From Neohoeflea coraliihabitans (GTDB lineage Bacteria > Pseudomonadota > Alphaproteobacteria > Rhizobiales > Rhizobiaceae), in contig NZ_JAHWQX010000002.1 of NCBI RefSeq assembly GCF_019334345.1, positions 496,001 through 560,000 of the forward strand: a stretch of 64,000 bases of DNA, read 5' to 3'. The notes under the pieces are model-generated. The model had not been told where the DNA came from, ran no database searches, and saw only the letters and a program-made list of their open reading frames with translations. The position numbers and the translations under genes were made by a program. This document shows positions 1 through 64,000 of this stretch, in pieces (positions within the stretch are counted from its first letter, which is position 1; each line of letters starts with the position of its first letter).

Positions 1-1080
1 GGCCTGCTGCTGTTCCAGCTGGTCCTGGGTGAACGGGGTGAAGATCATCAGATCATCACCATCGTCCTTGCGGAAATCGATATCCTGCGAGCTGACAGCA
101 ACCTGCTTTTCGCCGATGCCGAGGAAGCCGCCGATATCCAGAACGAAGGCTTCAACCTGGCCTTCATCCGAAAGGATCACATCGTTGACTTCACCGATGG
201 ACTCGTTCTCACTGTTGTAGACCCAGGCACCGAGGAGTTCGTCAGCCGAAACCTGCGAGACATCAACCGGCTGCATGCTTTCGCGATCCACCATCCGGTC
301 ATCCGGATTGATGGCGCCGGTGGTCGTTTCGCGGTCGGTCTTCTCGACGGCGGCAGTTTCAGCCGGTTCGCCGACTGCCGGATCGGTAGCGGTTGCCGGA
401 GCAACTGCCGTGGTTTCGGCGACACCGTCAGTGGCCATCGTGCCGACGGCATCGTCCGAGCGCTCAGCAACTTCGCGGGTTTCATCCACGGTGGTCATCG
501 CGGCGGTGTCGAAGGTCGGGGCCGATTCCAGCTGTTCCTTAGAGGCTTCCACGACGATGCGCTCGTCGCCCTGCTCGCCGGTCCAGGAGATGCGGTCGAA
601 CTCAACGGCAACGTTCTTCTCGCCGATGCCGAGGAACCCGCCGACGCCGATGATCACGGCTTCGGTCTGGCCGTCCTGAGCGAGCACAAGATCGTTGATG
701 TCGCCGATGGATTCGGCATCTTCACCCATGCCGTTGTACACGGTCTTGCCGATCAGCTTGTTGGCGAGAATTTCGCCGCTGGTGGCGGTGTAGTAACCGT
801 CGATGCCTCCGGCATTGCCCTGGGTCGAAGCAGCCGTTTCTTCATCCACAGCCGTCTTCATCTCGGCATCTGCCTTCATCTCGGCATCAGCTTCGGTTGC
901 AGCGTCTGCTTTCATCTCAGCATTCGCATCGACATCAGCAGACGCGTTGGCGTTGACATCAGCCGACTGTTCGATCTCGGAAGCTTCGTTCAGGGGCTTC
1001 TTTGTCTCTGTATCCTGCGCCCAGGCGCCGGTCTGAAGGACGGCGACCATTGCAGTGGTAGTCAAAAGGGTGCGCAACAT
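1..1080 (-). CDS. Secreted two-domain PRC-barrel protein (partial, runs off left edge)
   Basis: The 360 codons visible on the minus strand stay open to base 1, so the C-terminus is missing. An N-terminal signal peptide (about residues 1-21, ending AWA before Gln) predicts export to the periplasm. Residues about 40-75 are a low-complexity Ala/Asp/Glu/Lys stretch with repeated ADAEMK units. Two PRC-barrel-like domains follow, at about 101-185 and 278-358. Each has an IG(D/E)(I/V)ND start and the identical GGFLGIGEK core, and an acidic Ala/Thr-rich linker separates them. PRC-barrel proteins are often envelope or adaptor proteins; the ligand is unknown. The ATG has a good AAGGAGAA ribosome site at 1087-1094. 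An EcfG-type promoter lies about 100 bp upstream, which suggests induction in the general stress response. Confidence 0.85.
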   Translation of the reverse strand, partial: MLRTLLTTTAMVAVLQTGAWAQDTETKKPLNEASEIEQSADVNANASADVDANAEMKADAATEADAEMKADAEMKTAVDEETAASTQGNAGGIDGYYTATSGEILANKLIGKTVYNGMGEDAESIGDINDLVLAQDGQTEAVIIGVGGFLGIGEKNVAVEFDRISWTGEQGDERIVVEASKEQLESAPTFDTAAMTTVDETREVAERSDDAVGTMATDGVAETTAVAPATATDPAVGEPAETAAVEKTDRETTTGAINPDDRMVDRESMQPVDVSQVSADELLGAWVYNSENESIGEVNDVILSDEGQVEAFVLDIGGFLGIGEKQVAVSSQDIDFRKDDGDDLMIFTPFTQDQLEQQQA

Positions 1081-1181
1081 GATATCTTCTCCTTGTATGT
1101 CTGATCGATATACTGACCGGCTTGGCATTCCGTTTTGCAGAGCAGAGGGCCGAGCCGGTCCTTTTCGTTTCGCCATTGAGC

Positions 1182-1206
1182 AACGTAGGGCGCGACCATT
1201 CGTTCC
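1182..1206 (-). promoter_or_regulatory. EcfG-type (general stress sigma) promoter for the PRC-barrel gene
   Basis: Read on the minus strand this is GGAAC, a 16-base spacer, then CGTT. That exactly matches the alphaproteobacterial EcfG/RpoE2 consensus (GGAAC-N16/17-CGTT). It lies about 100 bp upstream of the PRC-barrel start. The match is visible; sigma-factor use is inferred. Confidence 0.6.
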
Positions 1207-1387
1207 GCGCCGGGTTGCGAATTATTGCTCCGCGGGCCTCAACCAGCTTTGTCAGACAAGGCCGCGAGACGGCGAATAAGTTGTATTACGCATGTCTTTT
1301 TTAATAGCCGTGAGCAGCGGTTCGGCAGTAGGTGCGCTTATCAGATGACCCTACGTCATCCCGGCAATCCTTCAGCCAAAGAGGTTC

Positions 1388-1735
1388 ATGTCCTTGTACC
1401 GACTGTTCTATGTCAGCACTGCCGTCCCCGATTTCCACAAGTCCGATGTCACAGCGCTGGCCGACAAGGCCGCACAGCGCTATGGCAAGGCCGGCATCAC
1501 GGGATCCTTACGCTTCAACGGCATCAACTTTGCAGAAGTGCTCGAAGGGGAGAAAGCCGATCTTGACGCCCTGATGAGTGAGATCCGCGCTGACCAGCGG
1601 CATACTGGGGTGATCGTGATTGCGATGATCGAGATTGAAGAACGGATGTTTGGGACCTGGTCGGCGTCGATTGTCGACGGGCTCGATTTTCAGGATTTTG
1701 TTGAAGCCATGATCTTGCGCACCACCGCGGCCTGA
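1388..1735 (+). CDS. Short BLUF-domain protein with substituted photocycle residues
   Basis: This 115-residue protein is a single BLUF (blue light using flavin) domain without an output domain. Tyr8 of the YRLFYVS strand, the GITG turn (36-39), the F..VLEG strand (48-54), the RH pair near 70 and a Trp near 91 fit the family. Aligned by eye with cyanobacterial PixD/Slr1694, three important positions differ. The flavin-switching Gln50 is Glu50, the flavin-contacting Asn pair 31/32 is Arg-Tyr, and the Met after the Trp is Ala. The fold assignment is firm, but normal BLUF photochemistry is doubtful. A GAGG ribosome site precedes the ATG. The gene sits between two genes with EcfG-type promoters; none is seen directly in front of it. 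Confidence 0.8.
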   Translation: MSLYRLFYVSTAVPDFHKSDVTALADKAAQRYGKAGITGSLRFNGINFAEVLEGEKADLDALMSEIRADQRHTGVIVIAMIEIEERMFGTWSASIVDGLDFQDFVEAMILRTTAA

Positions 1736-2025
1736 ACGCGCTACGTTCGGCGCTCCAATTCAGGCGGGCGCTCCCCTCAGTGGCTGCCCCCTTATATAAA
1801 GAAGTCTCTTCGCCCCCTTGTCTACCCTCGACGAGGTACTCGGTGTCCAGTGGGACACCGGGCATCGTCGCGTCTCTCTTCCTGCAAATCGCACTTATTT
1901 TGGCAATTTACCGGCTGGTCTGGAACTTTAAGCGGGGCCGCCCGTTTTCCGCTTGTCGAATGCAAAAACACGAGGTCGGGACGAACCCGATCCCTTACAA
2001 ACAAGTAGAAACCAAAGGATCAGAC
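1736..2025. other. Intergenic region with inverted repeat and EcfG-type promoter
   Basis: No gene is supported here. A hairpin with stem CGGTGTCC/GGACACCG lies at about 1840-1860 without a T-run, so it is not an obvious terminator. The EcfG-type promoter for the next gene lies at 1922-1946. An open frame that runs through this stretch into the next gene lacks a ribosome site and has no signal-peptide start until 2026. Confidence 0.4.
1922..1946 (+). promoter_or_regulatory. EcfG-type (general stress sigma) promoter
   Basis: GGAAC at 1922-1926, a 16-base spacer and CGTT at 1943-1946 match the EcfG/RpoE2 consensus exactly. The site is 80 bp upstream of the small secreted protein. The spacer equals that of the opposite-strand site at 1182-1206. 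Confidence 0.6.
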
Positions 2026-2352
2026 ATGAACACTCTTATCAAAATCGCCGCCGCTTCCGCGTTCGCCCTTTCAGCCGTTGCTCCGGCCCTGGCCGACAGC
2101 TCGGGTGCGCTCGATACGACGACCTACTGGGAAGAAAACGCTGTTGAAGTCGATCCGGGCGTGTATCGCCTGATGTACGATGCCGACAACAAGATGATGC
2201 GTTCCGATGATGACTTCGCCGCCATGTGGGCCGAAGCCACCGAAGAAGAGCAGACCGCTTTCCGCACTTCCTGCGCCGAGTGGGAGAAGGACAATGCGTT
2301 GTTCTCCGATCGCGTGCGTCAGCGTTGTGAGATGGCTGCTCCTTACAACTAA
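2026..2352 (+). CDS. Small secreted protein of unknown function, likely stress-induced
   Basis: The protein has 108 residues. An N-terminal signal peptide of about 23 residues ends APALA before Asp, leaving a mature acidic protein of about 85 residues. It contains two cysteines (in RTSCAEW and RQRCEMA) that could form one disulfide in the periplasm. I do not recognise the family. The ATG at 2026 is chosen over upstream in-frame codons because an AAAGGA ribosome site lies just before it and the signal peptide starts there. An EcfG-type promoter is 80 bp upstream and a clear terminator follows, so this is a single-gene transcript. Confidence 0.7.
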   Translation: MNTLIKIAAASAFALSAVAPALADSSGALDTTTYWEENAVEVDPGVYRLMYDADNKMMRSDDDFAAMWAEATEEEQTAFRTSCAEWEKDNALFSDRVRQRCEMAAPYN

Positions 2353-2375
2353 GAGCAGAACATTTTACAGAGAAG

Positions 2376-2402
2376 CGCCGGGCCCTTGGGTCCGGCGTTT
2401 TT
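2376..2402 (+). terminator. Rho-independent terminator of the small secreted protein gene
   Basis: The stem CGCCGGGCC/GGTCCGGCG has one G-T wobble and a short loop, followed by TTTTT. It starts 24 bases after the stop codon. Confidence 0.8.
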
Positions 2403-2458
2403 CGTTTGCGGTGAATTGCGTGAGCAAGATCAGCAGACCGGGCCCGGCCAAAAAGCCA

Positions 2459-3325
2459 TCACGCGCGCCAGGCAAGCAGCCATTTCTCGGTGCGTCCGAT
2501 CAGCCAGGCGACGGTCAGGCCCAGCACGGACAACAGCGCGACGCCGGCGATCAACTGATCGATGGCGTATAATGCTCCGGCCATCAGGATGTAGGCTCCG
2601 ATGCCGAATTCAGCGCCGATCATTTCGGCTGCGACCAGCAATATGATGGCGATCGAGGCGGAAATGCGAAACCCCGACAGGATGGACGGCAGTGCGCCGG
2701 GCACGATGATCTTGCGCACGATCGAACGCCAGCTCAAGCCGAAGGATTGGCCCATGCGGATCAGGTTGCGGTCGACATTGTCGACACCGGCATAGGTGGC
2801 AATGACAGTCGGGAAAAATGTGCCGAACAGAATCGTGGCGACCTTCGAGCCTTCGCCGATGCCGAACCAGACGATAAAAAGGGGCAGCAAGGCGATCTTC
2901 GGGATCGGAAACAGGGCCGCCACCAGCGGCGCCAATCCGGCCCGCACGGTCGAGGACAGGCCAATTGCCAGACCGAGTGTGACGCCGAGCAATGTGCCCA
3001 AGGTCCAACCGGCCGAGAGGCGAAAAAGACTGGCGGACAGGTGCTTCCACAACATGCCGGTGGTGACCAGATCAGCCAGGGCACCAGCCGCCTCTGAAGG
3101 AGCGGGCAGCGAAATGGGCGAGATCACGCCGGTGCGCGAACCGATCTCCCACAGCGCGATAAGAACGATGAACAGAAGCGGGGCGATGATGCGGCGTGGT
3201 CGCGCGACAAAGCCGCCGCCGCGAAAGGGCACGGGTTGCAGCGGTGCGGCAGCTGCCGCTCCCTCGGTGTCAGGCTGATCGGCAGCAAAGTCTTGTTTGT
3301 TTGGCAGGATCATCTCAGGCGGCAT
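2459..3325 (-). CDS. ABC transporter permease, NitT/TauT (SsuC) family
   Basis: This 288-residue inner-membrane protein has about six hydrophobic segments. It carries the BPD permease coupling loop for the ATPase at about residues 205-225 (GLSWRSIVRKIIVPGALP). The N-terminus is a cytoplasmic Pro/Ala-rich stretch of about 40 residues. The family imports sulfonates, taurine, nitrate, thiamine precursors or related small organics, and the sequence does not decide among them. The start overlaps the end of the upstream ATPase gene by 11 bp, so the two are translationally coupled. It is the last gene of a three-gene minus-strand operon: binding protein, ATPase, permease. Confidence 0.88.
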   Translation of the reverse strand: MPPEMILPNKQDFAADQPDTEGAAAAAPLQPVPFRGGGFVARPRRIIAPLLFIVLIALWEIGSRTGVISPISLPAPSEAAGALADLVTTGMLWKHLSASLFRLSAGWTLGTLLGVTLGLAIGLSSTVRAGLAPLVAALFPIPKIALLPLFIVWFGIGEGSKVATILFGTFFPTVIATYAGVDNVDRNLIRMGQSFGLSWRSIVRKIIVPGALPSILSGFRISASIAIILLVAAEMIGAEFGIGAYILMAGALYAIDQLIAGVALLSVLGLTVAWLIGRTEKWLLAWRA

Positions 3326-4085
3326 CGGTGATCTCCCGGTCGGCGGCGCGTGCCTCCTCGCGCATCAGGTTCCAGAGCCGATCCTGAATTTCGGATAGTT
3401 CCTTGCCGCGCCCGGCGCGCTCGGCGATGGGAATGTCGATTTCCACAACATCACGGATGCGCCCCGGGCGGCGCGACATGACGACAATACGGTGTCCGAG
3501 GCGCACGGCCTCGGCCAGATTATGCGTGATGTAGCACGCCGAGAAGCGGACATCGGTCCACAGATCAACCAGGTCGTCCATCAGCAGCTCGCGCGTCTGG
3601 CTGTCGAGCGCCGAAAGCGGCTCGTCCATCAGCATGACGGCGGGATTGACGGCGAGTGCTCTTGCGATGGCAACCCGCTGTTTCATGCCGCCGGACAACT
3701 GACGCGGATAGGCCGCGGCAAATTCGGCGAGCTTGGTGCGCGCCAGCACATCGGCGATGATGGCGGCGCGGCGGCCCGCGGCCATGGCGTGGTCCTCCAG
3801 CACCAGGCTGACATTGCCCGCGACAGTGCGCCATGGAAGCAGGGCGAAATCCTGAAAGATGTAGGTCAGCGGATTGAGGCTGTCCGCGGGCGGCGACCCG
3901 GAGATCAGCACAGAGCCTGAAGTTGCCCGCTCGAGGCCGCCGAGCAAGCGCAGCAGGGTCGACTTGCCGCAGCCGGACGGGCCGACGACACAGACGATTT
4001 CAGCGTCGCCGATCGTCAGCGAGACATCGCTGAGAACTTCAACCGTGTCGTAGGCGTGCGTGATGGACCGGGCAATCAGTTGCAT
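3315..4085 (-). CDS. ABC transporter ATP-binding protein, NitT/TauT (SsuB) family
   Basis: This ATPase of 256 residues energises the importer encoded around it. Visible motifs are Walker A (GPSGCGKSTLL), the Q-loop (FQDFALLPW), the ABC signature (LSGGMKQRVAIARAL), Walker B (VMLMDEPLSALD) and the switch His (YITHN). An in-frame ATG lies at 4097, but a GGAG ribosome site falls between the two ATGs, correctly spaced for 4085, so the shorter form is preferred. It overlaps the permease gene by 11 bp and lies 84 bp after the binding-protein gene. Confidence 0.88.
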   Translation of the reverse strand: MQLIARSITHAYDTVEVLSDVSLTIGDAEIVCVVGPSGCGKSTLLRLLGGLERATSGSVLISGSPPADSLNPLTYIFQDFALLPWRTVAGNVSLVLEDHAMAAGRRAAIIADVLARTKLAEFAAAYPRQLSGGMKQRVAIARALAVNPAVMLMDEPLSALDSQTRELLMDDLVDLWTDVRFSACYITHNLAEAVRLGHRIVVMSRRPGRIRDVVEIDIPIAERAGRGKELSEIQDRLWNLMREEARAADREITDAA

Positions 4086-4169
4086 GTCGCTCTCCATGCG
4101 AGACGCTGGAACCGGCGGCGACCGCCGGCTCGCATGACGGATCGTTCAGCCGTGCGGCAACCGATCGGA

Positions 4170-5204
4170 TCAATAGGTTTCAACAAAGCTCGGGTCGACG
4201 AGCATATCCACGGTCACGCTGTCGGGCACCAGCTTTTCCGACTTGAACCACTCAAGCTGATCTTCGACACTTTGCATGTTGAGCCGGGCATCCGCATTGA
4301 TGCGCATGGCGCCCGCCTTGATGCGCGGCGCGGCCTTCTCGATCGGCTGATCCGCATAGACATAGCGGTGCACGATGGCGACAATTTCATCCACCTCGTC
4401 ATCGGAGAGGGAAGCATCGACGAACGCCGCGTTGTAATCGGCGATGCCGCGCGACAGGCCTTTGAGGAAACGCTTGACCAGCTCCTGATCTTCGCTGGCA
4501 TGGCGCGTCGAGGTGAAGACCGTCGTGACCTGGTAATTCTCGATATAATCGGCGACACTGCCGATCTCGACGATCTCCTCTCCGCGGGTCAGCGCACCGG
4601 CGATATTGGGAACGATCGACCAGGCATCGATCTGACCGGTTTTCAAGGCAGCGATAACGGCCGGCACCTTCTGCAGCGGCGTGATCTTGATCTCGGCTCG
4701 GTCAAAACCCGCCTTGTCCGCGATCTTGTGGGCCATGTAGTGGAAGGAGGAGCCTTGTGTCGTCACACCGAATTTATGACCAGCAAGCTTTTCCGGGCTG
4801 GTCAGGCCGGCGTCATAGGCAGCTTTCGAGGCAAGGATCTTCTGGCCGTCAATGTCGTCACTCTCCTGCAGGGCGCCGCCGATAATCTTGACCGCTCCCT
4901 TGTCTGCGAGGCTGATCAGACCGGCGGAAATCGCCGTCATGCCGAAATCGATGTCGCCCGAAGCAATCGCAACGGCCATCGGTTGCGCGGCTTGGAAGGA
5001 GACGAATTCGACGTCGAGGTCGTTCTCATCGAAGTAGCCTTTGGCCTCGGCGATCATGCTGGGCGAATGCGATGTGAAGGCAAGAATGCCGATTTTGATC
5101 TGGTCTGCGGCGAGGGCCGGCGTTCCGGCCGCAAATCCAGCGGCAGCAGCAAGCGAGACAGCGGCGAGGCCGTGCAAGGCCAGGCGACGTGCAACAGTGA
5201 ACAT
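4170..5204 (-). CDS. ABC transporter substrate-binding protein, NMT1/SsuA-like
   Basis: This 344-residue periplasmic protein starts with a signal peptide of about 32 residues (ending PALA before Ala-Asp). The mature part fits the two-lobed NitT/TauT binding fold: IKIGILAFTSHSP at its start, an AKGYFDENDLDVEF segment, GDIDFGMTAISAG, and a GVTTQGSSFHYMA ligand loop near residue 145. It is the first gene of the importer operon and has a strong GGAGG ribosome site. The substrate is unassigned: no sulfonatase, nitrate reductase or thiamine gene is adjacent. Confidence 0.85.
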   Translation of the reverse strand: MFTVARRLALHGLAAVSLAAAAGFAAGTPALAADQIKIGILAFTSHSPSMIAEAKGYFDENDLDVEFVSFQAAQPMAVAIASGDIDFGMTAISAGLISLADKGAVKIIGGALQESDDIDGQKILASKAAYDAGLTSPEKLAGHKFGVTTQGSSFHYMAHKIADKAGFDRAEIKITPLQKVPAVIAALKTGQIDAWSIVPNIAGALTRGEEIVEIGSVADYIENYQVTTVFTSTRHASEDQELVKRFLKGLSRGIADYNAAFVDASLSDDEVDEIVAIVHRYVYADQPIEKAAPRIKAGAMRINADARLNMQSVEDQLEWFKSEKLVPDSVTVDMLVDPSFVETY

Positions 5205-5363
5205 GTGAACCTCCAGGAGATGTCAGCGACAACAGCCGAGACAATTTGGCCCGGCTATCGCCCGGGCGGTGAAGCTGACACCTATTGCAAGCTCGGGACG
5301 GGCGCAAGCACAGCCCGCGAGACCGGCAATTGACAAAGTGGCCAGCGTCGCACACACCGAGGC

Positions 5364-5828
5364 ATGGCCAAGCCAATCCGTATTCTTGTCGATGCCGACG
5401 CCTGTCCTGTCAAAGACGAAGCCATCCGTGTGGCGCTGCGCCACGGCCTGGCGATCATCTTTGTCGCCAACGCCTATCTGCGGCTTGAGAAGGACCCGCT
5501 GATCAGCCTCGAGGTGGTGCCGGGCAATTTCGATGCCGCCGATGATCGCATCGTCGAACTGGCCGATGACCGCTCTATCGTTGTCACCACGGACATCTTG
5601 CTTGCCGAACGGTGTCTGGCCAAGGGCGTCGGCTCGGTGCTGTCGCCGAAGGGCAAGGCGTTCACCCAAAATTCGATTGGCATGGCGGTGGCCACCCGCT
5701 CGATCATGTCGGATCTGCGTGCCGGGGGCGCACAGGTCGGCGGTCCGGCGCCCTTCTCGCGACGCGATAGATCGGCATTTCTCTCCGCCCTCGACCTTGC
5801 CATCGTGCAGAGCAAGCGCAACGCCTGA
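5364..5828 (+). CDS. YaiI/YqxD family protein (UPF0178)
   Basis: This 154-residue protein has the hallmark N-terminus ILVDADACPVKDE and the later motifs DDRIVEL, VVTTDILLAERCL and SPKGKAFT of the YaiI/YqxD family. The pattern of acidic residues resembles a PIN-like nuclease fold, but no activity is established that I know of. Length agrees with the family. The ribosome site is weak (CGAGG next to the ATG). It is transcribed divergently from the importer operon, with 159 bp between the starts. Confidence 0.85.
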   Translation: MAKPIRILVDADACPVKDEAIRVALRHGLAIIFVANAYLRLEKDPLISLEVVPGNFDAADDRIVELADDRSIVVTTDILLAERCLAKGVGSVLSPKGKAFTQNSIGMAVATRSIMSDLRAGGAQVGGPAPFSRRDRSAFLSALDLAIVQSKRNA

Positions 5829-5955
5829 ATAGACACTGATCCGCGTAGCTCCCCTGCCCCACCGGGCAAAAGATCAAGAGCCAGGACGCGCGCATCACAA
5901 GGATGACACAAGCTTGAATTGACAGGTTCAGGGCACACGATTTCGGGAACCCGGC

Positions 5956-7158
5956 ATGATCAATCTGACTATCTGTGTGCCGACGCGCAATAGACAGCGC
6001 TACTGCATGGAGACCTTGCGTGCCCTTGCCGGTTGCGAGGGGGCCGATTTCGAGGTCGTCGTTGCGGACAACTCCGATGATGGCGCGGTTCTCGATAATT
6101 TCTTCGAGAACACGCTCGCCGATGCGCGGTTCCGGCGGCTGGCACCTGAAAACAGCGTGCTGTCGATGGTCGACAACTGGGAACGGACGATTGCCGAGAC
6201 GCGCGGGCGGTGGATCTGCTTTATCGGGGATGATGATTATCTCGATCCGCGCCTCAGTCAGGTCTTGCAGTATTACGAGAAACTGCATCCCGATGTCGAT
6301 GTTGTTGGCTGGAACCGGATGCATTTCAACTGGCCGGACAACCGTCCGATGCAGACCCTGGCTTCCGTGCCGGTGACGTCCGGGACGCTGGTGGTCGACA
6401 AGGCCGATCTCCACGACCGCCTGTTCCGGTGGTCGGAAGGACTGCGGCGGCCTTCAGTAAGTTTCGGCGTCTATCATGGCGCCGTACGCCGGTCGGTGCT
6501 GGAACGCATCAAGGCCCGTTTCGGGGGGCGCTATTTCGAACATCCGAATGTCGATTATGACAGCGCCTGCAAGGTAATCCTCGAAGCTAACAAGATCGTG
6601 CATTCAAACCGTGCGCTTTCGGTGCTCGGCGCCTGCGCTGCTTCGAACTCGGCTGGCGTGCAATCGCAGTCGGTCATGTCGCAACGGTTGCGCACATTTA
6701 ACGCGGAAAGCCGCCACAACATCCCGGTCGAGCATCCGGACTTTCCCTTCCCTCTCGATGCAAGCAATGCGTCACTGAGCGTGACGATCGCGCACACGAT
6801 CGTGTGGTTCTGCACCACCTACAATGTGGACATGACAGGTTTTGCAGAGAATTTCGCCAGGGCGGCAGCCAACGAATGCCTCTACAGCCGCAGCGAGGAG
6901 CAATATGCCGCGCAGGTGGCCACTTTCCGACGCGGTTTTGCGCAGTGGCACGACGGCCGCTATGCCGAGTATTTCCGGCCTGCGCCCTACATCGCGGACA
7001 AAGTCATCAACAAGGCCAGCGGGCTGCATCAGGGCACGGTCTATTTCAACGAGCGCAAGCTCGCCGCCGAAACCCCGGCCGCATTCTATCACTTCGGTGA
7101 GCATGCGATGCTGCCTCTGAGGGACGTTCTCTCCGGTGCCAGAGCGTTCGTCCGATGA
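5956..7158 (+). CDS. Glycosyltransferase family 2 protein (first of a tandem pair)
   Basis: This 400-residue cytoplasmic or membrane-associated enzyme has a GT-A fold. It starts with TICVPTRNR, followed by VVVADNSDD (nucleotide-sugar pocket) and the metal-binding DDDYLDP motif at about residue 95. The C-terminal 200 residues are a family-specific extension. The whole protein is visibly paralogous to the next gene: FE..NVDYD, RALSVLGAC versus RPLSVMGTC, and shared downstream segments. No transmembrane helix is evident. It probably transfers a sugar in surface-polysaccharide synthesis; donor and acceptor are unknown. It overlaps the next gene by 4 bp (ATGA). Confidence 0.82.
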   Translation: MINLTICVPTRNRQRYCMETLRALAGCEGADFEVVVADNSDDGAVLDNFFENTLADARFRRLAPENSVLSMVDNWERTIAETRGRWICFIGDDDYLDPRLSQVLQYYEKLHPDVDVVGWNRMHFNWPDNRPMQTLASVPVTSGTLVVDKADLHDRLFRWSEGLRRPSVSFGVYHGAVRRSVLERIKARFGGRYFEHPNVDYDSACKVILEANKIVHSNRALSVLGACAASNSAGVQSQSVMSQRLRTFNAESRHNIPVEHPDFPFPLDASNASLSVTIAHTIVWFCTTYNVDMTGFAENFARAAANECLYSRSEEQYAAQVATFRRGFAQWHDGRYAEYFRPAPYIADKVINKASGLHQGTVYFNERKLAAETPAAFYHFGEHAMLPLRDVLSGARAFVR

Positions 7159-8324
7159 CGCGCCTGTCGATCTGCATACCGACCCGCAACCGACAGGCCT
7201 TTGCCATCGACGCGGTGCGTCACATGCTGCAGTCGCCACGCGAAGATTTCGAGGTGATCGTGGCCGACAACTCCGATGACGCAGCGCCGTTGGCCGACTT
7301 TGCGCAGGCCAACACCGATTCACGGTTCAGGTTGATCGCGCCAGCTGCGCAGCCGCTGAGCACGGGCGGAAACTGGTCGCGTTTGATCCCCGCCTCGCGC
7401 GGTGAATGGATCACCGTCATCGCCGATGACGACTACCTCGACCCCGAGCTGAGTGAAGTTATTCGTCTGGCGGAAAGCGTCGTGCCGAAGGTCGACGCAA
7501 TCTCCTGGGGCCGTACCCCCTACACATGGCCGGATGCGCGATCGGAACGCGAGATCAGCACCATTCCGACGACAAGCCACCTGCGCACCTACAAGACGCA
7601 GGACATGATGAAGCGCCTCTTTTTCTGGGACAAGGCCACCGACCGGCCGGCCTGTCCGTTCGGCATCTATCACGGCGCGTTGAAGCGTGACCTGATCGAG
7701 CGAATCCGCGACGCTTTCTCCGGGACGTATTTCGAACAGGGCAATGTCGATTACGACAATATTTGCAAGACGGTGATGCTGGCCGAGGGCTTTGTCTACT
7801 GGGAGCGGCCCCTGTCGGTGATGGGAACCTGCCATGCGTCAAACGCGATGGGCATGCGGGAGAGCAAAATCGGCCAGGAGCGCGCGGCGGCTGGCGGCAA
7901 CGAGCCTGCAGAAGATTTCAAGGCAGCCGACTTTCCGTTTCCAACTGACCTCGGGCTTGCCGCTTCCATCGGCCATACGATTGAACGCTTCAAGCAGCGC
8001 TACGGGATCGAACTGACCGGCTGGGAGGACAATTTCATCCAGGCCTGCGCGCGCGATGTCGAAACCTCCACGGACCGTGCTGAATTTTCCTTGCGCAAGA
8101 AAACCTACAGCAAGGCGATTGCCGCGTGGCGCGGCAGCAAAGCAGCCAAGACCTTTCAGCCCCACTATAAATGGCAGCCCGGAATGGCGCGTTTCATTGG
8201 CGCCGCGGACGACATGCTGTATTTCGACATGGATATGGGCAACACACGCAGCGCCGGCGAATTTTACCGGATGGTCGATGCCATGCTGTTTCCGGTCGAA
8301 CTGCTGGAATCGCGGCTGAACTGA
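7155..8324 (+). CDS. Glycosyltransferase family 2 protein (second of a tandem pair)
   Basis: This 389-residue protein is a paralogue of the preceding gene along its full length. It has the same SICIPTRNR start, IVADNSDD, ADDDYLDP metal motif, a FGIYHGA segment and NVDYD. It is probably the product of an old tandem duplication, since the two have diverged to well under half identity by eye. The start codon overlaps the previous stop, so the pair is co-translated. A methyltransferase-like gene follows 37 bp later. The role is likely surface glycan assembly, with substrate unknown. Confidence 0.82.
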   Translation: MTRLSICIPTRNRQAFAIDAVRHMLQSPREDFEVIVADNSDDAAPLADFAQANTDSRFRLIAPAAQPLSTGGNWSRLIPASRGEWITVIADDDYLDPELSEVIRLAESVVPKVDAISWGRTPYTWPDARSEREISTIPTTSHLRTYKTQDMMKRLFFWDKATDRPACPFGIYHGALKRDLIERIRDAFSGTYFEQGNVDYDNICKTVMLAEGFVYWERPLSVMGTCHASNAMGMRESKIGQERAAAGGNEPAEDFKAADFPFPTDLGLAASIGHTIERFKQRYGIELTGWEDNFIQACARDVETSTDRAEFSLRKKTYSKAIAAWRGSKAAKTFQPHYKWQPGMARFIGAADDMLYFDMDMGNTRSAGEFYRMVDAMLFPVELLESRLN

Positions 8325-8361
8325 TCTGCGGCACGGACCATCTGAGCCTGAAGGAAAAGCA

Positions 8362-9141
8362 ATGACAGCCGATGACGCCTTTCGCGCCGAAGTGGCGGAC
8401 AACATCGCCTCGCTCGGACGAGATCGCGATCTGCAGGCTCTGTCGCGGATCTGGACGCGGGAAGTCGCCCCCCACAAATGGTCCTATAACTTCCGCTGGC
8501 TCGGCCGGCCAGCGATCCAGTATCCGAACGATGCCTGGGCTCTGCAGGAGTTGATCCATGCAATCCGCCCGGATCTGATCATCGAAACGGGGATCGCTCA
8601 TGGCGGCTCGCTGGTGTTTTCCGCCTCGATGCTGGCGCTGCTTGATTACAGCGAGGCGAGCGAGCGCGGCGAAACGCTTGATCCGCGGGCACCGAAACGA
8701 AAAGTGCTCGGCATCGACATCGACATTCGCGCGCACAACCGCGATGCCATCGAAAGCCACCCGATGGCACCGCGTATCGACATGATCGAGGGTTCGAGTA
8801 TCGATCCGGCGATTGTCGATGAGGTGAAAGCGCGCGCCGCCGGCTCAGAGCGGGTCCTGGTCTGTCTCGATTCCAACCATACGCACGATCATGTGCTTGG
8901 CGAGTTGGAGGCTTACGCGCCGCTGGTGTCGCCGGGCAGCTACATCATCGTCTACGACACGATTATCGATGATCTGCCGGAGGCGTTGATCGGCAACCGC
9001 CCGTGGGGAGCCGGCAGCAATCCGAAAACCGCCGTGCATGCATTTCTGCAAACGCACCCGGACTTCGTCATTGACGAGGAAATCGATCATAAATTGCAGA
9101 TCAGCGTCGCGCCACAGGGCTTTCTGCGGCGTGTTGCCTGA
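8362..9141 (+). CDS. CmcI/cephalosporin hydroxylase-like SAM-dependent methyltransferase
   Basis: This 259-residue protein belongs to the family named after CmcI, whose members are Rossmann-fold methyltransferases often found in polysaccharide clusters. The motif IIETGIAHGGSLVF (about 74-87) is the SAM-binding loop. VLGIDIDIRAHN is the acidic strand II, and VLVCLDSNHTHDHVL carries the metal or catalytic His/Asp residues. It follows the two glycosyltransferases with a good AAGGAA ribosome site. It probably O-methylates a sugar or modifies the same glycan; this is inferred from context. Confidence 0.8.
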   Translation: MTADDAFRAEVADNIASLGRDRDLQALSRIWTREVAPHKWSYNFRWLGRPAIQYPNDAWALQELIHAIRPDLIIETGIAHGGSLVFSASMLALLDYSEASERGETLDPRAPKRKVLGIDIDIRAHNRDAIESHPMAPRIDMIEGSSIDPAIVDEVKARAAGSERVLVCLDSNHTHDHVLGELEAYAPLVSPGSYIIVYDTIIDDLPEALIGNRPWGAGSNPKTAVHAFLQTHPDFVIDEEIDHKLQISVAPQGFLRRVA

Positions 9142-9399
9142 TCTCTGCGGCTAGAAGCCAGAATCTCGCCACCTGACGAGATGGGAAATTTTTCCAATTT
9201 GCCCGGAAATCCGGGCATTACTTACTGTTTTCAGATGAATTCTCGGTCAATTTTTCCCGATTTATGGAATTTCTGAGGATTCCCCCCAAATTCCGAATTT
9301 TTGCTTTGCGACCGGCGTAATCTTGTGAAAGATGGCGACCGGGGAAAGCGGCCACCAGAAAACGGCCGCACAAAAAACATAAAGCAGGGGACCATTTTA
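9142..9399. other. Intergenic region with hairpins, upstream of livH
   Basis: No coding sequence is seen in this relatively AT-rich stretch. It contains a GCCCGG-AAAT-CCGGGC hairpin (9201-9216) followed by a modest T-rich run, and a GGAAA/TTTCC inverted repeat just before it. These may end the glycosyltransferase transcript. The liv promoter should lie in the second half, but I cannot pick hexamers. Confidence 0.4.
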
Positions 9400-10328
<929 letters not shown>

Positions 10329-10329
<1 letters not shown>

Positions 10330-11933
10330 TGACAAGCACCGATAACCAACCGGCAAACCTCAATCGGCCGGAAGGCGCCCAGGTGAAGCGCGAGGAGCGT
10401 CTGGCTGCGCCGAACCGGCCGACCGGACGCCCCGGATCATCCGCTCACCCGCTCGCCGCAGCCTTGAAGGATTCAGTGATTGCCGCCTTGCTGGTGGCCG
10501 TACTGGGTTTCTTCTTTTTCGCCATCCGCACCGAGATCGCGCCCGGCGGGCTGGACGTCACGACCCGCTGGATGCTGTGGATCGTCTCGATCCTGGTGGT
10601 GTTTTTCGGCCGCCTCCTGATCCAGGTGTTCATTCTTGACGAGCAATCGCGCGGTCTGAAAATCGCCGTTTCGGCGGCCCTCGTGGCGGCGCTGACGGCA
10701 ATCTTCGTCATCAATTCCTCGCCGGGTGACCGGATCGGGTCGGTTATTTTCGGCGTGCTGATCGGCCTTGCCGCTGTCGGACTGGTCGCCGCGTTTGCGC
10801 ATTTTCGCGGCAATGAGAAAGCCGCGTCATCGATCGCTGTTCCCGGGCTCGGCAAATGGCTGGGACGGGCACTGTTCGTGTTCGCGCTGGTGCTGCCCTT
10901 CTTCTTCACCTACTTCTTTCCGGCGCGCGATCGGCAGTTCATCGATCTAGCCATTCTGATCATGACGTACATCATGCTGGGCTGGGGCTTGAATATCGTT
11001 GTCGGCCTCGCCGGCCTTCTCGATCTCGGCTATGTCGCGTTCTACGCGGTCGGCGCCTATTCCTTTGCGCTGCTGTCGACCCATTACGAGTTCATCGGCT
11101 TCTGGGTCGCCTTGCCGCTGGCCGGCATTCTCGCCGCCTTCTGGGGCGTCATTCTCGGGTTTCCGGTGCTGAGGCTGCGGGGGGATTATCTGGCGATTGT
11201 CACATTGGCGTTCGGGGAGATCATCCGCGTCGTGCTGTTGAACTGGTACCAGTTCACCGGCGGTCCGGATGGCATTTCCGGTATTCCGAAACCGACCCTG
11301 TTCGGTCTCGAGTTCAAGCGCGGCGAAGGCGGTTTCGCGGACTTTTTCGGGATGGATTACGATTCCATTCAGCGCTTCATCTTCCTGTATTATATCATTT
11401 TCGTGCTGGCGATCCTGACCAACATCATCACCATGCGACTGCGCAAGATGCCGATCGGGCGGGCCTGGGAGGCCCTGCGCGAAGATGAGATTGCCTGTCG
11501 TTCGCTGGGGATCAACACCACCAACACGAAGCTGACCGCCTTTGCAACGGGTGCGATGTTCGGCGGATTTGCCGGATCCTTCTTCGCCACGCGGCAAGGG
11601 TTCATCTCGCCGGAAAGCTTCACCTTCCTTGAATCCGCAATCATCCTGGCGATCGTCGTGCTCGGCGGACTGGGCTCGCAGATCGGCGTCGTTATCGCCT
11701 CGGTGGCGATGATCGGCGGCATCGAACTGTTGCGCAATCTCGATTTCCTGCAGGCAGTTTTCGGCACCGGGTTCGACCCGACCCAGTATCGCATGCTGAT
11801 TTTCGGCCTGGCGATGGTTCTGATCATGGTGTGGAAGCCGCGCGGCCTCGTCTCGTCGCGTGAGCCTTCGGCCGTCTACAAGGAGAAGAAGACCATCGGC
11901 GCGGACATGGTCGCCCAAGGTGAGGGGCATTGA
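10329..11933 (+). CDS. livM: Branched-chain amino acid ABC transporter permease LivM
   Basis: This 534-residue permease is the partner of LivH. A hydrophilic N-terminal tail of about 45 residues is followed by a DUF3382-like block of helices (about 45-200), then the LivM core with [28 protein letters not shown] (about 215-245), [19 protein letters not shown] and the coupling segment [15 protein letters not shown]. It is longer than the Escherichia coli protein (425), as is usual in this lineage. The stop overlaps the start region of livG. Confidence 0.92.
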
Positions 11934-13405
11934 TGATGACAGATGTGACATCCATGCCCGCGCAGGGCGGCACCCTTTCGTCGTGGGATGACGATCCCGT
12001 ATTGACGGTCGAACACCTGACGATGCGCTTTGGCGGGCTTGTCGCCGTCAATGACCTGTCCTTCAATGTCGGCCGCGGTGACATCACGGCTCTGATTGGT
12101 CCGAATGGCGCCGGCAAGACGACCGTCTTCAACTGCGTGACCGGGTTTTACAAGCCGACCGAGGGCCGGATCGTCATGCGGCACGGCCGCAACGTTCCGG
12201 AAAGCCTGATCGCTTCGGTGACCAATTCGGGCGAACAGCATCACCATGAAGATGGCTCGGGTGTCTTCCTGCTCGAACGCATGCCGGATTTCATGATCTC
12301 GCGGCGTGCCAAGGTGGCGCGAACGTTTCAGAACATCCGCCTGTTCGCCGGCATGACGGTGCTCGAGAACCTTCTGGTGGCGCAGCACAATCCGCTGATG
12401 GTGGCCTCGAACTTCACCATTGGCGGACTGATCGGCTTGCCGGGCTACAAGAAGTCGCGGGCTGAATCGATCGACAAGGCTGTCTACTGGATGGAACAGG
12501 TGCGACTGATCGACCGCGCCGACGACCCGGCCGGCGATCTGCCTTATGGCGCACAGCGCCGGCTCGAGATCGCCCGCGCCATGTGCACCGACCCGCATCT
12601 TCTGTGCCTTGACGAACCGGCGGCCGGTCTCAATCCGCGGGAATCCGCCGAACTCAACGAGCTGTTGCAATTCATCCGGCAAAAGCACGGCACATCGATC
12701 CTGCTGATCGAGCACGACATGGGCGTCGTGATGCAAATATCCGACCACATCGTGGTGCTCGACTACGGCGAAAAGATCTCGGATGGCGATGCCGAATTCG
12801 TCCGCAACGACCCGAAGGTGATTGCCGCCTATCTCGGCGTTGAAGATGAGGAAGAGGTCGAGGAAGTGCTCGAGGAGGATGCCGCGCTGGCGGCCGGCAA
12901 GTCAGTCGGGGAGGCTCCTGGCGAGGACAGCCCGGAGAGGCCTCTTGGCACAACGCAGACGGATGTGACCGGCGACGAGAGCGGGCCTGTGCCGAAGTCG
13001 GCTGAACTCGATCCGATCCCGCCTGCGGCGGCCGCCAGTGCAGCGGCTCTCGGCGAGCCGGCGGATGGGCCTGCCGCCGATGCGGCGCAGACGCCGATGG
13101 CTGGCGCTCTTTCCACCGCGCGCGACGGGCGCCCGGACAAGCTGACGCGTATCAGTGGCATTGGTCCGGTAAATGAGCACAAGCTCAACGCCCACGGCAT
13201 CTTTCACTTCGACCAGATTGCCGCATGGACCGCTGAAGATGTGAAACAGGCGGAAAGCTATCTCGCCTTTGACGGCCGCATTGCGCGCGAGGATTGGGTG
13301 GGACAGGCGCGTCAGCTTGCCGCCGGGGAAGACACCGAATTCTCGCGGCGGGAAGACAGGAAAACGTCCCCGCGTGACCCCAATGGCAAGGGAGGCGCCA
13401 AGTGA
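11933..13405 (+). CDS. livG: LivG ATPase fused to a C-terminal helix-hairpin-helix domain
   Basis: Residues 1-285 are a normal LivG ATPase: Walker A GPNGAGKTT, a lineage-typical insertion after it (about 80-120, His/Glu-rich), AQRRLEIARAM near the signature, Walker B LLCLDEPAAGLNP and the switch His in LIEHDMG. The protein then continues well past the usual end, to 490 residues. First comes a very acidic Ala/Pro-rich linker (about 300-395). Then a domain at about 400-465 has the helix-hairpin-helix pattern ISGIGP, HGIFHFDQIAAWT and GRIAREDWVGQA. That domain resembles the extension seen on NuoE-type proteins in alphaproteobacteria. The ATG at 11933 (or 11936) follows a GAGGGG ribosome site. 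It overlaps livF. Confidence 0.9.
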   Translation: MMTDVTSMPAQGGTLSSWDDDPVLTVEHLTMRFGGLVAVNDLSFNVGRGDITALIGPNGAGKTTVFNCVTGFYKPTEGRIVMRHGRNVPESLIASVTNSGEQHHHEDGSGVFLLERMPDFMISRRAKVARTFQNIRLFAGMTVLENLLVAQHNPLMVASNFTIGGLIGLPGYKKSRAESIDKAVYWMEQVRLIDRADDPAGDLPYGAQRRLEIARAMCTDPHLLCLDEPAAGLNPRESAELNELLQFIRQKHGTSILLIEHDMGVVMQISDHIVVLDYGEKISDGDAEFVRNDPKVIAAYLGVEDEEEVEEVLEEDAALAAGKSVGEAPGEDSPERPLGTTQTDVTGDESGPVPKSAELDPIPPAAAASAAALGEPADGPAADAAQTPMAGALSTARDGRPDKLTRISGIGPVNEHKLNAHGIFHFDQIAAWTAEDVKQAESYLAFDGRIAREDWVGQARQLAAGEDTEFSRREDRKTSPRDPNGKGGAK

Positions 13406-14136
13406 CCGCTGACACGGCTCCGCTTCTGTCGGTTTCCGGCGTGGAAACCTATTACGGCAACATTGTCGCGTTGCGCGGCGTCGATATCGATGTGCAACCT
13501 GGTGAAATCGTCACGCTGATCGGTGCCAACGGGGCCGGCAAGTCGACCCTGATGATGACGATATGCGGCAATCCGCGCGCCCGTGCCGGCCGCATCGTCT
13601 ATGACGGCACCGACATCACCCGCATGCCGACGCATGAGATCATGCGTCTGGGTATCGCACAGTCCCCCGAAGGGCGGCGGATCTTTCCGCGCATGACGGT
13701 GATGGAAAACCTGCAGATGGGCGCCCAACTCGTCGATGACAAGCATTTCGACGACGATGTCCGGCGGGTGTTCGATCTGTTTCCGCGCCTGAAGGAGCGG
13801 CAGGTGCAACGCGGCGGCACGCTGTCGGGCGGCGAGCAGCAGATGCTGGCTATCGGACGCGCCCTGATGAGCCGGCCGAAACTGCTGTTGCTCGATGAAC
13901 CGTCGCTGGGCCTGGCGCCGCTGATCGTCCGGCAGATTTTCGAGATTATCGGCGAACTGAACCGCAATGAGGGATTGACCGTGTTTCTGGTCGAACAGAA
14001 CGCATTTCACGCCCTGAAGCTGGCGCATCGCGGCCATGTGATGGTGAACGGTGCGATCACCATGAGCGGCACCGGACAGGAATTGCTGAAGCGCGAGGAG
14101 GTCCGGGCGGCCTATCTCGAAGGCGGCGCACACTAG
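13402..14136 (+). CDS. livF: Branched-chain amino acid ABC transporter ATPase LivF
   Basis: This 244-residue ATPase pairs with LivG. It has Walker A (GANGAGKSTLM), the LivF-typical SPEGRRIFPRMTVMENLQMG segment, the signature LSGGEQQMLAIGRAL, Walker B (LLLLDEPSLGLAP) and VEQN in the switch position. It begins with GTG, has a GGAGG ribosome site and overlaps the end of livG by 4 bp. Confidence 0.93.
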   Translation: MTADTAPLLSVSGVETYYGNIVALRGVDIDVQPGEIVTLIGANGAGKSTLMMTICGNPRARAGRIVYDGTDITRMPTHEIMRLGIAQSPEGRRIFPRMTVMENLQMGAQLVDDKHFDDDVRRVFDLFPRLKERQVQRGGTLSGGEQQMLAIGRALMSRPKLLLLDEPSLGLAPLIVRQIFEIIGELNRNEGLTVFLVEQNAFHALKLAHRGHVMVNGAITMSGTGQELLKREEVRAAYLEGGAH

Positions 14137-14143
14137 GATTGGC

Positions 14144-14509
14144 ATGATGGAATCTGCAAATACAAACGCCAACGCGTTACTTTGGGAAGTCTCTGCTTTC
14201 GAGTTCATTCTTGTCACCGTGATCCTTGGCGGCGCCGCCGCCTGGATGACCGGACGGGCGCTGGCACAATCCTGGGGCTCGAACTGGGTGCTGGGATTTT
14301 ATATCGTGCTGCTGACCGCGGCAGTGCGCTTCATCCATTTTTCGCTGTATGGCGGGACGCTACTGACCATCCAGTACTACCTGATCGATCTGGTCGTCCT
14401 GCTGGGAATCGCTTTTGCTGCAAAGCGCTATGTACGCGCTGGCCAGATGGCGAGCCAGTACCGCTTCCTGTTTGATCGCAGCGGGCCGTTCGGCTGGAGA
14501 AATCGCTGA
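14144..14509 (+). CDS. Conserved small inner-membrane protein of liv operons (DUF6867-like)
   Basis: This 121-residue protein has three predicted membrane helices (about 18-38, 47-66 and 74-94) and a basic C-terminus ending RSGPFGWRNR. It starts 7 bp after livF, so it belongs to the same transcript. Small proteins of this type recur beside liv genes in Hyphomicrobiales, and I believe the family is DUF6867, from memory. It may assist assembly or regulation of the transporter, but no function is known to me. Confidence 0.7.
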   Translation: MMESANTNANALLWEVSAFEFILVTVILGGAAAWMTGRALAQSWGSNWVLGFYIVLLTAAVRFIHFSLYGGTLLTIQYYLIDLVVLLGIAFAAKRYVRAGQMASQYRFLFDRSGPFGWRNR

Positions 14510-14786
14510 GCTGAAGCGGGCTGCCCGGCCATCCATGCATGTTTCATTCCGGTTCGCGCAGAGGGGCGAAGCGGTGTTTCGGCGTGTCCGGGGGCAGAAG
14601 GCCGTGGCAGTAACCAAACGTGCAGTCAGCAGGAAAAAATACTGCAAATCCTCTTTCAATCGCCCGAATTTTGCGATTTGATGCGCCGCAAGCGAGGAGG
14701 AAACCTCGCAGTAATATTGGCAGGGAGGACAAACACCGACCGATCTGCCGCTTGTTCAACCGGTGTATTAATTTAAGGGAGCAACC

Positions 14787-15884
14787 ATGAAAAAGGTACT
14801 CTTGGCTGGTGCTGCACTGAGCCTTGTGATGTCGTCCTCCGCTCTGGCCGATATCACCATCGCGACGGCAGGACCGATGACCGGCCAATACGCATCCTTC
14901 GGTCAGCAGATGAAAGCAGGCGCCGAACAGGCCGTTGCCGACATCAACGCCGCCGGCGGCGTCAACGGCGAGATGCTGAAGCTGGAAGTGGGCGACGACG
15001 CTTGCGATCCGAAGCAGGCCGTGGCCGTGGCCAACCAGTTTGCCGGTGAAGGCGTTGTCTTCGTGGCAGGCCACTTCTGCTCCGGTTCTTCGATCCCGGC
15101 TTCTGCTGTGTATGCCGACGAAGGCATCATTCAGATCACCCCGGCCTCGACCAACCCGAAGTTCACCGACGAGCGTCCGGGCGACGGCGTCTTCCGCGTC
15201 TGCGGCCGTGACGACCAGCAGGGCGATGTTGCCGGCAAGTATCTTGTCGACAATTTCGGCGATAAGAAAGTTGCCTTCGTTCACGACAAGACCGCCTATG
15301 GCAAGGGCCTCGCCGATGCCACGATGGCTGCCTATGAAGCAGCTGGCGGCGAGCCGGCCATGTACGAAGCCTATACGGCTGGTGAAAAGGACTATTCGGC
15401 GCTGGTTTCCAAGCTGAAGTCGGAAGGCGTTGGCGTTCTCTATGTCGGCGGTTACCACACGGAAGCCGGCCTGATGGCTCGCCAGGCCAAGGAACAGGGC
15501 ATGGACCTGCAGATCGTCTCGGGTGACGCACTGGTCACCGACGAATACTGGGCGATCACCGGCGATGCCGGCGAAGGCACGCTGATGACGTTCTCGCCCG
15601 ATCCGCGCGGCTATGAAACCGCCGCCAAGGTCGTCGAGAAACTCGAAGCTGATGGCAAGCCGACGGAAGGCTACGTGCTTTACACCTATGCTGCCATCCA
15701 GGCCTGGGCCGATGCGGTCAAGGCTGCCGGCTCAACTGACTTTGATGCCGTCGTCTCGGCATTGAACGAGGGCGAGTTCTCGACGGTGCTCGGCGATCTG
15801 TCCTTCGATGACAAGGGCGACGTGTCACTGCCAGGCTATGTCTTCTACGAATGGTCGGACGGCAAATACACGCAGATCAACTGA
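14787..15884 (+). CDS. livJ: Branched-chain amino acid-binding periplasmic protein LivJ/LivK-like
   Basis: This 365-residue secreted protein has a signal peptide of about 21 residues (cleaved after ALA). The mature start DITIATAGPMTGQYASFGQQM is typical of Leu/Ile/Val-binding proteins. CDPKQAVAVANQF, FCSGSSIPAS (ligand loop) and YGKGLADATMAAYEAAG support the type I periplasmic fold. It lies 277 bp after the small membrane protein, with its own GGGAG ribosome site, and ends in a strong terminator. It is therefore probably transcribed separately at a higher level than livHMGF. Confidence 0.92.
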   Translation: MKKVLLAGAALSLVMSSSALADITIATAGPMTGQYASFGQQMKAGAEQAVADINAAGGVNGEMLKLEVGDDACDPKQAVAVANQFAGEGVVFVAGHFCSGSSIPASAVYADEGIIQITPASTNPKFTDERPGDGVFRVCGRDDQQGDVAGKYLVDNFGDKKVAFVHDKTAYGKGLADATMAAYEAAGGEPAMYEAYTAGEKDYSALVSKLKSEGVGVLYVGGYHTEAGLMARQAKEQGMDLQIVSGDALVTDEYWAITGDAGEGTLMTFSPDPRGYETAAKVVEKLEADGKPTEGYVLYTYAAIQAWADAVKAAGSTDFDAVVSALNEGEFSTVLGDLSFDDKGDVSLPGYVFYEWSDGKYTQIN

Positions 15885-15940
15885 TCGTGTGAGCCGATCG
15901 GCAGGTGACGCCCGAGGGCGCCACGCCAATTGACACCCGA

Positions 15941-15972
15941 GGCCCCGGCGAATTTTCGCCGGGGCCTTTTTC
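15941..15972 (+). terminator. Rho-independent terminator after livJ
   Basis: A ten-base-pair perfect stem (GGCCCCGGCG/CGCCGGGGCC) with an AATTTT loop is followed by TTTTT. It lies 56 bp after the livJ stop. Confidence 0.9.
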
Positions 15973-16076
15973 GTGACCTGGGCCGACCGGGCAAGAATTT
16001 GCCATTTCGGCGCTCCGGTCGCATGGTGAAGCATCGAGACCCGGTGCCCGTGCACTCTCTTTGGGAGGATATTCTC

Positions 16077-16667
16077 ATGCGTTATCTGCTGCTTGCCGCT
16101 TTATCCCTGCTGTTTGTTTCCGCCGCCACCGCCGAACCGGTGGGCATTGACCGGGAACGCATGTCGGTGACCGTGGAAACGGACAAGGGTCCCTATGAAA
16201 TTCGCCGCGAGCAGGACAATGCAGCCGTCATCAGCGGCGAGTTCGCGCGCACCTCGCGCCCCTGCCCGCCCTTCTGCATCCAACCGATGCAGCCGGCCGA
16301 GGGGGTGACGACGATTGGCGAACTTGAACTTTTGGCCATGCTCGAGGATCCGGAGGTGACGGTGATCGACAGCCGTACCAATGACTGGTTTACCGGCGGC
16401 ACCATTCCCGGCGCCCGGCACATGGCCTGGGATCGCATCAGTGAACGGCTTAATGAACTCGGCTGCGAACCGGACTTCGATGGATGGGACTGTCAGGCGG
16501 CGCACAAGGTGGCGCTGTTTTGCAACGGGCCGTGGTGCGGCCAGTCACCGACGGCGATCCGGGCGATGATCACCGCCGGCTACCCGGCCGATAGGATCAG
16601 CTATTACCGTGGCGGCATGCAGGTCTGGCGGATGCTGGGACTGCCGGTGGTTACCCCGGCGAACTGA
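16077..16667 (+). CDS. Periplasmic single-domain rhodanese-like protein
   Basis: The protein has 196 residues. A signal peptide (about 1-19, ending ATA before Glu-Pro) predicts export. The C-terminal half is a rhodanese domain: VTVIDSRTNDWFTGGTIPGARH, then the active-site loop FCNGPWCGQS with the presumed catalytic Cys, and a GGMQVWRMLGLPV end. The loop carries a second Cys four residues later, so it could be redox-controlled. The N-terminal region contains another Cys pair (RPCPPFC). Sulfur transfer in the periplasm is plausible but the partner is unknown. The ATG follows GGGAGG with suitable spacing. Confidence 0.82.
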   Translation: MRYLLLAALSLLFVSAATAEPVGIDRERMSVTVETDKGPYEIRREQDNAAVISGEFARTSRPCPPFCIQPMQPAEGVTTIGELELLAMLEDPEVTVIDSRTNDWFTGGTIPGARHMAWDRISERLNELGCEPDFDGWDCQAAHKVALFCNGPWCGQSPTAIRAMITAGYPADRISYYRGGMQVWRMLGLPVVTPAN

Positions 16668-16715
16668 GAGCGGCGCTGGCATTCCGGCCAGGAGACACAG
16701 CGCCTCGCCTGCAAT

Positions 16716-16730
16716 TGCGAATGAGTTGCA
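16716..16730. promoter_or_regulatory. Upstream Mur/Fur-type operator of sitABCD
   Basis: TGCGAATGAGTTGCA matches the reverse complement of the downstream box in 14 of 15 positions. It fits the TGCAA-N5-TTGCA type of manganese-responsive (Mur) operator described in Rhizobiaceae. It lies just upstream of a TTGACA -35 element (16737-16742). Confidence 0.5.
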
Positions 16731-16736
16731 ACTGAC

Positions 16737-16764
16737 TTGACAGTGGCGCGGGCGCTGCTATGTC
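16737..16764 (+). promoter_or_regulatory. Putative sigma-70 promoter of sitABCD
   Basis: TTGACA (16737-16742), a 16-base spacer and TATGTC (16759-16764) form a reasonable promoter. The inferred start site falls at about 16770, on the downstream operator. Transcription would give a leader of about 25 bases ending in an AGGAG ribosome site. Confidence 0.45.
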
Positions 16765-16769
16765 TGGAA

Positions 16770-16784
16770 TGCAACTCATTTGCA
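16770..16784. promoter_or_regulatory. Downstream Mur/Fur-type operator of sitABCD
   Basis: TGCAACTCATTTGCA is an imperfect palindrome with TGCAA and TTGCA arms. Bound repressor would block the start site. Together with the upstream box it brackets the promoter, the arrangement reported for the two Mur sites of rhizobial sitABCD. Confidence 0.55.
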
Positions 16785-16793
16785 GGAGCAAAC

Positions 16794-17690
16794 ATGCGTT
16801 CTTTGTTCATCGCGGGCGCCTTCGCGGCCGCTCTCGTTACCGCGGCCATCGGGCCGGCAGCGGCGGCACCGCTCAAGGTTTTGACAAGTTTCACGATTTT
16901 CGCCGACATGGCGCGCAATGTCGCCGGCGACAAGGCCGAGATCGTGTCGATCACACGTCCGGGCGTTGATATCCATACCTTCCGCCCGACGCCGGCCGAT
17001 ATCCGGCGCGGACTGGGGGCGCAGCTTGTTTTGTGGAATGGCCTCAATCTGGAAATCTGGCTTGAGCGGTATCTGGAGAATCTTGGTGGCGCAAAGCTGG
17101 TCACGCTGTCGGACGGGGTGGAGCCGATCCTGATCGCCGAGGGCGACTACGAAGGCAGAACCAATCCGCATGCCTGGATGTCGCCGGATGCGGCGCTGGT
17201 CTATGTGGACAACATCATCGCCGCGCTGAGCGAGGCCGATCCGGACAATGCCGAGAGCTACGCCGCCAATGGCGCAGCCTACAAAGCCGAGATCGAGGCA
17301 ACGGTGGCGCCGATCCGCGAGCGGCTCGCTTCGATACCGGACGACAAGCGCTGGCTGGTGACCAGCGAAGGCGCGTTCAGCTATCTGGCGCGCGATTTTG
17401 ATCTGAAGGAGGCCTGGCTGTGGGCGGTCAATTCCGAGCAGCAGGGCACACCGCAACAGGTCAAGAAAGTGATTGATCTGATCAAGGCGCACGAGATACC
17501 GGTCATCTTTTCTGAGAGCACCGTTTCGCCAAAGCCAGCCGAGCAGGTGGCGCGCGAAACCGGCGCGCGCTACGGCGGGGTGCTGTATGTGGATTCCCTG
17601 AGCGAGGAAGGCGGACCGGTGCCGACCTATCTCGACCTGTTGCGGGTCACCAGCGAGACTATTGCCGAGGGGTTGGCGCAATCCTCATGA
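16794..17690 (+). CDS. sitA: Mn/Fe ABC transporter substrate-binding protein SitA-like
   Basis: This 298-residue periplasmic protein of cluster A-I has a signal peptide of about 23 residues. Candidate metal ligands are His in VDIHTF, His in NPHAWMSP, Glu in TSEGAFSYL and an Asp near the C-terminus. The Glu in the third position, instead of the His common in ZnuA, and the absence of a His-rich loop favour Mn/Fe over Zn. The ATG at 16794 has AGGAG seven bases upstream. The stop overlaps sitB. Confidence 0.85.
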
Positions 17691-18604
17691 CCGGTTCCGG
17701 CACGTCTGTTCTCGACAGCGCCAATGCGGGCCGTGAAAAATCGGTCGGCCTCGAAGTGCGCGCTGTCAGCGTCGTCTATCGAAATGGCAACAAGGCGCTT
17801 GATCAGGCATCCTTTGCCGTGCCGCGCGGCTCGATCACCGCCCTCGTCGGGATCAACGGCTCCGGGAAATCGACGCTGTTCAAGTCGATCATGGGATTTC
17901 TGCCGTTGATGTCCGGTGAAATCCGCATTCTGGGCCTCAGCGTTGCAGAAGCGTTGAAGCGCAATCTCGTCGCCTATGTGCCGCAGAGCGAGGAAGTTGA
18001 CTGGAGTTTTCCGGTGCTGGTCGAGGATGTGGTGACGATGGGTCGCTACGGCCACATGAATTTCTTGCGCATGGCGCGAGCCGAGGATCGGCGCAAGGTG
18101 GATATCGCCCTCGAACGGGTCGGCATGAGCGCCTATCGCAAGCGGCAGATCGGCGAATTGTCGGGAGGTCAGAAGAAGCGCGTCTTCCTGGCCCGCGCCC
18201 TGGCACAGGAAGGGCGCGTCATTCTCCTCGATGAACCGTTCACCGGTGTCGATGTGACAACCGAGACGCAGATCATCACGCTGCTGCGTGAACTGCGCGA
18301 TGAGGGTCACGTGATGCTTGTCTCGACACACAATCTCGGCAGTGTGCCGGAATTCTGTGACCGGGCCGTGCTGATCAATCGCACCGTGCTGGCGGAAGGG
18401 CCGACCGATGACGTGTTCACCGCGCAAAATCTGCAGGCGGCATTCGGCGGCGTGCTGCGGCATTTCGTGCTCAGCGGCAAGGATCTGCATCACGACCATG
18501 TCGACGACGACCGACAGCTGACGGTGCTGACGGACGACGAACGGCCCTTCATCATCTACGGGGACGACGCCCGCAAAGCCGGCGGCGAGCCTGGTTCCGA
18601 ATGA
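17687..18604 (+). CDS. sitB: Mn/Fe ABC transporter ATPase SitB-like
   Basis: This 305-residue ATPase has Walker A ([11 protein letters not shown]), the Q-loop PQSEEVDW typical of the metal-transport group, the signature [15 protein letters not shown], Walker B ([12 protein letters not shown]) and the switch His in VSTHNLG. The C-terminal tail (about 255-305) is rich in His and Asp (HHDHVDDD); it could bind metal, though this is only suggestive. It overlaps sitA and sitC by 4 bp each. Confidence 0.88.
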
Positions 18605-19455
18605 GCATGCTGCTTGAACCCTTCGCCTATGATTACATGGTCACAGCGATGTGGGTCTCGGCGCTGACCGGCGGCATATGCGCATTCCTGTCCTGTTACC
18701 TGATGTTGAAAGGCTGGTCGCTGATCGGTGATGCGCTGTCGCACTCGATCGTGCCGGGGGTGGCGGGCGCCTACATGCTGGGCCTGCCCTTTTCCGTTGG
18801 CGCCTTTCTCGCCGGCGGGCTCGCGGCTGCGGCAATGCTTCTCATCCGCGCCCGCACGCTGCTGCGGGAAGATGCGGTGATCGGCATGATCTTCGTTTCG
18901 TTCTTTGCGCTCGGCCTGTTCATGGTCTCCGTTTCCGCAACACCGATCGACGTGCAGCGCATCGTTTTGGGCAATATTCTGGCGATCACGCCAGCGGACA
19001 CATTGCAACTGGCGATCATTGGCGGTGTCACCATGGCGGTGCTGCTGATCGTCTGGAAAGACCTGATGGTGGTGTTTTTCGATGAAAGCCACGCCCGCGC
19101 CATCGGTTTGCGCGTCGGCCTGCTGAAGGGGCTGTTCTTCACGCTGCTCAGCGCCTCGACGGTGGCGGCGATGCAGACGGTCGGTGCGTTTCTCGTCATC
19201 TCGCTGGTGGTGACGCCCGGCGCAACCGCATGGCTCTTGACCGACCGCTTTCCGCGGCTGATCGTCATTGCCGTGACAATCGGCGCCCTGACCTGCCTGA
19301 TCGGCACCTATCTGAGCTATTTCCTTGATGGCGCCACCGGCGGTGTCGTCATCGTTCTGCAGACCCTGCTGTTTCTCTCGGCCTTTGTACTGGCGCCGCG
19401 GCACGGCATTCTGGCGCAACGGCGTCGTGCCCACGCGGCGATGGAGGGCGCGTGA
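18601..19455 (+). CDS. sitC: Mn/Fe ABC transporter permease SitC-like
   Basis: This 284-residue permease of the ABC-3 family has about eight hydrophobic helices. The family motifs [20 protein letters not shown] and [12 protein letters not shown] are present. The sequence is related to the next gene, which encodes the second permease. It begins within the last codons of sitB and ends within the start region of sitD, indicating translational coupling. Confidence 0.88.
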
Positions 19456-20351
19456 TGGAGGCCAGTGGCATGCTCGGCTTTTTCATTGAACCCTTCGCCT
19501 ATGTCTACATGCAGAAGGCGTTTCTGATCACCTTGATCGTTGCCGTGCCGATGGCGATGATGAGCTGCCTGATGGTGCTAAAAGGCTGGTCGCTGATGGG
19601 CGATGCCATGGCGCACGCCGTGCTGCCCGGGATCGTGCTTGCCTTCATCGCCGGCCTGCCGCTGGCACTTGGCGCGTTTGCCGCCGGTCTCTTTTGCGCT
19701 GTCGCGACCGGATTTCTCGATGCCAACAGCCGCATCAAGGCCGATACCGTTCTCGGCATCGTGTTTTCGGGAATGTTCGGTCTTGGACTGGTGCTCTATG
19801 TCAGCATACGGACCAGCCTGCATCTCGATCATATTTTGTTCGGCGACATGCTCGGCATCGCCTGGGCCGACATTGGCACGACGGCGTTGCTGGCAGTGCT
19901 TTGCGGTGGTTTCTTCATCACCAAACGTCGCGATCTGCTGCTGCAAGCCTTTGACGAAGGCCATGCCAGGGCCATCGGTCTGCCGACAAAATTCCTGCAC
20001 TATGCATTGCTGACCGCAATCGCCCTGATGATCGTTGCGAGCCTGAAGGCCGTTGGCATCATCCTTTCAATCGCCCTGCTGGTGGCCCCCGGCGCGATCG
20101 CCTTCCTTGTGGCGCGGACTTTCGCGGGCATGGTGGTGCTGGCGGTGGCGGCAACCTGTTTTTCGGCAATCACCGGCATTTTCGCCAGCTTCCATCTGGC
20201 CAGCGAACCGGCTCCGACGATGGTGCTGGTGCTCAGCCTGTTGTTTTTACTGGCGCTGCTGCGTGCGCTGCTCTCGGCCCGGCTTACGCGCTCGGTGGGT
20301 TCTCACGCCCGCGCCATGCGCGAAGATTCCGGTGCAGGGCGCAGCTCCTGA
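19455..20351 (+). CDS. sitD: Mn/Fe ABC transporter permease SitD-like
   Basis: This 298-residue ABC-3 permease is paralogous to SitC (LMVLKGWSLMGDAMAHAVLPG, FDEGHARAIGLP). The SitC stop overlaps the start; an alternative GTG at 19452 lies three bases earlier. Two permeases plus one ATPase and one binding protein is the sitABCD arrangement. The C-terminal 30 residues are Arg-rich and probably cytoplasmic. Confidence 0.87.
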   Translation: MEASGMLGFFIEPFAYVYMQKAFLITLIVAVPMAMMSCLMVLKGWSLMGDAMAHAVLPGIVLAFIAGLPLALGAFAAGLFCAVATGFLDANSRIKADTVLGIVFSGMFGLGLVLYVSIRTSLHLDHILFGDMLGIAWADIGTTALLAVLCGGFFITKRRDLLLQAFDEGHARAIGLPTKFLHYALLTAIALMIVASLKAVGIILSIALLVAPGAIAFLVARTFAGMVVLAVAATCFSAITGIFASFHLASEPAPTMVLVLSLLFLLALLRALLSARLTRSVGSHARAMREDSGAGRSS

Positions 20352-20401
20352 GGCAAAGCCCCTTGCTTTCGCAGCGTGATTGAGCAAAGTTTCGGTGACC
20401 T

Positions 20402-20550
20402 GTTGGGAGAAGTCGGCTGACGCCGGTGCCGAAGGAGCAACCGCCCCGGAAACTCTCAGGCAAAAGGACCAGCAGGCAGACACACTCTGGAGACAGGCGT
20501 TCAGGCGCCGGCCGAAGGGATAGCAATCTCAGGCGAAGGGACAGAGGGGG
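20402..20550 (+). ncRNA. Tandem glycine riboswitch upstream of gcvTHP
   Basis: Two successive glycine aptamers are recognisable. The first holds GGGAGA at its start, GCCGAAGGAGCAA in its middle and CTCTCAGGCAAAAGGACC at its end. The second runs from TCTGGAGACAGG through GGCCGAAGGGATAGCAA to TCTCAGGCGAAGGGACAGAG. They are joined by a short linker, as in cooperative glycine riboswitches, and lie directly before gcvT. Glycine binding is expected to switch on gcvTHP expression. The roughly 80 bases to the gcvT start would form the expression platform; no clear terminator is seen there, so control may be translational. Confidence 0.93.
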
Positions 20551-20631
20551 TTGGAAACGGACAGGTTGAGATTGTCCGCATCATCAACTCCGCGCGCCCG
20601 GAACCGCGCCCATCCCGCAGCGAGATCTCAC

Positions 20632-21771
20632 GTGACATCCGAATCGGCTCTTTTAAAAACCCCGCTCCACCCGCTGCATCTGGAACTTGGCGCGCGCATG
20701 GTGCCGTTCGCCGGCTACGCGATGCCGGTTCACTATCCTCTCGGGGTGTTGAAGGAACATTTACACACGCGCGCCCGCGCCGGCTTGTTCGACGTGTCAC
20801 ATATGGGCCAGCTGCTTGTCAGACCGAAGAGCGGCACGCTCGATGATGCCGCCCTGGCGCTAGAGACCATCACGCCGGTGTCAGTCAAGGGCCTGAAGGA
20901 GGGACGGCAGCGCTATGGACTGCTGACGAATGCCGATGGCGGTCTCGCCGATGATCTGATGATCGCCAATCGCGGCGATCATTTCTACCTGGTGGTCAAT
21001 GCGGCCTGCAAAGCGCAGGACATGGCGCTGATCGAAGCGGCATGCGGCGCCAGCTGCATGGTGGAGGCGCAGTTCGACAGGGCCCTGTTGGCATTGCAGG
21101 GTCCGGACGCTGCGGCGGTGCTGAAAGACATGGCACCGCAGGCCGCCGAGATGCGGTTCATGGACGTGCGCAGCATCGATCTCGATGGCATCAACGCGGT
21201 CGTGTCGCGATCCGGATATACGGGCGAAGACGGCTACGAGATTTCGGTGGCGGCGGGAGACGGCGAGAAACTGGCGCGGCGACTGCTCTCGCATCCGGCT
21301 GTCGAAGCCATTGGCCTCGGGGCGCGCGATTCGCTGCGACTGGAAGCCGGCCTTTGCCTCTATGGTCACGACATCGATGCCGAAACCACGCCCGTCGAAG
21401 CCGGTCTGAACTGGGCGATCCAGAAAGTGCGCCGAGCCGATGGCGAGCGAGCCGGCGGATTTCCCGGCGCTGATGTCATTCTTGCGCAATTGCAGGACGG
21501 GCCGGAACGGCTGCGCGTTGGCCTGGCTCCGGAAGGCCGGGCGCCGGTGCGCGAGGGCGCGAGCCTTTATCGCAATGAAACCGATGACAAGCCGGTCGGG
21601 CGCGTGACGTCTGGAGGGTTCGGACCCTCCTACGGCGGACCTGTTGCGATGGGCTATGTACCGCATGAACTGAGCGATGCCGGAACGGTGCTCTACGCCG
21701 AAGTGCGCGGCAAACGCCTTGCGGTGCGCGTCGCCGCCCTGCCCTTCGTTCCTCACAGCTACCATCGTTGA
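20632..21771 (+). CDS. gcvT: Glycine cleavage system aminomethyltransferase (T-protein)
   Basis: GcvT (379 residues from GTG) transfers the aminomethyl carbon from lipoyl-GcvH to tetrahydrofolate, giving methylene-THF and ammonia. Motifs are KTPLHPLHLELGARMVPFAG, the DVSHMGQL loop, SRSGYTGEDGYE with the catalytic Asp, and LRLEAGLCLYGHD. An upstream TTG at 20551 would start inside the riboswitch and add 27 unsupported residues, so the GTG at 20632 is chosen although its ribosome site is weak. That weakness would suit riboswitch control of translation. It is the first gene of gcvT-gcvH-gcvP. Confidence 0.9.
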   Translation: MTSESALLKTPLHPLHLELGARMVPFAGYAMPVHYPLGVLKEHLHTRARAGLFDVSHMGQLLVRPKSGTLDDAALALETITPVSVKGLKEGRQRYGLLTNADGGLADDLMIANRGDHFYLVVNAACKAQDMALIEAACGASCMVEAQFDRALLALQGPDAAAVLKDMAPQAAEMRFMDVRSIDLDGINAVVSRSGYTGEDGYEISVAAGDGEKLARRLLSHPAVEAIGLGARDSLRLEAGLCLYGHDIDAETTPVEAGLNWAIQKVRRADGERAGGFPGADVILAQLQDGPERLRVGLAPEGRAPVREGASLYRNETDDKPVGRVTSGGFGPSYGGPVAMGYVPHELSDAGTVLYAEVRGKRLAVRVAALPFVPHSYHR

Positions 21772-21792
21772 AGCCTCAGACAGGAATAGATC

Positions 21793-22158
21793 ATGACGAT
21801 AAAATATACCTCCGACCATGAATGGCTGAAAATCGAAGGCGACATTGCCACCGTCGGCATCACGGCCCATGCCGCCGAGCAGCTTGGCGATCTGGTGTTC
21901 GTCGAATTGCCGGAGCCCGGCACGACGCTTGAAAAAGGTGCCGAGGCGGCGACGGTGGAATCGGTCAAGGCGGCGTCGGAGGTCTATTGTCCGCTCGATG
22001 GCGAGATCACCGAGGCCAATGAGGCGATCTCAAGCGATCCGGCGCTGGTCAATTCAGACCCGACCGGCGATGGCTGGTTCTTCACACTGAAGCTCTCCAA
22101 TGCGGCCGATGCCGATGAGCTTCTCGACGAAGCTGCCTACAAGGCTCTGATTGACTGA
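21793..22158 (+). CDS. gcvH: Glycine cleavage system H protein
   Basis: This 121-residue lipoyl carrier starts YTSDHEWL and carries the lipoylated Lys59 in ESVKAASE. It shuttles the aminomethyl group from GcvP to GcvT. The gene lies 21 bp after gcvT and 8 bp before gcvP. Length and all family positions look normal. Confidence 0.95.
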
Positions 22159-22166
22159 GGTGGAAA

Positions 22167-25019
22167 ATGGCCGTCGAACTGCCGGACTACAATCCCTATG
22201 ACTTTGCCAATCGACGGCATATCGGTCCCTCCCCCGAGGAGATCGACGCCATGCTCGAAACAATCGGGGCCGCATCGGTCGACAGCCTGATCGACGAGAC
22301 GCTGCCGCCATCGATCCGCCAGAAGGAGCCGCTTGACTGGGGCGAACCGATGAGCGAACGCGGCGTGCTTGACCATTTGCGTGCCACGGCGGCGCGCAAC
22401 AAGGTGATGACCTCGATGATCGGCCAGGGTTATTACGGCACCGTGATGCCGCCGGTCATCCAGCGCACGATCCTTGAGAATCCGGCCTGGTACACGGCCT
22501 ATACGCCCTATCAGCCGGAAATCAGCCAGGGCCGGCTGGAAGCCTTGTTGAATTTTCAGACGATGATCGCCGATCTGACCGGGCTCGACATCGCCAATGC
22601 CTCGCTGCTTGACGAGGCGACGGCGGCTGCCGAAGCCATGGCGATGGCACAACGGGTGTCGAAATCAAAGAGTACGGCCTTCTTTGTCGACCGCAATTGC
22701 CACCCGCAGACCATCAGCGTCATCGAAACGCGCGCCGCGCCGCTTGGGCTTAAGGTCATTGTCGGCGATCCCTTCGCTGATCTCGACGCCGAGACGGTCT
22801 ATGGCGCCATCTTCCAGTATCCGGGCACGGACGGCGCAGTGCACGATTTCAGCCCGTTGATCGAACGCCTGCACGCCGCCAAGGCGATCGCCGTGATGGC
22901 GGCAGATCCGCTGGCGTTGGCGCTGCTCAAATCGCCGGGAGAGATGGGCGCGGACATTGCCATCGGCTCGGCGCAGCGATTTGGTGTGCCCATGGGCTAT
23001 GGCGGGCCACATGCGGCCTACATGGCCGTGCGCGATGCCTGGAAGCGCTCGATGCCGGGACGGCTGGTCGGAGTGACGATCGACGCACGCGGCAACAAGG
23101 CCTACCGTCTGGCGCTGCAAACGCGCGAGCAGCATATCCGGCGTGAGAAGGCGACCTCCAACATCTGCACGGCGCAGGTGCTCCTGGCAGTGATCGCCTC
23201 GATGTACGGCGTGTTTCACGGACCGCTCGGGATCAAGGCGATCGCGGCGCGCATCCACATGAAAGCAGCGCGCCTGGCTGCCGGGCTGCAGCAATTGGGT
23301 TTCGACGTTGAGACGGAGACATTTTTCGACACCATCACCGTTGCGGTCGGCGACAAACAGAATGTCATCGTCGGCGCGGCCCTTGGCGAGAAGATCAATC
23401 TGCGCCGCGTCGGCGATGACCGGATCGGGATTTCCTGCGACGAGTTGACCCGGCCGCATGTCATCGAATCCGTATGGCGCGCCTTTGGTGGCAGCCTGAA
23501 ATTCGATGCCGTGGCGGCAGAACCGCGCTTTTCGGAAGCGATGGCACGCACCAGCCCGTTCATGCAGCATCCGGTTTTCCACATGAACCGGGCCGAAAGC
23601 GAAATGACACGCTACATCCGCCGTCTGTCGGACAAGGACCTGGCGCTCGACCGGGCGATGATCCCGCTTGGATCATGCACGATGAAACTCAATGCCACGG
23701 CGGAAATGCTGGCGATCAGCTGGCCGGAATTTGCCGAAATGCATCCGTTTGCGCCCGCCGACCAGGCCGAGGGCTATCGTTTTCTGATCGAAGATTTCTC
23801 GGCCAAACTGTGCGATATCACCGGCTATGACGCCATATCCATGCAGCCGAATTCCGGCGCGCAGGGTGAATATGCCGGCCTGATGACGATCCGCGCCTGG
23901 CATGCCTCACGCGGCGAGGCAGAGCGCACGGTCTGCCTGATTCCAACCTCGGCGCATGGCACCAATCCGGCCTCGGCGCAGATGGCCGGCATGGTGGTCG
24001 TGCCGGTCGGCACCCGCGAAAACGGCGATATCGATCTCGACGATTTCCGTGCCAAGGCCGAGAAACACCGCGAGCGGCTGTCGTGCTGCATGATCACCTA
24101 TCCCTCCACCCATGGCGTGTTCGAGGACACGGTCGAAGAGGTGTGCCGGATCACGCACGACAATGGCGGTCAGGTTTATCTCGATGGTGCCAATCTGAAT
24201 GCGATGGTCGGCTTGTCGCGGCCCGGCGATATCGGCGCCGATGTCAGCCATCTCAATCTGCACAAGACCTTCTGCATTCCGCATGGCGGCGGAGGGCCCG
24301 GCATGGGGCCGATCGGCGTCAAGGCGCATTTGCAGCCGTATCTGCCGGGTCATCCGGCCACGGACGGACGGCCAGGCGCCGTGTCTGCGGCACCATTCGG
24401 ATCCGCATCGATCCTGCCGATCTCCTGGGCCTATTGCCTGATGATGGGCGGCGAGGGGCTGACCCAGGCGACACGCATCGCCATTCTTTCGGCCAATTAC
24501 ATCGCTGCACGGCTGAGTGGCGCCTACGATATTCTCTACACCTCGCAACAGGGCCGGGTGGCGCATGAGTGCATCGTGGACACGCGGCCGCTGTCCGACA
24601 GCGCAGGCGTCAGCGTTGAAGATGTAGCCAAACGGCTGATCGATTGCGGCTTTCATGCGCCAACGATGAGCTGGCCGGTGGCCGGCACGCTGATGATTGA
24701 GCCGACAGAGTCGGAGACCAAGGCGGAGATCGATCGTTTCTGCGCGGCGATGCTGGCAATCCGCGCCGAGGCGCAGGCCATCGAGGACGGGCAGATGCAT
24801 GCCGACAACAATCCGCTCAAGCGCGCACCGCACACGATCGAGGATCTGGTGGGCGACTGGGATCGCCCTTACGGGAGAGAGGAAGCCTGCTTTCCGCCGG
24901 GAGCGATGCGCAACGCCAAATATTTCGCGCCGGTCAATCGGGTCGACAATGTCTATGGCGATCGCAATCTGATCTGCTCCTGCCCGCCGATGAGCGAGTA
25001 TCTCGACGTCGCAGAATAG
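22167..25019 (+). CDS. gcvP: Glycine dehydrogenase (decarboxylating), P-protein
   Basis: This 950-residue single-chain P-protein decarboxylates glycine and loads the aminomethyl group on GcvH. It starts [15 protein letters not shown]. The N-terminal half holds [17 protein letters not shown] and the C-terminal half holds the PLP-binding lysine (about Lys700, in [19 protein letters not shown]). A glycine-rich loop, [11 protein letters not shown], binds the cofactor phosphate. It is the last gene of the operon, and no terminator is obvious after it. Confidence 0.95.
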
Positions 25020-25178
25020 CCGCCCTTAGACCGGGAATGCCCTCAACGGCCGGAATACGGATCCGGCCGGTTCCGGCACGTATTTGCACTGTGATTCCTC
25101 CGTCTCCGGCCCGGATCGCGCACCGCGCTAGCCCTGTTACACGCATTGCGCGTCGCAGAGGCCAATGCACCCTCTTGC

Positions 25179-25196
25179 TGAATGAATATTCATTCA
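25179..25196. promoter_or_regulatory. 18-bp palindromic operator upstream of tetR-RND operon
   Basis: TGAATGAATATTCATTCA is a perfect palindrome 43 bp before the TetR-type start. This sequence type is typical of TetR/AcrR operators controlling efflux genes. It probably binds the regulator encoded immediately downstream, giving autorepression of the operon. Confidence 0.7.
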
Positions 25197-25239
25197 CTAT
25201 ACTGGCGCGATTGCATTAGCCGCATGGAAGAGGGTGAAG

Positions 25240-25866
25240 ATGGACGCTCCGGCGATGGGTCATGGCAACCCGAAAGTGCTCGACATTCTGCATGCCGCAA
25301 AATCCGTATTTGCGCGCAAGGGCTTCGACGGCGCCTCTATGCAGGACCTTGCGCAAGCGGCGCAGATGAGCGTCGGCAATTTTTACCGCTACTTTCCATC
25401 AAAGAATGCCATCATCCAGGCGCTGGTGCAGCGCGATCTCGAAGATATGCAGGCGGAGTTCGAACAGATCCGGACTTCGCCCGATCCGCGCGCCGAATTT
25501 CTGGCGCGTCTGAGAAACAGGCTCGAGCACCTGTCGATGGAAGATGCCGCCCTGTGGACAGAGATCCAGGCGGCCTCGTTCCGGTTTCCAGAAATTGCCG
25601 AATTGAAACACGAGATGGAAGAAACCATCCGTGGCCACATCGTTGCGGCCCTGCAGCGCATCGAGAACGGTGCCGGCGAGGCCGACCCGGCACGCTACGA
25701 TCGTCACGCCCACCTCATCATGCTGATGGTGCACGGCTTTGCGCAGCGCCGTTTCTGCTCTCGCGCCCTGGAGGACGAGGCGGCGACGAAGGCGCTGGCG
25801 GACCTCGTCCTGAGCACGTTGCGCCTGGCTTTTGAACATTCCGCTAACGGCGCCCGCGCCCAATAG
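25240..25866 (+). CDS. TetR/AcrR family transcriptional regulator
   Basis: This 208-residue protein has an N-terminal TetR helix-turn-helix (about 15-60): ILHAAKSVFARKGFDGASM, then IAxxAxMSVGNFYRYFPSK-type recognition residues. The C-terminal ligand-binding domain contains ALWTEIQAASFRFPEIAE. The ATG at 25240 is preferred over a GTG at 25234 because the AGAGGG site is better spaced. It is the first gene before an RND adaptor and pump (9 bp to the next gene) and follows a perfect 18-bp palindrome. It is probably the local repressor; the inducer is unknown. Confidence 0.87.
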   Translation: MDAPAMGHGNPKVLDILHAAKSVFARKGFDGASMQDLAQAAQMSVGNFYRYFPSKNAIIQALVQRDLEDMQAEFEQIRTSPDPRAEFLARLRNRLEHLSMEDAALWTEIQAASFRFPEIAELKHEMEETIRGHIVAALQRIENGAGEADPARYDRHAHLIMLMVHGFAQRRFCSRALEDEAATKALADLVLSTLRLAFEHSANGARAQ

Positions 25867-25875
25867 GTCATTGCT

Positions 25876-27090
25876 ATGTTGAAGTTCACCCTCCCCCTGT
25901 TGTTCGCCAGTCTCGTTCTGGTCCCATCGGAAGGTGGTGCCCGGGCCGCGGAGGCGGCCGTGGACGCCGACAGTGGGAGCCGCGCTGAGAAACTGGCGCC
26001 AGCTATCGTTGCCGTGCGTGCCGAGCGCGCTCTGGTCGCCGACAAGGCGCTGGTCAACGGATTGATCGCCCCTGTCGAGGAAATTCTCGTGCAGCCACAG
26101 ATCGAAGGCTTGCGGATCGATGCCCTTCTCGTTGACGTCGGGGACGAGGTTCGCGCCGGCGACGTGATGGCACGGCTCTCCGACGATCAGCTTGTGCTGC
26201 AGAAGAGCCAGCTTCTGGCCAGCAAGGCGAAGGCGGAAGCAGCCCTGGCCCAGATGCAGGCGCAGCTCAGCGAAGCGCAAGCCAATTCGGGTGAACTGGA
26301 GAAGACCGCCCGACGGGCGCGGCAGCTCGCCGACAAGGGGACCTATTCACGCGTGCAGGCCGAGCAGGCGGAGGCGCAGGCCGTGGCCGGGCTTGCACGG
26401 GTGCGCGCCATGGCCGAAACAGTCAAGGTCGGTGAAGCCGACATCAAGGTGGTGCAGGCGCAAATCGATGATCTGGACCTGAAGCTGGCGCGCACCGAGG
26501 TGAAAGCCCCCGCCGATGGTCTTGTGACCCGGCGCGATGCGAAAATCGGAACCATAGCCAGTGCGGCCTCGGGGGCGATGTTCGCCCTGATCCGCGATGG
26601 CGCGCTGGAGCTGCGCGCAGATGTCGCCGAGACCGATTTGCTGAAGCTTGCGGCAGGCCAGAAGGCGGCAATTTCCGTGGCGGGCTTGCGCGAACCGCTT
26701 ACCGGCAGCGTCCGGCTGGTCGAGCCGACATTGTCGCAGCAGACGCGGCTGGGAACGGTCCGCATCGACATCGATGCCGCGGATAAGCTCAAATCGGGCC
26801 TGTTTGCCGAAGCAATCATCGTCATCACCGAGCGCGAGGGTGTTGTCGTGCCCATTACGTCGGTGCAGATCGGCAACGGGTCTGCCAGCGTGCTCGTGTT
26901 GCGCGACGGCTGGGCGCACCGCGTCGAAGTCGAAACAGGTATCCGCGACGGCGGGCGTATCGAAGTGACCGAGGGGCTTGCCGCCGGTGACATGATCGTC
27001 GCCAAGGCGGGCGCTTTCGTGCGCGATGGCGACCGCGTCAATCCGGTGATCGAGGACGATGCCGATTCAACAGCGTTCGTCGGCGAATAG
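25876..27090 (+). CDS. RND efflux periplasmic adaptor (membrane fusion protein)
   Basis: This 404-residue adaptor has a signal peptide (about 1-24). The two halves of the biotinyl-lipoyl-like domain flank a helical hairpin of about 100 residues (AEAALAQMQAQLSEAQ and similar). A beta-barrel domain with RLGTVRIDIDAADKLKSGLFAEAII and a membrane-proximal C-terminus follow. It links the inner-membrane RND pump to an outer-membrane channel; no TolC-like gene is nearby. It abuts the pump gene with 10 bp between them. Confidence 0.88.
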   Translation: MLKFTLPLLFASLVLVPSEGGARAAEAAVDADSGSRAEKLAPAIVAVRAERALVADKALVNGLIAPVEEILVQPQIEGLRIDALLVDVGDEVRAGDVMARLSDDQLVLQKSQLLASKAKAEAALAQMQAQLSEAQANSGELEKTARRARQLADKGTYSRVQAEQAEAQAVAGLARVRAMAETVKVGEADIKVVQAQIDDLDLKLARTEVKAPADGLVTRRDAKIGTIASAASGAMFALIRDGALELRADVAETDLLKLAAGQKAAISVAGLREPLTGSVRLVEPTLSQQTRLGTVRIDIDAADKLKSGLFAEAIIVITEREGVVVPITSVQIGNGSASVLVLRDGWAHRVEVETGIRDGGRIEVTEGLAAGDMIVAKAGAFVRDGDRVNPVIEDDADSTAFVGE

Positions 27091-27100
27091 GAGACCACGC

Positions 27101-30100
27101 ATGAATTTTTCAGCCTGGGCCATTCGCAACCCCATCGCTCCGATCCTCGGATTTGCGCTGATCGTTCTGCTCGGTGTGCAAGCCTTTTTCGAGCTTCCGA
27201 TCACCCGTTTCCCGAATATCGACGTGCCCCTCGTTGCCGTCACCGTGACGCAGTCCGGAGCGGCGCCGTCGGAACTCGAGGCGCAGGTCACCAAGGAAAT
27301 CGAGGATTCGCTGGCGAGCGTCAACGGCGTCGATGATATCAGTTCGACGATCTCCGACGGCGTTTCGCAGACGACGATCCTGTTCGAGATGGAAGTGCCG
27401 ACCAACCAGGCCGTGCAGGACGTCAAGGACGCGATCGACAAGATCCGCGGCGACCTGCCGGCCGGAATCGAAGAGCCGATCGTCTCGCGCATCGATGTCG
27501 AAGGCCAGGCCATTCTCACTTTCGCGGTGCATGCGCCGAACCTGACACTGGAAGAGGCGTCCTGGTTTGTCGATGATACGATCAAGCGCGCCTTGCAGGG
27601 CGCCGAGGGGGTCGGGCGGGTCGACCGCTATGGCGGCGCCGATCGCGAAGTACTGGTCGAACTCGATCCGGCACGGCTTGATTCCTACGGCATTACGGCT
27701 GCGGCGGTAAATGCACAATTGCGCGCCACCAATGTCAATCTTGGCGGTGGCCGCGGCGAGATCGGGGCGCGCGAGCAGACAATCCGCACCTTGGGCGATG
27801 CCGCAAAACCGGAAGACCTCGCAGCGATGACGATCGCTCTGCCGAATGGGCGCTTCGTCCGCCTCTCCGAGCTCGGCAGCATTCGCGACAGCTATCAGGA
27901 ATTGCGGTCCTTCTCGCGCCACGACGGCAGCCAATTGGTGTCGTTCGCGGTGTTTCGGGCAAAGGGTGCGAGCGAGGTGACGGTCGATGAGGCGGTGCGC
28001 GCCGAGCTCGATGATATCCGCGCCGCGCATCCCGAGATCGAAATCCTGCCGGTCGATGACACAGTGTTCTTCACCTATGGCAACTATGAAGCGGCACTGG
28101 AAACGCTGGTCGAGGGCGCGCTGCTGGCGGTTCTCGTCGTTTTCGTGTTTCTGCGCAACTGGCGCGCAACGCTGATTGCCGCGGTGGCGTTGCCACTTTC
28201 GGCGATTCCGACCTTTTACGTCATGGATCTGTTGGGTTTCTCGCTCAACCTTGTCAGCCTGCTGGCGATCACGCTGGCAACGGGCATCTTGGTGGATGAC
28301 GCGATCGTGGAGGTGGAAAACATCTCGCGACACATCAAGATGGGCAAGAGCCCCTATCGTGCCTCCATCGACGCTGCGGACGAAATCGGCCTGGCGGTGA
28401 TCGCCACGACGTTCACGATCATTGCGGTGTTTGTGCCGGTGTCCTTCATGCCCGGAATTCCGGGGCAATATTTCGAGCAGTTCGGCATGACCGTTGCGGT
28501 CTCGGTGTTCTTCTCGCTGCTCGTGGCGCGGCTGATCACCCCGATGATGGCAGCCTACCTGATGCGTGCCAGCGACGCCCATGAGGAGAACGAGAGCGAC
28601 GGCTTGATAATGCGTGCTTATCGCGGCCTGATCTCGCACACGCTGCGCTGGCGCTACACGACGCTGCTGACGGCGATCGCGTCGCTGGTTGTGGCGATCT
28701 ATTTCATGGCGCAGATCCCCGGTTCTTTCCTGCCGCCGGACGATGTGTCGCGGATCAGCGTGAGCGTCGAGTTGCCCCCGGGCGCGACGCTCGCCGATAC
28801 CGATCGGACCACCGAGCAGATGCGCCGCATCATCGCGCCGATCGATGGTGTCGACAGTGTTTTTGTGCTTGGCGGATCCTCGCCGCGCGGCGAACAGGAC
28901 ATTCGCCGGGCCTCTCTGGCGGTGCTTCTCGTGCGCAAGGAACACTCGATGGTCAAGACGCTGGTCAATGGCTTTGTCGACAACGTGCCATTTGCCAGTA
29001 CCCTGTTGCCGCGCATGCAGGAGAGCGGCCGCGTGCGCTCGCAGGCCGAGATCGAGGCTGAGGTGTTCGACAAGCTTGCCGTGGTGCCCGACATCCGCGC
29101 CTACAAGCTCAATGATCGCGGCGAGCGCGACATTGCCTACAACGTCATTTCCGAGAACGAGGCGGACATCGATGCAGCTGTCGCGGCGCTTGAACCGAAA
29201 TTGCGGCAGGATCCGCTGCTGACCGGTGTCAGCGTCTCGGGTGCCTTACCCCGACCGGAGATTCAGGTGCGGCCGAAAACCGACGAGGCCGCGCGGCTGG
29301 GTGTGACTACGGCGCAGATCGCGGAGACCGTGCGCGTTGCGACCATCGGCGAGAACAGTGTGGCGCTGGCGAAGATCTCGCTCGATGACCGGCAGATCCC
29401 GATCCGCGTGCAGCTGGCGCGCAGCTATCGTGGCGATCTTGACCGTCTGGCGAGCCTGCGGGTGCCGACGGCCGGTGGTGCCAGCGTGCCGCTGAAAACC
29501 GTGGCGGATATCGAGATTACCGAAGGGCCGAGCACGATCACGCGCTTTGACCGGCGGCGGCAGGCGACGATCGGTGCCAGCCTGCCGATCGGCGTGGCGC
29601 TGGATACGGCGAAGCAACGGTTCGTCGAAATCGTCGAGACGACCGATCTGCCGGCCTCGGTGCAGGTTCTGGAGAGCGGCGACGCCGAGGTGCAGGCGGA
29701 ATTGCTGGTCAGTTTTCAGAACGCCATGCTGATGGGGCTGTTATTGGTGCTGACCGTGCTGATCTTGTTGTTCAAGGACGTTATCCAGCCTTTCACTATC
29801 CTGTTCTCGCTGCCGCTCGCCATCGGCGGTGTGGCGGCCGGCCTGATCCTGACCGGATATTCCGTGTCGATGCCGGTGCTGATCGGGATCCTGATGCTGA
29901 TGGGGATCGTCACCAAGAACGCCATCCTGCTCGTCGATTTCGCCATCGAGATGATCCGCGCCGGCAAGGATCGGGTCACAGCGATGATGGAGGCGGGCGA
30001 GAAGCGCGCACGACCTATTGTGATGACTTCGATCGCCATGTCGGCCGGAATGCTGCCGAGCGCGCTGGGTGTCGGTGAAGGTGGTTCCTTCCGCTCGCCG

Positions 30101-30391
30101 ATGGCGGTGGCCGTGATCGGCGGCATCATCGTCTCTACGCTCCTCAGCCTGGTGGTCGTGCCCTCGTTCTTCCTGATCATGGACGATCTGTCATGGTTGC
30201 TGGGTCGCATCTTCTCGCGCTTCGTCGGGCCGAAGGACGAGGAAGAGGATGTCGACACGGAAGCGTTGATGGCGGGTGAGATCGCCGCCAACCGCGCCGA
30301 AATCTCGGCGTTGCGGCGCCGGTTGTTGCAGGTGGAGAAGCGTGAGCTGATCAAGCCGAAGCTGGTGGTCGACCGGGATGCTGCCGAGTAG
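27101..30391 (+). CDS. RND family efflux pump, HAE-1-like permease
   Basis: This 1096-residue inner-membrane pump has one N-terminal helix, a large periplasmic domain, a cluster of helices, a second periplasmic domain and a second helix cluster. The proton-relay Asp pair is present in GILVDDAIVEVENI, and the partner Lys in MGIVTKNAILLVDFA. These residues indicate an active proton-driven drug or hydrophobic-compound exporter. A C-terminal cytoplasmic tail (about 1040-1096) is Glu/Arg-rich and coiled-coil-like, longer than in AcrB. The ATG at 27101 follows AGGAG; an earlier in-frame start lies inside the adaptor gene. Confidence 0.92.
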   Translation: MNFSAWAIRNPIAPILGFALIVLLGVQAFFELPITRFPNIDVPLVAVTVTQSGAAPSELEAQVTKEIEDSLASVNGVDDISSTISDGVSQTTILFEMEVPTNQAVQDVKDAIDKIRGDLPAGIEEPIVSRIDVEGQAILTFAVHAPNLTLEEASWFVDDTIKRALQGAEGVGRVDRYGGADREVLVELDPARLDSYGITAAAVNAQLRATNVNLGGGRGEIGAREQTIRTLGDAAKPEDLAAMTIALPNGRFVRLSELGSIRDSYQELRSFSRHDGSQLVSFAVFRAKGASEVTVDEAVRAELDDIRAAHPEIEILPVDDTVFFTYGNYEAALETLVEGALLAVLVVFVFLRNWRATLIAAVALPLSAIPTFYVMDLLGFSLNLVSLLAITLATGILVDDAIVEVENISRHIKMGKSPYRASIDAADEIGLAVIATTFTIIAVFVPVSFMPGIPGQYFEQFGMTVAVSVFFSLLVARLITPMMAAYLMRASDAHEENESDGLIMRAYRGLISHTLRWRYTTLLTAIASLVVAIYFMAQIPGSFLPPDDVSRISVSVELPPGATLADTDRTTEQMRRIIAPIDGVDSVFVLGGSSPRGEQDIRRASLAVLLVRKEHSMVKTLVNGFVDNVPFASTLLPRMQESGRVRSQAEIEAEVFDKLAVVPDIRAYKLNDRGERDIAYNVISENEADIDAAVAALEPKLRQDPLLTGVSVSGALPRPEIQVRPKTDEAARLGVTTAQIAETVRVATIGENSVALAKISLDDRQIPIRVQLARSYRGDLDRLASLRVPTAGGASVPLKTVADIEITEGPSTITRFDRRRQATIGASLPIGVALDTAKQRFVEIVETTDLPASVQVLESGDAEVQAELLVSFQNAMLMGLLLVLTVLILLFKDVIQPFTILFSLPLAIGGVAAGLILTGYSVSMPVLIGILMLMGIVTKNAILLVDFAIEMIRAGKDRVTAMMEAGEKRARPIVMTSIAMSAGMLPSALGVGEGGSFRSPMAVAVIGGIIVSTLLSLVVVPSFFLIMDDLSWLLGRIFSRFVGPKDEEEDVDTEALMAGEIAANRAEISALRRRLLQVEKRELIKPKLVVDRDAAE

Positions 30392-30516
30392 AGGCCTCGC
30401 CTCTCGAGGCGGGTTACCGCGCCGCGTGCAGCCAAGAGGCTTGCCGGCCAGGCGAAAACAGTGCATCGAAGGCTGAATCCGGCAGGGGCTGCCGGACGAA
30501 GATCGGAGGCGCACAC

Positions 30517-30753
30517 ATGCAATGCTTTTTTGTCGAATTTCGCTGTGAGCTGGGCAAGGCCTACAAGGTCGCCGACGAATTGGCCAACCGCGAGATCGCC
30601 TCGGAGATCTATTCGGTCAGCGGCCCGTTCGATCTTCTCGCCAAATTCTATGTCGAGGATACGATCGACATCGGCCATTTCGTCGCCGAGAACATCCACT
30701 CGATCGCCGGTATCGAGCGCACGCAGACGACCCTGACCTTCAAGGCTTTCTGA
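30517..30753 (+). CDS. Stand-alone Lrp/AsnC ligand-binding (RAM) domain protein
   Basis: This 78-residue protein corresponds to the C-terminal effector domain of Lrp/AsnC regulators and lacks the DNA-binding part. The pattern EIASEIYSVSGPFDLLAKFYVED, then IHSIAGIERTQTTLTFKAF, is typical of the alpha-beta sandwich that oligomerises and binds amino acids. An 8-base AGGCGC-like site precedes the ATG. It follows the RND pump by 125 bp, and tRNA-His lies downstream on the other strand. Possible roles are amino-acid sensing or modulation of other Lrp proteins; none is established. Confidence 0.85.
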   Translation: MQCFFVEFRCELGKAYKVADELANREIASEIYSVSGPFDLLAKFYVEDTIDIGHFVAENIHSIAGIERTQTTLTFKAF

Positions 30754-30850
30754 TCTCCGCCAGAGCAGCGATCGAACAATCTGTGGTGGGAAGAGCCTCA
30801 AGCGGGCGGAGGGCGAGGACGGTCCGGCGGCGCCGAGCCGGGCGGTGGTG

Positions 30851-30927
30851 GTACGATTGGCTGGAATTGAACCAGCGACCTCCGGATCCACAATCCGGCG
30901 CTCTAACCAACTGAGCTACAATCGCAC
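30851..30927 (-). tRNA. tRNA-His (GTG anticodon)
   Basis: Read on the minus strand, the cloverleaf is complete. It has an extra 5' G typical of tRNA-His, the D-arm GCTCAGTTGGTTAGAGC, an anticodon stem CCGGA/TCCGG enclosing the GTG anticodon, and a T-arm with GGTTCAATTCC. The acceptor stem has one G-T wobble. The 3' CCA does not appear to be encoded in the correct register. Confidence 0.92.
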
Positions 30928-31048
30928 AGACGAGGCGGCAGCAGCCGCTCGTTCCACCAAGCGCTCACATACTTTTCCGCGACCATTTTGGCAAGGGGAC
31001 AGTGCGGGATTCCCTGGCGAAATGATGCCTTCCGCACAGGCAGGCAGC

Positions 31049-31074
31049 AAAAAGGCCGGGGTGGTTCCCCGGCC
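31049..31074 (-). terminator. Rho-independent terminator of the phasin gene
   Basis: A GGCCGGGG/CCCCGGCC stem with a five-base loop is followed, on the minus strand, by TTTTT. It lies about 30 bases after the phasin stop codon. Confidence 0.88.
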
Positions 31075-31103
31075 TTGTCAAATCGCCTTCGAACTGCAGC
31101 CGA

Positions 31104-31583
31104 TTAACCGGCCTTTGCAGCCTTGGCTTCGGTCTCGACGTTGGCCATCACCTTTTCAGTGGCGTCCTTGGCGGGCTTCGAGACATCCCCGGCGACCTTG
31201 CGCACGGCTTCCTGCATGATCTTGGTTTGATCAACCATCAGTTCGCTCTGCTTGCGCATGAAGGTGCTTTGCAGCTCGATCATTTCGGCAATGGAACGTA
31301 CGCCGAGCAGGGCTTCAACATGCGAAAGTGCATTCTCGGTGCCCTGGCGCACGCCATCGATGGCCTTCAGGCTGAGTTCGACGGTGCCGGCCTGGGCATT
31401 TTCGAGGGTTGATTCAACCGTCTGCGTCGCGCTCTCAGAGGCCTGCTTGATCTTGGCGTAGCTCTCGCGCGACTGGGTCATCGCCCGATCGGCGTATTCG
31501 CGGTAGGATTCCGATACCTGACCCATATCAAAGGTCGGGAATTTGAACATTTCTGCGGATTTCTGCGTTTTGCTGTTGGCCAT
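31104..31583 (-). CDS. phaP: Phasin family protein (PHB granule-associated)
   Basis: This 159-residue protein is mostly amphipathic helix, as expected for phasins that coat polyhydroxybutyrate granules. It has the SYREYADRAMTQSRESYAKIK start and the RSIAEMIELQSTFMRKQSELM core of the Phasin_2 family. The C-terminus is Ala/Lys-rich. A strong AAGGAG site and a terminator mark a well-expressed single gene. The nearby acetoacetyl-CoA synthetase fits a role in storage-polymer turnover. Gene order with the adjacent kinase matches S. meliloti phaP1-cbrA, from memory. Confidence 0.88.
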   Translation of the reverse strand: MANSKTQKSAEMFKFPTFDMGQVSESYREYADRAMTQSRESYAKIKQASESATQTVESTLENAQAGTVELSLKAIDGVRQGTENALSHVEALLGVRSIAEMIELQSTFMRKQSELMVDQTKIMQEAVRKVAGDVSKPAKDATEKVMANVETEAKAAKAG

Positions 31584-31748
31584 GTCGTATCTCCTTTAGT
31601 GAGGCTTTGCCCCGTCCACTGACCCCCATATAACCCTTCTCATGGTGCATTGCAACATTTTTGTGCACTGCAGCATCAATTAACCTCAAATCGACAAAGA
31701 AGGGCCGCAAAAGCTTGGTCTGCTGGACCGGCCTTGCGGGCCAAGCTA

Positions 31749-31764
31749 TTAATAAGCCGTTAAC
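31749..31764 (+). promoter_or_regulatory. Consensus CtrA-binding box upstream of the cbrA-like kinase gene
   Basis: TTAA, seven bases, then TTAAC is an exact match to the alphaproteobacterial CtrA consensus. It lies 64 bp upstream of the cbrA-like start. It is in the gap between the divergent phasin and kinase genes and nearer to the kinase. Binding is inferred. Confidence 0.55.
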
Positions 31765-31827
31765 GCAATGCCCTGGAGACGGCTGCGGGGGTCCCGGCGG
31801 GCTCGCGACACGGGACACAGATAAAAC

Positions 31828-34800
31828 ATGCAACATACTCGCTACCCTTTTATCGATCTGGCTGTACACGACGCCATCAGGGAGCGCTTTGCCGCCGGTG
31901 AGGCGCTGGCCGTGGCCAGTCCCGATCTGTCGGTCATCCACTGGGCCAACGGCGCAGCAGCGGATCTGTTCGGGCACGCAGCAATCTATGATCTGATCGA
32001 GGATGGGCTGGAGGCGCAGCCGGCGTTGAAACGTCAGATCGCCGCCGCAGTGGCTGGCCTTGCGCGCAAGGGCGGACAGGACTTTCTGATGCGGGTGACG
32101 CGCGGTTTCCGCCGTCTGGTGATTGGCGCGCATGTGCAATTGATCACCATGCCGGGGGGCGGAGCCGGGGTGCTGATTTCCTCCGATGGCGTCGAGCCGG
32201 TGCGCGGAACCGAAGCGCGCGCCCGGCAGATCATCAGCGGGTTCGAAGGCACCGACACCCATGTCGCCGTGCTTGATGAGGCGGGGAAGACTATCGCCGC
32301 ATCGCCATCTTTCGGGGAAGCAGCCTTGGCCGCCGACGCCTTGATGCGCATGGTGCGGGACGTGGCCGAAGAACCTGACCGTCTGGTCAAGCGGCGGGTG
32401 GATGGCACCGGGGGACCGATGCCAGCGGCGATCGGCCGGCTGACGGACAATCCGGCGCTGCATCTGCTGCTTGCCGTCGAAGCCGATGAAGCCGCATCCG
32501 CCATCACTGAGAACCGCAGCCACCCTGCCGGTCGGGAGGGAGGGCTCGACATCGCCCGGGTGCGCGAGGAACTGCGCGAGACCGGGTTCGCGGCGGCATC
32601 GGATGCCGACCAGGGGGCTGACCGGGCCGCGGGCAAGCCGACTTCCGGCGACGACAAGGCCGGATTGCCGCTCCCATTCGACGAAGCCCGGCATGTGACG
32701 CAGGGCGGCATTGAGCATGGCCGCGATAGCGATACCGACGATGGGTTATGGGCGGCTGTGCCGTCGCAGCTTTCATCCGACATGACAGATGAAGAGCGGT
32801 CTGCGCCCGACGCTGCAACCACCCAGTCCGCAGGCGATCTTCCACAGGCATCAGGTGCGAAACGCGCCGTCGGCGATCTGTCTCCGTCCGATGACACGGC
32901 AGAGGCGGACAACGCCGAGGACGAGGAGTTCGTTTTCGACCCGGCCGGCCGGCCGGTGCGCTTTGTCTGGAAAATGAATCGGGATGGTGCGTTCAGCGAG
33001 GTGTCGGGCGAGTTTGCAGCGGCTGTCGGCCCGCATGCCGCCGATATTGTCGGACGGCAGTTCCCGGACATTGCGCGGGTCTTCAACCTCGATCCGGATC
33101 ATGCAATCAGCGATCTGCTGACGCGGCGCGACACATGGTCCGGCAAGACCGTGCTGTGGCCGGTGCAGGGCACCGATCTGGTCGTGCCGATCGACCTGGC
33201 GGCTTTGCCAACCTATACGCGTGATCGCCGTTTTGACGGGTTCCGGGGTTTCGGAATCGTCCGCATTGCAGAAGCCCGATCCGATAAGGAAGCAATCGGG
33301 CTGGCTCTGACTCCAGGGGGATGGAAGGGTCCGCTGAGCCGCGGCACGGGAACGGCCGGTGAAGAAGAAGTCGAAGCGGGCCCGCGCGAAACCGGACCCG
33401 CTGCAACGGGTCAGATCGACGCCGAGAGAGCGAGCACAGCGGGGACTAACCCCGCTTCTGCTGATGGGAACACGCCATCCGAAGCGGCGGAAGGCGACCA
33501 TGACCATGTGGCAGCCATTCCGGAAATGCCGTTCGATGCGTCGCGGCTGCACCGGAAGCTTGGCGCTTCTGCCGAAACCGTCGCGGCCTCGCTGGATAAA
33601 GGAAACGAAGGCATGCGCGAGGTGGCATCCGACAAGGGCGCGCCTTCAGGGGTGCATAAGGAAGCCGCCAATGACGCCGCGGCGCCGCATGACGGGCGGG
33701 TCGCCGAGGAGGCCTCATCCGAGTCGCGTCTGCCTCCCACGATCACCCCGGATGACCCATTTCAAGGCGAGGCACCGGCACTGAAAGTGACGCCGACGGC
33801 GCGGAGACGGGAGAGCGACAAGGTCATCGATCTGGAAGCGCGTCGCGCGCGCAGCCGCGAGACCCTGACCCCGCTGGAACGGGCCGCATTTGAGGAGATC
33901 GGTGAACGGCTGGGCACCAGCCTGGAGGCGGAATCCTCCGACGCGGCGATCCCCCCCACATCGAAAGAAGCAGACGATCAGCCGCCGGCGTCCTCTACCG
34001 GAGACAAGCGGGCGGACACACGCACATCTCACCTCGACGCGGAGGAGCATGTTGCTCCGGCGGCCGGAAAGGCGAGCGCGGCCGCTGATGACGTCATCGA
34101 GCCGGACGAGACGGCGGACGCAGAGGAGTCGCGTGACCACAGTCTGGCGCATGCGGCGGCTGAAGGGTCCGACACGCCAGAGGCACGGGACCCCGAGGGA
34201 GAGGCAATTAACGGGGCGCCGGAAACCGAAACCGATGCTCCGAGCGAGGTATCAACGGATACACGAGCCGCGGTGGAGCCAAGCCGTCAGAAGCGTCAGA
34301 CGAAGCTTTCCGCATCCGTGGAACTGCCGCCGCGCACGGCCATGCCGCAAGGGTTCACGCCGGACATGATCGACATGATCCCGGCGGCGCTGCTCGTTCA
34401 CAGCGGTGACACGCTGCTGCATGCCAACGCCGATTTCTTCGAGCTGACCGGGTATGACTCCCTGGAAAAGCTGGTGGATGCCGGCGGCCTGCACAGCCTG
34501 TTGGACCAGTTCCCGGAACCGCATGACGCCGGGACTGAGCATTCCGAGGAAGCGATATCCGACCCCGGCGGCAATGCGGCGGCCGCGGATTCAGGACCAT
34601 GCGCGCCTGCGGCCCGAGAGGGCGCCTCGGTGCTGCGCCGCGCCGATGGCAGCACGGTGCCGGTGCGGGCCAATCTCCGCTCGATCAAGTGGCAGGGCGG
34701 ACGGGCGCTGCTGTTCGCGCTGACCCTGCCCGGGGGCGAGATTGCTACCGACCAGGAAAGCGCCGTGCCGGCCGCGGCACCGCCAACACCTGCAGAAGCA

Positions 34801-36048
34801 CATGGGGAAGAGACTGCGGACAAGGATGGCCAAGCCGCCGCCGCCAGCGCCGCCGCCGAGAGCGACGAGGAATCCTCAGCCTCCGAGACGCGGGACGCTG
34901 ACGCGGAGACGGAAGCGCGCCTTGCGGCGATGACCGTCGAGGCGGGGGAATTGCGCTCCATACTCGAGACTGCAACGGACGGCGTGGTGCTGATCGGCGA
35001 AGACAATACAATCCGTTCAATGAATGGTGCGGCCTGTGCCCTGTTCGGCTACGACGATGCGCAGACGCTGGATCAGCCATTCGCCATGCTGTTTGCCCAT
35101 GAGAGCCAGCGGGCCGTGATGGACTATCTTGGCGGTCTGGCGGAACATGGTGTGTCCAGTGTTTTAAATGACGGGCGCGAGGTGATCGGCCGGGAAGCAA
35201 ATGGCGGCATGCTGCCGCTGTTCATGACCATCGGGCGGCTGTCGCAGTCGCGCGGCTATTGCGCTGTTCTTCGCGACATCACACAGTGGAAACGCAGTGA
35301 GGAAGAGTTGCGTGCGGCGAAGCGGGCGGCGGAAACGGCCAGCTCGCACAAGAGCGATTTTCTGGCCCGCGTCAGCCACGAGATCCGCACGCCACTGAAC
35401 GCCATTATCGGCTTTTCGGAAATGATGGTCGAGGAACGCTTCGGGCCGATCGGCAGCCCGCGCTATCTCGAATATGCGCATGACATTGGCAGTTCCGGCA
35501 AGCATGTGCTCGACATCGTCAACGACCTTCTCGACATTTCAAAGATCGAAGCCGGCGAGATCGACCTCGATTTCGGCTCCGTGTCGCTCAATGAGCAACT
35601 TGCCGAATGCGTGTCGATGCTGCAACCGATGGCCAACAGCCAGCGGGTCATCATCCGCACAAGCCTGTCGGGGTCGGTGCCGGAAGTGGTTGCCGACACC
35701 CGCTCGATCAAACAGATTGCTCTCAATCTCTTGTCGAATGCCATCCGCTATACGCCGGCGGGCGGACAGATCGTCGTCTCGACCGCTTATGAAGCGAATG
35801 GCAGCGTTGTCCTGCGCATTCGCGACACGGGCATCGGCATGAGCCGCAAGGAGCTTGAGCAGGCGATGAAGCCCTTCGGCCAGGTCGGACCGGCGCCGCG
35901 CCAGCGTGGGGATGGAACAGGGCTGGGACTGCCGCTGACCAAGGCGATGGTCGAGGCCAACCGCGCCCGGTTCGATATCGTCTCGGCGCCGAAGGAAGGC
36001 ACCCTGGTTACGATTTCGTTTCCCTCGCAGCGGGTGCTCGCCGAATAG
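31828..36048 (+). CDS. cbrA: PAS-containing sensor histidine kinase of the PdhS/CbrA family
   Basis: This soluble-looking 1406-residue kinase has no clear membrane helix. It has PAS-like folds at the N-terminus (about 15-110), about 380-470, 839-970 and 1040-1160. They are separated by two long acidic Ala/Glu-rich linkers (about 175-360 and 490-835). The phosphorylated His is about His1184 in VSHEIRTPLNAIIGFSEMM, followed by the DivJ/PleC-type stretch FGPIGSPRYLEYAHDI. The ATPase has N-box NLLSNAIRYT, G1 DTGIGM and G2 GDGTGLGLPLTKAM. The PdhS/CbrA/PleC/DivJ group acts on the cell-cycle response regulator DivK. Neighbouring phasin and acsA2 genes match the S. meliloti cbrA locus. The ribosome site is weak. 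An exact CtrA box lies upstream. Confidence 0.85.
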   Translation: MQHTRYPFIDLAVHDAIRERFAAGEALAVASPDLSVIHWANGAAADLFGHAAIYDLIEDGLEAQPALKRQIAAAVAGLARKGGQDFLMRVTRGFRRLVIGAHVQLITMPGGGAGVLISSDGVEPVRGTEARARQIISGFEGTDTHVAVLDEAGKTIAASPSFGEAALAADALMRMVRDVAEEPDRLVKRRVDGTGGPMPAAIGRLTDNPALHLLLAVEADEAASAITENRSHPAGREGGLDIARVREELRETGFAAASDADQGADRAAGKPTSGDDKAGLPLPFDEARHVTQGGIEHGRDSDTDDGLWAAVPSQLSSDMTDEERSAPDAATTQSAGDLPQASGAKRAVGDLSPSDDTAEADNAEDEEFVFDPAGRPVRFVWKMNRDGAFSEVSGEFAAAVGPHAADIVGRQFPDIARVFNLDPDHAISDLLTRRDTWSGKTVLWPVQGTDLVVPIDLAALPTYTRDRRFDGFRGFGIVRIAEARSDKEAIGLALTPGGWKGPLSRGTGTAGEEEVEAGPRETGPAATGQIDAERASTAGTNPASADGNTPSEAAEGDHDHVAAIPEMPFDASRLHRKLGASAETVAASLDKGNEGMREVASDKGAPSGVHKEAANDAAAPHDGRVAEEASSESRLPPTITPDDPFQGEAPALKVTPTARRRESDKVIDLEARRARSRETLTPLERAAFEEIGERLGTSLEAESSDAAIPPTSKEADDQPPASSTGDKRADTRTSHLDAEEHVAPAAGKASAAADDVIEPDETADAEESRDHSLAHAAAEGSDTPEARDPEGEAINGAPETETDAPSEVSTDTRAAVEPSRQKRQTKLSASVELPPRTAMPQGFTPDMIDMIPAALLVHSGDTLLHANADFFELTGYDSLEKLVDAGGLHSLLDQFPEPHDAGTEHSEEAISDPGGNAAAADSGPCAPAAREGASVLRRADGSTVPVRANLRSIKWQGGRALLFALTLPGGEIATDQESAVPAAAPPTPAEAHGEETADKDGQAAAASAAAESDEESSASETRDADAETEARLAAMTVEAGELRSILETATDGVVLIGEDNTIRSMNGAACALFGYDDAQTLDQPFAMLFAHESQRAVMDYLGGLAEHGVSSVLNDGREVIGREANGGMLPLFMTIGRLSQSRGYCAVLRDITQWKRSEEELRAAKRAAETASSHKSDFLARVSHEIRTPLNAIIGFSEMMVEERFGPIGSPRYLEYAHDIGSSGKHVLDIVNDLLDISKIEAGEIDLDFGSVSLNEQLAECVSMLQPMANSQRVIIRTSLSGSVPEVVADTRSIKQIALNLLSNAIRYTPAGGQIVVSTAYEANGSVVLRIRDTGIGMSRKELEQAMKPFGQVGPAPRQRGDGTGLGLPLTKAMVEANRARFDIVSAPKEGTLVTISFPSQRVLAE

Positions 36049-36319
36049 GTGGAGGGTGCCGGGAACCAGCCTTTGCGGGAGCCTGCCAAGGGGCCGCGGC
36101 AGAGGCGCGACGGGTCAAAAAAAAGAGGCCGAAGCCCCTTTGAAAAATTTGCTGACCAACACTCCGGCAAGGGATAATCGCGCCGCGGTTGCATTCGAAT
36201 ATGCTCGGTAAACCTTTCTGACATATTGCCAGAGCAGGTTGCATTTGAACAATTGGACGTCCTTGTCAGGCAGTGGTTAACCCGGCTGGTAAGACTTTGT
36301 TCATCTTTGACGACGCCGT
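36049..36319. other. Intergenic region between convergent cbrA and acsA2
   Basis: No gene is seen. The stretch holds the minus-strand terminator at 36117-36141, a patch of lower GC around 36140-36320, and an 8-bp palindrome GGTTAACC near 36276. Readthrough from both sides should stop near the terminator. Confidence 0.4.
36117..36141 (-). terminator. Rho-independent terminator for acsA2
   Basis: On the minus strand, AAAGGGGC and GCCTCTTT pair around a TTCG tetraloop (one G-T wobble), followed by a run of T. It lies about 180 bases beyond the acsA2 stop and could also limit antisense readthrough. Confidence 0.75.
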
Positions 36320-38284
36320 TCAGGACTGCAAGATCGGCAGATTGGCGAACAATTCAAGCGCGCCGGGATTTGCCAATGCTTCCTGATTCTTCACCGGGCG
36401 TCCATGAACAACGTCCCGCACTGCCAATTCGGTGATCTTGCCTGATTTTGTGCGCGGAATATCGGCAACCGCGACGATGCGCGCCGGCACGTGGCGGGGG
36501 GACGCGCCGGTACGGATTGCGGTTCTGATCTTCTGCTCTAAAGCCGCGTCCAGTTCTGCGCCTTCGGCCAGGCGAACAAACAGGACAACGCGCACATCAT
36601 CCTGCCACTCCTGGCCGATACACAATGCTTCAAGCACCTCGTCGAGCTTTTCCACCTGATTGTAGATTTCGGCGGTGCCGATGCGCACCCCGCCTGGGTT
36701 CAATGTCGCATCGGAGCGGCCATGGATGATGATGCCGTCATGCTCGGTCCATTGCGCGAAATCGCCATGGCACCAGGTGTTGGCAAAACGTTCGAAATAG
36801 GCGGCGTGATAGCGGCTGCCGTCAGCGTCGTTCCAGAAGCCCAGCGGCATTGCCGGAAAAGGCTTGGTACAAACGAGTTCCCCCTTCTCGCCGCGCAACG
36901 GGCGACCCTCATCATCCCAGACATCGACCGCCATCCCGAGTCCGGGACCCTGAATTTCGCCTTTCCACACCGGTTTGACGGGGTTGCCGAGAACAAAGCA
37001 GGAGACGATGTCGGTGCCGCCCGAGATCGAGGCCAGGTGCAGATCCGGCTTGATGCCGTCATACACAAAATCAAATCCTTCCGGAGACAGGGGCGAACCG
37101 GTCGAAGCCATCAGGCGGAGGCTGGCCAGATCATGGCTGCGCCGTGGTTCAAGACCTGCCTTGCGCACGGCATCGATGAACTTCGCTGAAGTGCCGAAGA
37201 CCGCGAACCGTTCCGCGGCGGCATAGTCAAACAGGACGTTGCCGTCCGGATAGAAGGGCGAACCGTCATACAGGCACAATGTTGCGCCGGCAGCCAGTCC
37301 GGAGACCAGCCAGTTCCACATCATCCAGCCGCAAGTGGTGAAATAGAACAGGCGCTCGCCGGGCACCAGACCACAATGGATGCGATGCTCCTTGAGATGC
37401 TGCAACAGCGTGCCGCCGGCGGAATGGACGATGCATTTGGGCACGCCCGTCGTGCCCGAGGAAAACAGGATATAGAGCGGGTGATCGAAAGACAGGCGTT
37501 CGAAGGTGAGCGGACGGGGCTCCTGCCCGGCCATGAATTCCGCCTGGGTGATGGCACCTTCCAGGTCTGACGCCACCCTTTCATCGCAGCCAAGCAGCGG
37601 CACGATAATTGTCGTCCGGGGAGCGATGGCGGCGGCGATCGGGCCGAGCTTTCCGGCGACCTCTTGCTGCTTGCCATTGTACCAATAGCCATCGCAGGCA
37701 ACCAGGAATTTCGGCTCGATCTGTCCGAAGCGGTCGACCACGCCCTGGATGCCGAAATCCGGCGAGCAGGACGACCAGACGCCACCGAGCGAAACGACCG
37801 CAAGCATGTGTGCGATGGTTTCCGGCATGTTCGGCATCATCGCGGCGACGCGATCCCCGGCTTGCAGCCCGCCGGCCCGGTACGCCTGCTGCAGGCGCGA
37901 GACCAGATGGCGCAATTCACCCCAGCTTATCCGGGTCGATGCAGCATCTTCGGCGCGGAACAGAAGTGCGGGACGATCGTCATCCGCCCCATCGGCGCCG
38001 TGCAGCAGATTCTCGGCAAAGTTGAGCTTGGCCTGGGGGAAAAACCGCGCGCCTGGCATGGCATCGCCATTGTCGATGATGGTCTCGCCCTTGGTCCCGA
38101 TGACACCGGTAAAATCCCAGATCGCGGACCAGAATGCGGCGCGATCATCAATCGACCAGGCATGCAACTGGTCGGGATCGCTCAGATCGCGACCGGCGCG
38201 CTGTCCCGCAAAGCGCGCGAAAGCCATCCACTCGCTCGTGGCAATTCGGTCGGCATCGGGGCTCCACAAAGCATCATGGGTCAA
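36320..38284 (-). CDS. acsA2: Acetoacetyl-CoA synthetase
   Basis: This 654-residue enzyme activates acetoacetate to acetoacetyl-CoA via an acyl-adenylate, allowing use of acetoacetate and of PHB degradation products. The AMP-binding loop is [18 protein letters not shown], followed by [15 protein letters not shown] (A5-type motif). The C-terminal catalytic Lys lies in RTKSGKITE. The start is TTG at 38284, because AGGAG sits just before it and the next residues (THDALWSP) fit the family N-terminus. A longer open frame to 38611 adds over 100 Arg/Pro-rich residues without support. The order with cbrA and pot genes matches S. meliloti. Confidence 0.88.
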
Positions 38285-38403
38285 TTTCGCTCTCCTGAAA
38301 GGCTGATCCGCCGGTGCTGGTCGCGTTTGCAATCTGCCGTTCGACCTTTTATCCAGTTTGTGCAGCGATCCGCAACAGATCCGGAGAACATGATGGCGAG
38401 CCC

Positions 38404-40362
38404 ATGCTGAGGCGCTGGCGGTTCGGCCGCTCAATTTTCGCAATCGCCGGATTGGCGGCGGCCGGGACGGCCCTTGTTCTGCTTCTCCTGGCTTTCGCGG
38501 TCTCAAGCGATGTGATGCGCGACAAGCTGGAGCGCGACATCGGCAACTGGGCCGGGCACCGTGTGGCTCTTGGCGATGCCCCGAAGCTGAGCTTCTGGCC
38601 GGTGCCGACAATCCAACTCGACAAGGTCAGCATCCTGCCGCTGAACAACGGTGACAGCGATCCGGTGATGCGTGCGGATTCGATCATCGCAGACTTCAAT
38701 CTGTTCTCGGCAGCGCTCGGTACGCCGAGCTACTCGGAGTTTCGGCTGATCCGGCCGACATTCAATCTGGAAATCTATCCGGACGGATCGTCCAACTGGA
38801 CCTCGCGGCAAGGGGCGCTGTCACGCGGCATCGCCGCCGCCGTGGAACGCCAGGCGGCAGAGAACGGTGAACAGTCGGCTGACAGCGCTATCACCATTCC
38901 GGAATCAGCCGCGATCGGAGCAGTCACGCTGGTCGATGGGACGCTGAACTGGACGCGCGATCCCGGTGCCCCGACAGAACGTATCTCCGCCATCAACGGC
39001 ACCATCTCCTGGCCATCGCCGACGGCGAGTGCGCGTGCCAATCTCGATGCGATCTTCAGAGGCGAACAGTTGCACATCGAGGGTGTCGCATCGGCGCCCC
39101 TGCTCATTCTCGGCCAGCGCATCGCGCCGCTCGAACTGTCCATTAGTTCGGCGCCTTTGAACCTCACATTCGATGGCGAGATCAACACGGCCCCCGAGGC
39201 TTTTGCGGACGGCACCTTGACCCTCGAGAGCCCGTCGGTGCGTCGCACGCTTGAATGGTCGGGCACCGAGATCAAGCCTGGCGAAGCTATTGGCGCGCTG
39301 CAATTGTCGGCGGAGGTAACAACCAGCGAGAACGTCACCAAGCTTGATGATCTGATCGTCGTGATCGATGAGAATCGCGGCATTGGCGTGCTCGACGTGA
39401 CACTCGACGAGGAGGCGCCGCCGGTGATCGCCGGAACGCTGGCGTTCAACTCCCTGGATATCACATCATTCCTGGCGGCTTTCACGCCGCTGCCTCATAG
39501 CGGTGCCGAGATCGCCTCTACGATCGACACGCGTTTCTTGCGCGAACTCGGGCTTGATCTGAGGCTGTCGGCGCAGTCAGCCCGTTTCGGGCCGATCTCC
39601 ATGACCAATCTGGCGGCTGCGGCGCGGGTCGACAGTGGCCGCGCCACCTTCGATCTTGGTGATGCCACCGCCTATGGTGGCAGCCTGATCGGCCGGATCG
39701 CCATCTCCGAAGCCGGGACCAATGGCGGTGGCACGCTGCAGGTGACGGCGCGCGATGTGGATATCGGTGCCCTGCTTGAAGCCGGCGGGCTGTCCGGCCC
39801 GCTGCCGCGCGGGCGCGGAACGCTCGATCTGCAACTGCACACACCCTACCCCGCCTGGGCGACGACAAGCACGGACATGACCGGTCATTTTTCCATGTTC
39901 GTGCAGGACGGCGCCATTGCCGATCTGAGCCTCGCAACCCTGCGGGAGCTGGCGGAGAGCCGGCCGTATTTTCGTCTTGACGAACTGGCCGATGGCTCCT
40001 CCTTTGCCTTTCATACGGCGCGCTTCGCAGCGCGTATCGCCAATGGGCAGGCTGAGATCACCGAAGCACGTATTGTCGGCGAGGACGAGCTCATCCAATT
40101 GAGCGGCATCGTGCCCTACACGCGCGGCAGCCTGGCGGTGTCCGGTACATTGGCCAGTGCGACCTCAACACCCGCGGATACCGCGGACGGGACGCTCTCG
40201 GAGGCGCCCGCGGCAGACAGCGTCGATATCAGCGCCTCAGAGGGGACGACGGGGGGCGATAGCGATGAAGCACCGCCTTTGCGTTTTTTCCTCGGCGGTT
40301 CGTGGCCGGAGCCGGTGATTTCGCCGTTCTTCAACGATCGCCGACCCAGCGCGGCGCAATAA
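38404..40362 (+). CDS. AsmA-like envelope protein
   Basis: This 652-residue protein has one N-terminal membrane helix (about 12-36) and a long repetitive beta-rich periplasmic domain. It has the AsmA start pattern [34 protein letters not shown] and the C-terminal block [13 protein letters not shown]. AsmA-family proteins bridge the envelope and have been linked to lipid transport; this one's cargo is unknown. The tail is Ser/Thr/Asp-rich before a final [16 protein letters not shown] segment. The ATG is at 38404; a hexacodon ORF starts at 38391 (after GGAGAAC) and its stop overlaps this start. It converges on potI with 14 bp between them. Confidence 0.8.
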
Positions 40363-40376
40363 CGTAATGCCGTGCG

Positions 40377-41201
40377 TCATGCGAATTCGTCGAAGGCTGT
40401 CTGCTCATCGCGGCGGCGGCGGACAGCACGGCGCTTGTTGGCGACGGCAGCGATCAAGACGCCAATGGCGACAATGCCAATCAGGATCGTGCAGACCGCA
40501 TTGATCTCGGGCGTGACGCCAAGGCGCACCTGTGAATAGATCTTCATCGGCAGCGTCGTCGCGCCTGGTCCCGAGTTGAACGAGGCGATGACGAGATCAT
40601 CGAGCGAGAGCGTGAAGGCCAGCATCCAGCCGGAAAGCACCGCCGGCAGGATCACCGGCAAGGTGATCTTGTAGAAGGCCTGAAACGGCGGACAGCCGAG
40701 ATCCTGCGCAGCCTCCTCGAGCGACATGTCGAAATTGACCAGGCGCGATTGAACCACGACGGCGACGAAACACAAAGAGAAGGTGATATGCGCCAGTGTC
40801 ACGGTCCAGAAGCCGCGATCGAAACCGATGGCGACAAACAGCAAGAGCAGCGACAGCCCGGTGATCACTTCCGGCATGACCAGTGGCGCATAGACCATGC
40901 CGGTGAACAGGGTGCGACCGTTGAAACGGGTGTAGCGCACCAACGCGAGCGCGGCCAATGTTCCCAGAACCGTTGCGATGCTGGCCGAAAGGAAAGCAAC
41001 CCGAAGCGTGACCCAGGCAGCATTGATAAGGCCCTGGTTGTTGAACAGCTCGCGATACCACTTCGTCGAGAAGCCAGCCCAGACCGTCACAAGGCGCGAT
41101 TCATTGAAGGAAAAGATCACCAGCAGAACGATCGGCAAATAAAGGAATGCGAAGCCGAGAACCACCGAGGTGATGTTGAACCGGGTCCAGCGTCCACTCA
41201 T
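40377..41201 (-). CDS. potI: Polyamine ABC transporter permease PotI-like
   Basis: This 274-residue inner-membrane permease has six helices. The coupling motif is SLEEAAQDLGCPPFQAFYKITLP (about residues 170-192). It partners PotH in importing putrescine or spermidine. The ATG at 41201 overlaps the end of potH (ATGA) and follows a GGAG site; an upstream in-frame codon lies inside potH. It is the last gene of the minus-strand potFGHI operon. Confidence 0.88.
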   Translation of the reverse strand: MSGRWTRFNITSVVLGFAFLYLPIVLLVIFSFNESRLVTVWAGFSTKWYRELFNNQGLINAAWVTLRVAFLSASIATVLGTLAALALVRYTRFNGRTLFTGMVYAPLVMPEVITGLSLLLLFVAIGFDRGFWTVTLAHITFSLCFVAVVVQSRLVNFDMSLEEAAQDLGCPPFQAFYKITLPVILPAVLSGWMLAFTLSLDDLVIASFNSGPGATTLPMKIYSQVRLGVTPEINAVCTILIGIVAIGVLIAAVANKRRAVRRRRDEQTAFDEFA

Positions 41202-42097
41202 TTCTGTCGCTCCGTCGCCTTGGCCTGGGCATTCTGAAACAACACGATCGGCACCACGAGTACGGTGAGCAGCACCATGGCGAGCGCCGAGGAGATCGTC
41301 CAATCGCCATTGTTGAAGAACTCGGTCCACAGCACCTTGCCGATCATCAGCGTGCGTGACCCTCCGAGCAGGTCGGGAATGACGAATTCACCGACGGCGG
41401 GGATGAAGACCAGCAGGCAACCGGCGGCGATGCCCGGCACCGACAAACGCAATGTCACTTTCCAGAAAGCGGCGAGCGCCGTGCATCCGAGATCCTGGGC
41501 CGCCTCGATCAGCGCATAGTCGAGCTTTTCAAGCGTGGCATAGATCGGCAGTACCATGAACGGCAGGTAGGAATAGACGATACCGATATAGACGGCGGTA
41601 TTGGTGTTCAGGATGGTCAGCGGCGCGTCGATCACGCCCAGCCATAGGAGAAGCTGGTTGAGCAGACCTTCGGGCTTGAGAATGCCGATCCAGGCATAGA
41701 CCCGGATCAGAAAGCTGGTCCAGAAGGGCAGGATAACGAGCATCAAGAGGATCGGACGCAGACCTTCACTGGCGCGGGCCATGCCGTAGGCCAGCGGAAA
41801 GCCGATCGCCAGTGTCATCAGCGTCGAGAAAAAGGCGATGGTCAGCGAGGAAATATAGGCATTGCGGTACAGCGCATCGGTGGCAAGAAACTGATAGTTC
41901 TCGAAGTTGAGCAGGCGCAGATTGTCCCAGAAACCGGACCAGCCGGCAGAAAGATCGAACTGCGGCACATAGGGCGGGCTGCCATATTCCAGAATCGACA
42001 GGGAGATGCGGAAGACGATCAGAAAAGGCAGCAGAAAGAAGACGAGCAGCCAGAAATAGGGAATGAAGATGGTGATGCGTCTGAAAGCGTTGCCCAT
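41198..42097 (-). CDS. potH: Polyamine ABC transporter permease PotH-like
   Basis: This 299-residue inner-membrane permease has the coupling motif YALIEAAQDLGCTALAAFWKVTLRL. The start chosen is the ATG at 42097, 10 bp after the potG stop and preceded by an AGG-rich site. A start at 42166 would overlap potG by 59 bp. Together with PotG and PotI it forms the PotFGHI-type importer. Confidence 0.86.
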   Translation of the reverse strand: MGNAFRRITIFIPYFWLLVFFLLPFLIVFRISLSILEYGSPPYVPQFDLSAGWSGFWDNLRLLNFENYQFLATDALYRNAYISSLTIAFFSTLMTLAIGFPLAYGMARASEGLRPILLMLVILPFWTSFLIRVYAWIGILKPEGLLNQLLLWLGVIDAPLTILNTNTAVYIGIVYSYLPFMVLPIYATLEKLDYALIEAAQDLGCTALAAFWKVTLRLSVPGIAAGCLLVFIPAVGEFVIPDLLGGSRTLMIGKVLWTEFFNNGDWTISSALAMVLLTVLVVPIVLFQNAQAKATERQK

Positions 42098-42107
42098 CCG
42101 TCCTGCC

Positions 42108-43244
42108 TCACTCGTCCAGAAGGGAACCGCCATCCGGCGCAAAGGAGATCCAGATCTGTTCGTCATAACCGATCGGATTGTCGACCGAGCGCTGGCGGTT
42201 CAGGGTCGAGGCACGCACCATCTTGCCGCCATCAAGCTTGACGATATAGTTGGTCACGTCGCCCATATAGGCGATCTCCCAGGCCTCACCCGAGGCAGCA
42301 TTGCCTGATTCAGGCCTGTGCCGCGATAGGGTGATCTTTTCCGGCCGAATGGCGAGTGCCACCTGGCTGCCGGTCGCGAAGTCGCGGTCATCGGCGACCT
42401 CAATATCGAAGCCATCGGGGCCGGCAAGCCGCACCGTGCCATTTGCCGTGCCGGCGACGGTGCCCTCAAACAGGTTCACCGACCCAATAAAGTCGGCGAC
42501 ATAGCGGGAATTGGGTGCTTCGTAGACTTCAGCCGGAGTGCCGATCTGGCTGACGACACCAGCATCCATGACCGCAATACGGTCTGACATCGTCATCGCC
42601 TCGTCCTGGTCGTGCGTGACGATGATGAATGTCAGGCCGAGTTCCTGCTGCAAATCCATCAGCTCGAACTGCGTTTCCTCGCGCAACTTCTTGTCGAGTG
42701 CGCCGAGCGGCTCGTCAAGCAGCAACAGTTTCGGCCGTTTGGCAACCGATCGTGCCAGCGCGACGCGCTGACGCTGGCCGCCGGACAGTTGATGCGGTTT
42801 GCGCTTGGCGAAGCGTTCAAGCTTGACCAGCTTCAGCATCTGCTCGACACGTTCCTTGATGTCTGCGCGCGCCATCCCTTCCTGCCGAAGCCCGAAAGCG
42901 ACATTCGCTTCGACCGACATGTGCGGGAAAAGCGCGTAGGACTGGAACATCATGTTGACCGGACGCTTGTAGGGCGGCACGCCCTTGAGCGGCTGACCAT
43001 CGAGATAGATCTCGCCGGAAGTCGGCTCTTCAAAGCCGGCGAGCATGCGCAGCAAGGTGGTCTTGCCGCAGCCGGATGGTCCTAGAAGGGAAAAGAACTC
43101 CCGCTCGTAGACGTCGAGCGAGAGATCCTGGATGGCGATGAAATCGCCGAAGCGCTTGGTGATTTTGTCAAAGCGGATATACGGCTTCGCCTCCGGATCT
43201 TCCCAGGGTGCGTAAGAGCGGCGTACATTTCCAAGCGATTTCAT
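42108..43244 (-). CDS. potG: Polyamine ABC transporter ATPase PotG-like
   Basis: This 378-residue ATPase has Walker A (GPSGCGKTTLL), QSYALFPHMSV, the signature LSGGQRQRVALARS, Walker B (LLLLDEPLGALD) and a C-terminal TOBE domain (about 295-365). The longer frame to 43304 would run through the terminator-like hairpin upstream, so the ATG at 43244 is chosen; its ribosome site is modest. A hairpin between potF and potG probably lowers the level of potGHI relative to potF. Confidence 0.87.
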   Translation of the reverse strand: MKSLGNVRRSYAPWEDPEAKPYIRFDKITKRFGDFIAIQDLSLDVYEREFFSLLGPSGCGKTTLLRMLAGFEEPTSGEIYLDGQPLKGVPPYKRPVNMMFQSYALFPHMSVEANVAFGLRQEGMARADIKERVEQMLKLVKLERFAKRKPHQLSGGQRQRVALARSVAKRPKLLLLDEPLGALDKKLREETQFELMDLQQELGLTFIIVTHDQDEAMTMSDRIAVMDAGVVSQIGTPAEVYEAPNSRYVADFIGSVNLFEGTVAGTANGTVRLAGPDGFDIEVADDRDFATGSQVALAIRPEKITLSRHRPESGNAASGEAWEIAYMGDVTNYIVKLDGGKMVRASTLNRQRSVDNPIGYDEQIWISFAPDGGSLLDE

Positions 43245-43265
43245 GAGACTGATTTCCGAAGAAGG

Positions 43266-43294
43266 AAAAGCCCCGGACGCTTGCGCCCGGGGCT
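43266..43294 (-). terminator. Intra-operon terminator or attenuator between potF and potG
   Basis: An AGCCCCGG/CCGGGGCT stem with extra GCG/CGC pairs near the loop is followed on the minus strand by TTTTCC. It lies 7 bases after the potF stop. Partial termination would make potF transcripts more abundant than potGHI, the usual need for a binding protein. Confidence 0.65.
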
Positions 43295-43300
43295 GACTTG

Positions 43301-44398
43301 TCACTGACCGGTTTTGACCTCGGTCCAGAGCCGGTTCAGGCTACGCTTCTCGCGGGCGGTCTCGGGAGAAACCGTATAGAGCCGCGACATGGCTTCATCG
43401 GTCGGATAGATCGCCGGATCGCCGCTGACCTCTTCGTCAAGGAACTCCATCGATGCCTTGTTGCCATTGGCGTAGTAGACATAGTTCGACGCCTTCGCCA
43501 TCACTTCCGGCCGCATCATGTAGTTGAGGAATTCATGGGCTTCCTCAACATGCTCGGCATCGGTCGGAATGGCCATGTTGTCGAACCACATCAGAGCGCC
43601 TTCCTTGGGGATGATGTACTCCACATTCACCCCGGCGTCGGCCTCGGCGGCACGGTCGCGGGCCTGCAGGACATCACCCGACCAGCCCATCGCCATGCAG
43701 ATATCGCCATTGGCCAGAGCGTTGATATATTCCGAGGAATGGAACTTGCGGATGTTCGGGCGGACCTCAAGCAACAGTTCCTGCGCCTTTTCGAGCGATT
43801 CCTGGTCCTTCAGATCGGGATCCATGCCGAGATAGTTCTTGGCCGCCGGGAAGGTCTCGGTCGGGGCATCCAGCATGTGAATGCCGCAATCCTGCAATTT
43901 TGCTGCCGTGTCGGCGTCAAACAGAAGATCCCAGCTGTCGAGTGCCGCATCCTCGCCGAGACGCTCCTTGACCATATCGACATTGATGCCAAGCCCGGTG
44001 GTGCCCCACATGTAGTTGACCGCATACTCGTTGCCGGGGTCATATTTCTCCAGACGCTTGGAAATCGCCGGATCCATGTTCGACAGATTGGGCAGTTTTG
44101 ACTTGTCGAGCTTCTGGAACACCCCCGCCTTGATCTGGTTGGCGAGGAAGGTGCCTGTCGGCACGACGATATCGTAACCGGTGCCACCGGCAAGAAGTTT
44201 GGTTTCGAGCACCTCGTTGGAATCGAAGACGTCGTAGACCACCTCGATGCCGGTCTCCTCGGTGAAATCCGTGAGGATTTCTTCATCGATGTAATCGGAC
44301 CAGTTGTAGATGTTGACGACCCGGTCCTGGGCCTGAACCAGAACGGTCGAAGCGGCGAGCATCGCCGCGGCAGCAATCAGTTGGGACTTCAGATGCAT
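43301..44398 (-). CDS. potF: Polyamine-binding periplasmic protein PotF-like
   Basis: This 365-residue secreted protein has a signal peptide of about 23 residues (ending VQA before Gln-Asp). The mature start RVVNIYNWSDYIDEEILTDF is the hallmark of PotD/PotF proteins. TGYDIVVPTGTFLANQ and MAMGWSGDVLQARDRA fit the ligand-binding cleft. It probably binds putrescine. It is the first gene of potFGHI; the ATG at 44398 follows AGAGGA. Confidence 0.88.
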   Translation of the reverse strand: MHLKSQLIAAAAMLAASTVLVQAQDRVVNIYNWSDYIDEEILTDFTEETGIEVVYDVFDSNEVLETKLLAGGTGYDIVVPTGTFLANQIKAGVFQKLDKSKLPNLSNMDPAISKRLEKYDPGNEYAVNYMWGTTGLGINVDMVKERLGEDAALDSWDLLFDADTAAKLQDCGIHMLDAPTETFPAAKNYLGMDPDLKDQESLEKAQELLLEVRPNIRKFHSSEYINALANGDICMAMGWSGDVLQARDRAAEADAGVNVEYIIPKEGALMWFDNMAIPTDAEHVEEAHEFLNYMMRPEVMAKASNYVYYANGNKASMEFLDEEVSGDPAIYPTDEAMSRLYTVSPETAREKRSLNRLWTEVKTGQ

Positions 44399-44649
44399 CA
44401 CTAGTTCCTCTTTGTTGCTTTTCATCTCTCCCGCCAGCGGCGGGTGGAGACGGGTTGCTTTTGTGCCCTTGCCGGCGAGGTGGCAAACAGGGTGGTACCG
44501 CAGCGCACTTCAAGCGGCTGCGATACCCTTGCCGCAACCCTAGGAAGGTTTTCGAAACGCGACAAGGGGGCGCCGTGCGATGGCCTCGCAAATTGCTGTG
44601 CATCCGCAGCCCTCCAGATAATTTGCGGGGAAATACAGCTGCCGCCAAT

Positions 44650-46107
44650 TCACTGAAAGTCGAAGGCTGATAGTCCTGTCACCATTTCGTCCAACCCAAG
44701 CGGGCGGGTGATCGGCGGCTCGGCTCTGGCCAGGCAGCCGGCGCGCTCGCACAGCCGACAAGCGGGACCGATGGGCACGGTCAGTGGCCGAATGTCGCCA
44801 CCGCCGCCGGCCGCAGGTTCCAATGTCGCCCGCGGGAGCGTGTCGCCATACACAATGTCCTTGTATGCGGCGAGATCGCAGCCGAGAAGCAATGCGGTGC
44901 GGCGCGGACGTTCGGCGAAAGCGCCCTGCGGCCCTTCCAGCGTTCGGGCAAGCGTGAGGAAAGCGGCGCCACCAGGCATTTCCACGGCTTCGACCAAAAT
45001 CTGGCCCGGCTGGGCGAAGGCGGTATGCAGCGAAAGTTTCGGGCATTCGCCGCCAAAACGCTGGCGCGGGAACCCTTGCGCTCCGGCGCAACGGAAGCGG
45101 TGACCGGCGACATCGACCTCGAGCATGAAAAACGGCACACCGGCCGCGCCGTCCCGCGCCAGAGTGGTCAGGCGGTTGGCTGCCTGCTCGAAGGACGCAG
45201 CAAAGCGTGAGCGCAACACATCCACATCATAGCGGCAACGGGTGGCGGCGGCGAGGAAGGCGCCATAGGGCATCATCAGAGCGTGGGCGGCGTATCGTGC
45301 CATCTCGAACCGGGCGATACGCCGCGCCTCGTCGCTGGCCAATTCGAGGCCGGCAACCGCCGCAGAGATTGCGACATGCATGCGGATCAGCGACGCCTCC
45401 ATCGCGACTTCGCGCAGCTGGTCATATGGCGACAGCCGCTCGGAAATGAACAGGCGATGCGAATGGCGATCATAACGGCGGCGCCAATTGGGCATTGTGG
45501 CCACAGGCAATGTGCGCACAACGATGCCATGTTCGCTTTTCAGCCACGCCTTGAGGGCCGTCATCAGGTCGTCTCCGGGCGCCAGCAATGCGTGAAAAGC
45601 CTCCGCTTCCGCCTCGATCTCCGGGAAATGATTGGGACCGGTTTCGAGAACGTGGCGCACCTCGTCGATCGGCAGCCGGGTGGCGGGCAGCGCTGCGGCC
45701 CGGCCCTCGCCGGCCAGCAGGGTCGACAGATCGCTCAGCCTTTCGGCCTGTTCGCGATAGGCGCGGTACAGTTTGACAACGGCAGCGGCGGCATTTGGGG
45801 CTGCCTCGGCAATTTCCACCACTTCCTGGTCACCCGGAAGCTCACCGACCAGCAGCGGATCGGCAAAGACTTCCTTCAGCGCAACCAGTGAAGCACCGCC
45901 CTCGCCCTGCAGATCTTCCGGCTCGACCTTGTAGACGCTGGCCAGCTTGAGGATGAGCTGGACGGTCAGCGGCCGCTGATTGCGCTCGATCAGATTGAGG
46001 TAGGACGGCGATATGCCAAGCGCCTCAGCCATCGCGGTCTGAGTGAGGCCGCGTGCGTTGCGGATGCGGCGGATGCGCGGACCAGCAAATATCTTCTGTT
46101 CAGCCAT
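44650..46107 (-). CDS. XRE-family regulator, ScfR/RamB type (short-chain fatty acid response)
   Basis: This 485-residue protein has an N-terminal XRE helix-turn-helix (about 9-65): RIRRIRNARGLTQTAMAEALGISPSYLNLIERN. A middle region resembles the IrrE/ImmA-like fold but lacks an intact HEXXH metal site. A C-terminal DUF2083-type domain holds a Cys cluster (CRLCERAGCLARAEPPI) that could bind metal or an Fe-S cluster. Members control glyoxylate-cycle or propionyl-CoA genes. It is divergent from aceA, and repeated sequences fill the gap, so it probably regulates aceA and itself. Confidence 0.84.
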   Translation of the reverse strand: MAEQKIFAGPRIRRIRNARGLTQTAMAEALGISPSYLNLIERNQRPLTVQLILKLASVYKVEPEDLQGEGGASLVALKEVFADPLLVGELPGDQEVVEIAEAAPNAAAAVVKLYRAYREQAERLSDLSTLLAGEGRAAALPATRLPIDEVRHVLETGPNHFPEIEAEAEAFHALLAPGDDLMTALKAWLKSEHGIVVRTLPVATMPNWRRRYDRHSHRLFISERLSPYDQLREVAMEASLIRMHVAISAAVAGLELASDEARRIARFEMARYAAHALMMPYGAFLAAATRCRYDVDVLRSRFAASFEQAANRLTTLARDGAAGVPFFMLEVDVAGHRFRCAGAQGFPRQRFGGECPKLSLHTAFAQPGQILVEAVEMPGGAAFLTLARTLEGPQGAFAERPRRTALLLGCDLAAYKDIVYGDTLPRATLEPAAGGGGDIRPLTVPIGPACRLCERAGCLARAEPPITRPLGLDEMVTGLSAFDFQ

Positions 46108-46122
46108 GGCAGGCTCCGGGCG

Positions 46123-46290
46123 TTACAAATCTTGACAAAACATCGAGGACAGCATCACGCAGCGTCATTGACAATTTTTACAAATTTACAGCCACGCTTT
46201 GTCAAAGACAAGACCGTATGACATCAATTTCATCCCAGTATCGCGGGTTCTTCTGGCCTTTGTGCAAGCGCAATGTAAATCTTGTCACAT
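46123..46290. promoter_or_regulatory. Repeated elements in the regulator-aceA intergenic region
   Basis: Several related AT-rich elements occur between the divergent genes. Near 46128 there is AAATCTTGACA and near 46278 AAATCTTGTCA, a near-identical direct repeat. TTGACAATTTTTACAAA is at about 46169, and TTTGTCAAAGACAAG at about 46198. They are candidate operators for the adjacent ScfR-type regulator. Which are bound cannot be told from the sequence alone. Confidence 0.4.
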
Positions 46291-46356
46291 CAACGCAGAC
46301 GCCTCATCCGGTCTCGGGGGCGAGCTGCCAGAACATTGCATACGCGGAGAAACACA

Positions 46357-47646
46357 ATGACTGATTTTTACAACCTTGTTCCGAGCGCCCCGGCAGGCCG
46401 TTTCGATGGTGTCGAGCGGCCGTACTCCGCCGCCGATGTCACAAAGCTGCGCGGCTCGGTGCAGATCCGGCATACGCTGGCCGAAAACGGTGCCAACCGC
46501 CTGTGGGATCTCATCCGCAACGAGGATTTCGTCAATGCGCTTGGCGCCCTGTCGGGAAACCAGGCGATGCAGATGGTGCGCGCCGGGCTGAAGGCGATCT
46601 ACCTGTCGGGCTGGCAGGTTGCCGCCGACGCCAATACAGCCTCAGCCATGTATCCGGACCAGTCGCTCTATCCGGCCAATGCCGGTCCGGAACTTGCCAA
46701 GCGGATCAACCGCACCCTGCAGCGCGCCGACCAGATCGAGACAGCGGAAGGCAACGGGCTGTCGGTCGAGACCTGGTTCGCTCCGATTGTCGCCGATGCG
46801 GAAGCCGGTTTCGGCGGGCCGCTCAACGCGTTCGAGTTGATGAAGGCCTATATCGAAGCGGGCGCTGCCGGCGTTCACTATGAAGATCAGCTGGCTTCGG
46901 AGAAAAAGTGCGGCCATCTGGGCGGCAAGGTTCTCATTCCGACCGCACAGCATGTGCGCAATCTCGACGCGGCGCGCCTGGCCGCCGATGTGATGGGCAC
47001 GCCGACGCTGGTTATCGCCCGCACGGATGCCGAGGCGGCGAAACTCCTGACTTCGGACATCGATGAGCGCGACCGGCCATTTGTCGACTATGATGCCGGC
47101 CGCACGGCGGAAGGCTTCTATCACGTCAAGAACGGTCTCGACTCCTGCATCGAACGGGCCAAGGCCTATGCGCCGCATGCGGACTTGATCTGGTGCGAGA
47201 CGTCGAAGCCCGACCTCGAGCAGGCGCGCAAATTCGCCGAAGGTGTGCGCCGCGAGTTCCCGGACCAGATGCTGGCCTACAACTGTTCGCCGTCGTTCAA
47301 CTGGAAAAAGAACCTCGACGACGCGACGATCGCCAAGTTTCAGCGCGAGCTGGGCGCCATGGGCTACAAGTTCCAGTTCATTACCCTGGCCGGTTTCCAC
47401 CAGCTCAACCACGGCATGTACGAGCTGGCGCGCGGCTACAAGGACCGGCAGATGGCGGCCTACTCGGAACTGCAGGAAGCCGAATTTGCCTCGGAAGCCA
47501 ATGGTTACACCGCCACCAAGCACCAGCGCGAGGTCGGCACCGGCTATTTCGATGCCGTTTCGATGGCCATCACCGGTGGCCAGTCATCGACCACGGCAAT
47601 GGGCGAATCGACGGAAGCGGCGCAATTCAAGCCGGCCGCCGAGTAA
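46357..47646 (+). CDS. aceA: Isocitrate lyase
   Basis: This 429-residue enzyme cleaves isocitrate to glyoxylate and succinate in the glyoxylate cycle. The catalytic Cys is about Cys185 in the signature KKCGH ([11 protein letters not shown]). VSGWQVAAD-type residues near 80 ([12 protein letters not shown]) and TSKPD near the active site support the assignment. The ATG at 46357 follows CGGAGAA. It is divergent from its probable regulator and followed by a small conserved gene. Confidence 0.95.
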
Positions 47647-47723
47647 CAGACCAACCTGCTGCGGGGGCCAGGCCCACTGCCCCCGTGGCATCGCTGCAAC
47701 GCCAGAAACGAAGGAGCATTCCC

Positions 47724-47960
47724 ATGGCACCGCAGACACGCGTAAAGGAACGGGCCGAGGAGCAGTCATCGGCCATGTCCACAGACCAGCAGGCCGCAAT
47801 CCGTATGGTGGCCAATGACTTGCATCGCCTCAACCACTCCGTGATGAAAGCGGTGGATGCGGGTGTGTCGGTGGAGCTTGTCCGCTCGGCACGCCATCAT
47901 GGCGAAGGCAACTGGGGCGATCTTCTGATCCCGGTGATTGTCACCCAGGGGCGCGGCTGA
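47724..47960 (+). CDS. Small conserved protein after aceA (DUF6898-like)
   Basis: This 78-residue cytoplasmic protein has an AAGGAG ribosome site and sits 77 bp after aceA. The conserved-looking region runs from MSTDQQAAIRMVANDLHRLN to GDLLIPVIVTQGRG. I recall a small gene at this place in S. meliloti (SMc00767), with no known function. The last 62 bases, including the stop and the terminator behind it, are duplicated about 0.55 kb downstream. It ends in a strong terminator. Confidence 0.75.
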   Translation: MAPQTRVKERAEEQSSAMSTDQQAAIRMVANDLHRLNHSVMKAVDAGVSVELVRSARHHGEGNWGDLLIPVIVTQGRG

Positions 47961-48017
47961 CTTTTTCGCAACCCCCGACAGGTTCAAGCCGCCGCGGAGC
48001 ACTCCGCGGCGGCTTTT
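47898..48017 (+). repeat. 120-bp direct repeat, copy 1 (gene end plus terminator)
   Basis: This segment covers the last 20 codons and stop of the small conserved gene plus its terminator. It recurs at 48450-48569 with two base differences in 120, both synonymous in the gene frame (GAT/GAC and CTG/TTG). Confidence 0.95.
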
Positions 48018-48018
48018 T
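47988..48018 (+). terminator. Rho-independent terminator after the small conserved gene
   Basis: A 12-bp perfect stem (GCCGCCGCGGAG/CTCCGCGGCGGC) with a two-base-plus loop is followed by TTTTT. Confidence 0.9.
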
Positions 48019-48103
48019 CATCAGGGATTCTTCTTATTCGCTTTTGACAGGGACCGCAGCTGCCACTGAGACCATCACGTCAGATTGAAAACGAAAAATA
48101 TTG

Positions 48104-48129
48104 TATAAGACATATAATATATGCTTGTA
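48104..48129. promoter_or_regulatory. TATAAT-like element in an imperfect inverted repeat
   Basis: A TATAAT match (48113-48118) sits about 44 bp before the micropeptide start. It lies inside TATAAG-CATATA / TATATG-CTTGTA half-sites. No -35 with a standard spacer is found (TTGAAA is 22 bases away), so promoter status is uncertain. Confidence 0.3.
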
Positions 48130-48161
48130 TGATACTTCTTTCATGACGAGGAGGATAACTG

Positions 48162-48293
48162 ATGAAACTTTCGATCGCTTTTATATCCGCATTGCTCATT
48201 CTGGTCCCGACTTTGGCATTTGCTCATAGCGGGGGCACAGACTCTTCAGGATGCCATCACAATCGGAAAACTGGTGGGTATCATTGCCACTAA
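48162..48293 (+). CDS. 43-residue secreted His/Cys-rich micropeptide
   Basis: The predicted protein has a clear signal peptide (residues 1-21, LVPTLAFA before His). The mature part is only about 22 residues, with five His, two Cys and the ending GYHCH. A GAGGAGGA ribosome site lies 6 bases before the ATG. Codon use (ATA, CTT, ACT, GGT) differs from the neighbours. The HSGG...GC-H-H...YHCH pattern resembles the YHYH-like tails seen on some secreted nucleases, here as a free-standing peptide. It might bind a metal; function is unknown. It is too short for standard gene callers. Confidence 0.65.
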   Translation: MKLSIAFISALLILVPTLAFAHSGGTDSSGCHHNRKTGGYHCH

Positions 48294-48449
48294 TGTTTCC
48301 TCACTCCTGCAAAGCTCGGGCGGCTGCTCTACCCATACAAAATCATCGAAAACATTGGTTGAATTCACCCGCTGAATCAGACCCAGGCAGGGCAGCAATA
48401 CACTTAGTCCTAGCTCCATAGACGAATACTTGGCTTACTGACCGTTCAC

Positions 48450-48569
48450 CATGGCGAAGGCAACTGGGGCGACCTTTTGATCCCGGTGATTGTCACCCAG
48501 GGGCGCGGCTGACTTTTTCGCAACCCCCGACAGGTTCAAGCCGCCGCGGAGCACTCCGCGGCGGCTTTT
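48450..48569 (+). repeat. 120-bp direct repeat, copy 2 (truncated gene end plus terminator)
   Basis: This is the second copy, carrying the last 20 codons and stop of the small conserved gene and its terminator but no start or 5' part of the gene. It is a pseudogene fragment with an intact terminator hairpin (about 48540-48569, T-run cut to TTTT). It ends 17 bases before the end of the convergent MFS gene. Confidence 0.95.
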
Positions 48570-48586
48570 CTGTCCTGGAGCGCGCT

Positions 48587-49786
48587 TCAGGCCGCCGGAG
48601 TCAGGCGGCGGCCGGAGACCACCGTTGCCACCATGACCGCACAACACAAGGCTGCACAAACCGCGATGCTCGCGACCAGCGGCAGCGGCGAGCCGTCGAA
48701 GAACGGCGCGACGACGATCGTCATGACGCCGCCGATGACCATCTGCAGCATGCCGCCAAGCGATGAGGCAAGTCCGGCGATGGCGCCATGATCGTCCAGC
48801 GCCATCACCATGCTCGTCGGGATCACCAGACCGAGACAGGCATTGGCAAGAACCAGCACCAGGATGAGCAGCCAGAGCGCGCCAAAACCCGCGGCAACGA
48901 GCGCCACGATCAGCAGCGCGAAAGCGAGAAAGCCGGTGGCGGCCCAGAGCATCATGCGGGTCATGCCGAAGCGCTCACCGAGCGGGGCGGCAAATTGCGA
49001 GGCGCCGAAGAAGCCCAGGGCATTGATGGAAAAGGCCAGGCTCATCGTCGTCGGCGACAGATCGTAATGGCCGATATAGACGAAAGGCGCGCTGGCCAGG
49101 AAAACGAAAAAGCTGGCCATGCCGAACCCGCCGACAAAGGTCAGGCCCATGAAGACCGGATCGGAGGCAAGCTGACGGGTGCCGACGCCGATGGCACGCA
49201 GACGTACTGGAACGCGCTTTTCCGGCGGCAGGGTTTCCGGCTGGACGAACAACGTCATCAGGATCGACAGGATGGCGGCCAGCGCCAGCACGACGAAGAT
49301 GAGCCGCCAGCTGCCGAAAAGCAGAATGACGCTGCCGGCAAGCGGCGCCAGCATCGGCGAGACGGAAATCACCAACATCACCAGCGCCATCAGCCGCGTC
49401 GCCGCAACACCGGTATGCATATCGCGAATGATGGCACGCGGGATGACCATGATCGCGGCCGCTCCGAGACCCTGCAACAACCGGCTTGCGAGAAACAGCG
49501 GCATGTCCGGCGCGAAGACACATCCCACCGAGCCGATGAAGAACAGCACCAGACCGACGGTCAGCGGTCGCAGTCGACCATACATGTCGGCGAGCGGGCC
49601 ATAGACGATCTGCGCCAGCCCGAAAGCGAGAAAAAAGACCGTGACGGTCATCTGGGTGGCCTGGACGGAAGCCCCGAGATCGGCGCCGACCGCCGGCATG
49701 GCCGGCAGATACATGTCGATCGTGATGGGTCCGACGCAGGACAGAAGGCCGAGAACGAGAGCGGAGCGCAGGAAAGAGCGCGTCAT
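48587..49786 (-). CDS. MFS drug exporter, Bcr/CflA family
   Basis: This 399-residue inner-membrane protein has 12 hydrophobic segments. The start SCVGPITIDMYLPAMPAVGADLGAS and the motif YGPLADMYGRLRPLTVGLVLF (cytoplasmic loop 2-3) place it in the Bcr/CflA multidrug-resistance group. RAIIRDMHTG is another family motif. Substrates may include bicyclomycin, sulfonamides or small dipeptides in the family; the true substrate is unknown. It converges on the repeat fragment and shares no operon. Confidence 0.88.
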   Translation of the reverse strand: MTRSFLRSALVLGLLSCVGPITIDMYLPAMPAVGADLGASVQATQMTVTVFFLAFGLAQIVYGPLADMYGRLRPLTVGLVLFFIGSVGCVFAPDMPLFLASRLLQGLGAAAIMVIPRAIIRDMHTGVAATRLMALVMLVISVSPMLAPLAGSVILLFGSWRLIFVVLALAAILSILMTLFVQPETLPPEKRVPVRLRAIGVGTRQLASDPVFMGLTFVGGFGMASFFVFLASAPFVYIGHYDLSPTTMSLAFSINALGFFGASQFAAPLGERFGMTRMMLWAATGFLAFALLIVALVAAGFGALWLLILVLVLANACLGLVIPTSMVMALDDHGAIAGLASSLGGMLQMVIGGVMTIVVAPFFDGSPLPLVASIAVCAALCCAVMVATVVSGRRLTPAA

Positions 49787-50217
49787 GGGATGAACCTTTC
49801 TCAGTTGCGCAGAATCCCGAGTATTGCCGGAAAGCGCACAAACCTGATTGCAATGGAAGACTGTCAGGGCCGGTCAGATTGAGCCGCCGCGCGCGCCGGG
49901 CTCGACCTGATCCGTCAGAGCGCCGGGCTATGCAACGAAAACCGTACCGTGCGGAATAAGCGCCGCGGCGCAAGATCAGCGCACGCTGGCGCCCGGATGG
50001 GCCGGGTGGCTAGGACACCTGCGGAGAATTGTTCATCGGTCCACTCGCTCAAATGCAGGATCAGCGCCGCAGTGAAAACAGGCGCGCTGACAGGTCGCCA
50101 AACTACGAAGGCACAGGCGCCCCGCCAAGAGCAAAATCAGCCTGACGGGGCGCGAGAGAAAGGTTTTTGATCGGCTGTTGTAAATCGGCCATCAGCGGAT
50201 GGCCCTGTTCACACGCT
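49787..50217. other. Intergenic region without recognised gene
   Basis: About 430 bases lie between the MFS start and the end of the chemotaxis gene. No credible reading frame is seen. A GCGCCCCG/CGGGGCGC inverted repeat (50117-50153) encloses a 21-base loop but has no adjacent T-run. The MFS promoter should be in the right-adjacent part near 49800-49900. Confidence 0.35.
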
Positions 50218-52761
50218 TCACGCCGCTTGGTCGTGCCGGCCGCCCGTGTCCGGCGCGGTTTCTGATGCCGCCTCGATCCGGAACTGTTGAACCAGCGCCA
50301 TCAGCGCATCGGATTCAGCGGCCAGTTGGTGGCTGGCGGCGCTGGTCTGCTCGACCATGGCGGCATTCTGCTGGGTCATCTGATCCATCTGGCCGACGGA
50401 AGTGTTGACCTCGGCCAGACCAACCGACTGCTCACGTCCGGCCTGGGCCAGACGCGTGATGTGCACGGTGATCTCGCCAATGCGCTCGTTGATGCGGGAC
50501 ATCGCAGCGCCGGTCTCGTTGACCAGTGAGACACCGTGCGTCACCTCGCTGGACGAATCGGCGATCAACGACTTGATCTCGCGGGCGGCATTGGCGGACC
50601 GTCCGGCCAGCTCACGCACTTCCTGTGCGACGACGGCAAAGCCGCGCCCCGCATCGCCGGCGCGGGCTGCCTCGACACCTGCGTTGAGCGCCAGAAGATT
50701 GGTCTGGAAGGCAATACCGTCGATCACCGTGATGATCTGCGCTATCTTGCTCGACGCAGTTTCTATGCGCTCCATCGCCGCAACGGCGCGCTTGACGACC
50801 TCTTCCGAGGCAACGGCATCGTCGCGGGTCGCCAAGGCCAGCTTGTCAGTCTCGGCGGCGCCTTCCGAGGTGGTGCGGACAGTGGTCGAGATCTGCTCGA
50901 CAGCGGCAGCCACTTCTTCAAGCGAGGCGGCTTGCTGCTCGGTGCGGCGCGCCAGATCGTCAGCGGCGGCCCGCATCTGGCCACCATTTGACTGGATCGA
51001 CAGGGCATTGTCGCGGATGTGCGACAGGGCATCGCGCACCCGTTCGACCGATTCGTTGAAATCCACACGCAATTGATCAAGGTTGCCTTCGAAGGGCGTT
51101 TCAATACGTGCCACGAGGTTGCCGTCAGCGAGATTGCGCAGCGCCTCGCCAAGGGCGCCGACCGCCTGTTGCAGCGCTTCCTCGGCGCGCGCTTTCTCGG
51201 CATCGGCGCGGGCCTTTTCTGCGGCGGTCAGGCGGCGCGCATCCTCGCTCTCCTGCTCGATGCGAATCTTGTCGACGGCATTCGTCTTGAATACATCAAG
51301 AGCGCGGGCCATTTCGCCGATCTCATCGCGCCGCGCGGCATCGATAATCTCGACGTCGAGTTCGCCGCGGGCGACGGTGCGCATGGTCGCTACAAGGCGC
51401 AGGATCGGCCCCTTGAGCGCGGCGATCAGCAACAGGGCGGCAAAGACGGCCCCGAGGGCTGCGGCGATGGCGCTGCCAAGCGTAATGCCATTGGCACGCG
51501 AACGGGTTTCGACGGCGCCGGTGCGCTGGCTGTCCGCAAAGCTGATGACCGACTGCCAGGCATCGCCGATTTCGGCTGCGGCACTAGCAAATTCCATGCG
51601 GCGGGCAAGATTCTTGTTAAGCAGTGCAGTCGCGGTCGCCGACAGGGACAGCGCCTCTTCGAAGACTTCTTCGCCAATCACAGTCAGCAGTTCCGTGCCG
51701 CTGTCATCGAGTTCGAAAGCCTTGCGATCATCGATGATTTTCCTCACCGACATGGCGAGCGCTTCCGACCGGGCCCGGCTTGGACGCCCGAGATATTCCG
51801 TGACCTGAAGTTGCAGGTCGCCGACGTGACGGGCGAACCGCTGCGCCTTCTCAACGAGCCCGCGGCCCCGCGTGATCAATGGATCGATCTCGCCAAAACG
51901 CGCGGCGGCTTCGATCGCGGCTTGCGCCGACAGCCCTTGCAGGCGCAGACCTGCGGGTCGCATTCCATTGGCATAGCGCTGCAGCTTGTCGAGCGAGGAC
52001 TGGGTCTCGCCGCCATCTTTCAGCAGCGCGACAATGCTATCGATATTGTCGAGCACCATGTTGCGCAAACCAGGCTGATTTTCAGGGAGCGATCGGTCGA
52101 GCATCCGGCCGGCAGCGCTGATTTCCGCCAGCATTTCGCGTCCTATGACGAAAATCTCTTCCGGGCTGCTCACTCCGTTAAAGCTGGTCGAAACGGCGGC
52201 GATGGTCCGGGCGCCGGCACCGATTTCTTCCGCCCGGCGCAGCATGCCCTTGGCTTCCGCTTCCTGGGCGGCGATTTCCGCCAGACTGCTTTCGGCCCGC
52301 TCGGTAACCCGTCCGCGGGCATCCACCACCTTGGCGAGCGTTTCGGAGATTTCGGCGCGGATCGACAGTTCCTCACCGTGCAGTTGCCAGAGTTCATCGA
52401 CGCGGTCGCGCAGGTCGTTTGCCACCATGCGCGCCTTTTCAAGCGCCTGGCGCTCCGCTTCGGTTTCTGCAAGGGCAAGGACAGCTTCGAGCTTGACCAC
52501 CTGCTGCTCTAGCTGGTCGATCACCTCATCGCGCTTTTGCGGAGTGGTGGTGCCGAGAAACTCGTTCATGCCCGAATAAGCGCGCTGAAAGCCGCTCAGC
52601 GACTGAATGGAAGCGCCGGTGCCGTCCAGACGTTGGCCGAGGAGGCTGCCAGTATAGAGATTGATGACGGCCAGTCCGATTATCCCGCTCAAAAGCGGAA
52701 CGACAAAGACGAGCACTTTGGTCTGAATGGAAAAGCGTGACAGCAGACGATCGATCAACAT
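50218..52761 (-). CDS. Methyl-accepting chemotaxis protein
   Basis: This 847-residue transducer has a membrane helix at about 12-37, a large helical periplasmic sensor region (about 38-430) and a second helix near 432-455. A HAMP domain (about 455-510, ending [14 protein letters not shown]) and a second HAMP-like segment near 555 follow. The signalling hairpin contains [20 protein letters not shown] around residue 690. It sends ligand signals to CheA/CheW. A GTG at 52770 is an alternative start. The sensed ligand is unknown. No che genes are adjacent. Confidence 0.9.
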
Positions 52762-52770
52762 TCTCAACAC

Positions 52771-53074
52771 CGGTCTCTAATTGCGTGCAACATGCTCATA
52801 TGAGCGCCGGGTTGAAATGCATCATGCCAAGCCGACCCGCTACGCGGTTGTCGGCTGCCCCCTGCCTAGGATTCCCGCATGCAGGTTAAAATTGATTGAA
52901 AGCAGATTGTAATTTCTCGTTGAGGTGGAGTTGCGGTTGCCGCGACATGCTGATTTCAATCGTTGTTGTATGGCGAAAGCTCTCGGAAAAGCGCCGCGAA
53001 GGCCGCCTGGCGAAGCTGGCTTCCCACATGAAAAGCGCTATGATGCGCGGCAGAAGCAGCAATTATGGTGATTT
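52771..53074. other. Divergent intergenic region, MCP and puuA-like gene
   Basis: About 300 bases between divergent starts. A 12-bp perfect palindrome GCTCATATGAGC lies at 52794-52805, close to the chemotaxis gene start. I see no gene and cannot assign promoters. Confidence 0.35.
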
Positions 53075-54511
53075 ATGACAGCAACGAGGGTGAAGCGGTC
53101 GGCGCGAGGCTCGGCGAGCCCGCGCCAGCGCAAACTGGCGCATATCGAATCCAAGCGTGGCGTCAGGGACTGGAAGCAGGCCGGTGAGTGGCTGCGTGCA
53201 CGCGGCATCGAGGACATTGAGTGCATTACGCCGGATCTCGCAGGGGTGCCGCGCGGCAAAATGATGCCGACCTCGAAATTCACGTCAAACACCTCGCTTT
53301 CCCTGCCATCGTCGGTGTTCAAGCAAACCATTTCCGGCGATTATCCCGCCGAGACCGGCGAATTTCGCTATGATCCGCTCGACGGAGATCTGAAGCTGGT
53401 CCCCGATCTGTCGACGCTAACCAGCGTGCCATGGGAAAGCGATCCGACAGCGCAGGTGATCTGCGACATTGTCGACAAGAATGGCAAGCCGGTGGCCTAT
53501 GCGCCACGCAGCGTGTTGCGGCATGTGCTCGACCTTTATGCCGAGCGCGGCTGGCGAGCGGTGGTGGCGCCGGAAATCGAATTCTATCTCGTCGCCAAGC
53601 ATGAAGACCCGGACTATCCGCTGAAACCGCCGCGCGGGCGTTCAGGTCGAACGATTGTGGGCGGTCAGTCCTACACCATCGCCGGGGTCAACGAGTTCGA
53701 TGAACTGGTCGATGACATCTATGACTTTTCAGAAAAGCAGGGACTCGAGATCGACACGCTGATTCACGAGGACGGCCCGGCGCAACTGGAAATCAATCTG
53801 CGCCACGGCGATCCGATCGAGCTCGCAGATCAGGTTTTCATGTTCAAGCGGACCATTCGCGAGGCGGCCCTGAAACACGGGGTCTATGCGACATTCATGG
53901 CCAAGCCCATGCAGGAAGAACCCGGCTCGGCAATGCATATCCATCAATCGGTGGTCGACGCCAAGACCGGCGCCAATATTTTCAGCAACGACGATGGCAG
54001 CCCGAGCGAGGCATTCTTTCACTTCATCGGCGGGATGCAGCACTTCGTACCCAAAGCGCTGGTGATGATGGCACCCTATGTCAATTCGTATCGGCGCATG
54101 GCGCCGGAAATGGCCTGCCCGGTCAACAATGCCTGGGGCTATGACAACCGCACGACGGCTTTCCGGGTGCCCACCTCCGATGCGGCAGCTCGGCGGGTCG
54201 AGAACCGTCTGCCCTCATCGGATGCCAATCCCTATCTGGCACTGGCCGCGTCGCTGGCCTGTGGCTGGATCGGCATGGTCAACCATGTTGTCCCCGGCAG
54301 CCCGGCTGACCGCGCCGTCAATGAAGGCTCGGTGGATCTGCCACGCGGATTGCTCGACGCGGTGGCACAGCTGGAGGGCGAACCCTATTTCAGCAAGGTC
54401 TACAGCCAGGAATTCGTCGATACCTATGCGGGCATCAAGCGCGGCGAATTCGAAACCTTCATGCGCGTGATCAGCCCGTGGGAACGCGAATTCCTCCTGC
54501 TCAACGTCTAG
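53075..54511 (+). CDS. puuA: Glutamine-synthetase family enzyme, gamma-glutamylputrescine synthetase-like
   Basis: This 478-residue protein has the glutamine-synthetase fold: a beta-grasp N-domain (about 45-140), then APEIEFYLV, EDGPAQLEINLRHGD, MHIHQS (metal-binding His) and NSYRR/RIENR-type active-site segments (NSYRRMAPEM, RRVENRLPSSDANPYL). The family and the following FAD oxidase indicate polyamine degradation through gamma-glutamyl intermediates. The N-terminal 25 residues are basic and variable. It is not glnA: it lacks the adenylylated Tyr loop typical of GlnA. Confidence 0.82.
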   Translation: MTATRVKRSARGSASPRQRKLAHIESKRGVRDWKQAGEWLRARGIEDIECITPDLAGVPRGKMMPTSKFTSNTSLSLPSSVFKQTISGDYPAETGEFRYDPLDGDLKLVPDLSTLTSVPWESDPTAQVICDIVDKNGKPVAYAPRSVLRHVLDLYAERGWRAVVAPEIEFYLVAKHEDPDYPLKPPRGRSGRTIVGGQSYTIAGVNEFDELVDDIYDFSEKQGLEIDTLIHEDGPAQLEINLRHGDPIELADQVFMFKRTIREAALKHGVYATFMAKPMQEEPGSAMHIHQSVVDAKTGANIFSNDDGSPSEAFFHFIGGMQHFVPKALVMMAPYVNSYRRMAPEMACPVNNAWGYDNRTTAFRVPTSDAAARRVENRLPSSDANPYLALAASLACGWIGMVNHVVPGSPADRAVNEGSVDLPRGLLDAVAQLEGEPYFSKVYSQEFVDTYAGIKRGEFETFMRVISPWEREFLLLNV

Positions 54512-54522
54512 GGCCACACATC

Positions 54523-55809
54523 ATGAGCTATCAAAGCCCGATTGCCCCGGGGGTCAGCTTTTACGAGGCGACGCTCGACCACCGACCTGTCTATCCGGCG
54601 CTGCAAGGCACGTTGGAGGCGGACGTGGTGATCGTCGGTGGCGGGTTCACTGGCCAGCAGGCGGCCTTTTACCTGGCGCGCGGCGGCAAGTCGGTGGTGT
54701 TGATCGAGGCGGCGCGTTTTGGCGACGGCGCCTCGGGACGCAATGGCGGGCAACTTGGCACCGGCCAACGCTCCTGGCCCGAGGAGCAGGAGGCGGAGCT
54801 TGGCCGTGAACGGGCGAAAAATCTGTTCGCGCTGGCCGAACGCGCCAAGGCGCATCTGCACGATTTCGCGCGCCAGAATGGCATCGACGCCGATTTCCGG
54901 CCCGGACAGATCTCCGGCGCGCACAAGGCGGCCTATGTCGATGAATACCGTGACCATGCGTCCTTGATGGCGGAGCGCTTCGGCTATCCGCATCTGCGGT
55001 TTCTTGATCGGGAGGAGATGGCGGCAACCATCGGCTCGCAGCGTTATCATTGCGGGGTCTATGATTCCGGGACCGGCCACATCAATCCGCTGAAATATCT
55101 CGTCGGCGTGGCGCAAGCGGCGCAAGCGGCCGGAGCGCAATTGTTTGAAAACACGCGCGCCACGGCGATTGATTCGAGCAAGGGCGCCGTGACTGTGACT
55201 ACCGCGCAAGGGACGGTGCGGGCCGGCAAGGCTCTGCTTGCCTGCAACGCCTATATTGACGGGCTGGAGCGTAAGACGGCGGCGCATGTCATGCCGATCC
55301 GTTCATTCATCGGAGCCACCAAACCGCTGCCCGACCGCTCCCCGGTCCTGCCCGGCGGCGAGTCGGTCGACGATTCGCGGTTCGTCGTCCGCTATTTTCG
55401 CAAGAGCGTCGATGGGCGGCTGCTGTTCGGCGGACGCGAGGCTTATACCGCCGATAATCCGCGCGATATTGCCCGCCATATCCGCCGGCAGATCAGCGAG
55501 ATCTATCCAGGCCTTGCCGATATCGAAATCGACTACGCCTGGGGCGGGTCGGTCGGCATCACGCTGCCCCGACGACCCTATGTGGCGGAGGTGATGGACA
55601 ATGTCACAGCGATTGGCGGCTACTCCGGACATGGCGTGATGTTGTCAAATTTCTGCGGCAAGCTCTATGCGGATTTCGTGCTTGGCGGTTCGGACGACCT
55701 CGAGGCGCTGCGCGCGCTGAACGTGCCGGCATTTCCAGGCGGCACTGCCTTGCGCAAGCCGCTGCTTCTTGCGGCGCTGACCTGGTATGCGCTGCGCGAC
55801 CGCTTCTGA
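54523..55809 (+). CDS. puuB: FAD-dependent oxidase, gamma-glutamylputrescine oxidase-like
   Basis: This 428-residue DAO-family enzyme has the dinucleotide motif VVIVGGGFTGQQAAFYLARGG, then GASGRNGGQLGTGQ. The C-terminal FAD contact GGYSGHGVMLSNFCGK is typical of PuuB/PuuB-like oxidases. It should oxidise gamma-glutamylputrescine to the aldehyde, releasing H2O2 and ammonia. It follows puuA by 11 bp, so the two form an operon. The ATG at 54523 is chosen because the earlier in-frame codon lies inside puuA. Confidence 0.82.
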   Translation: MSYQSPIAPGVSFYEATLDHRPVYPALQGTLEADVVIVGGGFTGQQAAFYLARGGKSVVLIEAARFGDGASGRNGGQLGTGQRSWPEEQEAELGRERAKNLFALAERAKAHLHDFARQNGIDADFRPGQISGAHKAAYVDEYRDHASLMAERFGYPHLRFLDREEMAATIGSQRYHCGVYDSGTGHINPLKYLVGVAQAAQAAGAQLFENTRATAIDSSKGAVTVTTAQGTVRAGKALLACNAYIDGLERKTAAHVMPIRSFIGATKPLPDRSPVLPGGESVDDSRFVVRYFRKSVDGRLLFGGREAYTADNPRDIARHIRRQISEIYPGLADIEIDYAWGGSVGITLPRRPYVAEVMDNVTAIGGYSGHGVMLSNFCGKLYADFVLGGSDDLEALRALNVPAFPGGTALRKPLLLAALTWYALRDRF

Positions 55810-55820
55810 CAGTGCCTCGG

Positions 55821-55837
55821 TTTGACCACCAGTCAAA
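55821..55837. promoter_or_regulatory. Inverted repeat upstream of zwf
   Basis: TTTGAC-CACCA-GTCAAA is a 17-bp inverted repeat, 75 bp before the zwf start and just after the puuB stop. It may be a regulator site or part of a weak terminator with the T-rich tail near 55863. Function is not established. Confidence 0.3.
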
Positions 55838-55912
55838 GGGCTTTATCGAGCGGGGCTGGCCTTTTTAAATCGATTAGATTATGGTCCCGCCGACTTCCAA
55901 CGGATGAGCGCC

Positions 55913-57388
55913 ATGAGCAGTCAGATAATTCCTGTCGAGCCCTTCGATTACGTCGTCTTCGGCGGCACGGGCGATCTTGCAGAGCGCAAGCTATTGCCGG
56001 CGCTGTACCATCGCCAGCGCGCCGGCCAGTTGACGGATCCGACGCGGATCATTGGCGCCTCGCGCACTGAAATGGATGACGCGGCCTATCGTGACTACGC
56101 GCGCACGGCGCTGGAAGACCATGTCGCGCCGGCGGATCGCGACCTGGATAACATTGAAGAATTCCTGCAGCGACTGCATTACGTGTCGATCGACGCGCGA
56201 TCCGAGCGCGGCTGGGATCAGCTGCAGACGCTGCTCGCCGAGGGAAATGAGCGCGTGCGGGCCTTTTATCTGGCGGTGCGGCCAGCGCTGTTCGGGGATA
56301 TCGCGACGCAGATCCGCGACAACGGCCTGATTACGGACAAGACGCGCATTGTCGTCGAAAAGCCGATCGGCCGCGATCTTGGTTCTGCGCAAAAGCTCAA
56401 TGACGTGATCGGCTCGGTGTTCGCCGAAGAGCAGATCTTTCGCATCGATCATTATCTCGGCAAGGAAACGGTGCAGAACCTGATGGCGCTGCGCTTTGCC
56501 AATGCGCTGTACGAGCCGTTGTGGAATTCGGCCCATATCGACCATGTGCAGATCACGGTGGCGGAATCGGTTGGCCTCGAGGGGCGCGCCGATTATTACG
56601 ACACCGCCGGAGCACTGCGTGACATGGTGCAAAACCACATGCTGCAGCTTCTCTGCCTGGTGGCCATGGAGGCCCCTTCCTCGCTGGAGGCGGAAAGCGT
56701 CCGCGACGAAAAGCTGAAAGTGCTGCGTGCGCTGAAGCCGGTCGACAGCGGCAACAGCGACCGGGTGACAGTGCGCGGACAGTACCGGGCCGGCGCCTCG
56801 GCCGGCGGCGCGGTGAAGGGCTATCTCGACGAACTGGAAACGGGCGTTTCCGATACCGAGACCTTTGTCGCCATCAAGGCGGAGGTCGAGAACTGGCGCT
56901 GGGCCGGCGTGCCGTTCTACTTGCGCACCGGCAAACGGCTGGCCGCCCGGATGTCGGAGATCGTCATATCCTTCAAGCCGATCCCGCACTCGATTTTCGA
57001 CGACACGGCGGGCCGGGTGATCGCCAATCAGCTGGTCATCCGACTGCAACCGGATGAGGGTGTCAAACAATGGCTGATGATCAAGGATCCGGGACCAGGC
57101 GGCATGCGCCTGCGGCACGTGCCGCTCGACATGAGCTTTGCCGGCAGCTTTGCTACGCGCAATCCCGATGCCTATGAGCGTCTGTTGCTGGACGTGGTGC
57201 GCTCCAACCAGACACTGTTCATGCGGCGTGACGAGGTTGAGGCGGCGTGGCGTTGGGTTGACCCGATTCTGGCGGCCTGGGAGGAGAACGGTGACAAGGT
57301 GCAGGGCTATACGGCGGGCACCTGGGGACCGAGCCATGCGATTGCCCTGATCGAACGCGACGGCAGGACCTGGCATGAAAGCGACTGA
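55913..57388 (+). CDS. zwf: Glucose-6-phosphate 1-dehydrogenase
   Basis: This 491-residue enzyme oxidises glucose 6-phosphate to 6-phosphogluconolactone using NADP. It has the nucleotide loop [17 protein letters not shown], the substrate motif [13 protein letters not shown] and [15 protein letters not shown] with the catalytic His. The ATG at 55913 matches rhizobial N-termini ([18 protein letters not shown]) better than the ATG at 55904. It starts a zwf-pgl-edd cluster; the stop lies inside the next gene's start region. Confidence 0.94.
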
Positions 57389-58100
57389 CAACGAGAAAAT
57401 GGCCGTCGATCTGAACGCTTTCGATGACCGCGAAATGCTCGCGGAGCGCCTGGCGGCGCGCATTGCCGAGGCGCTGGAGAGCGCTATCGCGGCGCGCGGC
57501 CGGGCGCAGATGGCGGTCTCGGGCGGCGGAACGCCGGTCAGGCTTTTTGAAACGCTGTCGCGCCTGCCGCTCGACTGGGCGAAGGTGACGATCACACTGG
57601 TGGATGAGCGCATGGTCCCACCCGATCACGCACGCTCCAATGAGAAGCTGGTGGTTGATCATCTCTTGAAGAACGAAGCCTTGCAGGCGCGGTTCCTGCC
57701 ATTGTGGAGCGACATGTCGGAGAAGGTAGAAACGGTCGCCATGCATGCATCGGAAGCGATCGTAAAACTGCCGCAGCCCTTTGATATTGTCATTCTCGGC
57801 ATGGGGACAGACGGCCACACCGCGTCCTTCTTTCCCGATGGCAGCCATCTGGAGACCGCCATCGATCCGCATTGTGAGGACGCCGTCGTCGCGATGATGG
57901 CTCCCGGCGCCGGCGAACCGCGCTTAACGCTCAGCCTGCCGTGCCTCGTTGCTGCCCGGTTGCTGGTGCTTCATATCGAAGGCAGTGAGAAACGCCGGGT
58001 GCTCGAAGCTGCCCTGTCGGGTGGCGCAGACAGCGAAATGCCGGTGCGCGCCGTCCTGCGCAACGCGCCAGCGCCGGTTTCCGTTTATTGGGCGCCCTGA
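57375..58100 (+). CDS. pgl: 6-phosphogluconolactonase
   Basis: This 241-residue enzyme hydrolyses 6-phosphogluconolactone. Motifs are [16 protein letters not shown] near residue 50, [18 protein letters not shown] near 75 and [14 protein letters not shown] near 135. The start at 57375 overlaps zwf by 14 bp and has an AGGA site; an ATG at 57399 is an alternative. It is co-transcribed with zwf and edd. Confidence 0.92.
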
Positions 58101-58152
58101 GACCATCAGCGGGTCCGTGCCCGGCCGCGAAATCTTGAGGAAGAGGATCATC

Positions 58153-59982
58153 ATGTCCGCCATGTCCGTTGACAGCCGCATCGCCACAGTCACGCGCCGC
58201 ATTATCGAGCGCTCCAAGCCGAGCCGCGAAGTCTATCTCGATCGGGTGCGCGCGGCCGTCGAGAAAGGGCCGCATCGCTCGGTCTTGTCATGCGGCAACC
58301 TGGCGCACGGTTTCGCGGCCTGCGGGGTGAGCGACAAGGCACGGCTGGCGGGCGACGCGGTGCCGAACATCGGCATCATCACGGCTTACAACGACATGCT
58401 TTCGGCGCATCAACCGTTCGAAACATATCCGGCGATCATCCGCGAGGAAGCCCGCGCCGCCGGTGGGGTGGCACAGGTTGCCGGCGGTGTGCCAGCGATG
58501 TGCGATGGCGTCACGCAGGGACAGACGGGCATGGAGCTGTCGCTGATTTCGCGCGATGTTATCGCCATGGCGGCAGCGATCGGCCTGTCGCACAACATGT
58601 TCGACGCGGCAATCTATCTCGGGGTCTGCGACAAGATCGTGCCTGGACTGGTGATTGCGGCCCTGTCGTTCGGCCATCTGCCGTCAATCTTCGTGCCGGC
58701 GGGGCCGATGCCTTCGGGTCTGCCGAATGACGAGAAAGCGCGGCAGCGGCAGCTCTATGCGGAAGGCAAGATCGGTCGTGCCGAATTGCTCGAAGCGGAA
58801 TCGAAATCCTATCACAGCCCCGGCACCTGCACCTTTTACGGCACCGCCAATTCCAATCAGATGCTGATGGAGATGATGGGCCTGCACATGCCGGGTGCGA
58901 CATTCATCAATCCGGGCACACCGTTGCGCGAGGCGCTGACACGCGAGGCCGCCCGACGGGCGCTGGCGATCACCGCGCTGGGCAATGAAGCGACGCCGGT
59001 TGGCGAGATGATTGATGAACGCTCTGTCGTCAACGGGGTCGTCGGGTTGCACGCCACGGGCGGTTCGACCAACCACACGCTGCATCTGGTGGCGATGGCG
59101 CGGGCCGCCGGAATCATCCTGACCTGGCAGGACATTTCCGACCTGTCGGACGCGGTGCCGCTGCTGGCGCGGGTGTATCCCAACAGCCTCGCCGATGTGA
59201 ATCATTTCCACGCCGCCGGCGGCATGGGCTATCTGATCTCGCAGTTGCTGAAGGGCGGACTGGTGCACGAGGACGTGCGGACAATTGTCGGCCAGGGGCT
59301 GTCTGCCTATGCGGTCGAGGCCAAGCTTGCGGACGACGGGGGCGTGACGCGCGTCCCCTCCCCCGCCGAGAGCGGCGACGCGAAGGTGATCAGCCCGATC
59401 GACCGTCCGTTCCAACCGAATGGCGGGTTGAAGATGCTCAAGGGCAATCTCGGCACCGGCGTGATCAAGATTTCGGCGGTCAAGCCGGAGCGGCACGTCA
59501 TCGAGGCCCCGGCGAGGATCTTTCACAGTCAGCACGATCTGCAGGACGCCTTCAAGGCCGGGAGCCTTACCGGCGATTTCGTCGCCGTTGTCCGCTTCCA
59601 GGGGCCGCGCACCAACGGCATGCCGGAATTGCACAAATTGACGCCTGCGCTCGGCGTGCTGCAAGATCGCGGGCAGCGGATCGCGCTGGTCACCGATGGA
59701 CGCATGTCCGGGGCCTCCGGCAAGGTTCCGGCCGCCATCCACGTCACCCCGGAAGCGCTTGATGGCGGCCCCATCGCCAAGATCAGGGAAGGCGACATGG
59801 TGCGCCTTGATGCCGAGGCCGGCACGCTGGAGGTTCTGATCGATGCCGAGGAACTGGCGGCGCGCGACGCTGCGACATGCGATGTCAGCCATTATGAGAC
59901 CGGCATGGGGCGGGAGCTGTTCGCTCAGTTCCGCGCCACGGCGGCCCCGGCAGACCAGGGCGCCGGGTTGCTTGTCTTCTAA
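58153..59982 (+). CDS. edd: Phosphogluconate dehydratase
   Basis: This 609-residue enzyme of the IlvD/Edd family dehydrates 6-phosphogluconate to KDPG, the committed step of the Entner-Doudoroff pathway. It carries conserved Cys residues for an Fe-S cluster (GVCDKIVPG near 160 and the [17 protein letters not shown] loop). The ATG at 58153 follows GAGGAAGAGGA; an earlier open frame lies inside pgl. The KDPG aldolase gene (eda) is not in this window. It overlaps the end of the convergent alpha-glucosidase by 3-4 bp. Confidence 0.93.
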
Positions 59983-61664
59983 GAGGAAATGTCTTCTTTC
60001 AAGTCAGCGAAATAGGCGTCATAAGCCGGGATGACGATCGTCCCGTCCGGGCGCTTGATGCCGGAGAAGCAATGCTGCTCGACCGGTGACAGGGTGCCGG
60101 GCGCAGCCTCGATCTGCCGTTCCGTTTCGCTGAAATTGAAGGCGCAAAACAGCGTCTCGCCCTCAAATCTGCGTGTGAAGCTGAGGATGGAATCGTCGAC
60201 CTGCAGAAACTCGATGTCGCCTTTGATGAGGGCCGGGTGCGCGGCGCGGAACTGTAGCATGGCACGGTAGTGATTGAGCAACGATGCGTGCAGATGATCC
60301 TGTACGTCGACCGCTAATTGCCGATGTTCGGTGGGCAAAGGGAGCCATGGCTGGCCATCGGTGAACCCGGCGCTGTCGGCGTGCTCTGACCAGACCATCG
60401 GTGTTCGGCAACCGTCGCGGCCCTTGAAATCCGGCCAGAACTGAATGCCGTAGGGATCGCGCAGATCCTCGAAGGACAGCTCAGCCTCGGTCAGGCCAAG
60501 CTCCTCGCCCTGATAAAGGCAGACCGATCCGCGCAGCGACAGAAGGACGCCGGCGAGCAGCTTGAGGTAGTGATCCCGGTCGGCAACGCGGTTGCCCCAG
60601 CGGCTGGCATGGCGCACGACATCATGGTTCGAGAAGGCCCAGCAGGCCCACCCCTCCGGCGCCGCCGCACCGAACTTTTCAACAACATTGCGAACCCGTT
60701 GCGGCGACAAAGGCTCGTTGGCGAGAAAGTCAAACGCATAGCACATCTGCATCTTGTCGCCACCGGAGGTGTAGTCGGCAACGATCTGCAGCCCGTATTG
60801 CGCATCGCCGACTTCACCCACCGCGGCGATGGCCGGATATTCATCCATCAGGGACCGGAAACGCCGAAGGAAGTCGAGGTTCTCCGGACGGTTCTTGTCA
60901 TAAAGGTGGTTCTGGTAATTGTAGGGATTGACGCTCGGCGCGATGGAATCATTGCGTTCATCGATCGCCAGCGCCGGATTGTCGCGCAGTTCGGCGTCAC
61001 AGAAATAGAAGTTGATCGTGTCGAGCCGGAAGCCGTCAACGCCGCGATCGAGCCAGAAGCGCGCGGCGTCGAGCACGGCCTGCTGGACTTCGGGATTGTG
61101 AAAATTGAGATCCGGCTGCGAGACCAGGAAATTGTGCTGGTAGTATTGCAGGCGGGAGGGGTCCCAGGCCCAGGCCGAGCCGCCGAAGATCGCCAGCCAG
61201 TTGTTGGGCGGCGTGCCGTCCGGCTTCGGGTCGGCCCAGACGTACCAGTCCGCCTTGGGGTTGTCGCGGCTCGAACGGCTCTCGACAAACCACGGATGAC
61301 TGTCGGCCGTGTGCGAGATCACAAGGTCGATCATCACGCGAATGCCAAGGCGATGCGCCTCGCGGATCAGATGGTCGAAATCGCCCAGCGTGCCGAACAT
61401 CGGGTCGACGTTGTTGTAGTCGGAAATGTCGTATCCGAAGTCCTTCATCGGAGAGGTGAAAAAGGGCGAGACCCAGATGGCATCAACTCCAAGCGAGGCG
61501 ACGTAGGGCAAGCGCTGCGCAATCCCCATGAGATCGCCAATGCCGTCGCCGCTGGTGTCCTGGAAGGAGCGGGGATAAATCTGGTAGATCACTGCGCCGC
61601 GCCACCAGTCGCGATCCTCGGCGGGGGAAGCCTGGAGCGCCGAAGTTTTGTCTGCCAAGGTCAT
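59979..61664 (-). CDS. aglA: Alpha-glucosidase, GH13 (oligosaccharide hydrolase)
   Basis: This 561-residue GH13 enzyme has the four conserved regions. These are [14 protein letters not shown] (region I), [11 protein letters not shown] with the nucleophile Asp (II), [11 protein letters not shown] with the acid/base Glu (III) and FSNHDVVRH (IV). The N-terminal [22 protein letters not shown] is typical of oligo-glucosidases. It hydrolyses alpha-1,4 or alpha-1,6 glucosides in the cytoplasm; agl-type enzymes use sucrose, maltose or trehalose. No sugar ABC transporter lies beside it. Convergent with edd; the gene name is a family guess. Confidence 0.86.
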
Positions 61665-61862
61665 CTTGTCGCTATCCTGTCATCGAAGCTGTCACCTTTC
61701 AAAGGCGCATGGCGGGGTTGATCAGCTGATAATCGTTGTGTCAGGCCGGTTGGTTTGTCGCTGACGCTCTGCGTGGCGTGCGCAGAATGCCGATCTGGCA
61801 GCCGCATTGCAACATTGCTATCGCAATGCAACATCAGATGGCAATCCGGGTGCGGCGCGCCG

Positions 61863-62762
61863 CTAGAAGCGCGGAGCCGGCACTCCCTCGGCACGGGCCG
61901 CGGCTGTCATCGTGTTGGCCATCAGCATGGCGATCGTCATCGGCCCGACGCCGCCCGGCACCGGGGTGATCGCCGCGGCCTGTTCGGCGCATTCCTCGAA
62001 TGCGCAATCACCGACCAGCCGGGTCTTGCCTTCGCCCCGCTCGGGCGCGGGGATCCGGTTTATGCCGACATCAATGACGGTCGCACCCGGTTTGACCCAG
62101 TCGCCGCGGACCATTTGCGGACGACCTACTGCCGCGACGAGAATATCGGCGCGACGGCAGGCAGCGGCGAGATCCCTCGTTCGCGAATGGGTCATGGTGA
62201 CCGTTGCATTGGCGTTGAGCAGAAGCGCGCCCATCGGCTTGCCGAAAAGGTTCGAGCGGCCGATGACGACGGCATCGAGGCCGGAGAGATCGGTGCCATT
62301 GACCCGGCGGACGAGATGCATGGCACCGGCCGGCGTGCACGAGATGAGGCCGGTCTCGAGGTCGCCGCTCATCAGCTTGCCGGCGTTGACCACATGCAGG
62401 CCATCGACATCTTTGTCTGGATGTATCGCCTGAATCACGCGCCCGGAATCAATATGACCGGGAAGCGGCAGCTGGACGAGGATGCCGTGGATGTCCGGAT
62501 CGTTGTTCAAAGTCGCCACCAGGGACAGCAGGTCAGCTTCGCTGGTCGTTTCGGGTAACGTGTGCTGCACGGAGGCGAAGCCGCATTCGCGCGCGGTGCG
62601 CCCCTTTGAGGCAACGTAGATTTGCGAGGCGGGATCGGTCCCGACGAGAATGACTGCCAACCCGGGCTGGCGGCCACGCTCGGCCGCAAGCTCGGCGGCT
62701 GCCGCCTTCACCTGATCGATCACCGAAGCCGCGATCGCTTTCCCGTCAATCACTTCTGCCAT
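61863..62762 (-). CDS. folD: Methylenetetrahydrofolate dehydrogenase/cyclohydrolase
   Basis: This 299-residue bifunctional enzyme interconverts methylene-, methenyl- and formyl-THF. [14 protein letters not shown] carries the catalytic Lys, [14 protein letters not shown] is in the folate site, [17 protein letters not shown] binds NADP, and the C-terminal [15 protein letters not shown] is a family hallmark. The ATG at 62762 has AAGGAG upstream; a longer open frame to 62816 is not supported. It links to glycine cleavage by using the methylene-THF produced by GcvT. Confidence 0.93.
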
Positions 62763-62890
62763 CCCCGCTCCTTCCGGCCTTCTTACACAGCAACCGAGGC
62801 GCCGCCGCATCCTCATGCGCCCGAGCCTCCCGGTCGGCGTCCTTCTGGTGCAATTCGTGCCGCAGGTAAAGGGAAAGATGTGATGTTGCT

Positions 62891-64000
62891 TCAGGCCGAG
62901 CGCGCGGTGTGGGCAATGCGCCGGCGCAGCGCCTCCATCTGCTCACGGATCGTGGCGATTTCTCTACCCTGGTCGGCGGCGCCGGACCCAGGATTTGCGC
63001 CAGAAGGCGGATATGCAACCGATTGGCCTTGCGCATCGCGGGCGAACGGCATGCGCTGGGCGGCGCGACGCACTGATTGACCATTCGGAGCGCGGCGCTG
63101 ATAGGAGGCGGGCGCATTGCCGGGAATGCCGGCGCCGGCTGCCGGTTCGGCGTCGCCGAATGGCGCAGTGGGTGCTGAAGGCTGCATCGGCGGCAGATCG
63201 ACCCCTGGAACCGCCGCGCTCGAAGGAGACCAGCCAGCATGGGGATTGGCATGTGAGGGAACGGGAACCGGAACGTAGGCGGCCGGGTGATAGGCCCATG
63301 GCCCGCCGAGCCCGGGATGCGGCGCGACGACGTAGCCAATCGCGAAAGGATGCGGGGCAGAGAAGGCGGCGGGATGGACAAAGTGCGGCGCCGGTCCGGG
63401 CGTCATGGGGGCATGCGGGACAGCATGGGCCGGTGCATACGGGGTCTGCATCGCGTGACCCGCAAACGCAGCCGGATGCAACTGCGGCCCAGGCGTGAGC
63501 AGGCTGGGGTTTAATTGGCTGTACTGCTGAGGCTGTGGCGCGGCGTCTGTGGCTTCGGATTGTGCCGGGGCGAACGGCGCGTCCGCATAGTGGCTCAGAT
63601 CGACATGCGTGAAATCGAGGTCAGAATGGTCCGATATCTCGTCCTCGGTGCCCTGTCCGGCACTGCCGGCGCTCGCTGCAGGGGGCGATGAAGCCGGTTC
63701 GGATTCTCGACGAATAGCATCGCGAGTTTTCGAAGGCGTTGCCAAAGGGGCGCGCCCATCGACGGAAATCTCCGCCTGTTTGTTGCCTTCTCTGCTCGGC
63801 ACACTGTCCGGCGCATCAGCGTCCGAGTGCAGCTCGTTTCCCTTCTCGCGCATCGCCCGCTCCACGATCTCACGCAACGAGAATGTCGGGTGCGCTGTTT
63901 CGCCCGCTGTGGTCGCCGGGCGCTCTGGCGCGACGAGGTGCAGCAAGGGCGGAGAGAATTCCGGGATCGTCGATGCGAGCGGCGGCGTAGACGACGATTT
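62891..64000 (-). CDS. Pro/Ala/His-rich protein of unknown function (partial, runs off right edge)
   Basis: 369 residues of the C-terminal part are visible; the frame is open to the window edge with no stop, so the true start is outside. The visible part is acidic and Ser/Thr-rich at first, then a long Pro/Ala/His region with repeats of PHP and HPAA. It ends in a short helix ([17 protein letters not shown]) that may be a coiled coil. I do not recognise the family. It lies upstream of folD in the same direction, 128 bp away. A disordered linker or surface role is possible, but nothing supports a function. Confidence 0.6.

What the first reader, a model, noticed from the sequence alone, without database searches (positions are those of the whole stretch)
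47898..48569. Duplicated gene end flanking a foreign AT-rich island
A 120-bp segment (last 20 codons of the small post-aceA gene plus its terminator) occurs twice, at 47898-48017 and 48450-48569, with 2 differences, both synonymous. Between them lie 432 bp whose first part has only 14 G/C in 60 bases. The structure resembles an integration that regenerates a gene 3' end, as genomic islands do, but on a miniature scale. No integrase is present. The synonymous differences suggest the second copy came from a related lineage or diverged under some constraint.
Basis: partly seen in the sequence, partly recalled or inferred. Interest (0 to 1): 0.62.

Follow-up and report, generated by a model that had tools for sequence, protein, structure and literature searches.

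The report
Gene-end duplication around a captured gene
A short foreign stretch carrying one tiny secreted-protein gene sits between two near-identical copies of the end of a small metabolism gene in a bacterium, most likely a one-off DNA capture, and the same gene end is also found duplicated, in a different and more structured way, in three other genera.

Summary
The window lies in a Pseudohoeflea-type genome. The gene after aceA belongs to the SMc00767 "acetate metabolism repressor" family. Its last 20-21 codons plus terminator occur twice (47895-48017, 48447-48569; 3 differences in 123 nt, all silent). Two same-genus genomes, which are also among 13 of 80 named loci, show the empty site: one gene end, then the same MFS gene. 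No substantial match to the insert's DNA was found elsewhere in the searches made. Both copies lack a residue that both genus-mates carry, so both come from this lineage or a close one. I favour capture of a YHYH-bearing fragment carrying this gene's 3' end, which kept the gene whole and displaced the old end (as proposed for Vibrio T6SS and Rhs orphan ends). No integrase lies near. Staggered-break capture and an island relic remain possible. Unexpectedly, 13 of 394 family genomes, in three other genera, carry tandem copies of the same gene end with a structured spacer found only at this locus. These differ from the window's case but suggest this gene end is unusual.

The parts
   Evidence: ORF 46282-47646; ATG at 46358 read
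47724..47960 (+). SMc00767-family gene (78 aa), the target gene
   Evidence: NCBIfam NF050174, 123.4 bits against cut-off 95; coordinates
47895..48017 (+). Repeat copy 1: functional 3' end of the gene (to 47960) plus terminator-like hairpin 47986-48015
   Evidence: 13-bp stem in the fold. The terminator pattern scan flagged nothing
48018..48446 (.). Foreign insert, 45.0% G+C, no substantial DNA match found elsewhere
48149..48154 (+). AGGAGG, Shine-Dalgarno-like, 7 nt before the ATG
   Evidence: read by eye
48162..48293 (+). 43-aa YHYH_alt-domain ORF with signal-peptide-like N-terminus and His/Cys-rich mature part
   Evidence: NF033223, 49.1 bits against cut-off 30; signal peptide judged by eye
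48447..48569 (+). Repeat copy 2: orphan 3' end plus the same hairpin 48538-48567; its frame runs back 11 codons to a TAG, with no ATG, GTG or TTG
48587..49786 (-). MFS transporter; the downstream neighbour at the empty site in relatives
   Evidence: PF07690; synteny

Best explanation
A DNA fragment from a close relative, carrying the 3' end and terminator of the SMc00767-family gene followed by a foreign YHYH gene, recombined with the resident gene. Pairing within the shared gene end anchored one side and kept the gene intact. The other side joined, by illegitimate recombination or as part of a circle, inside the resident gene end, about 20 codons before its stop, and so left a displaced orphan end and terminator next to the MFS gene. 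The YHYH gene lies between two terminator-like hairpins in a formerly convergent intergenic gap, so the insertion probably harms nothing. Shown: the repeat, the compositionally foreign insert, the intact ORF, the empty sites, the short gene-end form shared by both copies. Inferred: donor, polarity (copy 1 incoming, copy 2 resident), mechanism and benefit.
For: Outer flanks match the empty site: gene on the left, MFS gene on the right, single copy in G001 and G003 and in 13 of 80 named loci including those two. Copy 1 and copy 2 have unrelated downstream sequences, so this is not a plain tandem duplication of the kind seen in G018. Both copies encode HHGEGNWG; the longer form (one residue more) is present in both genus-mates, in 28 of 29 relatives' loci (L002-L030) and in 76 of 80 named loci (overlapping sets); the 5 short ones read HHSEGN or HHNEGN. 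So the two copies share recent ancestry. All 3 differences are silent and none lies in the 57 non-coding nt, as expected of two alleles that were both coding while they diverged. The insert is 45% G+C; it has no match in the other 3 genomes of its genus and only 28-43-nt matches in 4 others of 394 family genomes (where at most 2 first-look candidates per genome were scored); plasmid matches have coverages that fit the gene and its repeated end only. Displaced 3' ends explained by homology-facilitated illegitimate recombination are proposed for Vibrio T6SS and Rhs loci (PMC5361080, passages); the process itself is described in PMC3240628 (abstract and outline).
Against: No donor was found: no genome with gene end, terminator and YHYH but without the orphan copy. 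Only one genome carries the insert, and no second strain of the species was available to me. Three silent changes are few (P about 0.04 by transitions, 0.014 over all changes). Mostly silent differences also occur between tail copies in other genera, where gene conversion may be the cause, so they need not mean a separate donor. The short gene-end form is not unique: 5 distant loci have one too. The left junction of copy 2 shows at most 2-3 nt of microhomology (by eye). In PMC5361080 the same mechanism is called quite rare, and PMC3240628 gives 3x10^-10 per recipient in E. coli.
Confidence: 0.45

Rival explanations
1. Capture of a foreign fragment at a staggered double-strand break: overhangs of about 120 nt were filled in, which duplicated the resident gene end on both sides of the insert; the copies then diverged in place.
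For: The genome encodes a Ku protein (PF02735, 173.2 bits), so end joining is plausible. It needs no donor copy of the gene end. Both copies share the short gene-end form.
Against: 120 nt would be a long filled-in overhang. After duplication copy 2 is free to decay, yet all 3 differences are silent in the gene's frame; with three changes this is weak.
Confidence: 0.25
2. Relic of a site-specific integrative element: the gene 3' end was attB, the copies are attL and attR, and the integrase and most cargo have been deleted.
For: Direct repeats of a gene 3' end around foreign DNA with the gene left intact; 9 tyrosine-recombinase hits elsewhere in the genome.
Against: No integrase hit within about 209 kb on the contig. 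120 bp is longer than the 15-30 bp called usual for attachment sites, although the same paper reports a 49-bp repeat (PMC11476347, passages). No phage record matched the target protein and no viral contig one stringent DNA pattern. Among the 17 of 394 genomes with more than one match to the gene end, none shows a second partial copy kilobases away; short att fragments would be missed.
Confidence: 0.15
3. The gene end was duplicated first, as happens at this locus in other genera, and the YHYH fragment entered between the copies later.
For: 13 of 394 family genomes in three other genera carry tandem partial copies of the same gene end; in G018 the unit of about 125 bp, spacer included, is repeated head to tail.
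Against: Copy 1 is not followed by sequence resembling what follows copy 2, and the spacer hairpin of the other genera is absent from this genome (0 matches). Two events are needed.
Confidence: 0.12
4. Assembly artefact.
For: Only one assembly was available; short repeats can be mis-joined.
Against: The copies differ at 3 sites, the insert is single-copy in the genome, the place is inside a 1.08-Mb contig, and 123 bp is shorter than usual read lengths (general knowledge).
Confidence: 0.03

Closest known systems
Orphan 3' ends or genes left by displacement in T6SS effector-immunity and Rhs loci (homology-facilitated illegitimate recombination proposed; PMC5361080, passages)
   Same: An incoming module with a homologous stretch inserts at the end of a gene or cluster, and the old end or old downstream gene is shifted downstream.
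   Different: Here the new end is nearly identical to the old one and the cargo is unrelated to the target gene, a metabolic regulator by family name; one event, with no effector or immunity genes.
Genomic islands integrated at a gene 3' end (tRNA, tmRNA or protein-coding)
   Same: Foreign DNA flanked by direct repeats of a gene 3' end; the gene is kept intact; empty sites in relatives.
   Different: 429 bp, no integrase, a 120-bp repeat, no other member found.
Tandem SMc00767-family gene-end arrays in genera g16, g74 and g120 (found here)
   Same: The same gene end is duplicated just downstream of the same gene; differences between first and second copies are mostly silent.
   Different: Units of about 105-145 bp with a structured spacer and no foreign gene; the spacer hairpin is absent from the window genome.

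Membership tests
SMc00767 family acetate metabolism repressor (NF050174) | Score over the curated cut-off | tested here: met
   123.4 bits, cut-off 95
SMc00767 family acetate metabolism repressor (NF050174) | Represses acetate metabolism | not testable with these tools
   Function rests on the family name; Ramirez-Trujillo et al. 2007 was seen only in reference lists and is not held
YHYH_alt domain (NF033223) | Score over the curated cut-off | tested here: met
   49.1 bits, cut-off 30, residues 19-43
Site-specific genomic island / integrative element | Direct repeats of a gene 3' end at both borders | tested here: met
Site-specific genomic island / integrative element | Integrase or recombinase in or next to the element | tested here: not met
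   PF00589 hits in the genome, none in the window; other recombinase families were not searched
Site-specific genomic island / integrative element | Empty site in relatives | tested here: met
Site-specific genomic island / integrative element | Other copies of the element | tested here: not met
   Single copy in its genome; no substantial match to the insert in 394 family genomes
Homology-facilitated illegitimate recombination product | One border in homologous DNA, the other at a non-homologous junction, old end displaced | tested here: inconclusive
   Anatomy fits; donor not found
Tandem gene-end array of genera g16/g74/g120 | Spacer hairpin GYRTGCCTKCGGCARYRCGGG between copies | tested here: not met
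   0 matches in G000. The pattern also misses the variant spacers of array genomes G307 and G385

The most novel reading that the evidence does not exclude
The 3' end of the SMc00767-family gene is a recurrent target of end duplication: in three other genera it forms short arrays homogenised with the gene and separated by a locus-specific, covarying structured spacer, and in the window the same tendency captured a foreign gene. The array would then be a working element (structured RNA or short peptides carrying the repressor's tail) rather than debris.
Probability: 0.2. Interest if true: 0.6.

Novelty: new variant of a known kind. Interest (0 to 1): 0.38.

Why it matters
It is a compact case of a chromosome gaining a single gene with no mobile element in sight while keeping the target gene whole, and it can be dated and tested by sequencing sister strains. 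The more general lead is that one small gene has its end duplicated in four genera, with first and second copies kept nearly identical in protein sense; that makes it possible to ask whether gene-end arrays have a function.

Tried and rejected
Mobile YHYH mini-element: 23 other family YHYH places (L117-L139) were checked for flanking direct repeats within about 1.5 kb. None is comparable: L121 has a 19-nt match, L124 a 39-nt pair far out plus a 21-nt pair (95%) close to its gene; these were not pursued beyond printing L124. Phage or plasmid origin: no phage hit for the target protein, no viral contig with one stringent DNA pattern, plasmid DNA coverages that fit the gene end only. YHYH proteins occur on 85 plasmid records, but only 1 covers at least 80% of the query, at 62.8%; in 317 genomes drawn from the order the best non-self identity is 63%. 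Known RNA family: no Rfam match at gathering scores in 6 loci. Plain tandem duplication: rejected, because the sequences after the two copies differ. Of the 16 other genomes with more than one match to the gene end, three are not partial tandem copies and were left out of the 13: G066 (second match 46% identity, probably chance), G217 (a complete second gene), G255 (two contigs, 9% contamination). Two weak hits among the 80 named loci (L038, L076) are matches of 21 and 27 nt that do not repeat the gene end with its terminator. The promoter scan found no plus-strand sigma-70-like site upstream of the YHYH ORF (one lies inside it), and the terminator scan flagged nothing, although a 13-bp stem folds (5 of 200 shuffles of that stretch fold as well). 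Papers: seven answered searches, listings read; none pointed to this gene-end duplication; this is not a full literature check.

Full report
Check. The repeat is real and the coordinates are right. It is 120 nt with 2 differences as described, or 123 nt with 3 if the extra codon is counted. All three differences are silent in the gene's frame. It is the only near repeat of at least 50 nt and 85% identity within 1.5 kb in the 64-kb window; none was found in 648,405 bp of 80 named loci around the same gene.

What the parts are. The host genome is 3.93 Mb in 16 contigs and the window is on contig 2. Its genus-mates G003 and G001 have the contig lengths and places of Pseudohoeflea suaedae YC6898 (NZ_SMSI01000001.1) and Hoeflea sp. 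SAT27 (PANK01000001.1), so the genome belongs to that GTDB genus (inference from the match). The target gene is NCBIfam NF050174, SMc00767 family acetate metabolism repressor. The insert, 48018-48446, is 45.0% G+C against 61.6% for the window. It holds a 43-aa ORF with a Shine-Dalgarno-like AGGAGG and a signal-peptide-like N-terminus (both by eye) and a YHYH_alt domain (NF033223). A YHYH domain in phage tails has been predicted to bind zinc (PMC7824862, passage); whether it is the same domain was not tested. Apart from the YHYH ORF I found no homologue of any part of the insert.

Empty site. In G001 and G003 one gene end and terminator are followed at once by the MFS gene. Among the 80 named loci, 13 have the MFS match ending 84-312 nt after the gene match (two of them, L034 and L039, are these same two genomes), and none of the 13 has a second gene end. 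In the window 626 nt lie between the stop and the MFS ORF. G002, the third genus-mate (83% complete), has no match to the gene. The insert's DNA is single-copy in its genome, without a match in the other three genomes of the genus, and in 394 family genomes only 28-43-nt matches in 4 other genomes appear (at most 2 candidates per genome scored). YHYH proteins were found in 23 of 394 family genomes at E up to 0.01, own included, and in 9 of 317 genomes drawn from the order at E up to 0.001, own and two family members included; the best non-self identity among these is 67% over part of the query (L127) and 63% over most of it.

Where the second copy came from. Both copies encode HHGEGNWG. Both genus-mates, 28 of 29 loci L002-L030 and 76 of 80 named loci have one residue more there; the five exceptions read HHSEGN (L007) or HHNEGN (L049, L050, L087, L103) (the two sets overlap). 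The copies therefore most likely share ancestry within this lineage. Three silent differences and none in the terminator fit two alleles that were both coding while they diverged, but the statistics are weak (P 0.04 for transitions, 0.014 for all changes). Copy 2 is not an ORF of its own: its frame goes back 11 codons to a TAG without ATG, GTG or TTG.

Mechanism. A single event in which a fragment with this gene end plus the YHYH gene recombined on one side by homology and on the other without it explains the outer flanks, the intact gene, the orphan end and the foreign middle. This is the model proposed for orphan immunity genes, and cited there for Rhs ends (PMC5361080, passages); [quoted passage not shown] Both sources call it rare. 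Break capture with fill-in is possible, as the genome encodes Ku. A site-specific island relic is less likely: the nearest integrase hit on this contig is about 209 kb away and the repeat is longer than usual att sites.

An unexpected wider pattern. Of 394 family genomes searched with the 27-aa gene end, 355 matched and 17 including the window had more than one match. Fetching 15 of these and reading them with G018 shows 13 genomes in three genera with partial tandem copies: g16 (G018, G144, G213, G269, G389), g74 (G230, G283, G367) and g120 (G122, G195, G254, G307, G385). In most, each extra copy follows a spacer made of an inverted copy of the gene's CATGGxGGCGAxGGC segment, a T-rich stretch and a hairpin. 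The hairpin pattern GYRTGCCTKCGGCARYRCGGG occurs 17 times in 11 of 394 genomes, every time at this locus; the reversed control pattern occurs 0 times in the rows listed. It misses the variant spacers of G307 and G385. On an alignment of 11 of the 13 genomes (G307 and G385 left out), with a structure that I drew from these same sequences, the two stems are 97.0% paired; 4 pairs change on both sides in 14 cells. No shuffle of 500 reached the paired cells, the changed cells or the covariation score, but 207 of 500 reached the number of pairs and 499 of 500 the number of further pair types; slid structures gave 0-1 changed cells. The sequences are few and related, so this is suggestive only. In the five g16 genomes the spacer plus copy reads as an ATG-led frame ending in the gene's own tail; in the three g74 genomes the printed frames hold no ATG, and in g120 it varies. 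First and second copies within a genome, over 51 nt, differ by 0-4 nt in synonymous codons in all 13 genomes and by none in non-synonymous codons in 9 of 13; the others are G269 (2 nt, real replacements), G307 (2) and G385 (1), which lie beyond the stop, and G195, where a 1-nt deletion shifts the frame. Third copies decay in G367 (frameshift) and, as I read them, in G213 and G389. The copies carry each species' own C-terminal tail, which points to repeated exchange with the gene or to repeated duplication. Genera are unnamed in the collection; one attempt to name them through the plasmid collection did not help. Whether the arrays arose once or three times is not known.

Relation to the window. 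The window has the terminator in both copies, no such spacer and a foreign gene, so it is not a member of that array type. Whether the gene end is a true hot spot rests on at least two kinds of duplication at one gene against none in 648 kb of control sequence, which itself includes 80 single-copy instances of this gene end; this is suggestive, not proof.

Verdict. A real single-gene capture with an orphan gene end, probably recent; a variant of a known kind of displacement. The arrays in other genera are the more surprising by-product and deserve their own study.

Noticed in passing
L152, L153, L154, L155, L019 (g16); L148, L149, L150 (g74); L157, L158, L159, L161, L162 (g120): Tandem partial copies of the SMc00767-family gene end, separated by a spacer with two stems, found only at this locus by pattern search; first and second copies are nearly identical within each genome.
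   Followed up: partly
L160 (G217), reverse strand: A complete tandem duplicate of the SMc00767-family gene.
   Followed up: partly
L124, 1456-1476 and 1665-1684: A YHYH gene in G236 with a 21-nt direct repeat (95%) on either side (around CTGATGATGACGCTCAA), possibly a small cassette border or chance.
   Followed up: no
window 44650-46107 (-): ScfR-type regulator (PF09856 with HTH_3 and Peptidase_M78) divergent from aceA; perhaps the local regulator of the glyoxylate shunt (inference).
   Followed up: no
window 18701-18815 and 19573-19687; 95-205 and 605-715: Two other direct repeats of 111-115 nt, 70-72% identical; not examined, perhaps paralogous coding segments.
   Followed up: no
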